This document shows positions 1-64,000 of a stretch of 64,000 bases of DNA, in pieces. Position 1 is the stretch's first letter. Each line of letters opens with the position of its first letter. The notes under the pieces were generated by a model that made no database searches, was not told the DNA's origin, and saw only the letters and a list, made by a program, of their open reading frames with translations. The translations under genes and the position numbers were made by a program. The stretch is from Gemmatimonadota bacterium (lineage in GTDB: Bacteria; Gemmatimonadota; Gemmatimonadetes; Longimicrobiales; Gaopeijiaceae): contig JAUIEJ010000012.1 in assembly GCA_030428885.1 (NCBI GenBank), positions 124,001 through 188,000 on the forward strand, given 5' to 3'.

Positions 1-1116
1 GCGCATGGCTTCGAGCTTGCCGAAACAGAGGAGCCGATCGTCCACCTCCAGCACCCGGGACTCCCGGGGATTGGGGATCACGGTGGTGCCCCGATGCAGG
101 GTGAGGACGACGATGTCCCGGGCGCGCAGTCCCGAGTCCCCGATGGAGGTGCCCACCAGTTCCGACTGTTCCCCCAGGTGGAGTTCCGTCACGCCGTAGT
201 GGGCGCTGACCGAGAGTCGCTGTCGAACGTCGAGTTCGGGAAAGCTGACCTGGCGTCCCACGAAGTCCATGACGGCGCCGGCCACGTCGAGCTGGGTGGA
301 GGTTTCGATGCCCTCCAGGCCCGGGGACGAGTTCACCTCCATGACCTGGGGGCCGTCCTTGCCCTCGAGCATGTCCACGCCGGCGATCTTCAGTCCCATG
401 ATCTGGGCCGCCCGGATGGCCGTGTCCCGATAGGACTCGTCCAGGTCCACGGCCTCGGCCACTCCCCCCCGGTGCACGTTGCTGCGGAAGTCCCCCGCCC
501 GGGCGGTGCGACGCATGGCCGCCACGACCCGGTCGCCCACCACGAAGGCCCGGATGTCGCGGCCCGAGCTCTCGCCCACGAACTTCTGGATGAGGACGTC
601 GCGCTCGGCCTTCTGCAGGGTCTCGATGATGGCCTCGGCCACCTTCTCCGTCTCGGCCAGGATCACCCCGACCCCCTGGGTGCCCTCCAGCAGCTTGATG
701 ATCACCGGGGCGCCGCCCACCCGGGCGATGGCCGGGAGCACGTCCTGGCGTCGGCGCACGAACATGGTGTGGGGGATGCCGATGTCGTGTCGACTGAGGA
801 TCTGGAGCGCCCGGAGCTTGTCCCGGGAGTTGGCGATGCCGTGGGACGAGCTGGGCGTGTAGACGTCCAACTGCTCGAACTGCCGCACGACGGCCGTGCC
901 GTAGGGGGTGATGGAGGCGCCGATGCGCGGAATCACGGCGTCGTAGGCCTGGAGGCGGCGGCCCGCGTACCAGAGGTCGGGCTCGCCCGTCTCCAGTTCG
1001 ATGGAAAACTTCAGCGTGTCCAGGATGCGGACGTCGTGGCCCTGGGCCTCGGCGGCTTCCCGAAGGCGGCGCGTGCTGTAGGCGTCGGGGGCCCGCGACA
1101 GGATCGCAAGCTTCAT
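1..1116 (-). CDS. rimK: RimK-family alpha-L-glutamate ligase with C-terminal RCK_C (TrkA-C) domain, partial
   Basis: ATP-grasp ligase of the RimK family, which adds glutamate residues to the C-terminus of ribosomal protein S6 or related targets in the cytoplasm. The start is ATG at 1116; 372 codons lie in the window and the reading frame runs off the left edge with no stop. A glycine-rich ATP-grasp loop (LLEGTQGVGV) is followed by the Mg/ATP-binding MEVNSSPGLEG motif near residues 259-269. The last ~60 visible residues (ELVGTSIGDSGLRARDIVV... then VDDRLLCFGK) read as an RCK_C domain, usually a ligand-binding module of K+ transport regulators. The start codon overlaps the stop of the upstream protease gene by 4 bases (ATGA), so the two are translationally coupled. 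Family assignment is firm; the role of the extra domain is inferred. Confidence 0.9.
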   Translation of the reverse strand, partial: MKLAILSRAPDAYSTRRLREAAEAQGHDVRILDTLKFSIELETGEPDLWYAGRRLQAYDAVIPRIGASITPYGTAVVRQFEQLDVYTPSSSHGIANSRDKLRALQILSRHDIGIPHTMFVRRRQDVLPAIARVGGAPVIIKLLEGTQGVGVILAETEKVAEAIIETLQKAERDVLIQKFVGESSGRDIRAFVVGDRVVAAMRRTARAGDFRSNVHRGGVAEAVDLDESYRDTAIRAAQIMGLKIAGVDMLEGKDGPQVMEVNSSPGLEGIETSTQLDVAGAVMDFVGRQVSFPELDVRQRLSVSAHYGVTELHLGEQSELVGTSIGDSGLRARDIVVLTLHRGTTVIPNPRESRVLEVDDRLLCFGKLEAMR

Positions 1117-1634
1117 GGGGGACTCGGTTCGGAGGGACTCGAGGGTCGGGAGGGCGGCCGGCGGCCGGTCCGGAACGACGCCCCGGGGTCCACCGTGAAC
1201 CGGCCGCGAATGGCCTGGCGTCCCAGGAGCATGCGGAAGCCCATGGCATCTCGCCGGGTGAGGGTGATCTCGATGGGCCAGCTCTCTTCGCCGAGGCGGA
1301 CCCGGGTCCGGACCACGGGCCGGAGTTCCTGTTCGCCCCCGGAGTTGCGCACGTGCCGCTGGTCGGCCAGGGGCAGCTCCACGGGGACGCTGGGCTCCCC
1401 CCGGTCCTGCTCGGGGTGGATGAAGAACCGCACCCACGGGCGCCCGTCCCGCTCGAAGCTCTGGAGCCGGAAGGCGTGCAGCGACGACGTTCGGGCTCCG
1501 GTGTCGACCTTGGCCTTGATCCGCTCGATGCCCAGGTCCGGGAGCCCGACCCATTCCCTCCAGCCGATGACGGGGCGCGGTGCGCGCCTCCTCGGCTTCC
1601 CGGAGGGAGGGGGAGGGGCGGAGGGCTTCCCCAC
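1113..1634 (-). CDS. Retropepsin-like protease of the putative ATP-dependent zinc protease family (RimB-like)
   Basis: Small (173 aa) cytoplasmic protein of the family often annotated as ATP-dependent zinc protease (PF05618), which has an aspartic-protease-like fold. The family hallmark is visible: GWREWVGLPDLGI near residues 24-36, then KVDTGARTSSLHA with D44-T45-G46, and later LLGRQAIRG. No signal peptide is seen. The GTG at 1634 gives a proline-rich N-terminus of about 22 residues before the conserved GWREWVGLP, so the true start could be slightly later. It lies immediately upstream of the RimK-type ligase with an ATGA overlap. In Pseudomonas, proteins of this type act with RimK in controlling glutamylation of ribosomal protein S6; a counterpart role here is inferred from the pairing. 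Confidence 0.82.
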   Translation of the reverse strand: MGKPSAPPPPSGKPRRRAPRPVIGWREWVGLPDLGIERIKAKVDTGARTSSLHAFRLQSFERDGRPWVRFFIHPEQDRGEPSVPVELPLADQRHVRNSGGEQELRPVVRTRVRLGEESWPIEITLTRRDAMGFRMLLGRQAIRGRFTVDPGASFRTGRRPPSRPSSPSEPSPP

Positions 1635-1808
1635 GTGGGGCCTCGCGGTGAGAGCGTCGGGGCAGGATCCCCAGGAGACCGGGGGGAGAGCACGAACGAT
1701 GGCGCGGCGGCGTCGCGCGGGTCAAGGCGGTGGCCGGGTGCGGAGGGGATCCTGGCCCGGTGTCCCGGCGTACCCAGGGAACCGACCTCCCTTCCAGCCC
1801 CGACCATC

Positions 1809-4223
1809 ATGATCCGCCGCCTTTTCCCGGTGCTCACCGCCCCGTTTCCCACCGCCGCCGGCGCCGTCGTGGCGGCCGCGTGCGCAGTGGGCGTGTCCGC
1901 CCTCGACGCCCACGCCCAGGAGCCCAACTTCGGCCGGGCCGTGGCCCTGACCGACGCCACCCTGGCCGTGGGCCAGCCCGTGAACTGGTACGGGCCGGGT
2001 GTGGTGTACGTATACCCGACGAGGGGGGCGGGGGAATGGGGCGATCCGACGCCCCTGACGGCGCCGGATTCGTCCCGGATGGACGACTTCGGGCGGGCCC
2101 TGGCCCTGGACGACGGCACCCTCGTGGTGGGTGCGCCCCGGAAGCGGGACGGATCGGGAGTGGTTTACACGTTCCAGCAGGAAGGGTCGGGGGTCGGGTG
2201 GTCTCTCGAAGCGGTGGTGGAGCCCGCCGGCGACGCCGACCACCGGGAGTACGGCGCGGCGTTGGCCTTGTCCGGCGACGATCTCCTGGTGGGCTCCCCT
2301 GCCGTGGACGGCACCGGCGTGGTCTACCACTACCGCCGGTCGAACGGTGCTTGGAGGCTGGCCCACACGATCCGGCCGACCCGAGGCGACGGGGCCGCCG
2401 CCTTCGGCAGCGCCCTGAGCTGGGACGGAGACGCCCTGGTGGTGGGGGCGCCCGCCGCCGATTCCCTTCGAGGGCGGGGCTATGCGGTGCCCCGGACCGC
2501 CGAGGGATGGGGGACGCCCCGGGCCCTGGAGCTTCCCCGGATCGATCTCGGGGGTCGGGCCGGCCTGGGCACGGCGGTGCTGGTGGTGGGAGACCGGGCC
2601 TACCTCGGTGCCCCGGGGGCCGGACGGGTCGTGCACCTGGCCCGGGGCGACGACGGAACGTGGGCGCCGACGGGCACGCTCCGCCCCCACGACGACCCCC
2701 CGGGATCGGGCTTCGGCATGGCCCTTTCGGGGACCGCCGACGGCCTCTGGGTGGGAGCCCCCGGGGTCGACGGCGGCAATGGCCGGGTCTACCGGTTCAC
2801 GCCCGACGGTCGAGGGGGGTGGCAGGGTGCGGAGCGCATCGATCCCGACGACGTGGAGGGGCGGTCGTGGCCCCTGGGCTTCGGCTACGCCGTGGCGGCC
2901 GCCGGCGACCGGGCCGTGGTAGGCATGCCCACCCGGGACTTCGGGGAGGGGCGGGCCATGGCCCTTCGGCGGGTCGACGACCGGTGGGAGTCGGCGGGGG
3001 TCCTGGAGGGACGGATCTTCCGCATCGGCTCCGAACTCACCTCCGGGGCCCGGTGCGAGAACGGAGCCATGACCGAGTTCCCGTGCTCCAATCTCGAGCT
3101 GGTGGCCCACGTCTCCATCGACGACCTCGGGGGAGATCGGGGCGCCTGGGTGAACGACGTCTGGGGGTGGACCGATCCGGACACGGGACGGCAGTACGCC
3201 CTGGTGGCCCGGCGTGACGGGGCCTCGTTCGTGGACGTCACCGACCCGTCGGCGCCCCGGGTGGTGGGCAACCTCCCCCGCACCGTGGGGTCGCGTCCGT
3301 CGGTGTGGCGGGACATCAAGGTCATCGGCACCACCGCCTACGTGGTGTCCGACGGCGCCGGGGCCCACGGCATGCAGGTGTTCGACCTGACCCGCCTGCG
3401 CGACGTGGCCGACGGCCCGGTGGACTTCGAACCCGACGCCACGTACCGGAACATGGCCAGCGCCCACAACGTGGTGGCCGACACGGCCAGCGGATTCCTC
3501 TACATCGTGGGCGCCAACAGCGGCGGCGAGACCTGCGGCGGCGGCCTCCACATGGTCGACGCCCGGGACGCCCTGAATCCCCGATTCGCCGGCTGTTACC
3601 ACGACACGGCCAGCGCGGGAAGTCGGGGCTACACCCACGACGCCCAGTGCCTGGTCTACGAGGGACCCGACCCGGACTACGGGGGGCGGGAGCTCTGCAT
3701 CGGGTCCAACGAGTCGGAAATCAACATCGCCGACGTCACGGACAAGGCGAACCCCGTGACGGTGTCGCGCATGAGCTACCCCAACGTGGCCTACGCCCAC
3801 CAGGGATGGTTCGACGAAGACCAGCGCTACTTCTACATGAACGACGAGGGCGACGAGGTGGCGGGCAACGTCGAACGCACCCGCACCATCGTCTGGGATC
3901 TCACCGATCTGGACGACCCGGTGGTGGCCAACGAATACCTGGGCCCGGTACCCGCCTCCGACCACAACCTCTACGTCGACGGCGACTACATGTACCAGTC
4001 GAACTACGGGAGCGGTCTGCGGGTGCTGGACATCAGCGACCGGGCCAACCCGGTGGAGATCGCCTTCTTCGACAGTGCCCCCTACAACGACGACGGGCCC
4101 GGATTCAGCGCGGCCCAGAGCGGGGCCTGGAGCAACTACCCCTTCTTCGGCGACGGTCTGGTCATCTTCACCAGCGTGCGCGAGGGGCTCTTCATCATGC
4201 GGGTGCGTCCGCCCATCAGTTGA
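1809..4223 (+). CDS. Secreted choice-of-anchor B family protein with N-terminal FG-GAP-like repeats
   Basis: Exported 804-aa protein. ATG at 1809 was chosen because it gives a signal peptide (MIRRLF, then an alanine-rich hydrophobic core ending near ALDAHAQEP); the reading frame is open further upstream but has no signal there. Residues ~40-400 contain repeated units of the type FGRALALDDGTLVVGAP / YGAALALSGDDLLVGSP, that is FG-GAP-like beta-propeller blades. The C-terminal half (from ~residue 440, with SRGYTHDAQCLVYEG, CIGSNESEINIADVTDKANP and LDISDRANPVEIAFFD) matches the choice-of-anchor B family with LVIVd-type repeats. It is probably a surface or periplasmic beta-propeller protein; ligand unknown. 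A GC-rich hairpin follows its stop. Confidence 0.85.
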   Translation: MIRRLFPVLTAPFPTAAGAVVAAACAVGVSALDAHAQEPNFGRAVALTDATLAVGQPVNWYGPGVVYVYPTRGAGEWGDPTPLTAPDSSRMDDFGRALALDDGTLVVGAPRKRDGSGVVYTFQQEGSGVGWSLEAVVEPAGDADHREYGAALALSGDDLLVGSPAVDGTGVVYHYRRSNGAWRLAHTIRPTRGDGAAAFGSALSWDGDALVVGAPAADSLRGRGYAVPRTAEGWGTPRALELPRIDLGGRAGLGTAVLVVGDRAYLGAPGAGRVVHLARGDDGTWAPTGTLRPHDDPPGSGFGMALSGTADGLWVGAPGVDGGNGRVYRFTPDGRGGWQGAERIDPDDVEGRSWPLGFGYAVAAAGDRAVVGMPTRDFGEGRAMALRRVDDRWESAGVLEGRIFRIGSELTSGARCENGAMTEFPCSNLELVAHVSIDDLGGDRGAWVNDVWGWTDPDTGRQYALVARRDGASFVDVTDPSAPRVVGNLPRTVGSRPSVWRDIKVIGTTAYVVSDGAGAHGMQVFDLTRLRDVADGPVDFEPDATYRNMASAHNVVADTASGFLYIVGANSGGETCGGGLHMVDARDALNPRFAGCYHDTASAGSRGYTHDAQCLVYEGPDPDYGGRELCIGSNESEINIADVTDKANPVTVSRMSYPNVAYAHQGWFDEDQRYFYMNDEGDEVAGNVERTRTIVWDLTDLDDPVVANEYLGPVPASDHNLYVDGDYMYQSNYGSGLRVLDISDRANPVEIAFFDSAPYNDDGPGFSAAQSGAWSNYPFFGDGLVIFTSVREGLFIMRVRPPIS

Positions 4224-4228
4224 GGCGC

Positions 4229-4255
4229 GCCGGGGCCGGCGCCGCCGGCCCCGGC
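4229..4255 (+). terminator. GC-rich hairpin directly after the choice-of-anchor B gene
   Basis: A perfect 11-bp inverted repeat (GCCGGGGCCGG at 4229-4239 and CCGGCCCCGGC at 4245-4255) with a 5-base loop begins 6 bases after the stop codon. There is no run of T after it, so it is a terminator-like or RNA-stabilising hairpin rather than a classical intrinsic terminator. Confidence 0.55.
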
Positions 4256-4334
4256 CTCTCGCCGCCGAGCCCGGCGGGGTCGCCGCCCGCGTCGGGGGGC
4301 GGGTGTCGATTCCGTGGGGGCGCCATGGTGAGGC

Positions 4335-5234
4335 ATGAGACCCGTCCCCGTTCCCGTCCTCGCCCTGGCCCTCACCCTCGTCGCCTGTTCGGAGCCGTCG
4401 CCCGGTCCCCTGGACCCTTCGGGCCCCGAGCCTCCGTCGACGCTTCAGATCCCGGCCCCTCCCCTCCGGGCCTTCCATGACCACCCGTACGAGGCTCGGG
4501 TGGTGATCGACGCCGGGGGTGAGCCCGTGCGGGTCCATGCGCCGACCCGACCGGCGTGGATGACCTGGGACTCGGCCACCTCCACACTGGGGGGCACGCC
4601 GGGGTGGCGGGACGTGGGCTCCCACACCCTCCGCCTGGAGGCGTCCAGTTCGTCGGCGTCGGCGGCCCGTTCGTTCACCGTGGTGGTGGAGAAGAGCGAG
4701 ATCGACTGCGGGCGGCTCTTCGGCGATCCCGATGCGTCGGCCTACGTGCTGCCGTTCCCCCCGGGGCGGAGCTACGAGATCAACCAGGGCTACTGCCCGT
4801 CCAACCCCACCTGGGGACACCACCGGTGGTTCGCCTACGACTTCCGCATGCCCGTGGGCGACACGGTGGTGGCGTCCCGGGCGGGGCAGGTGCTCTTCGT
4901 GGAGGAGCGGTGGCCCGACGGCAGCCGGATCTGCGGCCAGGAGAATTACGTCTACGTGGGCCACGCCGACGGCACCGTCATGCAGTACGTCCACCTGACC
5001 ACGGGCGGGGCGCTGGTCGCCCCGGGCGCCCGGGTCGAGGCCGGTCAGCCTCTGGGCCTGAGCGGGGATTCGGGCTGTTCGTCGGGCCCCCACCTCCACG
5101 TGGCGCTCTTCCGCGACGGCACCGACTTCGGCCGGAAGGCCACCCTCCCTCTCAACTACCGCAACGCCGACGGCCCCCTGGACGCCCGGGGCGGGCTCGT
5201 CCAGGGGGCACGGTATCGAGCCGACGGCGGCTGA
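4335..5234 (+). CDS. M23-family metallopeptidase lipoprotein
   Basis: Predicted lipoprotein of 299 aa: the signal MRPVPVPVLALALTLVAC ends in a lipobox with Cys18. An Ig/cadherin-like segment (HPYEARVVIDAGGEPV... SARSFTVVVEK) covers ~50-120, and the C-terminal half is a peptidase M23 (LytM) domain. Putative zinc ligands are H162/H163 and D168 (GHHRWFAYDF) and the HLH motif at 253-255 (SSGPHLHVAL), with the G-x-V/L-x-A-P-G-A-x-V-x-A-G-Q-x-L-G signature before it. M23 enzymes cleave peptidoglycan cross-bridges or act as regulatory factors; all key residues are present, so activity is plausible. The ATG is preceded by GGTGAGGC. It converges with the following gene, the two stops being only a few bases apart. 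Confidence 0.88.
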   Translation: MRPVPVPVLALALTLVACSEPSPGPLDPSGPEPPSTLQIPAPPLRAFHDHPYEARVVIDAGGEPVRVHAPTRPAWMTWDSATSTLGGTPGWRDVGSHTLRLEASSSSASAARSFTVVVEKSEIDCGRLFGDPDASAYVLPFPPGRSYEINQGYCPSNPTWGHHRWFAYDFRMPVGDTVVASRAGQVLFVEERWPDGSRICGQENYVYVGHADGTVMQYVHLTTGGALVAPGARVEAGQPLGLSGDSGCSSGPHLHVALFRDGTDFGRKATLPLNYRNADGPLDARGGLVQGARYRADGG

Positions 5235-5237
5235 TCC

Positions 5238-6482
5238 TCACCGTGGCGAGTAGGTCCCGTCGAAGACGAGGGTCCACCCGGCCCCGGCGTTGGCGTCCCA
5301 GCGCTGCCGGACCCGACCGTCGGCCAGGCGGGTCCACACGACCCGGTCGGTGACGGAGGGATTGCCGAACTGGGGTCCCAGGAGCGTCATGGAGTTCTCG
5401 TCGGCCGTACCCCAGAGCTCGATCACGCCGCCGGTGGACGCCACGTAGAATTGTCCCCAGCGTTGGCTCACCGGGTCGAATCCGTTGAGGCTCACGCCGC
5501 CCCCGGACCCGGCGTCGCGCCAGTTCTCCTGCACGCCGCAGCCGGCCACCAGGTGCACCAGATTCGTACCGGCCACGCCTCCCGACGGCACGGTGACGGT
5601 CCAGTTCCCCTGCCAGAAGTCGAAGGCCCGGTGATCGGCGTCGGCGCAAGCGGCGCTGGGCGTGTCCAGATCGTCGGGCACGGGGTTGGACGCGCTTCGC
5701 GTCCAGACTGCGTCCTCCACCGTGGACCAGGTCGCGCCCCCGTCGGTCGACCCCTCCACGGTCCACCGGAACGACGCGGCCCGGAATTCGGAGAGCACCA
5801 CCCGTTCCTCCGTACCGGCGCCCAGGCGGGATCCCGATCCCAACTCGATGCGGCCCGGGGCGACGGTGCCGTCGAACACGCCGTACCGGCCCCGGGCACC
5901 GTCGACCCGGGCCAGAAGCCAGCGGCCGGTGTTGAACAGCGGCATGACCAGGGCCACGGACTGGACCGGGGCACCGTCCCGGGTGCCGGACTGGACGATG
6001 CGGAGCGCGTCGCCCTGGTCCCGCCGGACCGATACGGTGCCGTCGGACGCCACGCCGGGAGGGGCGACGTCGGCCTCGAGGGTCCACCCGCCCTCCAGGA
6101 ACGTGAGGTCCGTCTCGCCCGTCACCGTGACGGAGACGGACCGGCTCACCGAGCCCACCGACGCCGTGACCGACGACGACCCGAATCCCCGGGCCGTGAC
6201 GGTCCCCTGGGCGTCCACCGAGACCACCGACGGATCGCCGCTGGCCCACGCCACGGCCGCGTCGGGGAGCACGGTGCCCGACGCGTCGGTGACCACGGCC
6301 GAGAGGGTGGCCGTCTCGTCGAGATGGACGAGGGATCGGAACGGGGGACTGACCTGGATGGCCGCCGGCGGACCCGGGGCGGGGGTGGGGTTGGCCCCGC
6401 TGGAGCAGGCGACGAGACCGCCGGCGACGAGGAGCGCGAGGAAACCACCGGCGGGGAACGATTCGAACGAGAGACGGGCCAC
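5238..6482 (-). CDS. Ig-like (BIG2) domain lipoprotein, unknown function
   Basis: Exported lipoprotein of about 414 aa. The GTG at 6482 was chosen over an in-frame ATG 42 bases upstream because GGAG lies 7 bases before it and it gives a compact signal peptide (VARLSFESF... ALLVAGGLVAC) with a lipobox. Residues ~35-110 form a bacterial Ig-like BIG2 domain (AIQVSPPFRSLVHLDETATLSAVVTDASG... VSVDAQGTVTARGFGSSSVTAS). The rest is beta-rich, with a motif HRAFDFWQGNWTV near the middle that resembles the start of small DUF1579-like beta-barrel domains. The ending (RWDANAGAGWTLVFDGTYSPR) fits that reading. Function is not recognised; a surface-exposed binding or lipocalin-like role is speculative. Confidence 0.75.
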   Translation of the reverse strand: MARLSFESFPAGGFLALLVAGGLVACSSGANPTPAPGPPAAIQVSPPFRSLVHLDETATLSAVVTDASGTVLPDAAVAWASGDPSVVSVDAQGTVTARGFGSSSVTASVGSVSRSVSVTVTGETDLTFLEGGWTLEADVAPPGVASDGTVSVRRDQGDALRIVQSGTRDGAPVQSVALVMPLFNTGRWLLARVDGARGRYGVFDGTVAPGRIELGSGSRLGAGTEERVVLSEFRAASFRWTVEGSTDGGATWSTVEDAVWTRSASNPVPDDLDTPSAACADADHRAFDFWQGNWTVTVPSGGVAGTNLVHLVAGCGVQENWRDAGSGGGVSLNGFDPVSQRWGQFYVASTGGVIELWGTADENSMTLLGPQFGNPSVTDRVVWTRLADGRVRQRWDANAGAGWTLVFDGTYSPR

Positions 6483-6594
6483 GGCGGGACTCCGGAAAGG
6501 GGGAAGACGACACCACCTCCCCACCGTGCCTCACCGCCCGGGGGAATGCCCGCCTCGCGGGGCGAGCGGCGAACCGCCGGGGACGAGCGGTCCG

Positions 6595-7365
6595 TCAGAG
6601 GGCCGCGTCCAGGAGCCGCTGCTTGTACCGCCGGCTCACCCGGAGGGTGGCTCCGTCGCGGAGGACCGCCACGAGATCGCCCCCTCCCCAGGGCTCCAGG
6701 CGACGCACCTCGTCGATCCGCACCACGGTGGACCGGTGGATCCGGGCCCAGTCCCGGGGGTCCAGGCGCTCCAGGAGCGTGGACAGGGGGATCCGCACCA
6801 GGTGGTCTCCGGCCCGGGTGACCACCCGCACGTAGTTTCCGTCGGCGGCGAACCAGCGCACGTCGTCCACCGGCACGTACCGGGTCGTGCCCTGATCGTG
6901 GATGCCCAGCCGGCGCACGAACGGGCGCTCCAGTCGATTCCGGAGGCGGCCGATCTCGTCCCGGAGATCGCCCAGGGCCTCGGCCGTGACCCCGGTCCCC
7001 GTCCGCCGCCGGTCCAGGGCCCGTCGGGTGGCGGCCACCAGTCGGGGGTCGTCGAAGGGCTTCACGACGTAGTCCACGGCCGCCACGTCGAAGGCCCGCA
7101 GCGCCTGGGCCTCGTCGCCGGTCACGAAGATCACCGCCGGATCGCAGCAGGGGGCGGCCCGCCGGAGCACGTCGAACCCGTCGCCGTCATCCAGGTGGAT
7201 GTCCAGAAAGAGCACGTCCGGACGCTCGCTGCACAACGCGGCCACCGCTTCGTTGCGTGTCCCGCAGGCGCCCACCACCTCCACCGCGTCGAACCCGGCC
7301 AGCGCCGCCTCGATGCACTCCCGGGCGGTGGGGTCGTCGTCGACGATGAGAGCCCGGGCCCTCAT
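6595..7365 (-). CDS. LytTR-family response regulator
   Basis: Two-component response regulator (256 aa). The N-terminal receiver domain has the acidic pair in VDDDP and the phospho-acceptor D55 in VLFLDIHLDD, with K in YVVKPFDD. The C-terminal LytTR DNA-binding domain (~150-256) is shown by DDVRWFAADGNYVRVVT, the WARIHRSTVVRIDEV stretch, and RVSRRYKQRLLDA. Regulators of this kind bind direct repeats upstream of target genes. The ATG at 7365 overlaps the stop of the histidine kinase gene by 4 bases, so the pair is one coupled unit. The target is not apparent from the sequence. Confidence 0.93.
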   Translation of the reverse strand: MRARALIVDDDPTARECIEAALAGFDAVEVVGACGTRNEAVAALCSERPDVLFLDIHLDDGDGFDVLRRAAPCCDPAVIFVTGDEAQALRAFDVAAVDYVVKPFDDPRLVAATRRALDRRRTGTGVTAEALGDLRDEIGRLRNRLERPFVRRLGIHDQGTTRYVPVDDVRWFAADGNYVRVVTRAGDHLVRIPLSTLLERLDPRDWARIHRSTVVRIDEVRRLEPWGGGDLVAVLRDGATLRVSRRYKQRLLDAAL

Positions 7366-8510
7366 GCCAGGGGGATCCGGATGGTGACCACCGCGCCGCC
7401 CTCGGGTCCGTTGCGGAGGTCCAGGATCGCGTCGGATCCGAAGAGGTGGTGGAGGCGCCCCGCGGTGTTGGACAGCCCCACCCCGAAGTCCGGTCCATCG
7501 TCGGCGAATCCCCGGCCCCGGTCCCGCACCGACAGGACCATCTGGTCGCCGGCCCACACGGCCCGGATCCGGACGTCGATCCGGCCCCGGGCGTCGGCGC
7601 CGTGGCGCAGGGCGTTCTCCACCAGGGGCTGGAGGATCAGGCGAGGCACGGGCACGCCCTCGAGGCCCGGATCGACGTCCAGCTCCACCTCGAGCCGCCC
7701 GGCGAGGCGGATCCGCTCCACGGCCAGGAAATCCTCCAGGAGCCGGAGTTCGTCGGCCAGGGCAATGCGCCGGGGCGCCTCCCGGGCCACCACGGCTCGG
7801 AGCAGTCCCCCCAGGTGGGAGAGGGTGCCCACCGCTCCGTCGATGTCGCCCCGGCGCACCAGCGCCGACACCGACGTGAGGGCGTTGGAGAGGAAGTGGG
7901 GATTCAATTCCCGCTCCAGCGCCGCCAGGCGGGCCTCGGTGAAGGCCAGGGCGAGGTCCGACGCCTCCACGGCCAGCCGCCGGCTCGACTCCTCCCGGGT
8001 GCGCCAGTTCCGATGGAACGCTCGCGCCCACGACCACGCCACGATGAGCCCGTAGTTCGCCACGTTCATGAGGACGTAGTTGTGGAGGAACCCCCGGAAC
8101 CGCTCCCCGAACCCCATGCCCCCGCCCGCGTCCATGAAGGCGAAGATCCCGGCCATGGCCACCACGTGGGCCAGGGCCACCGCCGTGCCCACCCCGAGAT
8201 GGACCGGGATCACCTCGGACCACGGGCGCGAGGCCGGAGACCATCGCCGGGTGGCGAGGAGGATCGCCGGAGTCAGGGCCACCCACGCCCCCCACCAGAT
8301 CCCCACGTCCACCACCCACGCCGAGTGGGGCACGGGCGCGCCCAGGAGCTTGTCCACGCCGAGGCGCAGGGCGTGGAGGGTCGCCATCACCCCCCAGATC
8401 GCCAGGGCCTCCCGGGTGTCGTCGATGGCGCCGCCGCCGGCCTCCGGAACGGTCCGGGGCTCGGCGGCGGGGAGCACCAGGGTGTCGGCGGTTGCGGTTC
8501 GACTGCTCAC
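7362..8510 (-). CDS. LytS-like sensor histidine kinase
   Basis: Membrane sensor kinase (382 aa) of the His_kinase (PF06580)/LytS type. Start is GTG at 8510 with a GGATCCTCCC-like ribosome site. Four hydrophobic segments lie in ~35-175 (ALAIWGVMATLHAL, VVDVGIWWGAWVALTPAILLA, GVGTAVALAHVVAMAGIFAFM, VLMNVANYGLIVAWSW). The phospho-acceptor box is ERELNPHFLSNALTSVSAL with H205, a variant of the usual LQPHFLFN. The ATPase domain shows LILQPLVENALRHG (N box), RDRGRGF and GVGLSNTAGRL (G boxes). The partner is the LytTR regulator immediately downstream. No periplasmic sensor domain is evident, so sensing is probably by the membrane helices. Confidence 0.93.
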   Translation of the reverse strand: MSSRTATADTLVLPAAEPRTVPEAGGGAIDDTREALAIWGVMATLHALRLGVDKLLGAPVPHSAWVVDVGIWWGAWVALTPAILLATRRWSPASRPWSEVIPVHLGVGTAVALAHVVAMAGIFAFMDAGGGMGFGERFRGFLHNYVLMNVANYGLIVAWSWARAFHRNWRTREESSRRLAVEASDLALAFTEARLAALERELNPHFLSNALTSVSALVRRGDIDGAVGTLSHLGGLLRAVVAREAPRRIALADELRLLEDFLAVERIRLAGRLEVELDVDPGLEGVPVPRLILQPLVENALRHGADARGRIDVRIRAVWAGDQMVLSVRDRGRGFADDGPDFGVGLSNTAGRLHHLFGSDAILDLRNGPEGGAVVTIRIPLA

Positions 8511-8589
8511 GGGAGGATCCGGCGGGAGGGGCGTGGGGACCGTCCCACTTCCATACGAGCCCTGCCGTGCCCGGTGTCAGGCCCCCCAC

Positions 8590-9951
8590 TCAGCCCCGGG
8601 CGAGCCAGTCGTCCAGCATGGCGCTCGTCACCGGCCCCAGCTCGACCCGGCCCTCCAATGCGTCCCGAACGAGCCTCCGTCCCCGGGCGCGCTCCCCCGC
8701 CGCCGCCAGGATCAATCCCGCCCGATAGAGCACCTCCGGGGTGGGGGCGCCCCAGGCCAGGGCCCGCTCGGCGTCGGCCGCGGCCTCCTCGGACCGCCCC
8801 ATGGTGTGGAGCACCCATCCGCGGGTGACCCAGGCCATGCGGTCCTGCCGCTGTTCGAGGTCGGTCTCCGCCAGGCGAAGCGCTCGTGGGCGCGTGGCGG
8901 GATCGTCGGACAGGAGGAGGGCGAGGGGGCGCCGGTACAGGCGCTCGGCGGCGGAATCGGCCGTGGCCCGGGCCATGAACGCCGAGCGCAGCGAGTCGGC
9001 GGCGGCCGAATCCCCGGTGGCGTCGGCGATCTCCGCCAGTACGCCGTACAGATCCAGATGGCGCCCGTGGTCCAGCGCCGCTCGGTAGAGCCGCTCCGCC
9101 GCCGCCGTGCCGCCGTCCACGCCGTACGCGATGGAGGCCAGACCTTCCAGAGCGGCGGGATAGGCGGGGATCAGGGCGAGGGCTTCGTGGAACCGCGCCG
9201 CCGACCGCTCGGCCGATCCCGAATGGAGAAGAAAGTGGCCGTGCTCCACCCGGGCCCACGCCCGCACCAGGGCCGGCTCGGCCCAGGCGTCGGTGAGCTC
9301 CACCACCCGGTCCATGATGGCGGCGGCCCGATCCACGTCTCCCAATCCGTCGATGAGCCGCGCTTCCCGGGAGAGATGGAGGATCGACTCCCGTTCGGGC
9401 GTGAGGCCTTCCAGGAGTTCCCGCGCCTCGGCATAGCGGCCCGAGGCCCACAGGGCGTCGAACGCGCCGTAGGCGCCGCTGTCGTCGGAGGGGTCGCCCA
9501 GGCTGCGCCGTCGACTCGCGGCGTCCAGCGCTCCGGGGAAGTCGTGCCGGGCCAGGGCCAGGGAGGTGCGCAGGGACCACAACGAGGCGTCGCCCGTGTG
9601 CCGTTCGGCGAGCCGGTCGAGGTAACCGGCGCCGAGGACGAGTTCCTGCGGGTCTCCCCATGCCCGGAACCGCATCTGGTGGAGCGCGGCGAGCCGGCGC
9701 AGGGCGAGGACATCGGTGGGGTCGAGGGCGAGGCGCCCCTCGAAGAAGGCCCGTTCGTCGGCCCGGAGTCCCTCGGGTGCGGGTGTGGCGGCCAGGACCC
9801 TCTCCAGCGAGGAATCGGGGACCAGGACCGAGGGCACCTCCGTGTGGCTGGGACTCGACCGGGTGAGGAGCAGGGGGATCACGGCCAGGGGAAGGAGGAG
9901 GGCCCAGCGGAGGGCCCGGGTTCGGGTCGTCGGGGCGGCGGTGGATTCCAC
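8590..9951 (-). CDS. Membrane-anchored TPR protein
   Basis: 453-aa protein with an N-terminal membrane anchor or signal (ALRWALLLPLAVIPLLLTR, residues ~14-32) followed by tetratricopeptide-like helical pairs throughout. Repeats such as DPTDVLALRRLAALHQM, DASLWSLRTSLALARHDFPGALDAASR and DRMAWVTRGWVLHTMGRSEEAAADAERALAWG are visible. It probably scaffolds protein interactions on the periplasmic side. It follows the two DUF4331-type genes on the same strand with about 100 bases of spacing. In my recollection DUF4331 genes are often followed by TPR genes, so a shared role is plausible but inferred. A GGAG ribosome site lies upstream of the start. Confidence 0.8.
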   Translation of the reverse strand: MESTAAPTTRTRALRWALLLPLAVIPLLLTRSSPSHTEVPSVLVPDSSLERVLAATPAPEGLRADERAFFEGRLALDPTDVLALRRLAALHQMRFRAWGDPQELVLGAGYLDRLAERHTGDASLWSLRTSLALARHDFPGALDAASRRRSLGDPSDDSGAYGAFDALWASGRYAEARELLEGLTPERESILHLSREARLIDGLGDVDRAAAIMDRVVELTDAWAEPALVRAWARVEHGHFLLHSGSAERSAARFHEALALIPAYPAALEGLASIAYGVDGGTAAAERLYRAALDHGRHLDLYGVLAEIADATGDSAAADSLRSAFMARATADSAAERLYRRPLALLLSDDPATRPRALRLAETDLEQRQDRMAWVTRGWVLHTMGRSEEAAADAERALAWGAPTPEVLYRAGLILAAAGERARGRRLVRDALEGRVELGPVTSAMLDDWLARG

Positions 9952-10055
9952 GGGGGACTCCGGATCGGGAGGATGGGCGGCAGCGGGAGAGGACGACGAG
10001 GGTGGCCCCGGCCGCGATACGTCGGTCGCGACCGGGGCCGAACGCCTCGGGGCCG

Positions 10056-10859
10056 TCAGTTGTTCGGCATCGCCAGGTAGGGGAAGCTCCCGAGGAAGGC
10101 GACGTCGTTGGCGTCGACGTTGTCGCTCTTCAGGCTCTCGATGCCCACGGTGACGCTGAGGGCCACGTCCACGGCGTCGTCGGCGAGGTCGCGGCCCGTG
10201 AGGGTGGCGAAGCTCGTCTCACCGGCCAGACTCACCGGCAGCGCGTCGGGAAGGAGCAGGGCCGCCGTGCCCGAGGGATCGGGGTTGGCCACGGCCCCGA
10301 GCACGGTCTCGAACCGGCCGGTGTAGGTCGCCAGATCGTCGGCCGGGGACGCCGTGTTGTAGTCGACCTTGCTGAAGGCCGGCGGGTGGTTGAACACGGT
10401 GTTCAACGCCGGGATGCCGATGCGGTCCACCTGGCGGTAGACGTAGTCGGCGCCGGTGCCCGCCAGGGCCACCATGACCGCGTCGCCCCCGGTCACCGGA
10501 ACGTCGAGTTGGGCCGAGGTGGGACCCGCGGAGACGGGATCGAAGATCAGACCGATCTCCAGGGTGGCGCCGGCGGCCAGGGTGGTGAGGCCCGGCGCGC
10601 CGTCGAGCATGAAGGCCGCGGCACCGCTGCCCGACACGGAGGGCGCGCCGAGCATCACCGACTCGGATCCGGTGTTGGTGAGAGTGACGATCCGGGTCAT
10701 GCCCGGACCGAAGTCCACGTCGAGGGCGCCGAAGTCCACCGACATGACGTCGGCGTCGACCATGGGAGCCACCGGCCCGACGGTGTCGTCGTCGCAGGCC
10801 GTCAGCGCGGCCACGGTGGCGAGGGCGGCGAGGGTACGGAACAGAGGAGAGGTCTTCAT
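10056..10859 (-). CDS. DUF4331 C-terminal half fused to a choice-of-anchor D (HYDIN-like) domain, lipoprotein
   Basis: 267-aa predicted lipoprotein. ATG at 10859 was chosen over an upstream ATG because GGAG lies 9 bases before it and the sequence begins with a clean signal peptide and lipobox (MKTSPLFRTLAALATVAALTAC). Residues ~35-125 form an Ig-like choice-of-anchor D/HYDIN domain (MSVDFGALDVDFGPGMTRIVTLTNTGSES). The remainder (VYRQVDRIGIPALNTVF... and the end LKSDNVDANDVAFLGSFPYLA) looks like the C-terminal half of DUF4331. The N-terminal half of that family is carried by the gene just upstream, 59 bases away on the same strand. Function of DUF4331 is unknown to me. Confidence 0.75.
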   Translation of the reverse strand: MKTSPLFRTLAALATVAALTACDDDTVGPVAPMVDADVMSVDFGALDVDFGPGMTRIVTLTNTGSESVMLGAPSVSGSGAAAFMLDGAPGLTTLAAGATLEIGLIFDPVSAGPTSAQLDVPVTGGDAVMVALAGTGADYVYRQVDRIGIPALNTVFNHPPAFSKVDYNTASPADDLATYTGRFETVLGAVANPDPSGTAALLLPDALPVSLAGETSFATLTGRDLADDAVDVALSVTVGIESLKSDNVDANDVAFLGSFPYLAMPNN

Positions 10860-10918
10860 GGAGGGGAACTCCGGTGGGGAGGCGTCGGTGCGGCGAAGGA
10901 ACGGGTCGAGGGGTCGGA

Positions 10919-11653
10919 TCATTGGCGCACACCGGTGGTCGCCCACGCGAAGAAGGCGTCGGAGGGGCCGATGCCCAGGGCGCCGGCCACCTGCGACTTC
11001 GGCACCTCCACCACGATGGCGAGGGTGTTCAGCCCGGCGAGGTCGTCGGTGGCGTCGGGGTTGAACTCGAGGGACTGCTCGTCGTCGGCGCCCACCTGTT
11101 CACCGAGGGCGGCGCCGAAGGCGGCGTTGAGCACGCTGGTGACGCTCCGGTCGCCGAACAGATCGATGAAGAAGGGGTCGTCCCGGGGACCGGCGAAGAT
11201 CGAGGTGCCGCCCTGGACCACGGTCTGGTCGAAGGGGGCGCGGATCGAGGGTGCCGATACGACCCCCATGGTCGTCGCGGTGGTGGCCACGGGCCCTCGC
11301 ACGTCGACCATCTGGTCCGTGCCCGACCCGAGGAAGGCCACCTGGATCACGGCGTCGGCGACGCCGTCCCGCTCCCGATCGAGATTGAACTGGTAGAGGC
11401 CCTCGGGATTGAAGGCCGCGTCGGCGGTGGCCTGCCCCGGCGCCAGCAGGGGCGACACCGTGAGGGCGAAGACGAGATTGTCGCCCCGGGCGAAGACGTA
11501 GAGGTCGTTGGCGTCGAGGTTGCCTTCGGTGGTGTCGGGCGAGTCGGCGTGGTCGGCGGCGCGCACGTCGAGGTTGGCCGCCACCACCACCCCGCCCACG
11601 GCGAGGATCCCGAGGGTGGAGCGGAGCAGGAACTGCGAGGGGTTGCGTGGCAT
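10919..11653 (-). CDS. DUF4331 N-terminal-half protein, exported
   Basis: 244-aa exported protein with signal peptide (LRSTLGILAVGGVVVAANLDVRA, cleavage near residue 33). The mature start ADHADSPDTTEGNLDANDLYVF is the DUF4331 hallmark (family proteins begin SSHREAP/ADHxDSP ... DxxDLYxF). FNPEGLYQFNLDRERDGVADAVIQVAF fits the first half of the family and may bind calcium through its Asp-rich loop. It ends near where full-length DUF4331 proteins continue, and the missing half is encoded next door. A candidate ECF promoter shared with the sigma factor gene (CAATCC, 17 bases, CGTA) sits 36 bases upstream, which suggests control by the neighbouring sigma/anti-sigma pair. Confidence 0.8.
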   Translation of the reverse strand: MPRNPSQFLLRSTLGILAVGGVVVAANLDVRAADHADSPDTTEGNLDANDLYVFARGDNLVFALTVSPLLAPGQATADAAFNPEGLYQFNLDRERDGVADAVIQVAFLGSGTDQMVDVRGPVATTATTMGVVSAPSIRAPFDQTVVQGGTSIFAGPRDDPFFIDLFGDRSVTSVLNAAFGAALGEQVGADDEQSLEFNPDATDDLAGLNTLAIVVEVPKSQVAGALGIGPSDAFFAWATTGVRQ

Positions 11654-11688
11654 GGTGTAGCCTGGGTTGGGGTTGAGTTCACCCTGGC

Positions 11689-11715
11689 TACGTCACCGCC
11701 CCGCCGAGCGGATTG
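11689..11715 (-). promoter_or_regulatory. Candidate ECF sigma promoter for the DUF4331 genes
   Basis: On the minus strand CAATCC (11710-11715) is followed by exactly 17 bases and CGTA (11689-11692), 36 bases before the ATG at 11653. The same pattern, CGATCC-N17-CGTA, lies upstream of the ECF sigma gene at 13164-13190. Two matching, correctly placed elements next to one sigma/anti-sigma pair make an autoregulated ECF regulon plausible. Only two examples support it. Confidence 0.55.
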
Positions 11716-11725
11716 GAACGCGGCG

Positions 11726-12499
11726 TTACTGCTGCGCCCACTCCCCCACGAGGAAGGGGGTGGAGGTGGGTTGGGCCGAGCCGCCTTCGGGCTCTTCGGT
11801 GATGGCGCCCACCGCGAAGGTCGATCCCTCCGGCGCCGACGTCCGCAGCAGGGCGGTGCCCGCCGCCGTCGTCTGGAAGGTGCCGAGGCTCACCGGATCG
11901 CCGCCGTCGGGAATGCCCCACAACTGGTAGATCCGGCCCACGGGCGCCGGAGGCAGGTCGAAGGCCGCGATGACCACGCTGCCCGAGGCCACGTTGTGGA
12001 AGATGCGGGCCGCGGGCAGCTCCTCGGTGCTCACCAGCGTGGTGGAGCGCACGTCGGGGCCCAGGAAGGCGGCCAGCAGGGAGTCCCGGGAGGCGATCTC
12101 GGCGGACTGGGCCGCCACCTGCTCGTCGGACCGCTCCAGGGCGGCTTCCAGCGACGCGCGGCTCTGGAGGAGCTGCCGGTTCGCGAGGCCGAGGGAGACG
12201 GCGGCCACCACGGCGGCGGCGGCCAGGTACCAGGGAAGCCGGGAGGGCGGTGGCGCCGGGGCCGGGGCCATGGGGCGCACGGCCCGGGCCTCGCTCATGA
12301 CCCGGTCCCGCAGGGCCGACGGCGCCGAGCGACGGGGCACGGCCTCGGCCAGGAGTCCCATGGCCTCCCGGTAGCTGTCCACTTCGGCCCGGAGAGACGG
12401 ATCCCGGGCCATCCGGGCCTCGAAGGCGCGCCGCTCGTCGGCGTCCAGGGCGTCGAGGACGTAGGCGGCCGCCAGGTCCGCCCGGTTCGGTCCGTTCAT
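11726..12499 (-). CDS. Anti-sigma factor, RskA-like
   Basis: 257-aa membrane-bound anti-sigma factor. The N-terminal cytoplasmic zinc-less anti-sigma domain (~1-85, with DLAAAYVLDALDADERRAFEARMARDP) is followed by one transmembrane helix (LPWYLAAAAVVAAVSLGLA, ~108-126). A coiled-coil-like stretch comes next (LLQSRASLEAALERSDEQVAAQSAEIASRDSLLAA). The periplasmic RskA C-terminal domain carries the family motif YQLWGIPDGGDPVSLGTF. It would hold the adjacent ECF sigma factor at the membrane until a signal triggers release, usually by proteolysis. The start overlaps the stop of the sigma gene by 4 bases (ATGA). Confidence 0.92.
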   Translation of the reverse strand: MNGPNRADLAAAYVLDALDADERRAFEARMARDPSLRAEVDSYREAMGLLAEAVPRRSAPSALRDRVMSEARAVRPMAPAPAPPPSRLPWYLAAAAVVAAVSLGLANRQLLQSRASLEAALERSDEQVAAQSAEIASRDSLLAAFLGPDVRSTTLVSTEELPAARIFHNVASGSVVIAAFDLPPAPVGRIYQLWGIPDGGDPVSLGTFQTTAAGTALLRTSAPEGSTFAVGAITEEPEGGSAQPTSTPFLVGEWAQQ

Positions 12500-13086
12500 G
12501 GCGAAGCCCTCCGAGCCGCGGCCAGCTCCCGGAGCTTGTTCATGCCGTCCCGCAGTCGCGTCTTCACGGTGCCCAGGGGCTCGGAGAGACGGTCGGCGAT
12601 CTCGGAGTGGGTCAGTCCCTCGAGATAGGCGAGGCCGATCACGGCGCGCTGCTTCTCCGTGACCTGGGCCAGCACCTCGTGCACCCGCTCCCCCGCCTCG
12701 CTCATCTCGGCGGCGCGGTCGGGGGCCGGCATCGGCGAGGCCAGGGGCACGGTGAGTCCGGCCGGATCGGCCTCGGCTCCCTTCTCCTCGCGCCGGCGCC
12801 GGCGCCGGTCGGCCCGGCGCCGGTCCAGGGCGCGGCTCCGGGTGATCATGACCAGGTAGGCTCCCACGCTGCCGCGATCGGCGTCGTGGTCGCGGTCGCG
12901 CCAGAGGCGAAGAAAGGCGTCGGCCACCGCCCCCTCGGCGTCGGCGGGATCGTCGACGATGGCCGCAGCGAGGGAGAACAGGCGATCCACGTAGCGGTCG
13001 TACAACTCGCCGAAGGCCCGCTCGTCACCCGCCCGGACCGCAGCCACCAACGCGGCGTCGGATCGTTCAGCGGACGCCACGGGCAC
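12496..13086 (-). CDS. ECF RNA polymerase sigma factor, SigK-like
   Basis: 196-aa ECF sigma factor. Region 2 is seen in AFGELYDRYVDRLFSLAAAIV and DAEGAVADAFLRLWRDRD. A basic linker (RRRADRRRRRREEK) and region 4 helix-turn-helix (QRAVIGLAYLEGLTHSEIADRLSEPLGTVKTRLRDG) follow. Start is GTG at 13086. It is coupled to the RskA-like anti-sigma gene, the arrangement of the SigK/RskA (ECF19-like) type. A candidate promoter of the same sequence class as the one in front of the DUF4331 gene lies about 77 bases upstream, suggesting positive autoregulation. Confidence 0.93.
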   Translation of the reverse strand: MPVASAERSDAALVAAVRAGDERAFGELYDRYVDRLFSLAAAIVDDPADAEGAVADAFLRLWRDRDHDADRGSVGAYLVMITRSRALDRRRADRRRRRREEKGAEADPAGLTVPLASPMPAPDRAAEMSEAGERVHEVLAQVTEKQRAVIGLAYLEGLTHSEIADRLSEPLGTVKTRLRDGMNKLRELAAARRASP

Positions 13087-13163
13087 CGCCGGGAGTGGAT
13101 GGACTGACCAGGCATGCGACCGAACTCGTGCTGAGCGGGAAGGCGTCCTGCGGACATTCCAGG

Positions 13164-13190
13164 TACGTCCCCACGCGACCGATCGGATCG
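13164..13190 (-). promoter_or_regulatory. Candidate autoregulatory ECF promoter upstream of the sigma factor gene
   Basis: Minus-strand CGATCC (13185-13190), 17 bases, CGTA (13164-13167), 77 bases before the GTG start. It matches the element in front of the DUF4331 gene at five of six -35 bases, all four -10 bases, and spacer length. Confidence 0.5.
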
Positions 13191-13270
13191 GATCGACGGA
13201 CCGGAGTCCCCCGGATCCCGGGATGAGAGCTCGTGGGTCCGCGCATGGTTCGAGTGTACCCTCGCTCCCC

Positions 13271-14908
13271 CTACTGAGCCAGCGCCACGTAGGTGGCCAC
13301 GGTGCAGATCACCACCAGCACCGACACCAGCCGGGCGTGCCGCCAGGGGTTCATGTCCACGAACCCACCGGAATCGGGCCCGGCCGCGCCGGCGGGCGCC
13401 GGGGCGGGCGAGGGCGCGCCGAACCGGCTCACCGCGGCCATGAGGAGCACCACGAGTCCGAACACGAAGGCCAGGAAATGGAGGAAATGCACGGGTTCGC
13501 TCAAGCCGAAGGTGGCGGCGAGGCGGGCCTGGATGGGGTCGTGGAAGGCGAAGTTGATGAGGAAGAAGAGCACGGGGCCCACGATCAACGCCGTCTTCGC
13601 CGCCGCTGCGGTGATCCGCCGGGTGAAGAGGGCCGCCAGCACCACCGCCAGCATGGGGCCGAAGAAGGTGGCGTTGATCTGCTGGAGGTAGTTGTAGAGG
13701 CTGCCCTCGGTGTCGATGAAGGGCGCCGCCACCATGGCCGCCACGGCCAGGACGACGCTGCACGTGCGGCCGGTCCGCACGAGTTGCCGCCCGTCGGCCG
13801 AGGGGTTCAACAGGGCCCGGTAGACCCCGTAGCTCCACAGGGTCGCGGCGCTGTTGAGCACGCTATTGAACGTGCTGAGGACCGCTCCCACCATGACTGC
13901 CGCGAAGATGCCCGTGAGGGCCGGCGGCAGCACGGCCTTCACCAGGGTGGGGTAGGCCAGGATCCCGTCGGTGGGCGCCAATTCCCCCTTGAACATGTGC
14001 CAGGCGATGACCCCGGGGAGCACGACCACCAGGGGCCCCAGCAGCTTCAGGAAGGCCCCGATGAGCACCCCCTTCTGCCCCTCGGCCAGGCTCCGGGCCC
14101 CCAGGGCGCGCTGGAGAATGGACTGGTTCACGCACCAGAAGAAGATCTGGTTCACCACCATGCCCGTGAACAGGACGCCGAAGGGCAGGAAGCTCCCGGG
14201 TTCGTTGCCGGTGATGTCGAACTTCGGCGTCTCTTCCCGATACACGGTCTGGAAGCCGGCGAGCACGCTCCCGTCACCCACGGTGAGGAGGGCCAGGACC
14301 GTCACCAGGACGCCCGCCGCCAGGAAGCCCACGCCGTTGACCGTGTCGGAGATGGCGACGGCCCGGAGTCCCCCGAAGATCGCGTAGAGCGAGCCCAGGG
14401 TGCCGATGCCCCAGATGAGGCCCCAGCGGGCCGTGTCGATGCCGATGCCCAGGCGGGCCGAGACGTCGAAGAGGCTCTCCAGGCCCGCGGCGCCGAAGAT
14501 GAGCACCACGGGGAGGATCGCCGCGGCGTACGACGCCAGGAAGAGCAGCGACATGATGACCCGCGTGGTCCGGTCGAACCGCGACTCCAGGAACTGGGGG
14601 ATCGTGGTGATCCCCATGCGCAGGTATCGGGGGAGGAACACCAGCGCCGTGAGCACCATGGCCAGCGCCGCGGTGGTCTCCCACGCCATGACGGCCACGG
14701 TGTGCTGGAAGGCGTCGCCGTTGAGCCCGATGAGGTGCTCGGTGGAGAGGTTGGTCAGGAGCAGCGACCCGGCGATCACCCACCCCGTGAGGCTGCGTCC
14801 GCCCAGGAAGAAGCCCTCGGGGGTGTCGCCCACGTGGTGCCGGCGGGTGCCGATGTAGGTCACCACCGCGACGAGGAGGGTGAATCCGAGGAATCCGGCG
14901 AGGATCAC
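13271..14908 (-). CDS. Sodium:solute symporter (SSS family)
   Basis: Inner-membrane transporter of 545 aa with about 14 hydrophobic helices, using the sodium gradient to import a small solute. Diagnostic segments are FFLGGRSLTGWVIAGSLLLTNLSTEHLIGLNGDAF (helix 1/2 region, SGLT-like TNLSTEHLIGLNG), FGGLRAVAISDTVNGV, and FNSVLNSAATLWSYGVYR (sodium-site helix). The GTG at 14908 places the first helix at the N-terminus as usual; an in-frame GTG 54 bases upstream is possible and neither has a clear ribosome site. It is divergently transcribed from a Gfo/Idh/MocA oxidoreductase, which suggests a sugar, inositol or sugar-acid substrate. The substrate is not determinable from sequence here. Confidence 0.9.
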   Translation of the reverse strand: MILAGFLGFTLLVAVVTYIGTRRHHVGDTPEGFFLGGRSLTGWVIAGSLLLTNLSTEHLIGLNGDAFQHTVAVMAWETTAALAMVLTALVFLPRYLRMGITTIPQFLESRFDRTTRVIMSLLFLASYAAAILPVVLIFGAAGLESLFDVSARLGIGIDTARWGLIWGIGTLGSLYAIFGGLRAVAISDTVNGVGFLAAGVLVTVLALLTVGDGSVLAGFQTVYREETPKFDITGNEPGSFLPFGVLFTGMVVNQIFFWCVNQSILQRALGARSLAEGQKGVLIGAFLKLLGPLVVVLPGVIAWHMFKGELAPTDGILAYPTLVKAVLPPALTGIFAAVMVGAVLSTFNSVLNSAATLWSYGVYRALLNPSADGRQLVRTGRTCSVVLAVAAMVAAPFIDTEGSLYNYLQQINATFFGPMLAVVLAALFTRRITAAAAKTALIVGPVLFFLINFAFHDPIQARLAATFGLSEPVHFLHFLAFVFGLVVLLMAAVSRFGAPSPAPAPAGAAGPDSGGFVDMNPWRHARLVSVLVVICTVATYVALAQ

Positions 14909-15051
14909 GGGCGGCGCGGGGCAGGGGGAGCGAAGGCGATCGGCGACGATGGGACCCCGCACGGGCCCGGGCAACCCGGGACGGCGCTGGCCTCCGGGAC
15001 GCGCTGCAGCGAGACTCGGTGCATTCCAGACCCGAACCCCGGGGGAACCGA

Positions 15052-16170
15052 GTGGGCAGACGACTGCGGCTGGCCGTGATGGGGGTGGGACGCATCGGCG
15101 CGTACCACGCCCTCCATCTCCAGGAACTGGCGGCGGAGCGCGGCGACTGCGTTCTGGTGGCGGTGGCCGATCGGCACGGCGACACCGCCGGCGCGGTGGC
15201 CTCACGCCTCGGGGTCGACCAGTCCGAGCCCATCCGGGCGTTCCCCTCGCCCGAGGCGCTGGTGGAGGCCGGGGTGGCCGACGCCGTGGTGGTGGCATCG
15301 CGCACGGCCGACCATCGCCGCGACGCCACGGCCCTGGTGGAGGGGGGACTCCGGATCCTGTTGGAGAAGCCCCTGGCCGGCACCCTCCACGAGTCCCGGG
15401 ACTTCGTGGCCTGGCTCGACGCCCACGAGGCTCGGCGGAGCGCCGTCATGCTGGCGTTCCAGCGGCGCTACGACCCCGCCATGCTCCGGGCCCGGGAACT
15501 CCTGGAGGCCGGCGCCATCGGCCGGCTCTTCAAGATCGTCTCGGTGCTGGAAGACCCGGTGCCCCCGCCCGCCGGGTACGAAAGCCCCGGGCTGCTGGTG
15601 GACATGGGGGTCCACAACGCCGATGAGATCCTCTGGCTCGGGGGGCGGGCCCCCACGGCAGTCGCGGGCTTCGGCGGGCGCCTCCACAACCAGACCCTGC
15701 CGGGCGTGACGTTCGAGGAACACGACGACGCCCTGATCCAGTTGTGGATGGGCGCGGGATGTACGGCCCAGCTCACCGTGAGCCGCAACCACGTGGCGGG
15801 CTACCGCAACGAGTGCGTGCTGTATGGGCGGGACGGCCTCATCCACGTGGGGCCCTTCGAGGGCGACGCCCGGCGGGTGCGTGTCCGGGCCGTGGGCGTG
15901 GACCACGAGGCCCTGGAGGACCGGGTCTTCGAGCTCCGGGACTACGGGCCCGACGCGCCGGTGTTCATCCAGCGCTTCGGAGCCGCCTACAAGGCCGAGG
16001 CCGCGGACTTCATCGACCGGTGCATCGACGGCCGCCCCTTCGCCGTGACCCATGGGGAGGGGCTCGCCGCCATGGAGGTGGTGGCGGCCGGGGCGACGGC
16101 GGTGTCGACGGGGACGGCGGTTCGCCTCACGGCGGGGGAGGACCCCAGCCCTGGACCCACACCTGGTTGA
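15052..16170 (+). CDS. Gfo/Idh/MocA-family NAD(P)-dependent oxidoreductase
   Basis: 372-aa cytoplasmic dehydrogenase. The N-terminal Rossmann fold has the dinucleotide motif LAVMGVGRIGAYHALHL, and the family signature LLEKPLAGTL carries the catalytic-region Lys of the EKP motif. The C-terminal alpha/beta domain includes VDMGVHNADEILWLGG, whose H-N-x-D is typical of inositol 2-dehydrogenase-like members. GTG at 15052 was chosen because GGGGGAA precedes it and the Rossmann strand begins at once; an ATG 33 bases upstream is the alternative. It is divergent from the sodium:solute symporter. Its end overlaps the convergent PD40 gene by 44 bases. The likely substrate is a polyol or sugar imported by that transporter (inference). 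Confidence 0.87.
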   Translation: MGRRLRLAVMGVGRIGAYHALHLQELAAERGDCVLVAVADRHGDTAGAVASRLGVDQSEPIRAFPSPEALVEAGVADAVVVASRTADHRRDATALVEGGLRILLEKPLAGTLHESRDFVAWLDAHEARRSAVMLAFQRRYDPAMLRARELLEAGAIGRLFKIVSVLEDPVPPPAGYESPGLLVDMGVHNADEILWLGGRAPTAVAGFGGRLHNQTLPGVTFEEHDDALIQLWMGAGCTAQLTVSRNHVAGYRNECVLYGRDGLIHVGPFEGDARRVRVRAVGVDHEALEDRVFELRDYGPDAPVFIQRFGAAYKAEAADFIDRCIDGRPFAVTHGEGLAAMEVVAAGATAVSTGTAVRLTAGEDPSPGPTPG

Positions 16171-17290
16171 ACTCGGGGCGATCGGTGAGCCGGACGGCGT
16201 CGCCCCCGCTCGCCGGCACGCGGTAGAGCTCGAAGTTGCCGTCCCGGTCCGACATGAACACCACGGCCGACCCGTCGGGGGACCAGACCGGGGAGCGGTC
16301 GAAGGACGCGTCCGCGACCAGCGGTTGGACGTTGCCGCCGTCGATGTTCATGGTGAACAGATCGAAGGTGCCGTTGCGGTTCGAGGTGAAGGCGATGCGG
16401 GTGCCGTCCCACGACCAGGCGGCCTGGGCGTCCACGGCGGGATCGTCGGTGAGGGCCACCACGTCGGAGCCGTCGGTGGCCATGCTGTAGATCTCCGTAT
16501 CGCCATCCCGCTCGCTGGTGAAGGCGATGCGGGTGCCGGCGGGGGACCACGACGGCTGGCTGTCGAAGCCGGGCTCGTTGGTGAGACGGCGGAGGTCGGT
16601 GCCGTCGGCCGCCATGGTGTAGATCTCCTGGTTTCCGTCCCGTTCGCTCACGAAGGCGATGCGGGCCCCGTCGGGCGACCAGGTGGGCTCCCGGTCCCGT
16701 CCCGCGTCGGTGGTGAGTCGGGTGAGGCCCGTGCCGTCGGCGCCCACGACGTACACGTCTTCGTTGCCCGACACGAGGGCGCTGAAGACGATTCGGGTTC
16801 CGTCCCGGCTCACGGCGGCGAAGGCGTCGGCCCCGTCGGTGGACGGAATGCGCACGACGCCCGAACCGTCGGGGTTCATGCGGTGGAGGTCGCCCCCCGT
16901 GCCCAGACCCGGGTCGGCGGTGAAGACGATCTGATCGAAGAGGGCCAGGGGGCAGGTGACGTCGAAGCGGGTCTCGGCGGTGGCTCCGGGGGTCACCGTG
17001 ACCGACGGGGCCGGCTCGTCCACCGAGCAGTTCACCTGCAGGTCCCGGATCTCCACGGTATGGCTCCCGGCGTCCACGTCGCTGAACTCCACCGTGCCGT
17101 CCACGGCCACGGTGCGAGCGGCGCCTCCGTCGAGAGACACGGCGTACCCGTTCTGGTCGGGGGTGTCGCCGGTGGTGGTGATCAAGACGCGGATGGAGCC
17201 GAGCTCGTCCATGGACGGGTCGGAGGGATCGTCGCCGCAGGCCAGGAGGGCGGCGCACGCCAGCAGGAGCGCGAAACGGGTGCGGAGCAT
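16127..17290 (-). CDS. TolB-like PD40 (WD40-like) beta-propeller lipoprotein
   Basis: 387-aa lipoprotein with signal and lipobox MLRTRFALLLACAALLAC. Residues ~30-110 are an Ig/carboxypeptidase-regulatory-like domain (IRVLITTTGDTPDQNGYAVSLDGG... VNCSVDEP). From ~120 to the end there are about six PD40 blades with the motif WSPDGARIAFVSERDGNQEIYTM, repeated with small changes (PSWSPAGTRIAFTSERDG, AAWSWDGTRIAFTSNRNG, PVWSPDGSAVVFMSDRDG). Such propellers bind peptides or glycans in the periplasm. There is no peptidase or porin partner next to it. The ATG at 17290 is the first codon giving a signal peptide. Confidence 0.87.
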   Translation of the reverse strand: MLRTRFALLLACAALLACGDDPSDPSMDELGSIRVLITTTGDTPDQNGYAVSLDGGAARTVAVDGTVEFSDVDAGSHTVEIRDLQVNCSVDEPAPSVTVTPGATAETRFDVTCPLALFDQIVFTADPGLGTGGDLHRMNPDGSGVVRIPSTDGADAFAAVSRDGTRIVFSALVSGNEDVYVVGADGTGLTRLTTDAGRDREPTWSPDGARIAFVSERDGNQEIYTMAADGTDLRRLTNEPGFDSQPSWSPAGTRIAFTSERDGDTEIYSMATDGSDVVALTDDPAVDAQAAWSWDGTRIAFTSNRNGTFDLFTMNIDGGNVQPLVADASFDRSPVWSPDGSAVVFMSDRDGNFELYRVPASGGDAVRLTDRPEFNQVWVQGWGPPPP

Positions 17291-17407
17291 GCCGTGCAGG
17301 GGGTGGTGAGGGGGTGGGGGCCTCGACGGGCCCTTCTCGAACGCTGTGGCGGGACCCGGGGGTGGGGCAAGGACCGGGTCCGGTGGCGGCGGTCCCCGGG
17401 GCCGCGA

Positions 17408-17413
17408 TAGGTT
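17408..17413 (+). promoter_or_regulatory. Possible -10 box, leaderless start of the tetraheme cytochrome gene
   Basis: TAGGTT (TAnnnT class) lies 6 bases before the ATG at 17420, and no purine-rich ribosome site is seen. No good -35 box was found, so this is weaker than the uvrA and aminotransferase cases. Confidence 0.3.
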
Positions 17414-17419
17414 CGCGCG

Positions 17420-18775
17420 ATGCCCGCGAGAACCGTCGTTCCGGCCCTCTTCCTCCTGGGACTCCCGGTGGCCCTGGGAGCCCCGTGGGCCCTGGCGTCC
17501 GAGCCCCCCGACGCCGGGCCCGACGACGCCCTTCTCTCGGCGCTGGGCTGCGGCGGGTGTCACGAGGGCCTGCCGGCTCCCGACGCCGCCCGGGCGGCGG
17601 CTCCCGCGCTGGGGCCCGGAGCGCCGCCCCTCTCCGGCGACTTCGTCTTCGAGTACCTGGGCGATCCGGTGTCCCGGCGGCCCGAAGTGGCCCCGTCCCG
17701 CATGCCCGACTTCCAGCTCTCGGAAGGGGAGCGGGTGGCGCTGGCCCGGTTCCTGGGCGAGGGCAACCCGGGACCGGCCCTCTCGGCGGCGGTCGGCCGG
17801 AATCCCGGGTCGGATGCGGGGGTGGGGCGGGCGCTGTTCGGGGCCCTGGGCTGCGCCGGATGCCACACCCACGCCGACGCCCCGGAGCCCCCGGGGACGG
17901 CCCCGTCCCTGGCGGGGGCCGCCGACCGCCTCCGGCCCCGGTGGGTGCGGGGCTGGCTGGACGAGCCCGGGCCGGTGCGGCCGGCCCATCTCGGCGGGGC
18001 CCGCATGCCCGACTTCCGCCTCACCGAGGCCGAACTCGACGTCGTCACCTCGGCCCTCACGGGGGCCGACGGCCGGGGCGGGGAGGCCGACCCGGCGGTG
18101 CCGGGCTGGATGTCGGACGGCGTCCCCGAGGTTCGGGCCGCCCGGGCGGAACGCCTCCTGGAGACCCGCTACGCCTGCCGGGGCTGCCACGTGGTGGCCG
18201 GCCGGGGCGGGGCGGTGGGGCCGCCCCTGGACGGCGTGGCGGAGCGGCTCCTCCCCGACTTCGTGGCGCGCATGATCGCCGACCCCGCCGCCGCCCGCCC
18301 GGGGTCGGCCATGCCCCGCCAGCCCATGCCCCCCCGGGAGGCCGAGATCCTGGCGGCGTACCTCCTGAGCCTGGACGGGCCGTGGCGGGGGCCTTCCTCC
18401 GAGACCCCGGGCCGGGTGATCCCGTCCCTGGGCGGACGCGCGGTGGCCACGACCTCGGCCGCCGATGGCTCGGTCCTGTACGCCACGTGGTGCGCGGCGT
18501 GCCACGGGCCCGGGGGCGGAGGCGACGGATGGAACGCCGACGCCCTGACCGTGCCTCCCACCGTCCACTCCGACCCCGCCGTCCTCTCCCCCCGGCCCGA
18601 CGACGTGCTCTACGACGGAATCCACGGAGGGGGGTGGGTGCTGGGGCGCAGTCCCCTCATGCCGGCCTTCGGTGAATTCCTCACCCCCGAGCAGATCGAC
18701 GCCCTGGTGGCCCAGCTTCGCACCCTCTGCGAATGTGAAGCGCCGGCGTGGTCCCGGGACGGGGGGGGCGGGTGA
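17420..18775 (+). CDS. Tetraheme c-type cytochrome, exported
   Basis: 451-aa exported cytochrome with signal peptide (VVPALFLLGLPVALGAPWALA) and four CxxCH heme sites: CGGCH (44), CAGCH (145), CRGCH (253) and CAACH (358). The modules are spaced ~100 residues apart like separate class I cytochrome domains. Each is followed by a possible axial Met in motifs such as SRMPDFQLSEGE, ARMPDFRLTEAE, SAMPRQPMPPREAE and PLMPAFGEFLTPEQ. It probably carries electrons in the periplasm. It is coupled to the octaheme cytochrome gene by a GTGA overlap, so the two likely work as one redox chain. No terminal oxidase or reductase is adjacent. Confidence 0.9.
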   Translation: MPARTVVPALFLLGLPVALGAPWALASEPPDAGPDDALLSALGCGGCHEGLPAPDAARAAAPALGPGAPPLSGDFVFEYLGDPVSRRPEVAPSRMPDFQLSEGERVALARFLGEGNPGPALSAAVGRNPGSDAGVGRALFGALGCAGCHTHADAPEPPGTAPSLAGAADRLRPRWVRGWLDEPGPVRPAHLGGARMPDFRLTEAELDVVTSALTGADGRGGEADPAVPGWMSDGVPEVRAARAERLLETRYACRGCHVVAGRGGAVGPPLDGVAERLLPDFVARMIADPAAARPGSAMPRQPMPPREAEILAAYLLSLDGPWRGPSSETPGRVIPSLGGRAVATTSAADGSVLYATWCAACHGPGGGGDGWNADALTVPPTVHSDPAVLSPRPDDVLYDGIHGGGWVLGRSPLMPAFGEFLTPEQIDALVAQLRTLCECEAPAWSRDGGGG

Positions 18776-21036
18776 GGCGGCTCGCAGGGGCCGGCCTCGC
18801 TGTCGTCCTGGTCCTCGCCGGCTGTGGCGACGGAGGGGGCTCCGCCGACCAGGGCGGCGGTCCGGTGGCCCTGGCGGCGTTTCCCTCGGCGCCGTCCCCG
18901 CCACCTCCGGCGGCCTCCCCCGACGACTTCGTGGGGGCGTCGGCCTGCGCCGATTGTCACGCCGACCAGTATGCCGCGTGGTCGCGCTCCACCCACGGGC
19001 GGGCCGGCGGGGCGCCGTCCCCCGATCTCCTGCGGGCCCCCTTCGACGGCACACCCATCGTCTTCGCCGACGGGGTGGTGATCCCGGAACGGCGAGGGGC
19101 GGAAACCCGCTTCGTGGTGCGCCAGAACGGCCACGACGAACTCGTCTACACGGTGGACGGCGTGGTGGGGGGCGGGCACATGATCGGCGGCGGCACCCAG
19201 GGGTTCGTGACCCGCATGGCCGACGGCACGGTGCGCTTTCTTCCCTTCGACTGGTCCGTCACCGGGGCGGTGTGGTTCTGCAACACGGGGTCCCGGCTCG
19301 ACGAAGGGTGGGACCCCGTGACTCCCGAGATGGCCCTGGCCGATTGCGGGGACTGGCCTCCGGTGCGCCCCCTGGGCGTGGTGGACCGGTTCGGCAATTG
19401 CCAGGGCTGTCACGGTAGCCGCATCGTGGTGGACGACGTCCCCGGCGAAGGGTACGCCACGACGTGGACCACCCTGGCCGTGGACTGCGAGTCGTGCCAC
19501 GGCCCCGGCGCCGACCACGTGGCGTCGGCGGACGCGGGCACCCTGGCGTCGGAGCTCGGGCTGTCGCCCCTCACGGGGCTGGGGAAGGACGCCTCCCTCG
19601 AGACCTGTTTCGCCTGCCACGCCCTGAAGGACGTGGTCAGGGAGGGCTACCTGCCGGGCGCGCCCCTGGCCGCCTACTACGCCCTGAAGTTCCCCATGCT
19701 GGGCGACGAACCGTACCGGGCCGACCTGCGGGTGCGGACCTTCGCCTACCAGGGCACCCACCTGGGCAGTCAGTGCTACCTGGACGGGCCCATGGACTGC
19801 GTGAGCTGCCACGAGCCCCACGGCCAGGGCTACCAGGACACGAACAAGCGCCCGTTGGACAGCCCGTTCGACGACGGCCAGTGCCTGTCGTGCCACGCCA
19901 GCAAGGCCCGAGACGTGTCGGCCCACACGTTCCACGCCCCGGAGTCGGAGGGCAGCCGCTGCGTGTCGTGTCACATGCCGTACCTGCAGCACCCCGAGGT
20001 GGGCGACGGCGTCCCCTTCGCCCGGTCCGATCACACCATTCCCGTGCCCCGCCCGGCTCTCGATGTTGAAGCCGGGGGGGCCTCCGCCTGCGGTCTCTGT
20101 CACGCCGACCTCTCCACGACCGAACTCCAGGCGGCCGCCGACGCGTGGTGGGGGGAGCTGCGTCCCCAGCGCGAGGCGATCCGGGGACTCCGGTCCGGCG
20201 ACGCCGCCGCGGCCGCACTCCTCCACCCGGGGGTCGTGGACCCCCTGGCCCAGTTCCAGGGGCTGACCCGGTTCCTGTCGGCGCTGCCTCCCGATGCGCC
20301 CCTGGACGCCGCGGCCCGTGAGCGCCTCGAAGCGCTGGCCGCCGACCCCGACCTCGACGTCCGGGCCCTGGCCCTGGCGACTCTGCACTGGTCCGCCGGC
20401 GATGACCCGACGGTGCGCCGGCTTCTGGTGCAGGCCCTGGAGGCCGATGCCCGGGGCGTGCTCCGGGATCGCCAGGTCCTGGCCCTGGGATTCCTGGGCG
20501 ACCGGTACCGGGACGCCGGCGACTGGACCCGGGGGCTGGCCGGCTACCAGAAGGCGCTCCAACTGCGCCCGGGGGATCCGGCCCTCCTCTCGGCGGCGGG
20601 CCAGCTCTACACCCGGGCCGGCGATCTGCTCAACGCCGTGGCGGCCCACCGCCGCAGCGTGGAGGCCGACGGCGGCCGCCCCATGGCCTGGGTGAACCTG
20701 GGCGTGGCCCTGGGCGCCTCCGGCGACGCCGCCGGAGCCCGGGCCGCCTACGAACGGGCCGTGGCGCTCAACCCCCACGAGGCCATCGCCTGGAACAACC
20801 TGGGCAACCTGGCACTCCGGGCCGAGGACTACGCCGGGGCGGTGGACGCCTACGGGCGGGCGGTGGCGGCCGATCCGGGCCTGGCCCAGGCCCACTTCAA
20901 CCTGGGCCGGGCCTTGATCTTCCTCGAGCGCTACGCCGAAGCCCTCCCACACGCCCGACGGGCGGTGGAGTTCGATCCCGACCACGAGGGATCCCGGCAG
21001 ATGCTCCGGGACCTGGAGGGCGTGGTGGGGGGCTGA
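18772..21036 (+). CDS. Octaheme c-type cytochrome lipoprotein with C-terminal TPR repeats
   Basis: 754-aa lipoprotein; GTG at 18772 overlaps the preceding stop (GTGA) and gives signal plus lipobox MRRLAGAGLAVVLVLAGC. Eight CxxCH sites lie at about residues 59, 210, 239, 279, 343, 371, 397 and 440. The pattern resembles cytochrome c554/multiheme domains (VGASACADCHADQYAAW is a typical opening, THLGSQCYLDGPMDCVSCHEPHG typical of the middle). From ~530 to the end there are TPR repeats (AWVNLGVALGASGDAAGARAAYERAVALNP, AWNNLGNLALRAEDYAGAVDAYGRAVAADP). It may serve as a multi-electron carrier or nitrogen/sulfur-oxide redox enzyme with a docking platform. The substrate cannot be told. Confidence 0.9.
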   Translation: MRRLAGAGLAVVLVLAGCGDGGGSADQGGGPVALAAFPSAPSPPPPAASPDDFVGASACADCHADQYAAWSRSTHGRAGGAPSPDLLRAPFDGTPIVFADGVVIPERRGAETRFVVRQNGHDELVYTVDGVVGGGHMIGGGTQGFVTRMADGTVRFLPFDWSVTGAVWFCNTGSRLDEGWDPVTPEMALADCGDWPPVRPLGVVDRFGNCQGCHGSRIVVDDVPGEGYATTWTTLAVDCESCHGPGADHVASADAGTLASELGLSPLTGLGKDASLETCFACHALKDVVREGYLPGAPLAAYYALKFPMLGDEPYRADLRVRTFAYQGTHLGSQCYLDGPMDCVSCHEPHGQGYQDTNKRPLDSPFDDGQCLSCHASKARDVSAHTFHAPESEGSRCVSCHMPYLQHPEVGDGVPFARSDHTIPVPRPALDVEAGGASACGLCHADLSTTELQAAADAWWGELRPQREAIRGLRSGDAAAAALLHPGVVDPLAQFQGLTRFLSALPPDAPLDAAARERLEALAADPDLDVRALALATLHWSAGDDPTVRRLLVQALEADARGVLRDRQVLALGFLGDRYRDAGDWTRGLAGYQKALQLRPGDPALLSAAGQLYTRAGDLLNAVAAHRRSVEADGGRPMAWVNLGVALGASGDAAGARAAYERAVALNPHEAIAWNNLGNLALRAEDYAGAVDAYGRAVAADPGLAQAHFNLGRALIFLERYAEALPHARRAVEFDPDHEGSRQMLRDLEGVVGG

Positions 21037-21190
21037 CGCCGGCGCCGTCGCGCGGCGGGAGCACCATCGCGGCGCCGCCCCGCCCGGCGAGTCGAGGCGG
21101 GCCGCCGCGGCGAACGGCGGTCTCCTCGCGGCGGCCCCACGCCGGAGTTAGTCTGGACCTTCCCCCCGTCCCCCCCCCACGAGCTCGCCC

Positions 21191-22738
21191 ATGCCCGTCA
21201 TCGACTACGATACCTGGATGCAGGATACCGCCCGCTTCGGACTGCGGAGGAGCCCGGAGCTGGTGGCGGTGGACCAGGCGTTCCTCACCCACGAGAAGCT
21301 GGGCACCCCGGCGTCGAAACAGGGGCTGGAGCGGGCGTTCGAGGCGTGGAAGACCAAGGCGGGTCCCGGGGAGGCCTGGCGCAAGTCGTCGCGCAACCAC
21401 AAGCGCGCGGCCGATCGCCTGGCGGTGCTCCTCCAGGGGGGCGCCGACGACGACACGGCCTTCCACATGGGCCGGGTCCCGGACTTCATGCACGAGGACC
21501 TGATCAACGCCCGCCTCGGCGTGCTCTACCTCTTCAGCCGCCTGAGCGTGGCTCCGGGCCTCTTCACCCTGGTCCTGGACTCGGGACTGGACATCGCCGG
21601 CCAGGCCATGGACCTCGGGGGGGCGAGCGCGGCCGACCAGAAGACGTTCAAGTCGGTGTCGGGCAAGGTGTCCAAGGTGGCCAAACCCCTGGGGTCGGCC
21701 GTGGAGAAGAAGATCGAGAACAAGATCTTCGCCCCCACCCAGCCCCAGAACATGTCGCTGCCCCAGGGGGCGCCGCCCAGCGTTCCCGCCGGCCCCAAGG
21801 TGGTCAGCTCGGAGAAGATCCAGCAGGAGGCGGCCAGCATCGGGGCCCGGATCACCCAGGTGGGTCAGGCGATCATGGCCAAGATCCAGCAGTGGTTCGA
21901 CATGCTCGTCGAGAAGGTGGTGGGGATCCTGGAGAAGAAGTTCGGCACCCTGGCCGGGATCGCCGCGACTGTGAAGTCCCTGGTGCTGGCGTTGGTCAAG
22001 ATCGTGGCCAAGCAGGCGGCCCCCTTCGTCGGGGCGGGCCTCGACCTGGCCAAGGCCGTGGGCGAGACCCTCAAAGCCGCCGTGACCCGCTTCCGGACCT
22101 GGGCCGACGGCAAGAAGGTGGAGATCGCCCTGGGCCACCCCAGCACCGTGGTGGACTCCATCACCCGGGCCATGACGGCGAGCCTGTTCCAGGGCCTGTG
22201 GGGAGTCCTCAAGGGAGCCGGAGGCATCGCCATGCAGGCCACCAGCTTCGGCGGCGCCACCATCGTCAACATGGTCATCGCCGCCGGTGAACTGCTCATC
22301 AAGTTCATCTGGAAGCTCGCCGAGACCCTCCACTTCAATCGCTTCTGCACCGCGGCTCGCGGGCACTGGGAGGCCCAGGCCGGGGGCGACGGCCTCCACC
22401 GGCGTCCCTTCGCCTTCAACGAGTGGTACCGCTCGGCCGCGTTGAATCACCCCCTCATCGCGATCCTCACCCTCAACACCGGCATCTGCGGCGACAAGAT
22501 GCGGTATCTGGCCATGTACGCGCCCGGGGGGCAGCAGATCTCGTCGGAGCAGTTCCAGGCCGGCGTGCGGCACCTGGACAACCTCAAGGCCTGGGGATCC
22601 GACTACCTCTCCGACTCCGGGTTCCGGCTCATGAGCGCCGGCGACGCCCTTGTGGAGAACCTGGTTACGGGCTTCGCCACCTCCCACGGGCGCCCCAAGA
22701 ACGCCTTCGACAAGGTCATGGAGGTCGTCACGGCGTGA
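21191..22738 (+). CDS. Unrecognised 515-aa protein with long amphipathic/glycine-rich helices
   Basis: Not confidently recognised. No signal peptide. The N-terminal ~80 residues are helical and charged with a pattern ELVAVDQAFLTHEKLG ... AFEAWKTKAGPGEAWRKSSRNHKRAADRL. A linker rich in Pro/Gln follows (~175-200). Next come long amphipathic or weakly hydrophobic helices with small residues (GTLAGIAATVKSLVLALVKIVAKQAAPFVGAGLDLAKAVGETL and GVLKGAGGIAMQATSFGG). The C-terminal ~110 residues contain two Cys and conserved-looking blocks (FAFNEWYRSA, ILTLNTGICGDKMRYLAMYAPGG). This layout recalls membrane-inserting effector proteins, but that is only an impression. It lies 154 bases after the octaheme cytochrome and may be an independent unit. 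Confidence 0.8.
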   Translation: MPVIDYDTWMQDTARFGLRRSPELVAVDQAFLTHEKLGTPASKQGLERAFEAWKTKAGPGEAWRKSSRNHKRAADRLAVLLQGGADDDTAFHMGRVPDFMHEDLINARLGVLYLFSRLSVAPGLFTLVLDSGLDIAGQAMDLGGASAADQKTFKSVSGKVSKVAKPLGSAVEKKIENKIFAPTQPQNMSLPQGAPPSVPAGPKVVSSEKIQQEAASIGARITQVGQAIMAKIQQWFDMLVEKVVGILEKKFGTLAGIAATVKSLVLALVKIVAKQAAPFVGAGLDLAKAVGETLKAAVTRFRTWADGKKVEIALGHPSTVVDSITRAMTASLFQGLWGVLKGAGGIAMQATSFGGATIVNMVIAAGELLIKFIWKLAETLHFNRFCTAARGHWEAQAGGDGLHRRPFAFNEWYRSAALNHPLIAILTLNTGICGDKMRYLAMYAPGGQQISSEQFQAGVRHLDNLKAWGSDYLSDSGFRLMSAGDALVENLVTGFATSHGRPKNAFDKVMEVVTA

Positions 22739-22753
22739 CCCGGGCGCGGGCGG

Positions 22754-23143
22754 TCAGCCCGTGTCGACGCCCGTATCGATGCCGCAGGTGGTCCATTCGG
22801 ACCGCTGATGCAGACGGTCGCCCCGCAGCAGATCGTGGAGGACTTCGTGGCGGACCACGTCCCGGTCCAGCCACACGTCCGACCGCACGGTGATTTCCCG
22901 CCGCTCGTTCCACTGGCCCAGGATCCCGGATCCGTCGGCGAACCCGTAGACGGCGAACCACCGCACGCCGTCGAAATCGCCGCCGATCCCCGAGCAGTCC
23001 TCCACCTCGGACCACCACACGCCGTACACCGCCGGCGGGTCGATCTCCACCTTGCCCCGGTCTACCACCACGGCGTCGGAGCAGGCCGACGGGACGGTGA
23101 GGAGCACGAGCACCCGAGCGAGTGCGGAGGCGCGTCGGGTCAT
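22754..23143 (-). CDS. Small lipoprotein with HExxH motif, putative metallopeptidase-like
   Basis: 129-aa lipoprotein with a short signal and lipobox (ARVLVLLTVPSAC). The mature part has YGVWWSEVEDCSGIGGDFDGVRWFAVYGFADGS and, near residue 100, DVVRHEVLHDLLRGDRLHQRSEW. This contains the zinc-binding signature HEVLH followed by another His 8 residues later, as in short metzincin-like sites. Two Cys (in EDCSG and TTCGID) could form a disulfide. It is too short for a known complete peptidase family that I can name. It could be a zinc-dependent peptidase or a degenerate relative. It stands alone between the 515-aa gene (convergent, 15 bases apart) and the toxin-antitoxin pair. Confidence 0.68.
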   Translation of the reverse strand: MTRRASALARVLVLLTVPSACSDAVVVDRGKVEIDPPAVYGVWWSEVEDCSGIGGDFDGVRWFAVYGFADGSGILGQWNERREITVRSDVWLDRDVVRHEVLHDLLRGDRLHQRSEWTTCGIDTGVDTG

Positions 23144-23294
23144 CGGCGATCGAGACTCACTTCGGCGTCCAACGGCGGAAGGCGGTCCAGAAGCGCCCGG
23201 GGGCCCGTGCGCGAAGGATGTCGGGTGGAAGCATGGCCCCCGAAGATACGCGCCTGGGTGGCGGGGATGACCGTGTGGCCCGGCCGCCTCGGGG

Positions 23295-23684
23295 TCAGAG
23301 TCCCTGCGCCCGCCCCGGTACGGCCTCCAGGATGGCCCGGTCCCGGGTCACCAGGAGCACGTCGAGTTCTTCGGCCAGGGCCACGAACTCGGCGTCGTAG
23401 GCCGTGAGTTCGAGGGCGAGGGCGGTCTCGAGAACCGTCGTGCCCCGGACCGCCGCGATGCGGGGTCCGAGGATGTCCAGGGCGTCGTCGTGCATGGCGT
23501 CGGCGTCCCGGGCGTCGATCCATCCGCGTCGCACCATGCCCACGAGCACGTTGCGAAGCTCGCTGAGTGCCAGCGCCGGCGCACACCACGAGGGATCACC
23601 GGCGTACAGGGCCGCCGCCCGCTCGCCTGCGGGCCCGGTGCCGCTCACCAGATGGACCAGGACGTTCGTATCGACGACGATCAC
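23295..23684 (-). CDS. PIN-domain ribonuclease toxin (FitB/VapC-like)
   Basis: 129-aa PIN-domain protein, presumably an RNase toxin. Conserved acidic residues are in place: D5 in VIVVDTNVLVHL, the Glu of LSELRNVLVG near residue 44, and the Asp pair of LTAYDAEFVALAEELDVLLVTRD near the C-terminus. Start is GTG at 23684, overlapping the stop of the antitoxin gene by 4 bases (GTGA), the usual antitoxin-first arrangement. The preceding ribbon-helix-helix gene and an AT-rich palindrome upstream support a FitAB/VapBC-type module. The target RNA is unknown. Confidence 0.9.
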   Translation of the reverse strand: MIVVDTNVLVHLVSGTGPAGERAAALYAGDPSWCAPALALSELRNVLVGMVRRGWIDARDADAMHDDALDILGPRIAAVRGTTVLETALALELTAYDAEFVALAEELDVLLVTRDRAILEAVPGRAQGL

Positions 23685-23923
23685 GGCCGCCCTTCCTCCC
23701 GGAGTCCCTCGAGCACTTCGGGTGTGAGATCGGGAATCTCCAGACGCTGCGCCCGCGCCCGCACCCGGGCGAGAATCGCCGCCGAGTCCCGGGGACCGGC
23801 GCGGAACGAGGCCTCCAGCCGCGCCAGGATCTCCCCGTTCAGGCTGCGGTGATTGCGGTCCGCGGCGTCGCGGAGGGCGGAGTGGAGAGCCTCGGAGAGG
23901 CCTCGCAGGGCGATGTTCGACAT
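23681..23923 (-). CDS. FitA-like ribbon-helix-helix antitoxin
   Basis: 80-aa antitoxin. The N-terminal MSNIALRGLSEALHSALRDAADRNHRSLNGEILARLEAS matches the FitA-type ribbon-helix-helix pattern (beta strand NIALRGL, then two helices with RSLNGEI). The remaining ~35 residues would wrap the PIN toxin. ATG at 23923 was chosen by comparison with FitA; an in-frame ATG 12 bases upstream, inside the palindrome, is the alternative. Neither has a clear ribosome site. Proteins of this kind bind a palindrome in their own promoter together with the toxin. Confidence 0.85.
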   Translation of the reverse strand: MSNIALRGLSEALHSALRDAADRNHRSLNGEILARLEASFRAGPRDSAAILARVRARAQRLEIPDLTPEVLEGLREEGRP

Positions 23924-23929
23924 GGGTGA

Positions 23930-23942
23930 TATCATTATGATA
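23930..23942. promoter_or_regulatory. AT-rich palindrome, probable toxin-antitoxin operator
   Basis: TATCAT-t-ATGATA is a perfect 6-bp inverted repeat around one base, located just before the antitoxin start. In DNA of this GC content such an AT-rich palindrome stands out. On the minus strand it contains CATAAT, a possible -10 box, so binding would block transcription. Placement fits autoregulation by a FitAB-type complex. Confidence 0.55.
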
Positions 23943-24424
23943 GCATTCCGACCTCGGCAAGGGTCGTGGGGTCCCCGGCCAGACGATGACCTCGAGTTCG
24001 GGGCGGTGCGATGGTTCGGCGGGTCGAGGTTCGCGGCCTGGGGAATCGCGGGCCACAACCCGTCACGACGAGCGGAACTGCGGGCCCACGTCGGGAAAGG
24101 GTGGCTATTCGTCCCAAGATCGCCACGCCACTACCCAAGGGCGGCCATCGTGACGAATAAGGGTGAAATACGGTACCCAAGTCGCCCGGCCGCCCCTCGA
24201 CGAGTCGCCGTGACGAGTTTTTGGCCCGCGTGGCGAGCCGGAGACGGGGCCGATCCCGGAATCGGGGGCGCTGCCGGAATCGGGGGCGCTGCCGTGGCCC
24301 GGTGCGCAGATCGGGCGGTCGTCCAGGTCGGCCGACCCCGGCGCCACGCGCTACCACGGCAACGTCCGCGGCCAGGAGTTCACCCGACGCGCCCCGGGGC
24401 CGCGCCGGGAGCCGCCGTGGCGAG
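23943..24424. other. 480-base stretch without a convincing gene, with short repeats
   Basis: Open frames here have no family resemblance or ribosome sites. The stretch has some lower-GC patches. It contains an 18-base tandem duplication (24256-24291) and an imperfect inverted repeat (arms ATTCGTC at 24107-24113 and GACGAAT at 24152-24158, extended by GATCGCC/GGCCATC). CCCAAG occurs three times near this repeat. It may be a decayed segment or regulatory DNA for the flanking divergent-end units. Nothing else was seen. Confidence 0.5.
24256..24291. repeat. 18-base tandem duplication
   Basis: Two perfect adjacent copies of CCGGAATCGGGGGCGCTG (24256-24273 and 24274-24291) in non-coding DNA between the toxin-antitoxin pair and the zinc cluster. 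Confidence 0.85.
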
Positions 24425-25276
24425 CTACGGTGCACCCTCCCCGTCCGCCAGTCCCGTGACCACGATCCGTCCCTCGGGCCGCCGGCCGAACAGGGGGCGC
24501 AGGAGGGCGGCCACCACGAGCACCACGCCGAAGGCCACCACCAGCAGGGGGCCCGTGGGCAGGTCGAGGTAGAACGACGTGCCGATCCCCCCCACGATGG
24601 CCACCGCCCCGGCGAGCCAGGCCACCATGAGGGCGGCGGTGAATCGGTGGGTGTAGAGGAAGGCGACGACGGCGGGAATGACCAGTGCGCTGAACACCAT
24701 GAGCACCCCCGCGACTTCCACCGAGAAGGCGATCACCACGCCGAAGGTCATGTAGAACACGAAGTCCCACAGGCGGACGTTCGAGGCCCGCTCCGGGGCG
24801 AAGGTCATGGCGAGGAAGCGGTGCCGGAGGGCGTAGTGGAGCGCCCCGACCACCGTGTAGACGGCCCCCATCTTCCAGATCGTGGGCCAGTCGATCCAGA
24901 TCAGTGATCCGGTGAGCGTCTCGCTCACGTGTTCGGCTCCCTCGGCCGTCAGTCCCGCCAGGAGGATCACGGCCGCCGACGAGACCACGTAGGAGATGCC
25001 GATGATGGCCTCCTGGGGCACGATGGACTCCTCCATGCGGGTGATGGAAAAGAGGAGGGCCCCCAGCAGCGTGAAACCCAGGGCGAAGGCCAGCGAGGCG
25101 GTGCTGCCCACCTCGATCCCCAGGAGGAGGGCCACCGTCGTACCCAGGGCCGCGATCTGGGCGAACGCGAGGTCCACGAAGATCACCCCGCGACCGATGA
25201 CGTGGAGCCCGAGATAGGCGTGGATCGAGAGGATCACGAGGGCGGCCACGATGGGCGGCACCATGAGGTCGAGCAT
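24425..25276 (-). CDS. znuB: Zinc/manganese ABC transporter permease (ZnuB-like)
   Basis: 283-aa inner-membrane permease of the ABC-3 family (ZnuB/MntB type) with about eight hydrophobic helices (PPIVAALVILSIHAYLGLHVIG, FVDLAFAQIAALGTTVALLLG, GVVIAFSVEVAGVLMVFSALVIPAVVAFLY). The motif VFSALVIPAVVAFLYT near the end of the core is typical of the family. ATG at 25276 is used; ATG at 25264 is possible. It follows the znuA gene by ~40 bases on the same strand. The expected ATPase (ZnuC) is not encoded in this cluster, so it must come from elsewhere. Confidence 0.9.
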   Translation of the reverse strand: MLDLMVPPIVAALVILSIHAYLGLHVIGRGVIFVDLAFAQIAALGTTVALLLGIEVGSTASLAFALGFTLLGALLFSITRMEESIVPQEAIIGISYVVSSAAVILLAGLTAEGAEHVSETLTGSLIWIDWPTIWKMGAVYTVVGALHYALRHRFLAMTFAPERASNVRLWDFVFYMTFGVVIAFSVEVAGVLMVFSALVIPAVVAFLYTHRFTAALMVAWLAGAVAIVGGIGTSFYLDLPTGPLLVVAFGVVLVVAALLRPLFGRRPEGRIVVTGLADGEGAP

Positions 25277-25317
25277 GGACGGGTCCGGCGTGGGGAGGGA
25301 CGTGGCCTGGGCGGGCG

Positions 25318-26355
25318 CTAGCGGGAGTGGAAGGCGTTGGCGAGCTCGTTCACCCAGAGGTCCACCAGTTGGAAGTAGTCGTCGACGCCGGCGCGGGCGC
25401 CGGGCATCATGGGCACCTGGACGAGAACCGCTCCTCCGCGGCGGGCCACCGTCTCCACCTTGTCCCGGTCGAAGTAGCTCGCGGCGAAGAGGACGCCCAG
25501 GTCGTTGCTCTGCATGCTGGCGATGAGTTCGGCCACGTGGCCGGGCGTCGGGGCCACGCCGGGCTTGGCCTCCACGTAGTCGGCGCAGGTGACGTCGAAG
25601 CGGTCTTCGAAGTACGCCCAGTTCTTGTGGTAACAGATCATCTGCCGGCCCCGGAACGCCTCGGCGGTGGCGAGCCAGCCGCCCAGGGCGTCGGTGAGGG
25701 GCTGGCCCTCGTACTCCTGCTCGGCGAGGAAGCCGAAGAGGGTGTGGTTCGTGGCGAGCTGTTCCAGCGTGGGACCCCCGATGAGCTCCACCAGCCGGTC
25801 GCCGAAGAGATGGCGGTGCATGCGGTCGGTGAGACGGGCGAGACCGGCGTCGAACACGTCGGCCCGATCCGGGGCCACCCGCTTGAGCCCCGTGGTGATG
25901 TTGCGGGCCACCTGGAGGGTGCGGAGCGGGTCGGTGGTGAGGTGGGGATTGCCGTAGATGTGGACGTCGCCCCCGCTCCGGTCGGTGGAGACCGGAATGT
26001 CCAGGAGCTGGACGCCGGTGTAGGCGGTGATGTAGCCCCGCCCGCCCTCGATGACGTCGGCATTGCCGGCCCGGTCGAGAAGGGTCGGGACCCACACCTC
26101 CAGGTCCAGTCCCGTGGTGACGAAGACGTCGGCCCGGCGCAGATCCAGGGCGAAGCTGGGCTTGGGCCGAACGAAGTGGGCGTCCTCGTTGGGGTTGGCG
26201 ATGGTCGACACCTCCACGGCGTCGCCCCCGATCTCCTCCACGAGGCTGGCGTAGACGGGGAGTGTGGCCACCACTCGCAGAGGTTCCTGGGCCGGGGCGG
26301 CACTCGAGGCGACGCCGGCGAGGAGCAGGCCGGCGAGAATCGGGGTCGGTCGCAT
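25318..26355 (-). CDS. znuA: Zinc ABC transporter substrate-binding protein (ZnuA-like)
   Basis: 345-aa periplasmic metal-binding protein with signal peptide (MRPTPILAGLLLAGVASSAAPAQ). Likely metal ligands are His in NPNEDAHFVRPKPS, His in YGNPHLTTDP and in ATNHTLFGF, and His in ICYHKNWAYFEDRF. The last corresponds to the HxAxxYF region of cluster A-I binding proteins. The long His-rich loop seen in many ZnuA proteins is absent; instead the partner outer-membrane protein has a His-rich loop. The ATG shares one base with the upstream stop (TGATG), so it is coupled to the outer-membrane protein gene. Confidence 0.92.
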   Translation of the reverse strand: MRPTPILAGLLLAGVASSAAPAQEPLRVVATLPVYASLVEEIGGDAVEVSTIANPNEDAHFVRPKPSFALDLRRADVFVTTGLDLEVWVPTLLDRAGNADVIEGGRGYITAYTGVQLLDIPVSTDRSGGDVHIYGNPHLTTDPLRTLQVARNITTGLKRVAPDRADVFDAGLARLTDRMHRHLFGDRLVELIGGPTLEQLATNHTLFGFLAEQEYEGQPLTDALGGWLATAEAFRGRQMICYHKNWAYFEDRFDVTCADYVEAKPGVAPTPGHVAELIASMQSNDLGVLFAASYFDRDKVETVARRGGAVLVQVPMMPGARAGVDDYFQLVDLWVNELANAFHSR

Positions 26356-27719
26356 CAGTAGGTCTCGTGCTTGTGGGGTCCCATGGCGAAGGTCACCTGC
26401 AGGAGGAAGCGGCCCTCCCGGTCGGTGAGGAAGCTGCGGCCCAGCAGGTCGTATTCGGCCCGGACGCGCACGAACTCGCTCTGCCACCAACTGAGGGTGG
26501 GAGAGAAGAGCCAGGCGGTCTCGTCGGGGTCTTCGGGGTTTTCGGTGCGGTCGAATCGGGCGCCGGCGAGCCAGCTCTGGGAGAGGCGCATCTCGGCGAG
26601 GCTCCAGAGCCCGGTGGCCCGGGACGCGAGCTCGTGGGCGGCCTCGCCCTCGTCGTCGTGGGGGAGCAGACCGTCCAGGATCATGACCCCGCCGCGCACC
26701 ATGAGGCCCCGGTAGCGCGAGCGGCCCGGCGGACGCCAGTGGAAGGCGCCCTCCACGCCCACGAGGGTGCGGTCGGCCGAGCCCAGGTCGGACTCGATGC
26801 CGCCCCGGATCCAGCTCACGCCGAGATCGAAGTCGGTGGATTCGGACAGTTCCCAGAAGCCGTTGACGTGGCCCAGAACCGCCACGCCGCCGGTCTCGCC
26901 GAAGAGGGACTCGTTCTCGCGGCGGGTCACCTCGACCGTGGCCTCGTAGGTGCCGGAGGAGCCTCCGATGGGTGCGAGCCAGTGCAGCGACGCTCCGGTC
27001 TGGGAGAGGGGGTCCTCTCCGATGAACGCCAGATGGGGCAGGGAGCGGCTCTGGAAGGGCAGGGCGTGGGAATGCCAGCGGTTGAGTTGGCCGAACTGCT
27101 GGAAGAAGCGCCCGAGCTTCAAGCCCAGGCCCCCGGGGAGCCCGACCCACTCGATGTAGCCCTCCTCGACGGAGAACCCGCCCCCGTGTTCGTCGTGCTC
27201 CTCGTCGTGCACGAAGGGCACGACCTCGGCGCCCCCCACGTGGCGGGAGATGAAGACCTTGGCCCGGGAATAGGGATCCAGGTTGGAGACCAGGGAGAGC
27301 TCGAACTCCCGGGCCACGAAGGGGTCTTCGCCGGTGTCGTCGACGTTCACGTGGCCCAGGACGTCGGCGTTGAGACTGATCTCGGGGTTCAGGGCCTGGA
27401 GCGACCGCTGACGGCCCACGAACTCGGTGTCTTCGGGGGCGTCCTGCGACGGTGGGGGACCGCCGGCCGCCGCGGCCGCCGCCGCAGCAGCCCGGAGATC
27501 GGCCAGGGCGTCTCCGGCCTCCTCCTCCCGCCCCTGGGACTGGAGGCGCTCGACCTCGGCCCGGAGGCTGTCGACCAGGGCGGCGAGGCGTCGGAGCTCG
27601 GCTCGCACCGAGTCGGCGGGCGTCTGGGCGGCGGTGGCGGTAGGCACCGCCACGCCGAAGCAGACGGCGAAGAGGAGGCATGCTCCGCGGCATGCCCGGA
27701 CAAAGGCTCGGGGGTACAC
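26355..27719 (-). CDS. Zinc-cluster outer-membrane porin-like protein with His-rich loop
   Basis: 454-aa predicted outer-membrane beta-barrel. GTG at 27719 was chosen because GAGGAG lies 5 bases upstream and it gives a signal peptide (CLLFAVCFGVAVPTATAAQ). After a coiled-coil region (LRRLAALVDSLRAEVERLQSQGREEE) and a polyalanine run, the rest alternates as beta strands (EFELSLVSNLDPYSRAKVFISRH, EGYIEWVGLPGGLGLKLGRFFQQFGQLNRWHSHALPF) and ends in an aromatic strand (FLLQVTFAMGPHKHETY). The layout is porin O/P-like. A HDEEHDEHGGG segment near the middle could capture zinc. Genetic coupling to znuA/znuB supports a role in zinc entry across the outer membrane (inference). Confidence 0.85.
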   Translation of the reverse strand: MYPRAFVRACRGACLLFAVCFGVAVPTATAAQTPADSVRAELRRLAALVDSLRAEVERLQSQGREEEAGDALADLRAAAAAAAAAGGPPPSQDAPEDTEFVGRQRSLQALNPEISLNADVLGHVNVDDTGEDPFVAREFELSLVSNLDPYSRAKVFISRHVGGAEVVPFVHDEEHDEHGGGFSVEEGYIEWVGLPGGLGLKLGRFFQQFGQLNRWHSHALPFQSRSLPHLAFIGEDPLSQTGASLHWLAPIGGSSGTYEATVEVTRRENESLFGETGGVAVLGHVNGFWELSESTDFDLGVSWIRGGIESDLGSADRTLVGVEGAFHWRPPGRSRYRGLMVRGGVMILDGLLPHDDEGEAAHELASRATGLWSLAEMRLSQSWLAGARFDRTENPEDPDETAWLFSPTLSWWQSEFVRVRAEYDLLGRSFLTDREGRFLLQVTFAMGPHKHETY

Positions 27720-27790
27720 GTGCGCTCCTCGGAGGGAGGACTCGACCGGTGTTCGGGCCCGAAAGGCCCGGCAACGAGGGGTGGCCCGCT

Positions 27791-28135
27791 CTAGGGCCGG
27801 GTCGATCCGATCCGAGGGGGAGCGCGGGTGGGGGGACCGGCGCGACGATCCTGGGCGCGCCGGGTCGAGGAGGTGGCACGGACCGCGATGGGCGCCACCA
27901 CCCGGGGGGGCGCTACGGGAGAGCGGGGCGCGGCCCACGAAGCGTCGTGGCCCAACTGCGTGCAGACTGTGTGGTCGTGCAGGGTCGGGCACGAGCCGGG
28001 ATCGTGACGGCTCTCGTATCGAACGTCCCGGTCCGCACCCCCTCGATCCAGGAGGGGGGCACCGATCCCCAGGGCGACGAGAAGCGCCGGAAGGAGAGCC
28101 GCGAGGGCCCGTCGGGGAAGGGAAGACCCGAGCAT
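27791..28135 (-). CDS. Small exported His/Cys protein at head of zinc cluster
   Basis: 114-aa predicted exported protein: signal peptide LPRRALAALLPALLVALGIGAPLL, then a short segment SRHDPGSCPTLHDHTVCTQLGHD with two Cys and five His, then a basic Pro/Arg-rich tail that may be poorly structured. The compact C/H motif suggests metal binding, and the position just upstream of the porin, znuA and znuB genes (71 bases away) suggests a periplasmic zinc chaperone or sensor. No family is recognised. The C-terminal tail has shadow-like composition, so the exact end is believable only as the frame's stop. Confidence 0.6.
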   Translation of the reverse strand: MLGSSLPRRALAALLPALLVALGIGAPLLDRGGADRDVRYESRHDPGSCPTLHDHTVCTQLGHDASWAAPRSPVAPPRVVAPIAVRATSSTRRAQDRRAGPPTRAPPRIGSTRP

Positions 28136-28211
28136 CGTGAACAGGACCGTACGCGCCGCTCGGCCCCGCTGTCAACGAGGCCGGGGCGGCGCCCGGCCCG
28201 CCGGGACGGGT

Positions 28212-28775
28212 CTACTCCCCTCCCGTGAGTCGCTCCAGCGCCGACTCCAGGGCGTCCTCCCGGCCCGGGTCGGGCCAGGCCCAGCGCCCCGCGGCGTAGG
28301 CGACGAACGATCCGGCCAGGAGGAAGGCGGCGTGCTGCAGGGGGAAGCTCAGCCATTCGATGAACCAGACCGCGGCCTCCACGAGGTTCATGAGGCTGGC
28401 CAGGCTGAAGCCCAGCACGGTCTCCACCAGTTCGCCTTTGACGAACTCCACCAGCGAGCCCGCCTCGCTCCACTCCCGGGCGAACGTCTGGGCCTCTTCC
28501 CGGACGAAGGTGGCGGCGGCCACCGCACCGTAGAAGCCGGCGCCCGATGATTCCCAGAGTTCCTTCAGCTTCCCGAACACGGCGTGGAGGAGGCCCTCCT
28601 CCGTGTCCATGTCGGCGACCCACTCCATGGCGATGGTGAGGGCGAAGATCAGGGGGATCAGGACCCGTCCCGCGGTCCACGTCGGCGTGGTGGGGAGGAA
28701 TCGTTCGGCCAGGAACCACCCCGCGCCGACGACGGCGAGAGCCAGGGGGATCCGGCGCAGGGCGGTGGCGGGCAT
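28212..28775 (-). CDS. Integral membrane protein, unknown function
   Basis: 187-aa protein with about four hydrophobic segments: LALAVVGAGWFLAERFL, VLIPLIFALTIAMEWVA, LVETVLGFSLASLMNLVEAAVWFIEW and AAFLLAGSFVAYAAGRW. Between them is a charged helical section (TEEGLLHAVFGKLKELWESSG... REEAQTFAREWSEAG). No recognised family. It lies upstream of the zinc cluster on the same strand but 76 bases separate them, so co-transcription is possible and unproven. Confidence 0.7.
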   Translation of the reverse strand: MPATALRRIPLALAVVGAGWFLAERFLPTTPTWTAGRVLIPLIFALTIAMEWVADMDTEEGLLHAVFGKLKELWESSGAGFYGAVAAATFVREEAQTFAREWSEAGSLVEFVKGELVETVLGFSLASLMNLVEAAVWFIEWLSFPLQHAAFLLAGSFVAYAAGRWAWPDPGREDALESALERLTGGE

Positions 28776-28918
28776 GGATGGAACGTCGGTTCGGTGGGGA
28801 AACGGGTCCTGTGCAGGGTACGACGGTCGGGCCGGTCTTCTTCGGCGGCGGGGCGGGGTAGCCGATCCTCCAGGGAGCCCCTACTCTGCCTCCGTCCTCT
28901 CCACACGGAGCGTCCGCC

Positions 28919-29506
28919 ATGGAGCCCGGCCGCATCACCCTCTACCTGGAGCAACTCCGCTCCGGCGACGAAGCCGCGCTGCACGAGCTCGTGCCCCTGC
29001 TGTACGCCGAACTGCGCCGCGTGGCCCAGAGCCACCTCCAGTACGAACGGGCCGACCACACGCTGTCGGCCACGGCCCTGGTGCACGAAGCCTACCTTCG
29101 ACTCTCGAAGCAGCGCCAGATCCGGGCCGAGGATCGCGTGCAGTTCCTGGGCGTGGCCGGGGGCACCATGCGCCGCATTCTGGTGGACTGGGCTCGGGCC
29201 AAGAAGCGGGACAAGCGGGGCGGAGGCGTGCCCACGGTGCCCCTGGAGGAAGCGGATCAGGCCCTGACGGAGGCGGAAGCCGAAGAGGTGCTGGCCCTGG
29301 ACGACGCCCTCTCCCGACTGGGCCAGGCCAGCGAGCGCGGCGCCAAGGTGGTGGAGTGCCGGTTCTTCGCCGGGTTGTCGGTGGAGGAGACGGCGGTCCT
29401 TCTGGACATCTCCACCCGCACGGTGCAGCGGGAGTGGACGGCGGCCCGGGCGTGGTTGCGGAAGGAGATCGATCAGGACCTCCAGCCGGATCCGCCGTCG
29501 GCCTGA
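28919..29506 (+). CDS. ECF RNA polymerase sigma factor, TIGR02999-type
   Basis: 195-aa sigma factor of the TIGR02999 ECF subfamily, abundant in Acidobacteriota, Planctomycetota and Gemmatimonadota. Signature blocks are ELVPLLYAELRRVAQSHLQYERADHTLSATALVHEAYLRL, VQFLGVAGGTMRRILVDWARAKKRDKRG and the region 4 stretch VVECRFFAGLSVEETAVLLDISTRTVQREWTAARAWLRKE. A CGGAG ribosome site precedes the ATG. In many genomes these genes are followed by a serine/threonine kinase; here two small exported proteins follow instead. No anti-sigma gene is adjacent. Confidence 0.95.
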   Translation: MEPGRITLYLEQLRSGDEAALHELVPLLYAELRRVAQSHLQYERADHTLSATALVHEAYLRLSKQRQIRAEDRVQFLGVAGGTMRRILVDWARAKKRDKRGGGVPTVPLEEADQALTEAEAEEVLALDDALSRLGQASERGAKVVECRFFAGLSVEETAVLLDISTRTVQREWTAARAWLRKEIDQDLQPDPPSA

Positions 29507-29605
29507 GACGGGGGGCGGGACCGGAGATGTGGCGGGATTCGGGGGGGAGCGGCGCGAACTGTCCGAACCCCGCTCACGCCCGCATCCTCACGGAGGACCC
29601 CGCTC

Positions 29606-30229
29606 ATGTCATTCCGACCGTTCGTACCCCTTCTGGCCCTCGGCGCCGTCCTGGCGCTCCCGGCGGCTCCCGTCACCGCCCAGCTCTCCCAGGCCACCAC
29701 CCTCACCGTGAGCAGCGGATCGGGGTGGCGCTCCACCACGGGGCACCCGGGGGCGAGGCGGACCGTCATCCGGGCCCCCGCCGGGAAGGTCCTCACCGGC
29801 ATCGACTTCTGGGAGCGGGGTGATCGGCCCTGTGGAATGGTCTTCCGGTTCCAGGGGAACGGCCGCGATTCCAACGAATCGTGGGGATGCACCGGAGGGC
29901 AGGGGGACCGGCTCCAGACCTGGTTCCGCTACTCGTCCAACGCGCCCCGTGGCGTGCGTCAGGTGCGCTTCTGCACCCGGTCCAACAACAACCGCATGAA
30001 GGGGATTCGCCTCCGGGCCGCCCCCATCTCGGTGTCGGGCGTGGGGAGCGATCCCGGGTTGTTCCTGGAGGAGACGCGCCCCCGGTGCAACAACAATTGG
30101 AGCTCGACGGTGTCGGGGTGCCCCTCTGGTGAGGTGGTGACCGCCGTGCGGCTCGAGTACGACACGGGGTCGCGGAACAGCGCAGTGGGGCTGGCGGTGT
30201 TCTGCTCTCGCGCCCGGATGACGAGTTGA
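29606..30229 (+). CDS. Small secreted Cys-containing protein, unknown
   Basis: 207-aa exported protein with signal peptide (FVPLLALGAVLALPAAPVTAQ) and a GGAGG ribosome site. The mature part looks like two related beta-rich halves: first half VLTGIDFWERGDRPCGMVFRFQGN...GCTGGQGDRLQTWFRY, later FCTRSNNNRMKGIRLRAAPISV...RPRCNNNWSSTVSGCPSGEVVTAVRLEY. Six Cys probably form disulfides, and Asn-rich NNN motifs occur twice. The repeated pattern recalls lectin-like or jelly-roll sheets, but no family is recognised. It sits 99 bases after the TIGR02999 sigma factor on the same strand and is followed by a GC-rich hairpin. Confidence 0.78.
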   Translation: MSFRPFVPLLALGAVLALPAAPVTAQLSQATTLTVSSGSGWRSTTGHPGARRTVIRAPAGKVLTGIDFWERGDRPCGMVFRFQGNGRDSNESWGCTGGQGDRLQTWFRYSSNAPRGVRQVRFCTRSNNNRMKGIRLRAAPISVSGVGSDPGLFLEETRPRCNNNWSSTVSGCPSGEVVTAVRLEYDTGSRNSAVGLAVFCSRARMTS

Positions 30230-30246
30230 CGAGGTGTCCCGGGGGT

Positions 30247-30276
30247 CCGGGCTCGGGCCGTGCGGTCCGAGCCCGG
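30247..30276 (+). terminator. GC-rich hairpin after the secreted Cys protein gene
   Basis: Perfect 10-bp inverted repeat CCGGGCTCGG (30247-30256) / CCGAGCCCGG (30267-30276) with a 10-base loop, starting 17 bases after the stop. No T-run follows. Confidence 0.55.
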
Positions 30277-30359
30277 CGTCGCGGGGGTCCGGAGCGAAGG
30301 CGGGGGGTCGGGGGTAGGGGAGACGTGAAGACTCTCTCCACCCCAACGGTCCGCACTCC

Positions 30360-30914
30360 ATGCTCCGCCATTCTCCCCGCTCTCGCCGGGTTCGCTCTCT
30401 TGCCGTCGCCGCCGTCCTGACCCTCGCCGTGGGCGCATCGGCCTGCGGCGACTCCAGCACCGAGCCCGAAGGTCTCGACCTCGATCTCGTGGTGGGCACG
30501 TACGATCTCACCACCCTCCGGTTCGACCCCCAGGGGAGCCTTCCCTCCACCGACGTGCTCCCCACGCTGGGCCAGGACAACGTCCAGCTCATTCTGGCTC
30601 CGGGACGCACGGCGCAGGTGGTGTTCCAGGACCCCATCACCGACATCTTCACCACTCTGGGCGGGACCTTCCGCACCACCGAGACGGGGGTGCGGATCGA
30701 TTTCGCCTCCAACGCCGCCTACCGGGAGCTCCTCTTCTCCCGGCGCATGGAGTTCGACCTGTCGGGGTCGAACCTGACGTTCGACGCCGAGGCCCCCGAC
30801 GGGGTCCAGCGGGAACGGCTCCTGGAACTCGTCCCCGCCTTCGAGGGGGAACAGTTGCTGGACCCGACCCCGGGGCTGCTCCGGGTGGTGTTCACGCGCA
30901 GGGTCCAGGGCTGA
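30360..30914 (+). CDS. Small lipoprotein, unknown function
   Basis: 184-aa lipoprotein: signal [18 protein letters not shown] then GDSSTEPEG. The mature domain is beta-rich, with [20 protein letters not shown] near its start and [31 protein letters not shown] in the middle. The opening G-T-Y-D-L-T is reminiscent of lipocalin-like small barrels. No recognised family and no obvious ribosome site. It stands between the hairpin and ruvB. Confidence 0.75.
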
Positions 30915-30966
30915 CGTCCCGGGTCGGCTTGCTCCCCGAAGGAGACCCGAACATCTTCAGCCTTCC

Positions 30967-32013
30967 ATGAGCGAGCGCACCGAGATCACCACCCCCGAGG
31001 CCCTGGCCGAGGAAGACCAGGCCGAGAACTCCCTCCGGCCCCAGCGCCTGGCGGAGTTCATCGGGCAGCAGAAGGTGTGCGAAGCGCTGGAGATCGCCGT
31101 GGAGGCCGCCCTGGCGCGGCGGGAGCCCCTGGACCACGTGCTGTTTCACGGGCCTCCGGGGCTGGGCAAGACCACCCTGGCGTCTCTCATGGCCCGGGAA
31201 CTCGGGGTCAACATCAAGACCACCTCGGGCCCGGTGCTGGAGAAGCCGGCGGATCTGGTGGGGATCCTCACGAACCAGCGTGAGGGCGATATCCTCTTCA
31301 TCGACGAGATCCACCGGCTGCGCCCCATCATCGAGGAGTTCCTCTACCCGGCCATGGAAGACTGGCAGGTGGACATCCGCCTGGCGGAGGGCCCGCGGGC
31401 CCAGACCATGACCATGAAGATCGAGCGGTTCACCCTCATCGGGGCCACCACCCGGTTCGGTCTCCTCACGGCGCCCATGCGGGCCCGATTCGGCATCGTC
31501 CAGCGCCTGCATTTCTATCCGCCGGAGGAGCTGGCCACCATCGTGCGCCGCTCGTCGGAGATCCTGGAGGTGGACACCACCGCCGACGGCGCCGCGGAAC
31601 TGGCTCGTCGCGCTCGGGGCACGCCCCGGGTGGCCAACCGGCTGCTGCGTCGGGTGCGGGACTACGCCCAGGTCCGGGCCGACGGCCGCATCGACCGGGA
31701 GGTGGCCCAGGCGGCCCTCCGCCTCCTGGACGTGGACGAGTACGGCCTGGACGAGATGGACACCCGGGTCCTGAAGGCCCTCATCGAGACCTTCGAGGGC
31801 GGGCCCGTGGGTCTCAATTCCCTGGCGGTGGCCCTGGGCGAGGATACGGCCACGCTGGAAGAGGTCTACGAGCCGTTCCTGATCCAGGAGGGGTACCTCA
31901 TGCGCACGCCCCGGGGACGGGCGGCCACCTCCCGGGCCTATCGGCGGCTGGGGTACACGCCGCCCCCGGGAGCGAGCCATTCCCAGGGGTCGTTCTTCGA
32001 TCACGGGGAATGA
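30967..32013 (+). CDS. ruvB: Holliday junction branch-migration ATPase RuvB
   Basis: 348-aa AAA+ motor that drives Holliday junction branch migration with RuvA. Signatures are [15 protein letters not shown], Walker [13 protein letters not shown] (~residue 61), Walker [11 protein letters not shown], the sensor region [18 protein letters not shown], and the C-terminal winged-helix end [17 protein letters not shown]. Length is typical. ruvA and ruvC are not adjacent. Its stop overlaps the queA start by 4 bases (ATGA), a very common ruvB-queA arrangement. Confidence 0.98.
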
Positions 32014-33140
32014 CGGCAGAGCCCTCCGGAGGCGACCGCCTCTCGAACTACGAGTACGACCTTCCCGCCGACCGCATCGCCGCCATGCCGGCGGAGCGCC
32101 GCGACGAATCGAAGCTCCTGGTGGTGCCTCGGGGGGGCGGCGACCTGGGCCATCTGCGGTTTCGCGACCTCGACCAACTGGTGGAGCCCGGCGACCTCCT
32201 GGTGGTGAACGAGAGCCGGGTGCTTCCGGCGCGGCTCCTGGGCCGGAAGCCCACGGGGGCGGCGGCCGAGATTCTCCTGGTGCGGCCCGTTCCCGAGGGC
32301 GGGAGCGGCGACGGGGCGCTGGACGCCACGGGCGGGGTGTCCGGGGTCGAAGACGCCCGGGTGTGGGAAGCGCTGGTGCGGCCCGGCGGCAAGCTCAAGC
32401 CGGGTCGGGTCGTCGACGTGGCCGAGGGGTTCCGGGTCGCCGTTCTGGGGCCGGCCCCGGGAGGGGGGCGGGTGGTGCGCCTCGAGTGCGACGGCCCCGT
32501 GGCCGAGGCGCTGGAGCGCCATGGACACGTGCCCCTGCCCCCCTACATCGACCGCGACGACCAGCCCGGGGACCGGGAGCGCTACCAGACGGTCTACGCC
32601 CGGACGCCGGGGTCGGTGGCGGCGCCCACCGCCGGTCTCCACTTCACCCCCGAACTCCTGGACCGGCTGGGGGCCCGGGGGGTGGAGCGCACCGCCGTCT
32701 CCCTCCACGTGGGGATCGGCACCTTCCGCCCGGTGGAGACCGACGATCCCGAGTCCCACGAGATGCACGCCGAACTCTACCACGTGCCCGAGGAGGCGGC
32801 CCGGGCCGTGGCCCGCGCCCGGCAGCGGGGGGGACGGGTGTGGGCCGTGGGGACCACGGTGGTGCGGACGCTGGAGACGGTGGCCGACGGGGCCGGGGGG
32901 ATCCGGGCGGGATCGGGGAGCACCGATCTCTTCATCCGCCCGCCCTACGACTTCCGGGTGGTGGACGCTCTGGTGACGAACTTCCATCTTCCCCGATCCA
33001 CGCTCCTCATGTTGGTGTCGGCCTTCGCCGGCCGCCGGGCGGTGCTCGGGGCCTACGGCGTCGCCGTGGAGCGGGGCTATCGTTTCTTCAGCTACGGGGA
33101 CGCCATGGTGGTGCCCCCGGGACCTCCACCCTCGTCGTGA
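32010..33140 (+). CDS. queA: S-adenosylmethionine:tRNA ribosyltransferase-isomerase QueA
   Basis: 376-aa enzyme of queuosine biosynthesis that transfers and isomerises the ribosyl group of SAM onto preQ1-modified tRNA. Signatures include [74 protein letters not shown] and [15 protein letters not shown]. It is slightly longer than typical (~345-350) because of an insert near residues 90-115. It is coupled to ruvB. In many bacteria tgt follows directly; here tgt is about 6 kb downstream. Confidence 0.97.
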
Positions 33141-33150
33141 TCGGTTTCCG

Positions 33151-33786
33151 ATGTCGGATCGCTTGCCAACCCTGCTCCTGACCTTCGCCCTGGCGGCCGC
33201 CGGTTGCGCCGACGGCGGGGCCGACGGCGACACCTCGAGTCCGCCTTCGGCCCCGACCGTGGCCGACCTCGCTGGGTCCCGGGTGACCCTTTCGGCCATG
33301 GATTCCCTCGCCGTGGAACTCCAGGAGGGGGGCGCTGTGGCCATGGACGGGTCCCGCATCACCCTGCTGGCCGCGTACGAGGCCCAGGGCGACTTCGACA
33401 GCGACGGCACCCTCGAGACGGCGGCTCTCGTGGTGGCCGAACCGGGGGGGACGGGGGTGTTCACCCACCTGGTGGCCTTCCAGGAGGGCCCGGACGGTCC
33501 GGTCCAGGTGGCCGACAAGGTCCTGGGCGATCGCCAGCAGATCCACAGCATGGAGACCCTGGCCGACAGCCTGGTGGTGGTCATCACCACCCAGGCCCCC
33601 CGGGATCCCATGTGCTGCCCCACCCGGCGGGCCGAGCAGGTCTACGTGATCCGGGACGGCGAGTGGCGCCTGTGGCGCGACAACACCCTCTCGGCGGCGC
33701 CTCCGGACATCCAGGACGGCGTCGTGCGGCGGGATTCCACCCTGCCCCAACCGGGGCCGGTGCGGGGAGGCAACCCGGGCGGGTGA
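33151..33786 (+). CDS. Lipoprotein, unknown function
   Basis: 211-aa lipoprotein with signal and lipobox LPTLLLTFALAAAGC, then an acidic Gly/Ser linker. The mature domain (VADLAGSRVTLSAMDSLAVELQEGG... GDFDSDGTLETAALVVAEPGGTGVFTHLVAFQ) has a D-x-D-x-D-G-like loop (DFDSDGTLE) typical of FG-GAP/VCBS calcium sites. Two adjacent Cys occur in DPMCCPTRRAEQVYVIRDGEWRLW. The family is not recognised with certainty. It begins 10 bases after queA but looks unrelated in function; it is the first gene of the block separating queA from tgt. Confidence 0.75.
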   Translation: MSDRLPTLLLTFALAAAGCADGGADGDTSSPPSAPTVADLAGSRVTLSAMDSLAVELQEGGAVAMDGSRITLLAAYEAQGDFDSDGTLETAALVVAEPGGTGVFTHLVAFQEGPDGPVQVADKVLGDRQQIHSMETLADSLVVVITTQAPRDPMCCPTRRAEQVYVIRDGEWRLWRDNTLSAAPPDIQDGVVRRDSTLPQPGPVRGGNPGG

Positions 33787-33847
33787 TCCCCGGGCGACGG
33801 GGATGCCGCGTGGGGAAGGAGACCGTATTCCCCCACCGGAGCCTCGT

Positions 33848-35770
33848 GTGTCGTTCCTCCGCCGCACCCCGCCGTTTCGTGCCGTCGTACTGATCCTCGC
33901 CGCCCTGGCCACGGGATGCGGCGGGGATTCGGGCACCGATCCGGACCCGACCCCGACCCCCACGCCCACCATCACCGTCTCGGTGTCGCCGTCGTCGGTG
34001 TCGCTGGAACAGGCCGACGAGGTGACGGTCACCATCACCCTCACCCGAGGCGGGGGGTACACCGGATCCGTGACCCTGACGTTTTCGGGACTCCCCACCG
34101 GTGTGGCCGCCGCGGCGGCGTCCATCGGGGCGGGCTCGAACCAGGCCGTGGTGGCCCTGACCGCCACGGCGGCCGCGGCGGTGGGGTCGGCCACCGTGGG
34201 CGTCACCGCCGCCGGGAGCGGCGTGGCGGCGGCCCAGGCGTCGTTCGCCCTGGCCGTGACCGCCGCGCCGGTGGGGAGCTTCGCGGTGGACGTGGACCCG
34301 GCGACCCTCTCCCTGGAGCAGGGCGAGGCCGGAACGGTGGACGTGAACCTGGACCGGTCGGGAGGCTTCGCGGGTCCCGTGGACCTGGAGATCGCCGGCG
34401 CCCCCGCGGGCATGACGGCGACCCTGGCCGAGACCCGCCTCGCCGGCACGGCCACCACCCTGGACGTGAGCGTGGGCGGCTCGGTGGCGCCGGGCGATTA
34501 CCCGCTGGTGCTCACGGCGGCGGGCGACGGCACCGATGACCGCACCGCCACTCTCACCGTCACCGTGACCGCGGCCGGGGTCGACGTCGCCTGGGACATC
34601 TGTGAAGGCGGTCCGCCCCCCTTCTTCGTGGCGGTGCAGGACGGCGACGGTCCGTGGACGCCGGTGACGCCCCAGGGCGGGTTGTTCTCGTTCCGGATCA
34701 CCGCCGACCGGGGAGGCGTGGCCTACCTGGTGGAAGCCGACGACGACGTCACGGCCCTCTACACCGTGTTCCTCGCCCGGGAGGAGTTCGCCACCTCCCA
34801 GCCCCTGTTCCTGGCCGACAACTGCACCATCGGCTCGAAGACGGTGTTCGTGGACGTGAGTCCCGATCTGGTGGCGCCGGAATACGCCGCCGCCGCCCTG
34901 GGCGGCCTGACGTCCAGCAGCATCACCACCGGTCCTCTGACCCTGGACGTGGACGAGGTGCCCGAGGGCATGGTCGACCTGATCGGCTCCCGGGGCCGCA
35001 TCACCGGGCCCGGCGTGCCCACGGTGGAGCGGCTCTACGTCGAGCGGGGCCTGGAGCCGGCCGACGGGGCCACGATTCCCATGAACTTCGCCGGCCCCTT
35101 CGGCTTCGATCCCGTGGACGCCACCGTGAGCGTGGCGGGGGCCGGAGGCGACGCCACGGTTCTCACGGTGCACCTGGACACGGGCTCCACCGTGGGCGAG
35201 CTCCTGGAGGCGCTCATCACGGGGAGCACCCCGGTCACCGTGCCCCTGGTGCCCGACGACCGGCTCGTGGAGGGCGACCTCCTGGCCTTCCGGGCCTCCA
35301 CCTTCGACGGCTCGTCCGCGCCGGGCACCGGCTTCCGGGAGGTGTCCCGGTACGTCACCACCGGCGGCGACCAGACCCTCACCTTCGGTCCCGACCTGGT
35401 GGGCGCCACCCTCGACGCCGTTCCCGGCGGCTCCACCGTCCGGGGCCGGGCCCGCTACACCTCCCAGCCCGAATACGGCGACTACTGGTTCGCGGCCTTC
35501 GAACAGACGGTGGGCCTCGAATCCCTGGGCCACATCGTCGTGGTGTCGTCGGCGTGGGCGGGTGGTTCGGACCTGGAGATCGCCGTCCCCGACCTCACGG
35601 CGGTGACCGGGTGGAACTCCGACTGGGAGTTCCAACCGGGCCTGACCGTCCGGTCGCTCTTCGCCGCCTACGGGTGGACGGGAGAGGGCTTCCGCGGGCC
35701 CTTTTCCCTTTTCGGGACCTCGGCCGGCGACCTGTTCGGCGCGGCGATCTGGGGCGAGTTCGTGCCCTGA
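33848..35770 (+). CDS. Large lipoprotein with two Ig-like domains and a C-terminal unknown domain
   Basis: 640-aa lipoprotein. GTG at 33848 was chosen over an earlier ATG because GGAG lies 6 bases upstream and the signal (FRAVVLILAALATGC) then lies at the N-terminus. After a Thr/Pro linker with TPTPTPT, two ~90-residue Ig-like repeats of the type TVSVSPSSVSLEQADEVTVTITLTRGGGYTGSVTLTFSGLPTG and AVDVDPATLSLEQGEAGTVDVNLDRSGGFAGPVDLEIAGAPAG are seen. The C-terminal ~400 residues are beta-rich with no recognised family. It is probably a surface-exposed cell-envelope protein. It lies in the accessory block between queA and tgt. Confidence 0.82.
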   Translation: MSFLRRTPPFRAVVLILAALATGCGGDSGTDPDPTPTPTPTITVSVSPSSVSLEQADEVTVTITLTRGGGYTGSVTLTFSGLPTGVAAAAASIGAGSNQAVVALTATAAAAVGSATVGVTAAGSGVAAAQASFALAVTAAPVGSFAVDVDPATLSLEQGEAGTVDVNLDRSGGFAGPVDLEIAGAPAGMTATLAETRLAGTATTLDVSVGGSVAPGDYPLVLTAAGDGTDDRTATLTVTVTAAGVDVAWDICEGGPPPFFVAVQDGDGPWTPVTPQGGLFSFRITADRGGVAYLVEADDDVTALYTVFLAREEFATSQPLFLADNCTIGSKTVFVDVSPDLVAPEYAAAALGGLTSSSITTGPLTLDVDEVPEGMVDLIGSRGRITGPGVPTVERLYVERGLEPADGATIPMNFAGPFGFDPVDATVSVAGAGGDATVLTVHLDTGSTVGELLEALITGSTPVTVPLVPDDRLVEGDLLAFRASTFDGSSAPGTGFREVSRYVTTGGDQTLTFGPDLVGATLDAVPGGSTVRGRARYTSQPEYGDYWFAAFEQTVGLESLGHIVVVSSAWAGGSDLEIAVPDLTAVTGWNSDWEFQPGLTVRSLFAAYGWTGEGFRGPFSLFGTSAGDLFGAAIWGEFVP

Positions 35771-35776
35771 CGGGGG

Positions 35777-38506
35777 CTACTCCGCCCCCAGCGTCCGGGC
35801 CGGATCGACTCGGGTGGCCCGGCGGGCCGGGAGCCATCCGGCCAGGAGACCCAGGGCGGCCAGGAGTCCCACGCCCACCCCCCACGCCGCGGGGTCGGCG
35901 GGGGCGACCTCGAAGAGCAGGCTGGAGAGCCACCGACCGCCCCACCACGCCCCCACGGCGCCCAGAACCAGCCCGGCGCCCACGAGCCCGACGGCGGAGC
36001 GGAGCACCATGTCCCGGACCTGGCCCGCATCGGCCCCCAGGGCCATCCGGATCCCGATCTCCCGGCGCCGCTGGGCCACGGCGCCGGCCAGGACCCCGTA
36101 GGTGCCCACCAGCGCCAACACCAGGGCGAGGGCGGCGAACACCCCCATGAGGGTCGTGGCGAAGCGGTCCTGTGCGCGCCGGCTGTCCAGGAGGGAGTCC
36201 AGGGAGCGGGGGCGGTAGAGCACCAGCGCCGGGTCGAGGGCCGCCAGTTCGCCCCGGATCGCTTCCCGAACCGCCACGGCGTCCGCCCCGGAGCGCAGCC
36301 GAACCACGTGGGTCAGGGCCCAGTTGCGGTTGTCGGCGTACTGGGCGTGGAGCAGGTAGGTCTTCCGGAAGGTGTCGCCCCGCACGTCGTGGGGGACGTC
36401 TTCCACGACCCCCATGATCCGGCGCATGGCGTTGCCGGCGAAGAACCGCTGCCCCACGGGGTCGGTCTCACCGAAGACCTCCGCCGCCAGCGAGGCGTTG
36501 ATCCACGCCACCGGCTCCCCGTCGGGGTCCACGGACCCGGGTCCCTGCCCTCGGATCACGTCCACCCCGAGCGCCCCGAAGTAGTCGCCGGCGATGATGC
36601 GCATGTCCGAGTTCTCCCAGGCGCCGTCCCGCAGTTCTTCGCCGCCGTCCGGATTCCACTGGATGCCCCACGAATGGTAGCGTCCGTTGACCGGGAGCCA
36701 GGACGTGCTGCCGGTGGCGACGACGTCGGGGAGTCCCGTCACCCGCTCCGCCAACTCGGTGTGGAAGCGGTGTCGATCGGCGCCCTCGGGATAGCGGGAT
36801 CCGGGGAGGTGGACCTCGAAGGTGAGGACGTCGGCCGTCTCGATCCCCAGGGGAACCGACAGCAGGGCGTCGAAGCTGCGCAGGAGCAGTCCGGCCCCCA
36901 CCACCAGCACCAGGGCCACGGCCACCTGGGCCACCACGAGCCCGTCCCGCACCCGGCGCAGGCGGCGGTCTTCCGTGCCGCGCCGGCCCCCGGCCCGGAG
37001 GGCTGCGGCCGCCGGGGTGCGGGCCGACCGCAGGGCGGGTGCCAGACCGAAGGCCACCACGGCCAGGGCGGTGGCGGCGAGGGAGAAGGCGAACACCCGG
37101 CCGCTGAGCCGAGGTTCGGCCACCGAGGGGAGGGCGTCGGGGGCCAGGCGCAGGAGGGCGTCGATGCCCACCCACCCCAGAAGCAGTCCCAGGGCTCCGC
37201 CGGCCAGGGCGAGAACCACGCTCTCCGACAGGAGATGGGCCACCAGGCGGCCCCGCCCCGACCCCAGGGCGCCCCGCACCGCCACGTCCCGGTCCCGGGC
37301 CAGGGAGCGGGCGAAGACCAGGTTGGCCACGTTGACGCAGGCGCTCAGGAGCACCAGGCCCACGGCGGCGAAGAGGATCCAGAGCATGGAGGCGCGACGG
37401 GTGCCCACCACCGAAGCCACCAGGGGCTGGAGCACCAGGTCCACGTCTCCGGCGTCGGGATCGGCCTCCACCACCCCCGCCCAGTGGGCCTCGAACCGGT
37501 CCTGGGCCGCCGCGAGACTCAGCCCCGGCGCCAGGCGCCCCACGCCCGTGAGATAGAAGTTGCTCCACCCGTTCGATCCGCCGCTTCTCAGATCCTGGGG
37601 GATCCAGAGGTCGGCCCGGGGTCCCAGGGGATCCAGGTACCCCGCCGGCATCACCCCCACCACCTCCCACGACTCGTCGCTCAGGTCCACGGTCCGCCCC
37701 ACCACCCCGGGGTCGCCCCCGAACCGGCGCTGCCACAGTCCGTGGGACAGGATGGCCACCCGAGGGGTCGGGTCCACGTCGGCTTCACCCGGTCCCGTGG
37801 ACTCCTCCGGCCGGAACGAGCGACCCAACTGGGGCGCCACCCCGAGCATCTCGAACCACCCGGCGCTCACCACCCCGGCCACGACCCGCTCCGGCGGCGC
37901 CCCGGGGGTGAGGAGGTCCCGCCCCGTCTCCCGGTACGTGAAGATGGAGGCGAAGCCGTCGAAGAGGTCGTCGAATCCGTCGGCCGCCCGGATCGTCGGG
38001 GCCCGGAGGTACTCGGAGAGTTCGCTCCCGGGCCCGCCCCAGCGGGAGAAGAGCTGCACCAACCGCTGGGGTTCGTGGTAGGGCAGGGGCTTGAGGAGGA
38101 CCGCGTCCAGCACGGTGAACACGGCGGTGTTGGCTCCCACCCCCAGGGCCAGGGTGAGCACCACCAGGGCCGCGAAGCCCGGGGCCCGGCGCAGCGTGCG
38201 CACGGCCCGGCGCAGTTCGGTGACCAGCGTTTCGAGTCCCATTCCTCGTCCTCCTCCGCGTCGTCGTCCGTGGGATTCCATGGGGGGGTGGGGCCGGCGA
38301 GCTCGGGCGATGCGGGCACCGGTGGCCTCGGGGTCGCCGAACCGGGCCGCCGCCTCGGCGGGAGAGCGGCCGGCGTCCAGGGCGTCCCTCAGGTGGGTCC
38401 GGAGTTCCTCGGCCACGTCCCGTGCGTCGGCGCCGGTGAGACCCGACGCCTCCACCGTGTCCCGCACCAGGGACTCCAGAGCGGGGGGGAGGTCGTGACG
38501 ACTCAC
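35777..38506 (-). CDS. ADOP-type orphan ABC permease (MacB/FtsX family) with N-terminal prefix domain
   Basis: 909-aa inner-membrane protein. GTG at 38506 overlaps the padR stop (GTGA). Residues ~1-75 (PPALESLVRDTVEASGLTGADARDVAEELRTHLRDALDAGRSPAEAAARFG) form the permease prefix domain typical of ADOP proteins. From ~90 comes a helix (FAALVVLTLALGVGANTAVF), a MacB-like periplasmic domain, a core of FtsX helices (SMLWILFAAVGLVLLSACVNVANL ... VLALAGGALGLLLGWVGI), a second periplasmic domain and a second FtsX core ending LLAALGLLAGWLPARRATRVDP. ADOP permeases lack an ATPase partner; none is adjacent here. The role in export of a signal, lipid or antibiotic is unknown. Confidence 0.93.
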   Translation of the reverse strand: MSRHDLPPALESLVRDTVEASGLTGADARDVAEELRTHLRDALDAGRSPAEAAARFGDPEATGARIARARRPHPPMESHGRRRGGGRGMGLETLVTELRRAVRTLRRAPGFAALVVLTLALGVGANTAVFTVLDAVLLKPLPYHEPQRLVQLFSRWGGPGSELSEYLRAPTIRAADGFDDLFDGFASIFTYRETGRDLLTPGAPPERVVAGVVSAGWFEMLGVAPQLGRSFRPEESTGPGEADVDPTPRVAILSHGLWQRRFGGDPGVVGRTVDLSDESWEVVGVMPAGYLDPLGPRADLWIPQDLRSGGSNGWSNFYLTGVGRLAPGLSLAAAQDRFEAHWAGVVEADPDAGDVDLVLQPLVASVVGTRRASMLWILFAAVGLVLLSACVNVANLVFARSLARDRDVAVRGALGSGRGRLVAHLLSESVVLALAGGALGLLLGWVGIDALLRLAPDALPSVAEPRLSGRVFAFSLAATALAVVAFGLAPALRSARTPAAAALRAGGRRGTEDRRLRRVRDGLVVAQVAVALVLVVGAGLLLRSFDALLSVPLGIETADVLTFEVHLPGSRYPEGADRHRFHTELAERVTGLPDVVATGSTSWLPVNGRYHSWGIQWNPDGGEELRDGAWENSDMRIIAGDYFGALGVDVIRGQGPGSVDPDGEPVAWINASLAAEVFGETDPVGQRFFAGNAMRRIMGVVEDVPHDVRGDTFRKTYLLHAQYADNRNWALTHVVRLRSGADAVAVREAIRGELAALDPALVLYRPRSLDSLLDSRRAQDRFATTLMGVFAALALVLALVGTYGVLAGAVAQRRREIGIRMALGADAGQVRDMVLRSAVGLVGAGLVLGAVGAWWGGRWLSSLLFEVAPADPAAWGVGVGLLAALGLLAGWLPARRATRVDPARTLGAE

Positions 38507-38862
38507 GGGGCCTCCGCCGGCTCCGGATCCGCCGCGCCGCCCTCGCCCAGGCGCCGCAGGGCCGCCACCAGGCGCTCGAATTGGGACTGCTGCTCGGCCA
38601 TCCACTCCCGCCCCGCCGGGGTGAGTCGGTAGTACTTCCGGCGGCGTCCCGTGGGGGACTCCCGCCAGGCGGGGGTCAGATGACCCCGTTTCTCCAGGGC
38701 GTAGAGCAGGGGATAGACGGTGGATTGCCCCATGTCCAGGAGGCCGCCGGAGCGGGCTTCCAGGGCCTCCACCAGCTCGTAGCCGTACATCTCGCCCTCG
38801 GCCAACAGGGTCATGACGGCCAGGGGCGCCGCGCCCCGCATCCATTCCCGGTCCAGTCCCAT
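38503..38862 (-). CDS. PadR-family transcriptional regulator of the ADOP permease
   Basis: 119-aa winged-helix regulator. ATG at 38862 with GAGAGGGGAC upstream was chosen over an earlier ATG. The PadR signature is clear: AVMTLLAEGEMYGYELVEALEARSGGLLDMGQSTVYPLLYALEKRGHLTPAWRESPTGRRRKYYRLTPAGRE. A C-terminal helix probably dimerises. PadR and ADOP genes pair very commonly, and the two overlap by 4 bases here. An inverted repeat in its promoter suggests negative autoregulation of the pair. Confidence 0.94.
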   Translation of the reverse strand: MGLDREWMRGAAPLAVMTLLAEGEMYGYELVEALEARSGGLLDMGQSTVYPLLYALEKRGHLTPAWRESPTGRRRKYYRLTPAGREWMAEQQSQFERLVAALRRLGEGGAADPEPAEAP

Positions 38863-38902
38863 GTCCCCTCTCCCCCTCGAGTCGCGGTCGGCCTGCACTG
38901 CA

Positions 38903-38936
38903 GTACATACTATGCTATACAAGGTATGTGCGACAA
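38903..38936 (-). promoter_or_regulatory. padR promoter with overlapping inverted repeat (probable PadR operator)
   Basis: Inverted repeat GTACATAC (38903-38910) / GTATGTGC (38924-38931), 7 of 8 pairs matching, 13-base spacer. On the minus strand, TTGTCG (38931-38936) is spaced 18 bases from TAGTAT (38907-38912), a plausible -35/-10 pair for padR, and the repeat overlaps both. AT-rich in otherwise GC-rich DNA. Confidence 0.55.
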
Positions 38937-38983
38937 CCCATGGAGTCCGATCCCCGCCGGGACGGGGAGGTTGGAAGGGGAGG

Positions 38984-38992
38984 TGTTAGATT
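38984..38992 (+). promoter_or_regulatory. Extended -10 promoter of tgt, probably leaderless
   Basis: TGTTAGATT (TGn plus TAGATT at 38987-38992) lies 8 bases before the tgt ATG. No ribosome site fits between, so the transcript may begin at or next to the start codon. Confidence 0.35.
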
Positions 38993-39000
38993 CCCCGGCC

Positions 39001-40140
<1,140 letters not shown>

Positions 40141-40192
40141 ACGCCCGGCGTCACCGCCTCATTCGACCGCGTCTTCCGAGGAGTCTCCACCC

Positions 40193-40546
40193 ATGCTGCC
40201 CACTCCGGGTTTCCTGCCCGCCCTCGCCCTCATGGTCCCCCGGGAAGGGGCCGGTGCGGGTACGGTCATGCTGCTCCAGATCGGCGCCATGGTGGCGATC
40301 TTCTACTTCCTCCTCATTCGCCCCCAGCAGAAGGAGGCCAAGCGCCACCGGGAGATGCTGGCGGCCCTGAAGAAGGGTGACGAGGTGGTGACCAGCGGGG
40401 GCATCATCGGGACCGTGGTCCACGCCGCCGAGGACCGCCTCACCATCAAGACCGCCGACAGCACCCGCCTGGTGGTCCAGCGGGGCCGCATCGCCGGCGT
40501 CGTGGGCGTGGACGACAAGGCCGAGGCCGGGGCCAAGAAGGGCTGA
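40193..40546 (+). CDS. yajC: Preprotein translocase subunit YajC
   Basis: 117-aa single-pass inner-membrane protein of the SecDF-YajC complex. One hydrophobic helix (TVMLLQIGAMVAIFYFLLIRPQQKEAKRHREML) followed by the conserved KKGDEVVTSGGIIGTVV. A GAGGAG ribosome site precedes the ATG. secD/secF are not adjacent. The next gene, def, starts 3 bases after its stop, linking it to the translation-related genes. Confidence 0.96.
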   Translation: MLPTPGFLPALALMVPREGAGAGTVMLLQIGAMVAIFYFLLIRPQQKEAKRHREMLAALKKGDEVVTSGGIIGTVVHAAEDRLTIKTADSTRLVVQRGRIAGVVGVDDKAEAGAKKG

Positions 40547-40548
40547 CC

Positions 40549-41067
40549 ATGGCGATTCGCGACATCGTCCTCCTGGGGGACCCCGTTCTCCGGACGCCGG
40601 CCGAGGCGGTGGAGTCGTTCGACGACGCCCTCCGGTCGCTGGTGGACGACATGTTCGAGACCATGTACCACGCCGAGGGTGTGGGACTCGCCGCCCCCCA
40701 GATCGGCCTGTCGAAACGGATCCTGGTGGTGGACGTCCGGGACGACGACGACCCCGCCGCAGGGCGCTTCGCCGTGGTCAATCCCGAGATCGTGGCCGTG
40801 AGCAAGGAGACGGAGAAGGCGTCGGAAGGGTGCCTCTCGATCCCGGGACTCGAGGAACTGGTGGAGCGTCCCGCGGTGGTGGAGGTGCGGGGGTTCGACG
40901 TCCGGGGCACGCCGTTCACGGTGGAGGCCTCCGAGTTGCTCGGCCGGGCCCTGCAGCACGAGATCGACCACCTGGACGGGGTGCTCTTCCTGGACCGGGT
41001 GAGCGCCCTGAAGCGGCGCATGCTTCTGAAGAAGTGGCGCAAGCTGCAGGACGAGAGCGACGCGTGA
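40549..41067 (+). CDS. def: Peptide deformylase
   Basis: 172-aa metalloenzyme that removes the formyl group from nascent N-terminal Met. All three motifs are present: GVGLAAPQIG (44-53), EGCLSIPG with the metal-ligand Cys95, and QHEIDHLDG with H137, E138 and H141. Its stop overlaps the GTG start of fmt (GTGA), so the deformylase and the formyltransferase that makes its substrate are co-expressed. Confidence 0.98.
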   Translation: MAIRDIVLLGDPVLRTPAEAVESFDDALRSLVDDMFETMYHAEGVGLAAPQIGLSKRILVVDVRDDDDPAAGRFAVVNPEIVAVSKETEKASEGCLSIPGLEELVERPAVVEVRGFDVRGTPFTVEASELLGRALQHEIDHLDGVLFLDRVSALKRRMLLKKWRKLQDESDA

Positions 41068-42026
41068 GGGTGCTGTTCTGGGGGACTCCGGCGTTCGCCG
41101 TCCCCACGCTCCGGGCCCTGGGGGAAGAGGGGCACCAGGTGGTGGGCGTGGTGACCCAGCCCGACCGTCCCGCCGGGCGGGGGCGTCACCTGCGACCCTC
41201 GGCCGTGAAGGACTTCGCCCGGGCCGAGGGGCTGCCGGTCCTCACCCCGAAACGGCCCCGCGGCGACGAATTCCTGGCCGAAATCCGGGCGCTGGAGCCC
41301 GAGATCAGCGTGGTGGTGGCTTACGGACACATCCTGGTCCGGGAGGTGCTGGACGTGCCGCCCCTGGGCTCCATCAACGTCCACGCCTCCCTCCTCCCGG
41401 CTTTGCGGGGGGCGGCGCCCATCCACTGGGCCATCGCCCGGGGCCACGAGTCCACGGGGGTCACCATCATGCGCATGGTGGAGGCCATGGACGCCGGCCC
41501 GATCCTGCATCGGGTGGAAGAACCCATCGGTCCCGCCGAGACCTCGGCCGATCTCACGATCCGGCTGTCGGAGATCGGGGCCCTCGCCCTGATCCAGGCC
41601 CTCACCCTCCTGGAATTCGGGGCCATCGAGGAGGTGGAGCAGGACCACGATGCCGCCACCTTCGCCCCCAAGGTGGACCGGGCGTCGGCCCGGGTGGAAT
41701 GGGCCCGGCCGGTCCGGGAAATCGTGAACCACGTGCGGGCCATGGACGACGTCCCCGGGGCGTGGACCACCGTGGACGGGCAGCCCCTGAAGCTCTATCG
41801 GCCGTTGGGGTCGCCCCACGGCGAGCAGGCGGCGCCCCGTTTGGACGAGGGGGCGGCGCCGGGCACGGTGGTGGACGCCGAGGGCGGCTCGGGGCGGGGC
41901 CTCGGGGTGGCCGCCGGCGACGGCCCGGTCTGGTTCGGAGAGGTGCAGCCGCCGGGCAAGCGGCGCATGGACGCCGATGCCTGGCTGCTGGGCCGCGGCG
42001 TGGAGGCGGGCACCCGCTTCGAATGA
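41064..42026 (+). CDS. fmt: Methionyl-tRNA formyltransferase
   Basis: 320-aa enzyme that formylates initiator Met-tRNA with 10-formyl-THF. Start GTG at 41064 gives VRVLFWGTPAFAVPTLRAL. Catalytic region ...YGHILVREVLDVPPLGSINVHASLLPALRGAAPIHWAI holds the N-x-H and SLLP motifs; the distal Asp is in MDAGPIL. The C-terminal OB-fold domain begins near residue 205. Length is typical. It is coupled to def upstream and to the ThiE/TenI gene downstream (ATGA). Confidence 0.97.
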   Translation: MRVLFWGTPAFAVPTLRALGEEGHQVVGVVTQPDRPAGRGRHLRPSAVKDFARAEGLPVLTPKRPRGDEFLAEIRALEPEISVVVAYGHILVREVLDVPPLGSINVHASLLPALRGAAPIHWAIARGHESTGVTIMRMVEAMDAGPILHRVEEPIGPAETSADLTIRLSEIGALALIQALTLLEFGAIEEVEQDHDAATFAPKVDRASARVEWARPVREIVNHVRAMDDVPGAWTTVDGQPLKLYRPLGSPHGEQAAPRLDEGAAPGTVVDAEGGSGRGLGVAAGDGPVWFGEVQPPGKRRMDADAWLLGRGVEAGTRFE

Positions 42027-42664
42027 GCGCCGCCCCGGGGAGGGCCCGCGCCCTCCCGCCGCTCCACGTCGTCACCGACGACGCCGTGCTCCACCGGGCC
42101 GACTTCCCGGCTCTGGCCCGGGCCCTCCTCGAGGCGGGCGGCCCCGATCTGGCCCTGCATCTCCGAAGCCCCGGCACGCCGGGGGGGCGCCTCGAGACCC
42201 TGGCGGCGGAGCTGGTCCCGGTCCGGTCGGGGTCCGGGGCGTGGCTCGTGGTGAACGACCGGGTGGACGTGGCGGCGGCGGTGGGCGCCGACGGCGCCCA
42301 GCTCGGCCGACGCTCCCTTCCCCTGGAGGCGGCCCGGAGGGTGGCGACCGACCTCCCCCTGGGCGCATCGGTCCACGACGAGGCCGAGGCGGCGGCGGCT
42401 CGGGGGGCCGACTGGCTGGTGGCGGGCACCATCTGGGCGACGCCCTCCCACCCGGGCCGCGCCGGGGGCGGGGAGCACCATCTGGCGTCCATGGTGGCTG
42501 CGGCCGCGGCGCCGGTGGTGGCCATCGGCGGGGTCACGGTGGAGCGAGTGGCGGCGGCCCGGGCGGCCGGGGCCGCCGGCGTCGCGGTGATCCGGGGAGT
42601 GTGGCACGCCCGGGATCCCCTGGTGGCGTTGGATGCATACCTTTCGGCATGGAGGCACGCATGA
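42023..42664 (+). CDS. ThiE/TenI-family thiamine-synthesis protein
   Basis: 213-aa TIM-barrel protein. The motifs WLVVNDRVDVAAAVGADGAQLGRRSLP, LGASVHDEAEAAAARGADWLVAGTIWATPSHPG and PVVAIGGVTVERVAAARAAGAAGVAVIRGV are those of the ThiE/TenI superfamily. The usual pyrophosphate-binding Lys of thiamine-phosphate synthase (QxRxK) is replaced by LHLRSPGTPG, and the K of the FxTxxK motif reads ATPSHPG. It may therefore be TenI-like (thiazole tautomerase) rather than a functional ThiE. Location before thiS-thiG supports a thiazole role. Confidence 0.85.
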   Translation: MSAAPGRARALPPLHVVTDDAVLHRADFPALARALLEAGGPDLALHLRSPGTPGGRLETLAAELVPVRSGSGAWLVVNDRVDVAAAVGADGAQLGRRSLPLEAARRVATDLPLGASVHDEAEAAAARGADWLVAGTIWATPSHPGRAGGGEHHLASMVAAAAAPVVAIGGVTVERVAAARAAGAAGVAVIRGVWHARDPLVALDAYLSAWRHA

Positions 42665-42876
42665 GCGAAGAGACGATCCGGGTCCGCCTCAACGGGGAGG
42701 ACCGGGACATCGCGCCGGGAATGACGGTGCGTGAGCTCCTGGAATCGCTGGAGTTGCGCCCCGAGCTCGTGGTGGTGGAGCGCAATCGGGAGATCCTCAC
42801 CCGGGACCGCTACCCCGAGGTGCCGGTGCACGCCGGCGACGTCCTGGAACTCGTCCACTTCGTGGGCGGCGGCTGA
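42661..42876 (+). CDS. thiS: Sulfur carrier protein ThiS
   Basis: 71-aa ubiquitin-like protein that carries thiocarboxylate sulfur to ThiG for thiazole formation. It ends in the required Gly-Gly (LELVHFVGGG); the pattern IRVRLNGEDRDIAPGMTVRELLESLEL opens the fold. Start ATG overlaps the previous stop (ATGA). No thiF/moeB activator is adjacent. Confidence 0.95.
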   Translation: MSEETIRVRLNGEDRDIAPGMTVRELLESLELRPELVVVERNREILTRDRYPEVPVHAGDVLELVHFVGGG

Positions 42877-42922
42877 CTTTTCTGAACGGGCCGGGAGGAC
42901 CGGCCGGGAGAACGGCGGGAGC

Positions 42923-43726
42923 ATGACCGAGACGACGACGAAGGCCGAGGCCTCCGACACCCCCCTGGTGGTGGGCGGGCGGGAATTCCGCTCGCGCCTC
43001 ATCGTGGGCACGGGGAAGTACGCCACCAACGAGGTCATGGTGGACGCCCTCCGGGCTTCCGGAACCGACTGCGTCACGGTGGCGGTCCGGCGCGTCGATC
43101 TCGACCGGAGCAAGGAGGAGGGGATCCTCCACCACCTGGACGCGGCCGAGTTCTTCCTCCTGCCGAACACCGCCGGCTGCTACTCGGCCGACGACGCCAT
43201 CCGGTACGCCCGGCTGGCCCGGGCCGCCGGCTTCAGCGACTTCCTCAAGCTCGAGGTCATCGGCGACGAGACCACGCTGCTTCCCGACGTGGCCGCCACC
43301 ATCGAGGCCGCCCGGGTCCTGGCCGACGAGGGCTTCAAGGTCATGGCCTACACCAACGACGACCTCATCACTGCGCTGCGCCTGGAGGACGCCGGCTGCG
43401 CCGCGGTGATGCCCCTGGCCAGTCCCATCGGATCGGGACTCGGCGTGGTGAACCCCTACTTCATCCGGGAGATCAAGCGACGCCTGGAGGTGCCGGTGAT
43501 CGTGGACGCCGGGGTGGGCACGGCGTCCGACGCCTGCATCACCATGGAGCAGGGTGTGGACGGGGTCCTCATGAATACGGCCCTGGCGGCCGCCGACGAT
43601 CCCGTGGCCATGGCCACGGCCATGGGGCTGGCGGTGCGGGCCGGGCGCCTGGCGTTCCGCGCCGGCCGCATGCCGTCCCGGGAGATCGCCGTGCCGTCGT
43701 CGCCGTCGAAGGGGATGCTGGACTGA
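42923..43726 (+). CDS. thiG: Thiazole synthase ThiG
   Basis: 267-aa TIM-barrel enzyme that builds the thiazole phosphate of thiamine from DXP, dehydroglycine and ThiS-COSH. Signatures: FRSRLIVGTGKYATNEVM, LLPNTAGCYSADDAIRYARLAR, FLKLEVIGDETTLLPD with the Schiff-base Lys, PLASPIGSGLGVVNP and VIVDAGVGTASDACITMEQGVDGVLMNTA. Length is typical. Its stop overlaps the apparent CTG start of rsmB. Confidence 0.97.
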   Translation: MTETTTKAEASDTPLVVGGREFRSRLIVGTGKYATNEVMVDALRASGTDCVTVAVRRVDLDRSKEEGILHHLDAAEFFLLPNTAGCYSADDAIRYARLARAAGFSDFLKLEVIGDETTLLPDVAATIEAARVLADEGFKVMAYTNDDLITALRLEDAGCAAVMPLASPIGSGLGVVNPYFIREIKRRLEVPVIVDAGVGTASDACITMEQGVDGVLMNTALAAADDPVAMATAMGLAVRAGRLAFRAGRMPSREIAVPSSPSKGMLD

Positions 43727-45063
43727 CCCCTTCCGCCGAACTCGCCCCCCGGCGGGTCGCCTTCGAGGTCCTCACCGAGGTGGGGCGGGGCCGCCGTCTG
43801 GATCGGGCCTTCGGAGACCGGGCCCGGGGTCTGGAGTCCCGGGACCGGAGGTTCGCCCAGGAACTGGCGTACGGGGCCGTGCGGCTCCGGGGGCGCCTGG
43901 ACCACCTCCTGGCCGGGGCCGTGACGGGAGGACTCGGCCGGCTCTCGCCCCGGGTGCTGAACGTGCTCCGCCTCGGGGCGGTCCAACTCGTTCGACTCGA
44001 CGGCGTTCCCGACTACGCCGCCGTGAGCCAGTCGGTGGATCTGGCCCGGGCCGTGGGCGAGGGGCGGGCGTCGGGACTGGTGAACGGCGTCCTGCGCACC
44101 CTGATCCGGAACGGCACGGGCGAGGAGCGGTTTCCGGCGTTCGCCGACGATCCCGGGGCCCACCTGGCCACCTGGGGGTCCCACCCCCGATGGCTCGTGG
44201 ACCGATGGCTCGCCCGGGACGGGGCCGACGCGGTCCGGGCCCGGGTGGAGGCCGACAACCGGGTGCCGCCCCTGGGGTTCGTCCCCCTGGGAGAGATGGA
44301 GGCCGCGGCGGAGGCGGTGGAGGCCCGGGGCGGGACGGCGCGGCCCGCGGGGCGGGGGAGCGGAGCCCTCTGGGTGGAGGGCCTGGACCCCACCGGCCTC
44401 CTGGAGTCCGTGCCGGGATGGATCCAGGATCCCGGGGCCGCCCTGGTGGCCCGCTACGCCGATCCGCCCCCCGGCGCCGTGGTGGCCGACGTCTGCGCCG
44501 CCCCCGGGGGAAAGGCCCTGTATCTGGCCCGACGGGCGGCCTATGTTGTGGCGTCGGATCGCTCGGCGGCGCGCCTTCGGCCGCTGCGGGACAACGTGGC
44601 CCGCACCGGGGCGCGAATCGGGGTCGTCCAGGCCCTGGCCGAAGCGGCCCCGGTGGCGGGGGCCGATCTGGTGCTGGCCGATGTGCCGTGTACGGGAACG
44701 GGAACCTTGCGCCGACACCCCGACGCCCGGTGGCGTCTGACGCCCGATGCACCCGGTCGTCTGGCCGAGGTCCAGGACCGCTTTCTCCGGGGGCTGGCCC
44801 GGTGTGTACCCGTGGGGGGACTTCTGGTGTACAGCACCTGCACCCTGGAGCCCGAGGAGAACGAAGGGCGGGTGCACGCCTTCCTCCGCGACCACGGGGA
44901 GTTCCGTCTCGAGCCTCCCACGGGGGTGGAATTGCCGGACGTGGACGGCGACGGCCTGCTTCGGGTTCTCCCCGAGTCCGGGGGGTTCGACGGGGCCTTC
45001 GCCGCCCGGTTGCGGCGGGTGGACGGGGATCGACGGCAGCACTCCGCGGGAGCGGGTCCGTGA
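43723..45063 (+). CDS. rsmB: 16S rRNA m5C967 methyltransferase RsmB (apparent CTG start)
   Basis: 446-aa SAM-dependent rRNA methyltransferase of the RsmB/NusB-like type. The N-terminal NusB-like domain carries PRRVAFEVLTEVGRGRRLDRAF and FAQELAYGAVRLRGRLDHLL. The catalytic domain has VCAAPGGKA (SAM), DVPCTGTGTLRRHPDARWR and the catalytic Cys in YSTCTLEPEENEG. No ATG, GTG or TTG precedes PRRVAFEVL in frame. The CTG at 43723 overlaps thiG's TGA (CTGA) and has GAAGGGGAT before it. A GTG at 43780 would cut off the first conserved helix. CTG is chosen. Confidence 0.9.
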   Translation: MTPSAELAPRRVAFEVLTEVGRGRRLDRAFGDRARGLESRDRRFAQELAYGAVRLRGRLDHLLAGAVTGGLGRLSPRVLNVLRLGAVQLVRLDGVPDYAAVSQSVDLARAVGEGRASGLVNGVLRTLIRNGTGEERFPAFADDPGAHLATWGSHPRWLVDRWLARDGADAVRARVEADNRVPPLGFVPLGEMEAAAEAVEARGGTARPAGRGSGALWVEGLDPTGLLESVPGWIQDPGAALVARYADPPPGAVVADVCAAPGGKALYLARRAAYVVASDRSAARLRPLRDNVARTGARIGVVQALAEAAPVAGADLVLADVPCTGTGTLRRHPDARWRLTPDAPGRLAEVQDRFLRGLARCVPVGGLLVYSTCTLEPEENEGRVHAFLRDHGEFRLEPPTGVELPDVDGDGLLRVLPESGGFDGAFAARLRRVDGDRRQHSAGAGP

Positions 45064-45082
45064 ACGAACGAAGGAATCGCAC

Positions 45083-45901
45083 ATGAATCTGGGAAGCTCC
45101 ATCCGCCGACGCCGGGGCAAAGGCCGGAAGGCCGGCGGAGAGCCGGCGTCGGCGCCCCCCCGGGGGCCCGCGGCGCTCCTCACCCCCCGGGTGCTGGGCG
45201 CCGCCCTGGGCGTGGCCCTCCTGGGGTTGGCGGTGGGCTGGGGCGTGGCCACCCGCATGCTCTTCCCGGCCCCCGACGCCCTCACCGGGCTGGTGGAGGT
45301 ACCCGACGTCCAGGGTCGCACCCTCGACGGCGTGGAGCAGGCGCTGGCCGAGACCGGGCTGGAACTGGGGGCCGTGGAGCAGTTCCACCATCCGGCGCTG
45401 GACTCGGGAACCGTCGTGGGGCAGGCCCCCCTGCCGGGGCAGCTCCTCCTTCCCGGCGCTCCCATCCGGGTGGCGGTGAGCGTGGGGCCCGACCGGCGAC
45501 CCATCCCCACGGTGTCGCGCCTGGCGGCGACCCAGGCGGTGGATCTCCTCCGGGCCACGGGCTTCCAGGTCACGGTGGATTCGGTGGAAAGCGACCGGCC
45601 CCGGGGGCGGATCGTGGCGGTGGACCCCGCCGAGGGATCGGCCCTGGCCCTTCCCGCCGACGTCCATCTCACGGTGAGCCTCGGGCCGCCGTCGGTGGTG
45701 ATGCCCGTGATGTTGGGCCTGTCGGAGGTGGTGGCGCGGGACTCCCTGGAGGCTCTGGGACTCGTGGTGGGCGACGTGGAGGAGGTGTTCCGATTCGGGC
45801 GGGACCAGGGTCGGGTGGTGGGCCAGGAACCTCCCGGAGGGACCGAGATGGAACGGGGTTCGGCGGTGCGTCTCGTGGTGGGACGTCGGGGCGGGGACTG
45901 A
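45083..45901 (+). CDS. Membrane-anchored PASTA-domain protein
   Basis: 272-aa protein with a basic N-terminus, one transmembrane helix (VLGAALGVALLGLAVGWGV) and three PASTA repeats outside (EVPDVQGRTLDGVEQALAETGLELG; PTVSRLAATQAVDLLRATGFQV; PVMLGLSEVVARDSLEALGLVVG). PASTA modules bind muropeptides or beta-lactam-like rings. There is no kinase domain, unlike PknB proteins, so this is a stand-alone cell-wall or envelope sensor. AAGGA precedes the ATG. Placed after rsmB. Confidence 0.9.
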   Translation: MNLGSSIRRRRGKGRKAGGEPASAPPRGPAALLTPRVLGAALGVALLGLAVGWGVATRMLFPAPDALTGLVEVPDVQGRTLDGVEQALAETGLELGAVEQFHHPALDSGTVVGQAPLPGQLLLPGAPIRVAVSVGPDRRPIPTVSRLAATQAVDLLRATGFQVTVDSVESDRPRGRIVAVDPAEGSALALPADVHLTVSLGPPSVVMPVMLGLSEVVARDSLEALGLVVGDVEEVFRFGRDQGRVVGQEPPGGTEMERGSAVRLVVGRRGGD

Positions 45902-45967
45902 CGGGCCTTCCCCGGGAACCCCGGGGACGGCAGAATGGTAGGAAATCCGAGCAATTCCAGAGGTGTC

Positions 45968-46540
45968 ATGGACGCTGAAACCACCCCCCGTCGCCCCTCG
46001 AGGCTTCCCTACGTCGCCGCGCTCCTCCTCATGGGGATCGTGGTGGTGGCGGCGTGGGCCGGCCGGGACCGGTACTCGGCCGTCACGGCCGGGAGCAGCG
46101 CGCCCGCGTTTTCGGTGGTGGACCTCGAGGGTAATCCCGTCGCCCTGGCCGACCTGGAGGGCAAGGTGGTGCTCCTCAACGTGTGGGCCACCTGGTGCGC
46201 CCCGTGCCGGTGGGAGATGCCCTCCATGCAGCGCCTCCACGAATCCATCGACGACGACGACTTCGCCATCGTCGCCGTGAGCATCGACGCCGAAGCCGGT
46301 GAGGCCGACGCCTTCGGTCGGGTCGGGGGCGACATCGATGGATTCATGGCCGAGAACGGCCTGACCTTCACGGTGTGGCACGACCCGCCGGGAAGCATCC
46401 AGCGCATCTACCAGACGACGGGAGTGCCCGAGAGCTTCGTCATCGGGCGCGACGGGGTCATCTACAAGAAGGTGGCCGGTCCCACCGAGTGGGACTCTCC
46501 CGAGTACCAGGAGATGATCCGGCGCCTGCTGGACTCCTGA
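45968..46540 (+). CDS. TlpA/ResA-like membrane-anchored thioredoxin
   Basis: 190-aa thiol-disulfide oxidoreductase facing the periplasm: a transmembrane helix (YVAALLLMGIVVVAAWAG) then a thioredoxin fold with WATWCAPCRWEMP (C77, C80) and the cis-Pro region TTGVPESFVIGRDG. Such proteins reduce apocytochromes or other periplasmic disulfides. AGAGG before the ATG at 45968 supports this start over one 33 bases upstream. The window also encodes multiheme cytochromes, whose maturation may need this activity (inference). Confidence 0.92.
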   Translation: MDAETTPRRPSRLPYVAALLLMGIVVVAAWAGRDRYSAVTAGSSAPAFSVVDLEGNPVALADLEGKVVLLNVWATWCAPCRWEMPSMQRLHESIDDDDFAIVAVSIDAEAGEADAFGRVGGDIDGFMAENGLTFTVWHDPPGSIQRIYQTTGVPESFVIGRDGVIYKKVAGPTEWDSPEYQEMIRRLLDS

Positions 46541-46553
46541 GGGGAGGGCGCCC

Positions 46554-47537
46554 GTGAGCGTTCTTCCGGCGGTGGCCACGCGGAACTGGACCCTCAAGCT
46601 GGCGTCGTTGGGCCTGGCCGTCTTCCTCTGGGCCGTGGTCCGGGCCGAGCCCCCGGATCGGGAGATGCTGACCGAGGTGCCGGTGCTGGTCCAGATCGGC
46701 GACCTGGACTGGCGCGAAGCCTCGCCGCCCCAGCCCTCCACCGTCCAGGTCCGCTTCGCCGGACCCGCCCGCCAGATCCTGGCCCTGAACCGGGCCACCG
46801 CCGCCGTGCGGGTGCCCCTGGACGTGGTGACCTCCGCCGACACCACGGTCCAGCTCCGTCGCGACTGGGTCGTGGTGGACGGGGCCTCGGGGCTGGTGGT
46901 GGAGGACGTTCTGCCCTCCACCGTGGACATCCACCTGGAGCGCACCACCATGGAGGCGATCCCGGTGGTGCTCACCGTGACCGGGACCCCCGGCGACGGA
47001 TTCGCCCTGGCCGGCCCCGTGACCGCGTCGCCGGGCGTGGTGCGGGTGCGGGGTCCGGAGAGCCGGGTGGCGGGCCTCGACTCCATGCTCACCCGGCCGG
47101 TGGACCTCGACGGGCTGGAGGGGTCGGCCCGGGTGGTGGTGCCCGTGGACACCACGGGGTACGGCGACCTGAGCATCAACCCGCTGGAGGTGGAGGCCAC
47201 GGTGCGCATCGAGCCGGCGGTGGACCGGGTCCTCCCCCCGACCCTGGTGGAGATCGAGGGCCCCGCCGCCGCCGGGCTCACCGTGGTGCCCGAGTCGCTG
47301 GTGGTCACGGTCCGGGGCCCGGCCCGCCGGGCCGCCGACGCCGACCTGTCCGGGCTCCGCCTCATGGTGTCCGACGAGGACGTCCTGGACATCGGCCCCG
47401 GCGAGGAGCGGCGCGTGCCGGTGCGGGTGGGGGGCGTGGACGACCCCTACCTCCGGGTGCTCACCGCCAACGACTCGGTCACGGTGCGCCGCCCGCCCCC
47501 CGACGCCTCCTCCGGGGGCCCGGGAGGTGGAGGGTGA
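46554..47537 (+). CDS. YbbR-domain protein
   Basis: 327-aa exported/membrane protein: N-terminal hydrophobic segment (LKLASLGLAVFLWAVVRA), then about three YbbR repeats such as PVLVQIGDLDWREASPPQPSTVQVRFAGP and VVLTVTGTPGDGFALAGPVTASPGVVRVRGPES. In many bacteria YbbR (CdaR) is encoded beside the diadenylate cyclase CdaA; here no cyclase gene is adjacent. A GTG start with GGGGAGGG upstream is used. Its stop overlaps the tsaD start. Confidence 0.88.
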   Translation: MSVLPAVATRNWTLKLASLGLAVFLWAVVRAEPPDREMLTEVPVLVQIGDLDWREASPPQPSTVQVRFAGPARQILALNRATAAVRVPLDVVTSADTTVQLRRDWVVVDGASGLVVEDVLPSTVDIHLERTTMEAIPVVLTVTGTPGDGFALAGPVTASPGVVRVRGPESRVAGLDSMLTRPVDLDGLEGSARVVVPVDTTGYGDLSINPLEVEATVRIEPAVDRVLPPTLVEIEGPAAAGLTVVPESLVVTVRGPARRAADADLSGLRLMVSDEDVLDIGPGEERRVPVRVGGVDDPYLRVLTANDSVTVRRPPPDASSGGPGGGG

Positions 47538-48586
47538 CGGGACCCGTGATGCTGGGCATCGAGACCAGTTGCGACGAGACGTCGGTGGCGGTCCTGGACG
47601 GCGATCACCGCATCTTGGGCCACGTCATCCTCTCCCAGGACGTCCACGAAGTGTACGGCGGCGTGGTGCCGGAGCTGGCGGCCCGCCAGCATCTGGTCCA
47701 CCTCGATCGGGTGGTGGACCGGGCCCTGGACGAGGCCGGCCTGGATCTGGGGCGCGTGGACGCGCTGGCCGCCACCGCCGGCCCCGGTCTCGTGGGCGCC
47801 CTCCTGGTGGGGCTGGGCTGGGCCCGGGCGGCGGCCGTGGCCCTGGATCGCCCCCTGGTGCCGGTCCACCACATGGAGGCCCACCTCTTCGCCCCCTCCC
47901 TGGAAGACCCCGAGGCCCAGCCGCCCTTCGTGGCGCTCCTGGTTTCGGGGGGGCACACGCTGCTCCTCCACGTTCCCGAGTGGGGACGCTACGTCCTCCT
48001 GGGGGAGACCCGGGACGACGCCGCCGGCGAGGCCTTCGACAAGGTGGCGAAGCTCCTGGGATTGCCCTACCCCGGGGGACGGCCCCTCTCCGAACTCGCC
48101 GCCGCCGGCGACCCCGGGGCCTTCGTCTTTCCCCGACCCATGATCCGGGGCAATCAGACGCCCGACGACGACGGGTGGTACGACATGTCGTTCAGCGGCC
48201 TCAAGACGGCGGTGCTCCAGACCGTGGAGGGGCTCCGAGCCGAGGGTGCCCTCGACGCCCGGCGGGCCGACGTGGCCGCCTCGTTCCAGGACGCCGTGGT
48301 GGACGTCCTGGTGACCAAGACCCTCCGGGCCGTGGACGACACGGGTTGCCGCCGCGTGCTGCTGGGCGGGGGCGTCTCGGCCAACCGCCGCCTGCGGGAG
48401 ACCATGGCCGCGCGCCTGGGAGCCGGGGGCCGCCTCTTCCACTCCTCGCCCCGCCTGGCCATGGACAACGGGGCCATGGTGGCCCGCGCCGGCCGGTTCC
48501 GCCTCGACCGGGGCGACGTGGCCGGCCCCGACCTCACCGCTCGCCCCGACCTGCCGTTTCCCGGCCTCGCCCGCCGAGCCGGCTGA
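47534..48586 (+). CDS. tsaD: tRNA N6-threonylcarbamoyladenosine transferase TsaD
   Basis: 350-aa enzyme that, with TsaB/TsaE, attaches threonylcarbamoyl to A37 of ANN-decoding tRNAs. Signatures: LGIETSCDETSVAVLD, VHHMEAHLFAP with the metal-binding HxxxH, FVALLVSGGHTLLL and LLGGGVSANRRLRE. GTG start overlaps the YbbR stop (GTGA). Length is typical. Confidence 0.98.
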   Translation: MTGPVMLGIETSCDETSVAVLDGDHRILGHVILSQDVHEVYGGVVPELAARQHLVHLDRVVDRALDEAGLDLGRVDALAATAGPGLVGALLVGLGWARAAAVALDRPLVPVHHMEAHLFAPSLEDPEAQPPFVALLVSGGHTLLLHVPEWGRYVLLGETRDDAAGEAFDKVAKLLGLPYPGGRPLSELAAAGDPGAFVFPRPMIRGNQTPDDDGWYDMSFSGLKTAVLQTVEGLRAEGALDARRADVAASFQDAVVDVLVTKTLRAVDDTGCRRVLLGGGVSANRRLRETMAARLGAGGRLFHSSPRLAMDNGAMVARAGRFRLDRGDVAGPDLTARPDLPFPGLARRAG

Positions 48587-48610
48587 TCCTCGCCAAGGGA
48601 GCCCTGCGCC

Positions 48611-49468
48611 GTGTACCCCAACCTCTTCACCCTTCCCGACTGGATCCCCTTCCTGGGGGGCCAGGTCATCACGTCGTTCGGCCTCATGATGTTCCTCGCC
48701 TTCGTCACGGCGGGGCTCATCGCCCGGGCCGAGATGAGCCGGCTGGGCCTCGACGAGGAGAAGGCGTGGGACCTCCTGTTCATGGCGGTGGTGGGGGGCA
48801 TCATCGGGGCGAAGCTCTACTACGTCTTCCTGAACTTCGACCGCCTCCAGGCCCAGGGCATCTCGTACGTCTTCAACCGCGGGGGCATGGTCTGGTACGG
48901 CGGCTTCATCCTGGCCGCCATCCTGGTGGCGTGGGAGGCGAAACGCTCCAAGCTCCACGTGCCCACCATCGCCGACGTGGCGGCCCCGTCCCTCGCCCTG
49001 GCCTACGCCGTGGGGCGCATCGGCTGCTTCCTGGTGGGCGACGACTACGGCCGGCCCACCGGTTCGTGGGTAGGCATCGCCTTCCCCAACGGCGCGCCCC
49101 CGTCCACGGTGGAAGAGTTGCGGAGATTCGGCATCGAGCCCGACCCGGCCCTCATCGAGACGTACGGCAACGTACTCCCGGTGCACCCGACCCAGCTCTA
49201 CGAGGTGGCCATGTCGACCCTGATCTTCTTCGTGCTCTGGCGCATGCGGAAGACGCCCCGGGCGGCGGGGTGGCTGTTCATGGCCTGGCTCGCCATGGCC
49301 GGGGTGGAGCGGTTCATCGTGGAGATCTTCCGGGCCAAGGACGACCGCTTCTTCGGCGCCCTGACCCTGGCCCAGATCATCTCCATGGGACTCCTTGCCG
49401 CCGGGATCGTGGGCATGGTGCGCCTGGGCAAGCAGCCTCCCGCCAAGATGCCCGCCACGGCCCGCTGA
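48611..49468 (+). CDS. lgt: Prolipoprotein diacylglyceryl transferase Lgt
   Basis: 285-aa inner-membrane enzyme that adds diacylglycerol to the lipobox Cys. Consistent with many lipoproteins in the window. Conserved: the GGMVWYGGFILAAI stretch, the Lgt signature GRIGCFLVGDDYGRPTGSWVGIAFPNG, and HPTQLYE near residue 195. GTG start. Around seven hydrophobic helices. Length fits the family. Confidence 0.97.
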   Translation: MYPNLFTLPDWIPFLGGQVITSFGLMMFLAFVTAGLIARAEMSRLGLDEEKAWDLLFMAVVGGIIGAKLYYVFLNFDRLQAQGISYVFNRGGMVWYGGFILAAILVAWEAKRSKLHVPTIADVAAPSLALAYAVGRIGCFLVGDDYGRPTGSWVGIAFPNGAPPSTVEELRRFGIEPDPALIETYGNVLPVHPTQLYEVAMSTLIFFVLWRMRKTPRAAGWLFMAWLAMAGVERFIVEIFRAKDDRFFGALTLAQIISMGLLAAGIVGMVRLGKQPPAKMPATAR

Positions 49469-49478
49469 GGACCCCCTC

Positions 49479-50357
49479 GTGATCACCCTCGTCCATGCGT
49501 CCGACATCCACTTCGGCGAGCCGTTCAAGCCGGCCGCCGCCGAGGCGTTCGTGGAGGCGGCCCATCGCATCGCCCCCGACGCCGTGGTGGTGTCCGGGGA
49601 CTTCACCCAGCGGGCGAAGGTCCAGGAGTTCCAGGATGCGGCGGCGTTCCTGAAGCGCCTGCCCCCGGTGCCCACGGTGGTGACGCCCGGCAACCACGAC
49701 GTGCCCGTCTACCGGGTGTTCGAGCGGCTCCTGGCGCCCCACCGCAACTACCGGGAGTACATCACCGACGAGCTCGACTCGGTGACCCGGATCGCCGGCG
49801 CCACCATCGTGTCGCTCGATTCCACGGCGCCGTGGACCGCCATCGTCAACGGACGGATCCGGCCCCACCAGGTGGAGTTCGCCCGGCAGGCCTTCGCCGC
49901 GGCTCCCGACGGCGATATCCGCATCGTGGTGGCCCACCACCACTTCGCCCCGGCCCCCGACTACGAGGGCGACAAGTCCATGCCCCGGGCTCGGGAGGTG
50001 CTGGAGGCCCTCACCGCCATGGGGGTGGAACTCATCCTGGGGGGGCACCTCCACCGGGCCTACATCGGCAACTCCCTGGACGTGCACCCTGGAGCGGACC
50101 GGTCCCAGGGCGTGGTCATCGTCCAGAGCGGAACCACCACCTCGGGCCGAGGCCGGGCCCGGGAGCGGGAGAAGAACTCGTTCAACGTGATCCGCATCGG
50201 GGACCGGGCCCTGGAGATCACCCACCACATGCTGTTCGACGAAACGGGGCGCTTCGAGCCGTTCAGCGTCCACGCCTTCCCTCGCCGGAACGAGGCGTGG
50301 TTCCACGAGGGGGTGATCCGGCTTCCCCTGGGCCCCCGGGAACGGACCGGGGCATGA
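49479..50357 (+). CDS. Calcineurin-like metallophosphoesterase
   Basis: 292-aa binuclear metallophosphoesterase of the CpdA-like type. All metal motifs are visible: LVHASDIHFGEP (DxH), VVSGDFTQRAK (GDxxxR), VTPGNHDVP (GNHD), VAHHHFAP and GGHLHRAY (GHxH). No signal peptide. GTG at 49479 is preceded by TGAGGA. It is coupled to the small membrane protein gene downstream (ATGA). Substrate unknown; cyclic nucleotides or envelope lipids (UDP-diacylglucosamine-like) are options. Confidence 0.93.
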   Translation: MITLVHASDIHFGEPFKPAAAEAFVEAAHRIAPDAVVVSGDFTQRAKVQEFQDAAAFLKRLPPVPTVVTPGNHDVPVYRVFERLLAPHRNYREYITDELDSVTRIAGATIVSLDSTAPWTAIVNGRIRPHQVEFARQAFAAAPDGDIRIVVAHHHFAPAPDYEGDKSMPRAREVLEALTAMGVELILGGHLHRAYIGNSLDVHPGADRSQGVVIVQSGTTTSGRGRAREREKNSFNVIRIGDRALEITHHMLFDETGRFEPFSVHAFPRRNEAWFHEGVIRLPLGPRERTGA

Positions 50358-50551
50358 ACGAACCCGCCTGGATTCCCACGCCCCCGGGTCCCCGGGAGAC
50401 CTCGGCCGCCGCCGGGGCGGCGTTGATGGTGGGGCTCGGCACGGCGGCCGTCACCTTCTGGTTGGTGCGCACCTTCCTCGCCAGGGAGCCCGTGGATCTC
50501 CGGCCGAAGCGGCTCCCCCTCGGGCAGGAGGAGCAGGGGAGGCTCCCTTGA
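50354..50551 (+). CDS. Small single-pass membrane protein between phosphoesterase and TamA
   Basis: 65-aa protein with one transmembrane helix (AALMVGLGTAAVTFWLVRTFL), a proline-rich N-terminus and a basic C-terminus. No recognised family. Start ATG overlaps the phosphoesterase stop (ATGA) and its stop overlaps the TTG start of the TamA gene (TTGA), so three genes are fully coupled. A role in the TamA/TamB assembly or in coupling to the phosphoesterase is only suggested by position. Confidence 0.72.
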   Translation: MNEPAWIPTPPGPRETSAAAGAALMVGLGTAAVTFWLVRTFLAREPVDLRPKRLPLGQEEQGRLP

Positions 50552-52809
50552 GCCCGGGCCGGATCGTGGCCGTGGCCGTGGCGCTCCTGGCGTGGGGAGC
50601 CCTCGGGGCCGCGCCGGCGGCCGCCCAGACCGACCGCCCCGAGCTCCTGGACGTGCAGTTCCAGGGCAACGAGGCGTTCCCCGACGAGCTGCTCCGCCGG
50701 GCCATCGTCAACCGGAAGACCGACTGCCGTCTGCCGGGGTGGATCTGCGCCGTGGGCATCGACGTGCGGCGGCGCAGCTACCTCCGTCCCCGGGAGGTGG
50801 CCCGGGACGCCCTCCGCCTCCAGATCTACTACCTGGAGCGGGGCTACCGGGAGGCCCAGGTCGACACCTCGGTGGTGCGCACCGACGACGGCGCGGTGCT
50901 GGGCTTCACCATCGTCGAAGGCCGGCCCGTGACCGTGGATTCGGTGGAGGTCTTCAGCTTCGACGAGATTCCCGATTCGTCGTTCCTCGGCGACCTCCCC
51001 CTCCAGGTGGGCGACCCTCTGAGCGTGCTGCTCCTGGAGGCCACCCGCGACACCCTCGAGGCCCGCTTCCAGAACAACGGCTTCGCCTACGCCGACGTCC
51101 TGGTGAACTACGACGTGCCCCGGGACAGCAGCTACACGGCCCAGGTCATGTTCGACGTGGCCACGGGCCCCCGGGCCCGCTTCGGGGCCATCGGCATTTC
51201 GGGCAACCGGGAGCTCGACACCGTGGCGGTGCGGCGCATGCTGCCCTTCCGCCAGGGGCAGCTCTACCGGGAGAACCAGATCGCCGAGGGCCAGCGCAAC
51301 CTGTACGGCCTGGAACTCATCCAGAGCGCCACGGTCCGACCCCTGAAGGTCACGGGGGGATCGGACCTCTCCATGGTGAGCGCCGCCGACACGCTCGTTC
51401 CCGTGCAGGTGGCGGTGTCGGAGGGGCAGGTGCACCGGGTGCGGGGGGGCTTCGGATGGAATGAAGCCGAGTGTCTCACCGCCGAGGCCCGCTGGGCGAG
51501 CCGCAACTTCTTCGGAGGCGGGCGGCGGCTCACGGCCCGGGGCCGGATCTCCAACATCCTGGCCGAGGGATTGGCGGAAACGGCGTGCCGGGCCGTGGGC
51601 GACGGCGAGTTCGCCCGCCTGAACTGGCAGCTCGGCCTCGAACTCTTCCAGCCGTTCGCCTTCTCGTCGCGGAATTCGTTCTCGGCCAGCGCCTTCGTGG
51701 AGCGGCAGAGTGTGGACCCGGTTTTCGTGCGCCGGGCCGTGGGCCTCGACCTCGCGTTTTCCCGCAACCTGGGGCGGGGTCTGGTGGGCACGGTGGGCTT
51801 CCGGCCCGCCCTCACCGACCTGGACGCCGCCGACCTCTTCTTCTGTGCCTCCTTCGCGGCGTGTCTCCCCACCGACGTGGAGCTGTTCGACGGGGCGAAC
51901 TGGCTCTCCCCCCTGGCCCTCAACTTCACCCAGGACCGCCGCAACAGCCTCCTGAACCCTTCCGACGGCTACGCGTGGGTGCTGGACCTGGAGCAGGCCC
52001 GGACCTGGACCGGGTCGGACTTCGAGTACAATCGACTCCTGGCCGAGGCATCCACCTACGGGAGCGTCGGGACGGTGGTCCTGGCGGGCCGGCTCCAGGG
52101 CGGATGGGTGGGGCGGGGGCGGTTCGCCGACGTGGAAGACGGTCGGCTGCGGGTGGTGCACCCCCAGAAGCGCTTCTACTCCGGGGGTGCCAACTCGGTG
52201 CGGGGATTCGCCGAGAACCGTCTCGGACCCCGGGTCCTCACGGCCGAGGTGGCGAGCCTCCTGGGGTACGCCGCGCCTCAGGACGCCGGGCCTGTGTGCA
52301 GTCCCGAGAGCATCCTGGACCGCACCTGCGATCCCGGCGGTCTGCCCGACGGCGACTTCGTGTCCCAGCCGGTGGGGGGGAGCGTGCTCCTGGAGGCCAA
52401 CGCCGAGATGCGGTTCCCCCTGTTCAGCTCGGTGCTCCAGGGAGTGGGCTTCGTGGATGTGGGCCAGGTCTGGGGGGACCGGAGCGACGTGCACCTGGCC
52501 GACCTCGAGGCGACGCCGGGGCTGGGCGTTCGGTACCTGAGCCCCATCGGACCGGTGCGGGTCGACGTGGCCTACCGGTTCCGTGGCGGAGAGGTCCTGC
52601 CGGTGGCCACCCAGGGTCTGTCTCCCTGCGACCCCGAGGCCTCGAGCTGCCTCGTGGTGGATTGGGCCGGCGGCGATTCCCGGGAACTCCCGTGGATCGA
52701 CAACAACGAGGTGGCCTTCCTGGCCCAGGGGGCCGAGGTGGGCGGCGATGGCGGCCGCTGGTCCTGGTCCCGACTGCAGATCCACATCTCCATCGGTCAG
52801 GCGTTCTGA
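50548..52809 (+). CDS. tamA: TamA/Omp85-family outer-membrane assembly protein
   Basis: 753-aa outer-membrane protein of the Omp85 (BamA/TamA) family. TTG start with GGGGAGG upstream, then signal peptide (IVAVAVALLAWGALGAAPAAAQ). N-terminal POTRA domains (DRPELLDVQFQGNEAFPDELLRRAI; RPVTVDSVEVFSFDEIPDSSF; ARFGAIGISGNRELDTVAVRRML) precede a C-terminal 16-strand-type barrel with the conserved substrate-lid motif NSVRGFAENRLGPRVL and a final aromatic strand (LQIHISIGQAF). The directly coupled TamB gene supports TamA identity. Several Cys pairs occur in barrel loops (FFCASFAACLP, VCSPESILDRTC, PCDPEASSC). Confidence 0.9.
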   Translation: MSPGRIVAVAVALLAWGALGAAPAAAQTDRPELLDVQFQGNEAFPDELLRRAIVNRKTDCRLPGWICAVGIDVRRRSYLRPREVARDALRLQIYYLERGYREAQVDTSVVRTDDGAVLGFTIVEGRPVTVDSVEVFSFDEIPDSSFLGDLPLQVGDPLSVLLLEATRDTLEARFQNNGFAYADVLVNYDVPRDSSYTAQVMFDVATGPRARFGAIGISGNRELDTVAVRRMLPFRQGQLYRENQIAEGQRNLYGLELIQSATVRPLKVTGGSDLSMVSAADTLVPVQVAVSEGQVHRVRGGFGWNEAECLTAEARWASRNFFGGGRRLTARGRISNILAEGLAETACRAVGDGEFARLNWQLGLELFQPFAFSSRNSFSASAFVERQSVDPVFVRRAVGLDLAFSRNLGRGLVGTVGFRPALTDLDAADLFFCASFAACLPTDVELFDGANWLSPLALNFTQDRRNSLLNPSDGYAWVLDLEQARTWTGSDFEYNRLLAEASTYGSVGTVVLAGRLQGGWVGRGRFADVEDGRLRVVHPQKRFYSGGANSVRGFAENRLGPRVLTAEVASLLGYAAPQDAGPVCSPESILDRTCDPGGLPDGDFVSQPVGGSVLLEANAEMRFPLFSSVLQGVGFVDVGQVWGDRSDVHLADLEATPGLGVRYLSPIGPVRVDVAYRFRGGEVLPVATQGLSPCDPEASSCLVVDWAGGDSRELPWIDNNEVAFLAQGAEVGGDGGRWSWSRLQIHISIGQAF

Positions 52810-55800
52810 TGGACGCCCCCGAACCCACGGGCATCCGGGACGGTCCCGGCCCCGATCCCTCGCCGGAGGGCGCCGACCCCTCGCCCCGGAAGGGGCTGCG
52901 CCTCAAGGCGCGGTGGCGGCTGGCCCGGGCCACGGTGCGCACGCTCCTCTGGGTCGTCCTGGGGCTCGCCCTCCTCCTGGTGGCGCTGGTGCGCACCGCC
53001 GTGGGACACCGGGTCGTCCTGGCGTGGGGGCTGGACCAGCTTCGCGGACGGGTCGCCGGGTCGGTGGAGGTCGACGAGATCCGGTCCGCCGATCTCCTGG
53101 ACGGGGCCCGCCTGGTGGGGGTGCGCCTGACCACCCCCGAAGGCGACCCCTTCGTGGAGGCCGATTCGGTGGAGGTCACCTATTCCATCCGGGGACTCCT
53201 CACCGGCGCCCTGGCGTTCCAGGACGTCCACCTCTGGAACCCCCGGGTGGTGCTGGAGCGGGACTCGGCGGGCACCGACACCTTCGATCGCTGGTTGCGG
53301 GGGGACCGGGCTCCGGACCCGGGCGGCGGCGGGGGCGGACCCTCGGTGCTCCTGGAGGACGTCCGCATCGAAGGCGGCACCTTTTCGCTGCGCATGGCGG
53401 GCGACCTGGAGCCTGGAGGCGTCTTCCGCACCGAACCCGGCCCCCTGGGCGACCCGCGCCGGGCCATGGACTTCCGGAGCCTCGACGGATGGGTGCCCCG
53501 GATCGAGCTCTCTCCCGCCATCGGCGTCGAGGTGGAGGTCGCCCGGGCGTCGGGGGAGTTGGACCTCCTGGCGCGGCGTTTCGCCCTGGCCGAGCTCCAG
53601 GTCCGGGTCTCGGTGAAGGACGGTGTCGTGGCCGCAGACGTGGGGCGGATCGTGGGACCGGGCATCGCCGGGTCGGGACTCGTGGACGTGGCTCCCGCCG
53701 AAGGGGGGGAGGGGACCGTCACCGACATCGACGCCACCTTCGACGAGGCCGATCTCCGGGAGTGGGACTGGGTGGTGGACGGGGTGCCGCCCGTGGTGGG
53801 GTCGCTGGCCCTCCGGGGGCGACTGGGGCCCGGCGAGCAACGGTGGACGGCCTACGACGTGGACGGGCGTTGGGCGGGCGGACGGGTGCAGGGTCGGGGC
53901 ACCGCGATCCTGGACGGGCGCACCGCCTTCGACGACGTGGATCTCCGGGTGGCCTCCCTCCCCCTGGACGCCCTGGACCCGTACCTGCCCCGGGATCCCG
54001 GCGTGGACGGGGCCGTGTCGGGCCGGGTCGCCCTCTCCGGGCCGGTGGATCGACTCCAGCTCTCGGGCGAGCTCACCCTGGACGGTGCCGTGGACACGCC
54101 GGTGGGGGCAGCCTTCGAGGGAGGGGTGCGCCGGACGGCCGGGGGCCGTGTGGGATTCCAGGCGTTCCGTCTCGTTCTGGATCCCCTGGACTGGACCGTG
54201 GTGGGTCGGGTCGTGCCCGCGGTGAAGCTCACGGGGCCCGGACGGCTCGAGGTCGAGGCCACGGGGAGTCTGGCCGACGGACTGGCGGTCCAGGCCGATC
54301 TCGGCCACGCCCCCCCGGGGACCGCCGCCAGCCACGTTCTCCTTCAGGGCAACGTCTACGCCGCCGGCGACGATCGCATCCGGGTGGACGTCCAGGGCGA
54401 TCTGGCGCCCCTCTCCCTGGACGCCCTGGCTCGGGACTACGGCGAGCTTCCCCTCCGCGGCACCCTCACGGGCCCGGCCCGGGCCCGGGGCGTACTCCGG
54501 GATCTGGAAGTGCGGGCCAACCTCCTCACCCCCGAAGGAGACGTGGACCTCACGGGCCGCTTCGACCTCCGCGAGCCCGGAGAGCGCTACGAGGTGGACG
54601 CCCGGGTCACCGACTTCCTGGCCTCGGCCCTGGCGCCCGCCCTCCCCGCGCCCACCCGGGTCACGGGACGGGTGCAGCTCGCGGGGCGGGGCGTGGACCT
54701 GGCCACCCTGGAGGCGTCGGGCCTCGTGGACATCGAGAGGGCCGACGTCCGGGGCGTGCGGGTGGACTCGGCCCGGGCCGTGGCCCGCATCGCCGACGGG
54801 GTGGTGGTGCTGGACACCATCACGGCGGCGGTGGCGGGCCTCGACTTCGACGGTGAGGGCACCCTGGCCGCCGATTCCATGCGCCCCGCCGGTCGGGTTC
54901 GCCTGGCGTTCCAGGGCGACGACCTCACGGGCATCCGGGCCGTCTTCCGGGGAGACACGGTCCTCACCGCCGACGACCTCACCCCCCTCGACCGGGACGT
55001 CCTGGTGCTCCGGGGCGTCGACCCCGACACCCTGCCCCTGGCGGCGGACGTGGCCGCCGACGGGACCCTCCGGGGCGAGTTCGTCCTCGACGGCTCCATC
55101 GCCGCGTTCAGCGCCTCGGGATGGGTGGAGGGGGAGGGACTGCGCTACGGCCGGGCGTCGGCCCGGGGCGGGCGCCTGGACCTGGAAGCCCGGGACCTCC
55201 CCGGCCTGGCCGGGGCCCTCCACGCCGACCTCGTCCTGGACTCGGCGGTGGTGGCCGACCGGGAGTTCACCACCGGATCCGTGTCTCTGGACTTCACCCG
55301 CCCCCAGGGCCGGGCCGTGGTGTCCCTGGCCCGGGACTCCACCGAGGACTACCGCCTCACGGGACGTTTCGAGCTCGATTCCCTGGGGGGCACGGTGGAC
55401 CTGGAAGAGGCCACCATGCGCATCGACTCCCTGCGCTACCGGACGGCCCACGCCAGCCGCATCACCTGGACCGATTCGGTCTTCGCCGTGGATTCCCTCC
55501 GCCTGGTGGGGAGCGGCGCCGAACCCGTGGGGATCCGGGCCGCCGGGGTGCTCCCGCGACGGGGTGCGGCGGACTTCGACCTGGAGGTGCAGAACCTCGA
55601 CCTTCGGCGCCTGGTGCGGGTGGCCCAGCGGGAGGACCTGGAGTGGTCGGGACACATCGACTTCACCGGGAGTGTGCGGGGCACGGCGGCCCACCCCACC
55701 CTCTCCGGCGAGATCGCCACCCGGGACCTGGTGGCCCGCAACCTGACCCTGGAGCGCCTCGACGGCACGGTGTCGTACGCCGACGGCGAGATCGACATGG

Positions 55801-57353
55801 GACTCGACGCCTGGGCCCGGGGACTCCGGGTGCTCCGGGTCGAGGGGACGTGGCCCTACGCGTTCGCCCTGGACGGCTCCACCCGGGACGTGTCCGACCG
55901 GAGCGTGGACCTGGCGGTCCGGGCCGACTCCCTCCCCGCCGGGTTGGTGCTCTCGCTCCTGGAGGACCTGGAAAACACCCAGGGCACCATCTCGGGCACC
56001 CTGGACGTGGCCGGCACGCCGGCGGCCCTGGAGCCTCGGGGGCTCCTCCGCCTGGACGGCGGGGCGTGGACGGTGGGCGCTCTCGGAGTGAGGCAGGAGC
56101 AGGTGCAGGCCACGTTCGACGTCCAGGCCGACCGCATCGTCCAGGTGGAGGCCTCGGGCCGATCCGGGGGGTCGGTGAACGTCACGGGGACGGTGACCCT
56201 GGACTCCCTGGCCAGCCCCGCGCTGGACCTGGACATCGCCCTCCAGTCGTTCAACGCCGTGGACCGGCGCGACATCGCCGGGGCGGTCAGCGGCGACCTC
56301 CAGCTCCAGGGCCGCTACGGGCAGCCCCGGGTTCTGGGCTCACTGCAGGTGGAGCGGGGCGACCTCTTCCTGGACGAGTTCGCCCGCAACGTGGGCGTGG
56401 TGGACCTCACCGACCCCCGCTTCTTCACCTTCATCGGCGAGGATCTGCTGGCCAGCCGCCCCCTCCTGGCCGAGACCCGCAATCCCTTCATGGACAACCT
56501 GCTGGTGGCCATCGACCTGGGAGTGCAGCGCAACACCTGGCTCCGGTCGGACCAGTTGGACGTGGAGATGCGGGGCGACCTCATCGTCACCTACGACCGA
56601 CCCAACCGGGACGTGGTCATGGTGGGCGAACTCCAGGCCGTGCGGGGCCAGTACCAGTTCCTGGGGCAGAACTTCGAGGTGCAGGGGGGGACGGTGGAGT
56701 TCGTGGGGATTCCCGGAATCAATCCCGACCTGGACATCCAGGCCCTGGCCCGGGTGCGGCGGCGGCAGGGGGCCGAGCCCCTGGAGATCACCGCCCAGGT
56801 GGGGGGGACCCTCATCGAACCCCGGGTGGAGTTCACCACCCCCGACGCCGCCGTGTCCCAGTCCGACATCCTGAGTTACATCGCCGTGGGACAGCCGGCG
56901 TCGTCCATCACCAGCGACGTGGGAGCCGCCGCCGGAGGCTTCGTGGGGGGCTTCGTGGGGGGGACCCTCACCTCGTCCCTCTCCACCCTGGCCCAGGGCT
57001 CGGGCTGGATCGACTTCGTCTCCATCTCCCAGGCCTTCGACGCCTCGGCGGTGGGGGTGGGCGCCCAGGGACTGGGCCAGTCGTTTTCGGGCACCCAGAT
57101 CGAAGTGGGCACGTACCTCGGGCGAGACTACTTCGCGGCGTTCTCGTTCCGACCTCTGGCCGGGACGGGCTCGGCCGGCACCGGGGCGGTGTTCGGCGGC
57201 GCCCGCATCGAGTGGCAGGCCAGCGCCCAGTACCTCCTGGAGATCTTCGCCGAGGACCGCTTCTTCCGCACCGGCAGCTTCGGCTTCCGGGCCGCCGACA
57301 TCGAGAGCCGTCTCATCTTCGGGTTCTCCCTTTTCAGGGAATGGGGGTATTGA
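52809..57353 (+). CDS. tamB: TamB-like (DUF490) translocation/assembly protein
   Basis: 1514-aa inner-membrane-anchored AsmA/TamB-like protein that bridges the periplasm, moving lipids or helping outer-membrane protein assembly with TamA. N-terminal helix (LLWVVLGLALLLVALVRTAV), then a very long series of beta-strand repeats, and the conserved C-terminal TamB domain (FNAVDRRDIAGAVSGDLQLQG... GVQRNTWLRSDQLDVEMRGDL... IVTYDRPNRDVVMVGELQAVRGQY... ending LIFGFSLFREWGY). ATG shares one base with the TamA stop (TGATG). Length fits the family. Confidence 0.94.
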   Translation: MDAPEPTGIRDGPGPDPSPEGADPSPRKGLRLKARWRLARATVRTLLWVVLGLALLLVALVRTAVGHRVVLAWGLDQLRGRVAGSVEVDEIRSADLLDGARLVGVRLTTPEGDPFVEADSVEVTYSIRGLLTGALAFQDVHLWNPRVVLERDSAGTDTFDRWLRGDRAPDPGGGGGGPSVLLEDVRIEGGTFSLRMAGDLEPGGVFRTEPGPLGDPRRAMDFRSLDGWVPRIELSPAIGVEVEVARASGELDLLARRFALAELQVRVSVKDGVVAADVGRIVGPGIAGSGLVDVAPAEGGEGTVTDIDATFDEADLREWDWVVDGVPPVVGSLALRGRLGPGEQRWTAYDVDGRWAGGRVQGRGTAILDGRTAFDDVDLRVASLPLDALDPYLPRDPGVDGAVSGRVALSGPVDRLQLSGELTLDGAVDTPVGAAFEGGVRRTAGGRVGFQAFRLVLDPLDWTVVGRVVPAVKLTGPGRLEVEATGSLADGLAVQADLGHAPPGTAASHVLLQGNVYAAGDDRIRVDVQGDLAPLSLDALARDYGELPLRGTLTGPARARGVLRDLEVRANLLTPEGDVDLTGRFDLREPGERYEVDARVTDFLASALAPALPAPTRVTGRVQLAGRGVDLATLEASGLVDIERADVRGVRVDSARAVARIADGVVVLDTITAAVAGLDFDGEGTLAADSMRPAGRVRLAFQGDDLTGIRAVFRGDTVLTADDLTPLDRDVLVLRGVDPDTLPLAADVAADGTLRGEFVLDGSIAAFSASGWVEGEGLRYGRASARGGRLDLEARDLPGLAGALHADLVLDSAVVADREFTTGSVSLDFTRPQGRAVVSLARDSTEDYRLTGRFELDSLGGTVDLEEATMRIDSLRYRTAHASRITWTDSVFAVDSLRLVGSGAEPVGIRAAGVLPRRGAADFDLEVQNLDLRRLVRVAQREDLEWSGHIDFTGSVRGTAAHPTLSGEIATRDLVARNLTLERLDGTVSYADGEIDMGLDAWARGLRVLRVEGTWPYAFALDGSTRDVSDRSVDLAVRADSLPAGLVLSLLEDLENTQGTISGTLDVAGTPAALEPRGLLRLDGGAWTVGALGVRQEQVQATFDVQADRIVQVEASGRSGGSVNVTGTVTLDSLASPALDLDIALQSFNAVDRRDIAGAVSGDLQLQGRYGQPRVLGSLQVERGDLFLDEFARNVGVVDLTDPRFFTFIGEDLLASRPLLAETRNPFMDNLLVAIDLGVQRNTWLRSDQLDVEMRGDLIVTYDRPNRDVVMVGELQAVRGQYQFLGQNFEVQGGTVEFVGIPGINPDLDIQALARVRRRQGAEPLEITAQVGGTLIEPRVEFTTPDAAVSQSDILSYIAVGQPASSITSDVGAAAGGFVGGFVGGTLTSSLSTLAQGSGWIDFVSISQAFDASAVGVGAQGLGQSFSGTQIEVGTYLGRDYFAAFSFRPLAGTGSAGTGAVFGGARIEWQASAQYLLEIFAEDRFFRTGSFGFRAADIESRLIFGFSLFREWGY

Positions 57354-57393
57354 GGGTGAACCCCCTGATTTCACCGCGACGGGAAGGCGGGCG

Positions 57394-58242
57394 ATGCAGA
57401 CGTTGAAGGTGTTCGGTCTCATGACCGTGTTGACCCTCCTCCTGGTGGGGGGAGGGGCGTACTTCGGAGGCTCGGGAGGCGCCGTGACCATGTTCGTCAT
57501 CGCCGCGGTGATGAACGTGGGCTCCTTCTGGTTCAGCGACCGTGTGGTGTTGCGCATGTACCGGGCCCAGGTGGTGGGTCCCGACGACGCCCCGCAACTG
57601 TATGCCATGGTGCAGCGCCTGGCGGAGCGGGCCGGGCTTCCCACGCCCACGGTGGCCGTATCGCCCCAGGATCAGCCCAACGCGTTCGCCACGGGGCGGA
57701 GCCCCGAGCGGGGTGTGGTGTGCTTCACCCGGGGCATCCTCCAGGCCCTTCCCATGGACGAACTCGAAGGTGTGACGGCCCACGAACTGGCCCACATCAA
57801 GCACCGGCACATGCTGGTGGGTACGGTGGCCGCCACCATGGCCGGCGCCCTCCTGATGCTGCAGAGGCTGGCCGTGTTCGGGGCGTTGTTCGGGGGCGGC
57901 CGGGGCGGCGACCGCAACAACCCCCTGGGGGGGCTCGTCATGCTCGTCGTGGCGCCCCTCGCCGCGGGTCTGATCCAGATGGCCATCAGCCGCCAGAACG
58001 AGTTCCAGGCCGACCGCACGGCCGCCGAGATCGTGGGCTCTCCCCGGGGCCTGGCCGGGGCCCTCCAGCGCCTCGACGGGTACGCGAAGCGCATTCCCAT
58101 GAACGTGAACCCCGCCGCGGCCCAGTTGGCCATCGTGAATCCCCTGTCGGGGCGGCGGGGGGGCGGACTCCTCTCCCTTCTGTCCACCCACCCGCCCATG
58201 GAGGAGCGGATCCGTCGCCTCATGGCCCTGGAAGGCCGCTGA
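57394..58242 (+). CDS. htpX: HtpX-like M48 membrane metalloprotease
   Basis: 282-aa inner-membrane zinc protease involved in quality control of membrane proteins. Two N-terminal helices (VFGLMTVLTLLLVGGGAYFG, VTMFVIAAVMNVGSFWF), catalytic AHELAHIKHRH with H130, E131 and H134, and the third ligand in RQNEFQADRTAAE (E203). Another hydrophobic segment (GGLVMLVVAPLAAGLIQMAI) lies between. It ends 18 bases from the convergent universal stress gene. Confidence 0.95.
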   Translation: MQTLKVFGLMTVLTLLLVGGGAYFGGSGGAVTMFVIAAVMNVGSFWFSDRVVLRMYRAQVVGPDDAPQLYAMVQRLAERAGLPTPTVAVSPQDQPNAFATGRSPERGVVCFTRGILQALPMDELEGVTAHELAHIKHRHMLVGTVAATMAGALLMLQRLAVFGALFGGGRGGDRNNPLGGLVMLVVAPLAAGLIQMAISRQNEFQADRTAAEIVGSPRGLAGALQRLDGYAKRIPMNVNPAAAQLAIVNPLSGRRGGGLLSLLSTHPPMEERIRRLMALEGR

Positions 58243-58260
58243 GCGACGGGCGCCGACCGA

Positions 58261-59172
58261 TCAGTCGAGGCTCTGCACCAGCACGGGCCGATGCCCGTGG
58301 GTGGCCACTCCCCGGGTCACGCTTCCCAGGAGGGCTCGGCTGAGCCCGCTGCGGCCGTGGGTGCCCAGGGCCACGAACCCGGCGTCGATCTCGTCGGCCA
58401 CCTCGCAGATGGCCCGGGTGGCGGAAGGGTGGGCCATGACCATGGTGTCGGCCCGGATGCGACGGCGGCGGAGGCGCTCGTGGAGCCGGTCCAGGTAGCG
58501 CTCGCCCTCCCGCATGGTGCGCTCCCAGTCGCCGGCGAGCTGAAACGGCACGCCGGTGGCCGAATCGTCCGACGGGAGCACGTGGAGGAGCGTCACCCGG
58601 ACGTCCAGGAGGGGCGCGAGTCGGGCCACCACGGGCACCACCGACTCCGACGCCTCGGACCCGTCCACGGCCACGAGAATCGGACGCCCGGGTTCGGGCC
58701 CCGGGGGTCCCCCCTCGCCGTTGCGCCCGGGGACGGCCAGAACCGGCACATCCACGGCCCGCATGAGGGCGTCGGCCGTGCTCCCCAGGAGCATGCGTCC
58801 CAGGGGACCGGGGGCCCGGGTGGCCAGGATGACCCCGTCGGCGTCCACGTCCCGGACGTGGGCCGCCAGGCAGGGCGTCACGTCTCCCTCCAGGAGGGAC
58901 CAGCTCACCGACGACTCCAGGTCCCGGCCGACCTGGAGTCCCATACGCTCCAGATACGCCTCCTCGGCCCCGTCCGGCCCCGGATCCACGGCGGGAGGCA
59001 ACCCCGTGCCCTCGTGGGGGTAGGCCGACGTCGCCGCGATGGTGGCGCGAACCGGTCGCACCCGAACGAGATGCAACGCGGCGCCCGTGGAGCCGGCGAC
59101 GTACGCGGCCCACGGCAACGCCCGTTCGGCCCGCGGCGTTCCGTCGAGGGGCACGACGATGGATCGGAGCAT
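58261..59172 (-). CDS. Tandem universal stress protein (two UspA domains)
   Basis: 303-aa cytoplasmic protein with two UspA domains. The first ([23 protein letters not shown] ... [32 protein letters not shown]) and second ([23 protein letters not shown] ... [32 protein letters not shown]) both carry the ATP-binding G-x2-G-x9-G(S) pattern. Such proteins act in stress survival. It is divergent from uvrA with a 152-base shared intergenic region. Confidence 0.94.
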
Positions 59173-59288
59173 TGCGGATCCCGGCCAGAAGTCCGTTTCT
59201 GCTCCAACCTACGACTCGGTTCGCGGTTCCGGTGTGGGGGGTTGTCCCCGCTCGGCGTGGGGGCTTACCCCCCGGATCCCGAAGGGCG

Positions 59289-59317
59289 TTGAGCCCTCAC
59301 TCGTCTTCGGTTAATCT
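59289..59317 (+). promoter_or_regulatory. uvrA promoter, leaderless
   Basis: TTGAGC (59289-59294), exactly 17 bases, TAATCT (59312-59317), then 7 bases to the ATG at 59325. The transcript would start at or beside the start codon, and no Shine-Dalgarno sequence is present. Box matches are 4/6 (-35) and 4/6 (-10). Confidence 0.55.
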
Positions 59318-59324
59318 TCGGTCC

Positions 59325-62180
59325 ATGGATCACGACACCCTCATCGTCCGCGGCGCGCGGGAACACAACCTGCGCAACATCGACGTGCGCCTGCCCCGGG
59401 AACGGCTCGTGGTCATCACCGGGTTGTCGGGGTCGGGAAAGAGCTCCCTGGCGTTCGACACCATCTACGCCGAAGGCCAGCGCCGGTACGTGGAGTCGCT
59501 GTCGGCGTACGCCCGGCAGTTCCTGGGCCTCATGGAGAAGCCCGACGTCGATGGCATCGAGGGACTGTCGCCCGCCATCTCCATCGAGCAGAAGACGGTG
59601 AGCCGCAACCCGCGCTCCACCGTGGGCACCGTCACCGAGGTCTACGACTACCTGCGGCTGCTCTGGGCCCGGGTGGGGGTGCCCCACTGCCCCACGTGCG
59701 GGGAACCGGTGCTGCGTCAGTCGGCTACCCAGATGGTCGACCGCCTCCTGGAGCTCGACGACGGCACCCGCATCGAGGTCCTGGCGCCCCTGGTCCGGGG
59801 CCGGAAGGGGGAGTTCCGCGAGCTCTTCGAACAGGCCCGGAAGGACGGCTTCGTCCGGGCCCGGGTCGACGGCGAGACCGTGGATCTCGCCGAGCCGCCC
59901 ACCCTGAACCGATACGAGAATCACGACATCGCCGTGGTGGTGGACCGGTTGACCCTCGACCGGAGCGACCGCTCCCGCCTGGCGGACTCGGTGGAAACGG
60001 CGCTCCGCACCGCCGACGGCGTGGTGGAGGTGGTGGAACACGTCCGGCGGCGGGATCCCGTGATCCACGTCTTCAGCGAGCGCTACGCCTGCACCTCGTG
60101 CGGCACCTCCCTGGCCGAGCTGGAGCCCCGGCAGTTCTCCTTCAACTCGCCCTACGGCGCCTGCCCCGATTGCGACGGCCTGGGCACGCGGAAGGAAGTG
60201 AATCCCCACCTCCTCCTGGGCGACCACTCCCTCTCGATCCTGGAAGGGGTGGTGCTTCCGTGGGGCGTGCCCGGGGGACACCTGGAGCGTTCCGTGCTCC
60301 CCGGGCTGTCGGAGGCCTACGAGTTCAAGCTCTCCACGCCGTGGGGCGATCTGGACGACGTGGTCCGGGAGGCGATCCTCGGCGGCAGCGGGGCCATGAA
60401 GATCCGCTTCCCCTACCGGTCGGGTTCGGGAAAGATGAAGGGCCACTACGAGGACACCTGGGAAGGGGTGGTGGCCGGCGTCCAGCGGCGATACGCCGAG
60501 ACCAAATCGTCCAACGTCCGGGACCAGCTCGAGGACTACATGTCCACCCTGACCTGCCCGGCGTGTCACGGCTCGCGCCTCCGGGCCGCGTCCCGGGCCG
60601 TCACAGTGAGCGGGCGCTCCCTGGGCGACCTGGTGGATCTCCCCATCGACGAGGCGTTGGGCTTCGTGGACGAGCTGCGCCCCGGGGCCCCCGACCTCCC
60701 CGCCGAGATCGCCGGGCCCATCCTGAAGGAGGTCCGGGAACGCCTCGGATTCCTCTCCGACGTGGGGTTGGGCTACCTCGCCCTGGGGCGGTCGGCGGGC
60801 ACCCTCTCCGGGGGAGAGGCCCAACGGATCCGCCTGGCCACCCAGATCGGGAGCCGCCTCGTGGGGGTGCTCTACATCCTGGACGAACCGTCCATCGGCC
60901 TCCACCAGCGGGACAACGAGCGGCTGCTGGGCACCCTCCGGGCGCTGCGGGACCTGGGCAACACCGTCCTGGTGGTGGAGCACGACGAAGACACGATCCG
61001 GGCGGCGGACTGGGTGGTGGACCTGGGTCCGGGGGCGGGGCGCCACGGGGGAGAGGTGGTGGCCCAGGGCCCCCTGTCGGCGGTGCTGGAGGCCGAGGGG
61101 TCCCTCACCGGGGCCTACCTCCGGGGGGACCGCCGGATTCCCGTCCCCGCCGAGCGCCGCCCCACCGACCCGAAGCGGGTCCTCCGGGTGCGGGACGCCC
61201 GGGGCAACAACCTCCGGGGGTTGGACGTGGAGTTCCCCCTGGGGACGTTCACCGCCGTCACCGGGGTGAGTGGGTCGGGAAAGTCCACCCTGGTCAACGA
61301 GACCCTCTACACGGCCCTGGCCCGGCACTACTACCGGGCCAAGGCGGCGCCGGCCCCCCACGGCGGGCTGGACGGCCTCGACCTGGTGGACAAGGTCATC
61401 GACGTGGATCAGTCGCCCATCGGGCGCACGCCCCGATCCAATCCGGCGACCTACACCGGTCTCTTCACCCCCATCCGGGATCTCTTCTCCACCCTTCCCG
61501 AGTCCCAGATGCGCGGGTACGCCCCGGGGCGGTTCTCCTTCAACGTGAAGGGGGGGCGCTGCGAGGCGTGCAGCGGCGACGGACTGGTGAAGATCGAGAT
61601 GCACTTCCTCCCCGACGTCTACGTGCCCTGCGACGTCTGCAAGGGAAAGCGGTACAACCGGGAGACCCTGGACGTGCGGTACAAGGGCCGCAACATCGCC
61701 GAGGTCCTGGACATGACCGTGGAGGAGGCGCTGGAGTTCTTCGACGCCGTGCCCCGGATCCGGGCCAAGCTCCAGACCCTGCACGACGTGGGGCTCGACT
61801 ACATCCACCTCGGGCAGTCGGCCACCACCCTCTCCGGCGGGGAGGCCCAGCGGGTCAAGCTGGCCACCGAGCTGTCGAAGCGTCAGACCGGCAACACCCT
61901 CTACATCCTGGACGAGCCCACCACGGGACTCCATTTCGAAGACGTGAGGGTGCTCCTGGACGTGCTCCACCGTCTGGTGGAACTGGGCAACACCGTGGTG
62001 GTCATCGAGCACAATCTGGAAGTGGTGAAGACGGCCGACTGGATCATCGACCTGGGCCCCGAGGGGGGCGCCGCCGGCGGCGCCATCGTCGCCCAGGGGA
62101 CGCCGGAGGCGGTGGTGTCGTGCGAGGCGTCGTACACCGGTCGCCACCTGGCGCCGCTCCTCGCCACGGTGCCCGGGTGA
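59325..62180 (+). CDS. uvrA: Excinuclease ABC subunit A (UvrA)
   Basis: 951-aa damage-recognition ATPase of nucleotide excision repair. Two ABC modules: Walker [15 protein letters not shown] (~31) and [15 protein letters not shown] (second half), with signatures [19 protein letters not shown] and [18 protein letters not shown]. Zinc-binding Cys clusters are seen at [25 protein letters not shown] and [13 protein letters not shown]...[14 protein letters not shown]. Length is typical. ATG at 59325 is the family start. No uvrB/uvrC nearby. Confidence 0.98.
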
Positions 62181-62383
62181 AGGTGGCGGCCCGGATCGCC
62201 GTAGTCGGTGTGCAACGAGGCGGTGAACACGGTCGCGCCGAGTTCCCGATCCCTGTAGTTTCGAGCCACGGGAAACCCCCGGGGCGTCCGTCGCGTACGG
62301 GGCGGAACTCGCTCGTGCGCCGAAAGGGCGCGCTGTTTCGTCCCGGCCGGGACGCCGCCGTACCCAGAACAACGGAGTGGTCG

Positions 62384-62785
62384 ATGGTCACCCGAGAGGA
62401 CCTCGAGAGCTTTCTCATCCGCCTGGACGTGGAGTACCAGGAGCTGGACGAGGGCATGTTCCTCGTCCGCACGCGCAACGGAGGGTATCCGTTGGTGCTC
62501 AGCTACGCGCCGCCGCTGCTCCTGCTCCGGATGAAGGTCATGGACCTTCCCGACGGAGCGGGGAACGAAGCCCTGTATCGCACACTACTTGAGTTGAACG
62601 CCAGTGACGTGGTCCACGGCGCCTACGGCATCGAGGACGGCGAGCTGATCATCAGTGACACCCTGGAGCTGGAGACCCTGGATTTCGTGGAGATCCAGGC
62701 GTCGGTGGAGAGCATCCATCTCGCCGCCTCCGGGCACATGGAACGCATCCGCGATCTCGCGGGCGTGGCCGGGAAGGAGGACTGA
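62384..62785 (+). CDS. YbjN/CesT-like small protein
   Basis: 133-aa cytoplasmic protein with an alpha/beta pattern like YbjN or type III chaperone (CesT-like) folds: EDLESFLIRLDVEYQELDEGMFLVRTRNGGYPLVLSYAPPLLLLRMKVMDLP, then LLELNASDVVHGAYGIEDGELIISDTLELETLDFVEIQASVESIH. GGAG precedes the ATG. It stands 4 bases upstream of the PspA gene and is presumably co-transcribed with it, so a role as a PspA partner or regulator is plausible. Confidence 0.85.
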   Translation: MVTREDLESFLIRLDVEYQELDEGMFLVRTRNGGYPLVLSYAPPLLLLRMKVMDLPDGAGNEALYRTLLELNASDVVHGAYGIEDGELIISDTLELETLDFVEIQASVESIHLAASGHMERIRDLAGVAGKED

Positions 62786-62789
62786 CGAG

Positions 62790-63668
62790 ATGGGGATCTT
62801 TTCCAAGTTTTCGACGCTCCTCAAGTCGAACATCAATGATCTGATTTCCCGGGCCGAGAACCCGGAGAAGATGCTCAATCAGATCATCCTCGACATGCGG
62901 GACCAGCTCGCCAAGGCCAAGCGGGAAGTGGCCGCGGCCATCGCCGACGAGCGGAAGCTCCGCAGCCAGCTCGACGAGGAAGTGAAGCAGACCCGGGACT
63001 GGGAGCGCCGGGCCATGCTGGCGGTGAAGGAAGGCCGCGACGACCTGGCCAAGCAGGCCCTCATGCGCCAGCAGGAGCACGCCCAACGCGTCCAGATGCT
63101 GGAGCAGACCTGGCGGGCCCAGGCCGACGAGACCGAGAAGCTCAAGGGCTCCCTCCGTCAGCTCAACGACAAGATCGAAGAGGCCAAGCGGAAGCGGAAT
63201 CTGCTCATCGCCAAGCAGAAGCGGGCCCAGGCCCAGAAGCGCATCCACGAGACCATGTCGGGGCTCTCCGACACGTCGGCCTTCGAAGCCTTCAACCGCA
63301 TGGCCGAGAAGATCGAGGAGTCGGAGCGGAAGAGCCTGGCCGCCGCCGAGGTGGACGAGGCCCTGGGCAGCGACAACCTCGAGACCGAGTTCATGCGCCT
63401 GGAATCCGGTGGGGGCGACTCCACCATGGACGACAAGCTCCTGGCCCTGAAGCAGCAGATGGGTCTGCTGCCGGGCTCGGAGAAGCCCAAGGCGCTGGGC
63501 ACGGGCGACGACGACGAGGGCGCCGAGGCTTCGGCGGCCGCCGACGACGTCCAGGAGGCCGAGGTGGAGGCCGTGGAGGACGGCGACGAGGCCGAGGAAA
63601 GCGGCATCGCCGAGGCGGAGCTCCTGGAGCAGTTCAAGGACCTGGAGAACCGCAACGCCGAGGCCTGA
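62790..63668 (+). CDS. pspA: PspA/IM30-family membrane-remodelling protein
   Basis: 292-aa coiled-coil protein of the PspA/Vipp1 (ESCRT-III-like) family. Opens MGIFSKFSTLLKSNINDLISRAENPEKMLNQIILDMRDQL; long heptad-rich helices follow to ~residue 200 (RQLNDKIEEAKRKRNLLIAKQKRAQAQKRI). The C-terminal ~70 residues are an acidic Ala/Glu/Asp-rich tail (GDDDEGAEASAAADDVQEAEVEA) ending in a short helix LLEQFKDLENRNAEA, longer than usual PspA. AGGAGG precedes the ATG. It protects membrane integrity under stress. Confidence 0.95.
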   Translation: MGIFSKFSTLLKSNINDLISRAENPEKMLNQIILDMRDQLAKAKREVAAAIADERKLRSQLDEEVKQTRDWERRAMLAVKEGRDDLAKQALMRQQEHAQRVQMLEQTWRAQADETEKLKGSLRQLNDKIEEAKRKRNLLIAKQKRAQAQKRIHETMSGLSDTSAFEAFNRMAEKIEESERKSLAAAEVDEALGSDNLETEFMRLESGGGDSTMDDKLLALKQQMGLLPGSEKPKALGTGDDDEGAEASAAADDVQEAEVEAVEDGDEAEESGIAEAELLEQFKDLENRNAEA

Positions 63669-63698
63669 TCGGTCTCGGTCCCGGTCGTGCGTCGGTGC

Positions 63699-63737
63699 GG
63701 GGCGTCTCTCCTCCGGGGGAGGCGCCCCTTCTTCGTT
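63699..63737 (+). terminator. Intrinsic terminator after pspA
   Basis: GC-rich hairpin with GGGGCG (63699-63704) pairing with CGCCCC (63723-63728), inner CTCC/GGAG pairs, followed by TTCTTCGTT. Located 30 bases after the pspA stop. Confidence 0.65.
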
Positions 63738-63746
63738 CGGACCCCG

Positions 63747-63775
63747 TTGTGGCGGGGGCGCGCCGTGGGTAGGAT
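63747..63775 (+). promoter_or_regulatory. Promoter of the terminal aminotransferase, leaderless
   Basis: TTGTGG (63747-63752), exactly 17 bases, TAGGAT (63770-63775), then 6 bases to the ATG at 63782. As at uvrA, the transcript would begin at the start codon; no ribosome site intervenes. Confidence 0.55.
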
Positions 63776-63781
63776 CGGGGC

Positions 63782-64000
63782 ATGAGCATCGTCTATCTGA
63801 ACGGCGCCTTCATGGACGCCGCCGAGGCCCGGATCCCGGTGGAGGATCGGGGCTTTCTGTTCGCCGACGGGATCTACGAGGTGACGCCGGCCTATCGCGG
63901 CCGGTTCTTCCTCATGGACCGGCACCGGGACCGCCTCCTGAAGGGGCTGTGCGAGCTTCGCATCGACGCCGACACCTCGGGCCTGGCCGGCGTCCACGAC
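63782..64000 (+). CDS. Class IV PLP aminotransferase (D-amino-acid/branched-chain type), partial
   Basis: First 73 codons of a fold-type IV aminotransferase, cut by the window end. The opening MSIVYLNGAFMDAAEARIPVEDRGFLFADGIYEVTPAYRGRFFLMDRHRDRLLKGL is diagnostic: VEDRGFLFADGIYEV and the substrate-pocket Arg/His in DRHRDRL. The YLNGxF plus V-x-D-R-G-F-x-F-x-D-G-x-Y-E-V pattern favours D-alanine aminotransferase; branched-chain aminotransferase is the alternative. The PLP lysine lies beyond the window. Confidence 0.9.
   Translation, partial: MSIVYLNGAFMDAAEARIPVEDRGFLFADGIYEVTPAYRGRFFLMDRHRDRLLKGLCELRIDADTSGLAGVHD

Follow-up and report, generated by a model that had tools for sequence, protein, structure and literature searches.

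SigK of Mycobacterium tuberculosis belongs to the ECF18 group of sigma factors, and SigK of Yersinia enterocolitica to the neighbouring ECF19 (PMC7509140). Y. enterocolitica carries a minimal mpt83-sigK-rskA cassette with a SigK site upstream of mpt83, and the genomic sigK copy of M. tuberculosis is autoregulated (PMC7509140). Two conserved cysteines are required for SigK activity; 94% of ECF18 members and 56% of ECF19 members have them (PMC7509140). Here we describe a locus in a 64-kb stretch of Gemmatimonadota DNA (64,000 nucleotides, hereafter the window) that, judged from its sequence, probably (at roughly 0.85) encodes an autoregulated, membrane-gated ECF switch of the SigK/RskA type with a DUF4331-N/DUF4331-C/TPR operon as its local output. 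DUF4331 proteins are widespread exported proteins without an assigned role, and a search of CC-licensed PMC main text returned nothing relevant on DUF4331 or PF14224; a conserved promoter together with a candidate regulator offers a direct handle on them.

The genes lie on the minus strand in the order sigma, RskA-like anti-sigma, DUF4331-N, DUF4331-C lipoprotein and TPR protein (Table 1). The sigma factor matches Sigma70_r2 (residues 28-96) and Sigma70_r4 (138-187), both above cut-off, and thus has the make-up that defines ECF factors, namely sigma2 and sigma4 domains only within about 200 aa; an alternative in-frame GTG start at 13080 aligns with the ATG of a relative. The anti-sigma matches RskA_C at 1.4e-21 (77.6 bits, cut-off 29.4) and exceeds the cut-off of the antisigma equivalog NF052375, and its RskA_N match, at 23.7 bits, stays under the cut-off of 27. 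Two adjoining genes score above cut-off against the 421-position profile PF14224, each covering a part of it: DUF4331-N, which apparently carries an N-terminal signal peptide, and DUF4331-C, which covers profile positions 368-421 and has a choice-of-anchor-D-like region (choice_anch_D, 3.7e-10, under cut-off). We infer that DUF4331-C starts at MKTSPLF; the ORF listing puts the start at 10946. This division of DUF4331 into an exported N-terminal and a lipoprotein-like C-terminal gene recurs in nearly all relatives.

Table 1. Predicted genes and promoter elements of the window, and elements at Ferritin_2 genes of related loci
Feature	Position	Strand	Basis or remark
ECF sigma factor, SigK-like, 196 aa	12496..13086	minus	Sigma70_r2/r4
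Membrane anti-sigma, RskA-like	11726..12499	minus	overlaps sigma stop; RskA_C PF10099
DUF4331-N, exported protein with N-terminal part of DUF4331	10919..11653	minus	PF14224 5.1e-19
DUF4331-C, predicted lipoprotein with C-terminal part of DUF4331	10056..10859	minus	PF14224 2.5e-9
TPR protein, third gene of presumed operon	8590..9951	minus	TPR matches
Sigma-gene promoter CGATCC-GATCGGTCGCGTGGGGA-CGTA (-35/-10)	13164..13190	minus	predicted, N17
DUF4331 operon promoter CAATCC-GCTCGGCGGGGCGGTGA-CGTA (-35/-10)	11689..11715	minus	predicted, N17
Element at Ferritin_2 gene	L272 8214-8239	+	
Element at Ferritin_2 gene	L273 8067-8092	+	
Element at Ferritin_2 gene	L274 4536-4561	-	
Element at Ferritin_2 gene	L277 4818-4844	+	

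A TPR gene is found 3' of DUF4331-C in 75 of 87 loci, and the TPR protein of the window matches the profile built from those proteins with 264 bits (1.3e-82). TonB-dependent receptor genes are also frequent in DUF4331 loci (43/87). In the window the TPR gene is followed on the same strand by genes for a LytS-type histidine kinase and a LytTR response regulator (6595-8510, minus), and in about 20 Flavobacteriia-type loci a LytTR/kinase pair lies some 4-5 kb upstream of DUF4331. In one Roseivirga locus a small histidine-rich protein is encoded between the TPR gene and the TonB-dependent receptor gene (L070 10614-10985, plus strand), a hint of metal handling. Structure prediction gave no usable functional lead for the DUF4331 proteins. 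The DUF4331-N model (mean pLDDT 75.8) has no Foldseek match at E <= 0.001, and its best VIA-align hits are immunoglobulin-like beta sandwiches whose top Z of 5.8 is not above the background level described for the tool; in a profile search, DUF4331-N matched solved structures only at E >= 0.07, which we treated as noise. The DUF4331-C model (pLDDT 57) is too poor for use.

An earlier note on this DNA had proposed two promoters, CGATCC-N17-CGTA upstream of the sigma gene and CAATCC-N17-CGTA upstream of DUF4331-N, and both are present on the minus strand exactly as described, with the same spacing. The distance that it gave from CGTA to the sigma GTG at 13086, 77 nt, is correct, and the distance to the DUF4331 ATG at 11653 is 35 nt rather than 36. 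The second site falls between the anti-sigma stop and the DUF4331-N start. CRATCC-N17-CGTA matches the window at these two positions and nowhere else, against 0.08 matches expected from dinucleotide shuffles, and two matches at once occurred in 0 of 100 shuffles of the window; the pattern was picked after the sites had been seen, so that this enrichment overstates its significance. Directly after CGTA, four own-family DUF4331 leaders (window 11640-11690, minus; L026, L027 and L028) read GGGUG, which can pair with a downstream CACCC or ACCC, so that the presumed 5' end would form a hairpin; the gain in folding over shuffles is only modest (z -0.9, -2.3, -1.4 and 0.05).

The conservation that the earlier note wanted checked in related promoters is clear, in orthologous as well as distant loci. 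DUF4331 genes are sparse in the family, being found in only 5 of 96 sampled genomes. In the same-genus genome G004, whose sigma, anti-sigma and DUF4331-N are 81%, 75% and 91% identical to those of the window, both promoters are kept with N17 spacing; in the same-genus locus L025 the conserved sigma promoter, CGATCC-N17-CGTA, lies at 3336-3362. In G070, from another genus (sigma about 45% and DUF4331-N 61% identical), the five genes stand in the same order and CCATCC is found at both promoters, with N17 at the sigma gene (L026 about 10015-10041, minus) and N16 at DUF4331, and in G038 and G036 the DUF4331 site is CAATCC-N16-CGTA. From these variants we take the core to be ATCC-N16/17-CGTA, with the preceding base free. 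The G070 sigma gene contains an early in-frame TAG (L026 about 9780; G070:C4:109307-109855), which points either to an error in sequencing or to a disrupted gene.

With the -35 block relaxed to A[TA]CC, the element precedes DUF4331-N in all five own-family loci (shuffle mean 0.01) and at 10 of 13 genes in the sister family (shuffle mean 0.12), where the core motif also precedes 4/4 nearby sigma genes; a fresh set fetched later from other families of the class yielded the motif at 19 of 20 DUF4331 promoters. Across Gemmatimonadota, ATCC-N16/17-CGTA is present at 36/40 non-redundant DUF4331-N genes and at 20/25 related sigma genes, in both cases essentially at spacings 16 and 17 only. In the background, made up of 4916 windows tiled over these loci with the true sites left in, 65 windows contain it. 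Some sigma-gene sites lie a long way from the start codon, 184 nt in L028 for example, and a few could be fortuitous.

A scan of 84,980 species genomes returned 80 DUF4331 loci, mostly from Bacteroidota and also from Gemmatimonadota, Balneola and two Fibrobacteres-labelled MAGs. After deduplication of this wide set, A[TA]CC-N16/17-CGTA is found in 65 of 72 DUF4331-N upstream regions (shuffles: mean 0.49, maximum 3). The only peak of the spacing spectrum is at 16-17, other spacings not being enriched. Among loci below 55% GC, almost all of them from Bacteroidota, the motif precedes 69/79 DUF4331-N genes and 6/7 neighbouring fasciclin genes, 4/553 unclassified other genes, 0/74 DUF4331-C genes, 0/36 anti-sigma genes and 1/40 sigma genes; for Bacteroidota sigma genes of the wide set the count is 0-1 of 35.

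In all 44 loci that share sigma and DUF4331 the -35 variant matches the type of the sigma recognition helix. AACC promoters are accompanied by GT[VI]KT[RQH][NS]R[NK]C (25/25) and ATCC promoters by GT[VI]K[STG]R[LIAM][RK] (19/19). This covariation represents one clade-level change, a single event with AACC confined to Flavobacteriaceae-type loci, and is consistent with recognition of the element by the sigma factor while falling short of proof; the shift from ATCC to AACC together with the helix makes sigma/promoter co-evolution testable here. Second ECF genes, in the loci that have one, mostly match the sigma profile much more weakly. Among 154 genomes of the order, a sigma homologue is present in 13 of 17 DUF4331 genomes versus 7 of 137 others (Fisher p 6e-11) and an anti-sigma homologue in 12/17 versus 5/137 (p 1e-10), both tests ignoring relatedness. 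In the four sampled same-genus genomes that lack DUF4331, sigma and anti-sigma are likewise absent at the thresholds used.

The two sites could in principle be a chance pair in GC-rich DNA, picked post hoc. A genome-wide search, which the earlier note had put forward as a check, was done by pattern matching alone, and the exact pattern turned out not to be specific: the complete 5.39-Mb genome has CRATCC-N17-CGTA at 19 places, many of those outside the window intragenic, within reading frames with coding-type GC3 signal, and the variants CNATCCG-N16-CGTA and CNATCCG-N15-CGTA occur 14 and 8 times in genome G000, near the roughly 10 per spacing that we estimate simply from base composition. Conservation nevertheless refutes chance, to which we assign a negligible probability, since the element recurs at most Gemmatimonadota DUF4331-N and sigma promoters at essentially two spacings, far above the tiled background, and does so across phyla. 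Exact-motif counting was dropped as a regulon finder, its counts being near chance and many sites intragenic, and a candidate site that precedes an MbnP lipoprotein gene of the same genome (L014) by about 190 nt was attributed to chance, as it is not kept in the same-genus orthologue.

Sequence conservation by itself does not identify the protein that binds, and the element might be a transcription-factor operator or a housekeeping promoter; we regard this as very improbable, because two blocks 16 or 17 bp apart have the geometry of a promoter, the element is nearly missing from the remaining genes in its loci, and the sigma factor's own gene bears it, with a -35 block that covaries with the sigma4 helix. 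Less improbable, though still unlikely, is the proposal that a genuine ECF promoter at DUF4331 is mainly read by a paralogous SigK-like sigma factor, the adjacent one being one of several that overlap. Several sister-family genomes have two or three close sigma homologues, the element precedes the sigma gene in 11/11 Gemmatimonadota sigma loci without adjacent DUF4331 and also a Ferritin_2 gene in four of these, and a sigma gene lies within 8 kb of DUF4331 in only 38 of the 80 wide loci, so that a different sigma could be acting in the rest. This proposal is countered by the window genome, in which a single sigma homologue passes E 1e-25, by the G070 cluster, in which both promoters have shifted jointly to CCATCC, and by the co-occurrence of sigma and DUF4331 across genomes.

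We favour the switch operated by the adjacent pair, and infer that it may work as follows. The RskA-like anti-sigma would hold the sigma factor at the membrane until an envelope signal frees it, and the freed sigma would recognise (C/A)NATCC-N16/17-CGTA at two promoters, one driving transcription of sigma and anti-sigma as feedback, and the other a separate transcript for exported DUF4331-N, the DUF4331-C lipoprotein and the TPR protein. The earlier suggestions of an autoregulated sigma/anti-sigma switch and of DUF4331 as its output are both supported by the conservation of the two promoters, the 16/17 spacing, the co-occurrence of sigma and anti-sigma with DUF4331 and the -35/helix covariation. 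In these data autoregulation appears to be a Gemmatimonadota trait, most Bacteroidota sigma genes having no motif. The support does not extend to a dedicated output, as had been proposed, since outputs vary from taxon to taxon: fasciclin and Ferritin_2 genes share the promoter type in relatives, and two fasciclin genes of this genus have a related sequence.

Seven Bacteroidota loci have a fasciclin gene in the DUF4331 neighbourhood, six of them with the same promoter; these genes, of the MPT70/83 family, may link the DUF4331 systems to SigK/RskA. The fasciclin genes checked in the window genome all lack the CGTA form of the element. Two fasciclin genes of the genus, L283 (G000:C13:199755) and L282 (G004:C1:1764735), have a conserved GCATCC..CGAAC, which might be read by the same or another sigma factor; they share GCATCCGATTCGCCGA..CGAACCCC about 60 nt before the start, and this may be a SigK-type promoter whose -10 is CGAA. 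Four sigma/anti-sigma loci of the own or the sister family, none with DUF4331 alongside, have the element ahead of a gene that encodes an exported Ferritin_2 protein (Table 1; two of the four genes were checked against Pfam). Like the DUF4331 leaders with their GGGUG, the Ferritin_2 promoters read CGTA..GGGTGA. Taken across phyla, we lean, by a modest margin over even odds, towards a SigK-like switch over an exported module (DUF4331-N, DUF4331-C lipoprotein, TPR protein and often a TonB-dependent receptor) that is common to Gemmatimonadota, Bacteroidota, Balneola-type and Fibrobacteres-labelled genomes. DUF4331 would then be among the main physiological outputs of the sigma clade, and fasciclin and Ferritin_2 proteins would stand in for it or be added to it.

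How closely does this locus resemble the SigK systems? Against solved structures the best match of the window sigma is M. tuberculosis SigK (4nqw, 82 bits; the next scores 60), and in NCBIfam it scores higher with PRK12519 (162 bits, cut-off 222) than with SigK PRK09646 (132 bits, cut-off 226), both below cut-off. RskA_C is found in the window anti-sigma and in two Bacteroidota partners. The anti-sigma N-terminus, ADLAAAYVLDALDADERRAFEARM, is similar to the helix 1 and helix 2 consensus of AS19-1 (class I, ECF18/ECF19), HTLAGAYALDAL and LDDERAAFERHL (PMC7406223). This protein has no cysteine, and the usual zinc site is therefore absent. The window sigma contains no cysteine at all and so lacks the SigK pair, which is not universal in ECF19. 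Given the missing pair and the sub-threshold RskA_N match, we describe the locus as working like SigK/RskA and do not claim membership. The -10 of M. tuberculosis SigK is CGAA-like, unlike the CGTA of the window. The two systems have in common a sigma factor closest to SigK among solved structures, an RskA_C anti-sigma and, as predicted for the window, local exported outputs and autoregulation, and they differ in the output: MPT70/MPT83, of the fasciclin family, in M. tuberculosis, and the products of DUF4331-N, DUF4331-C and the TPR gene in the window.
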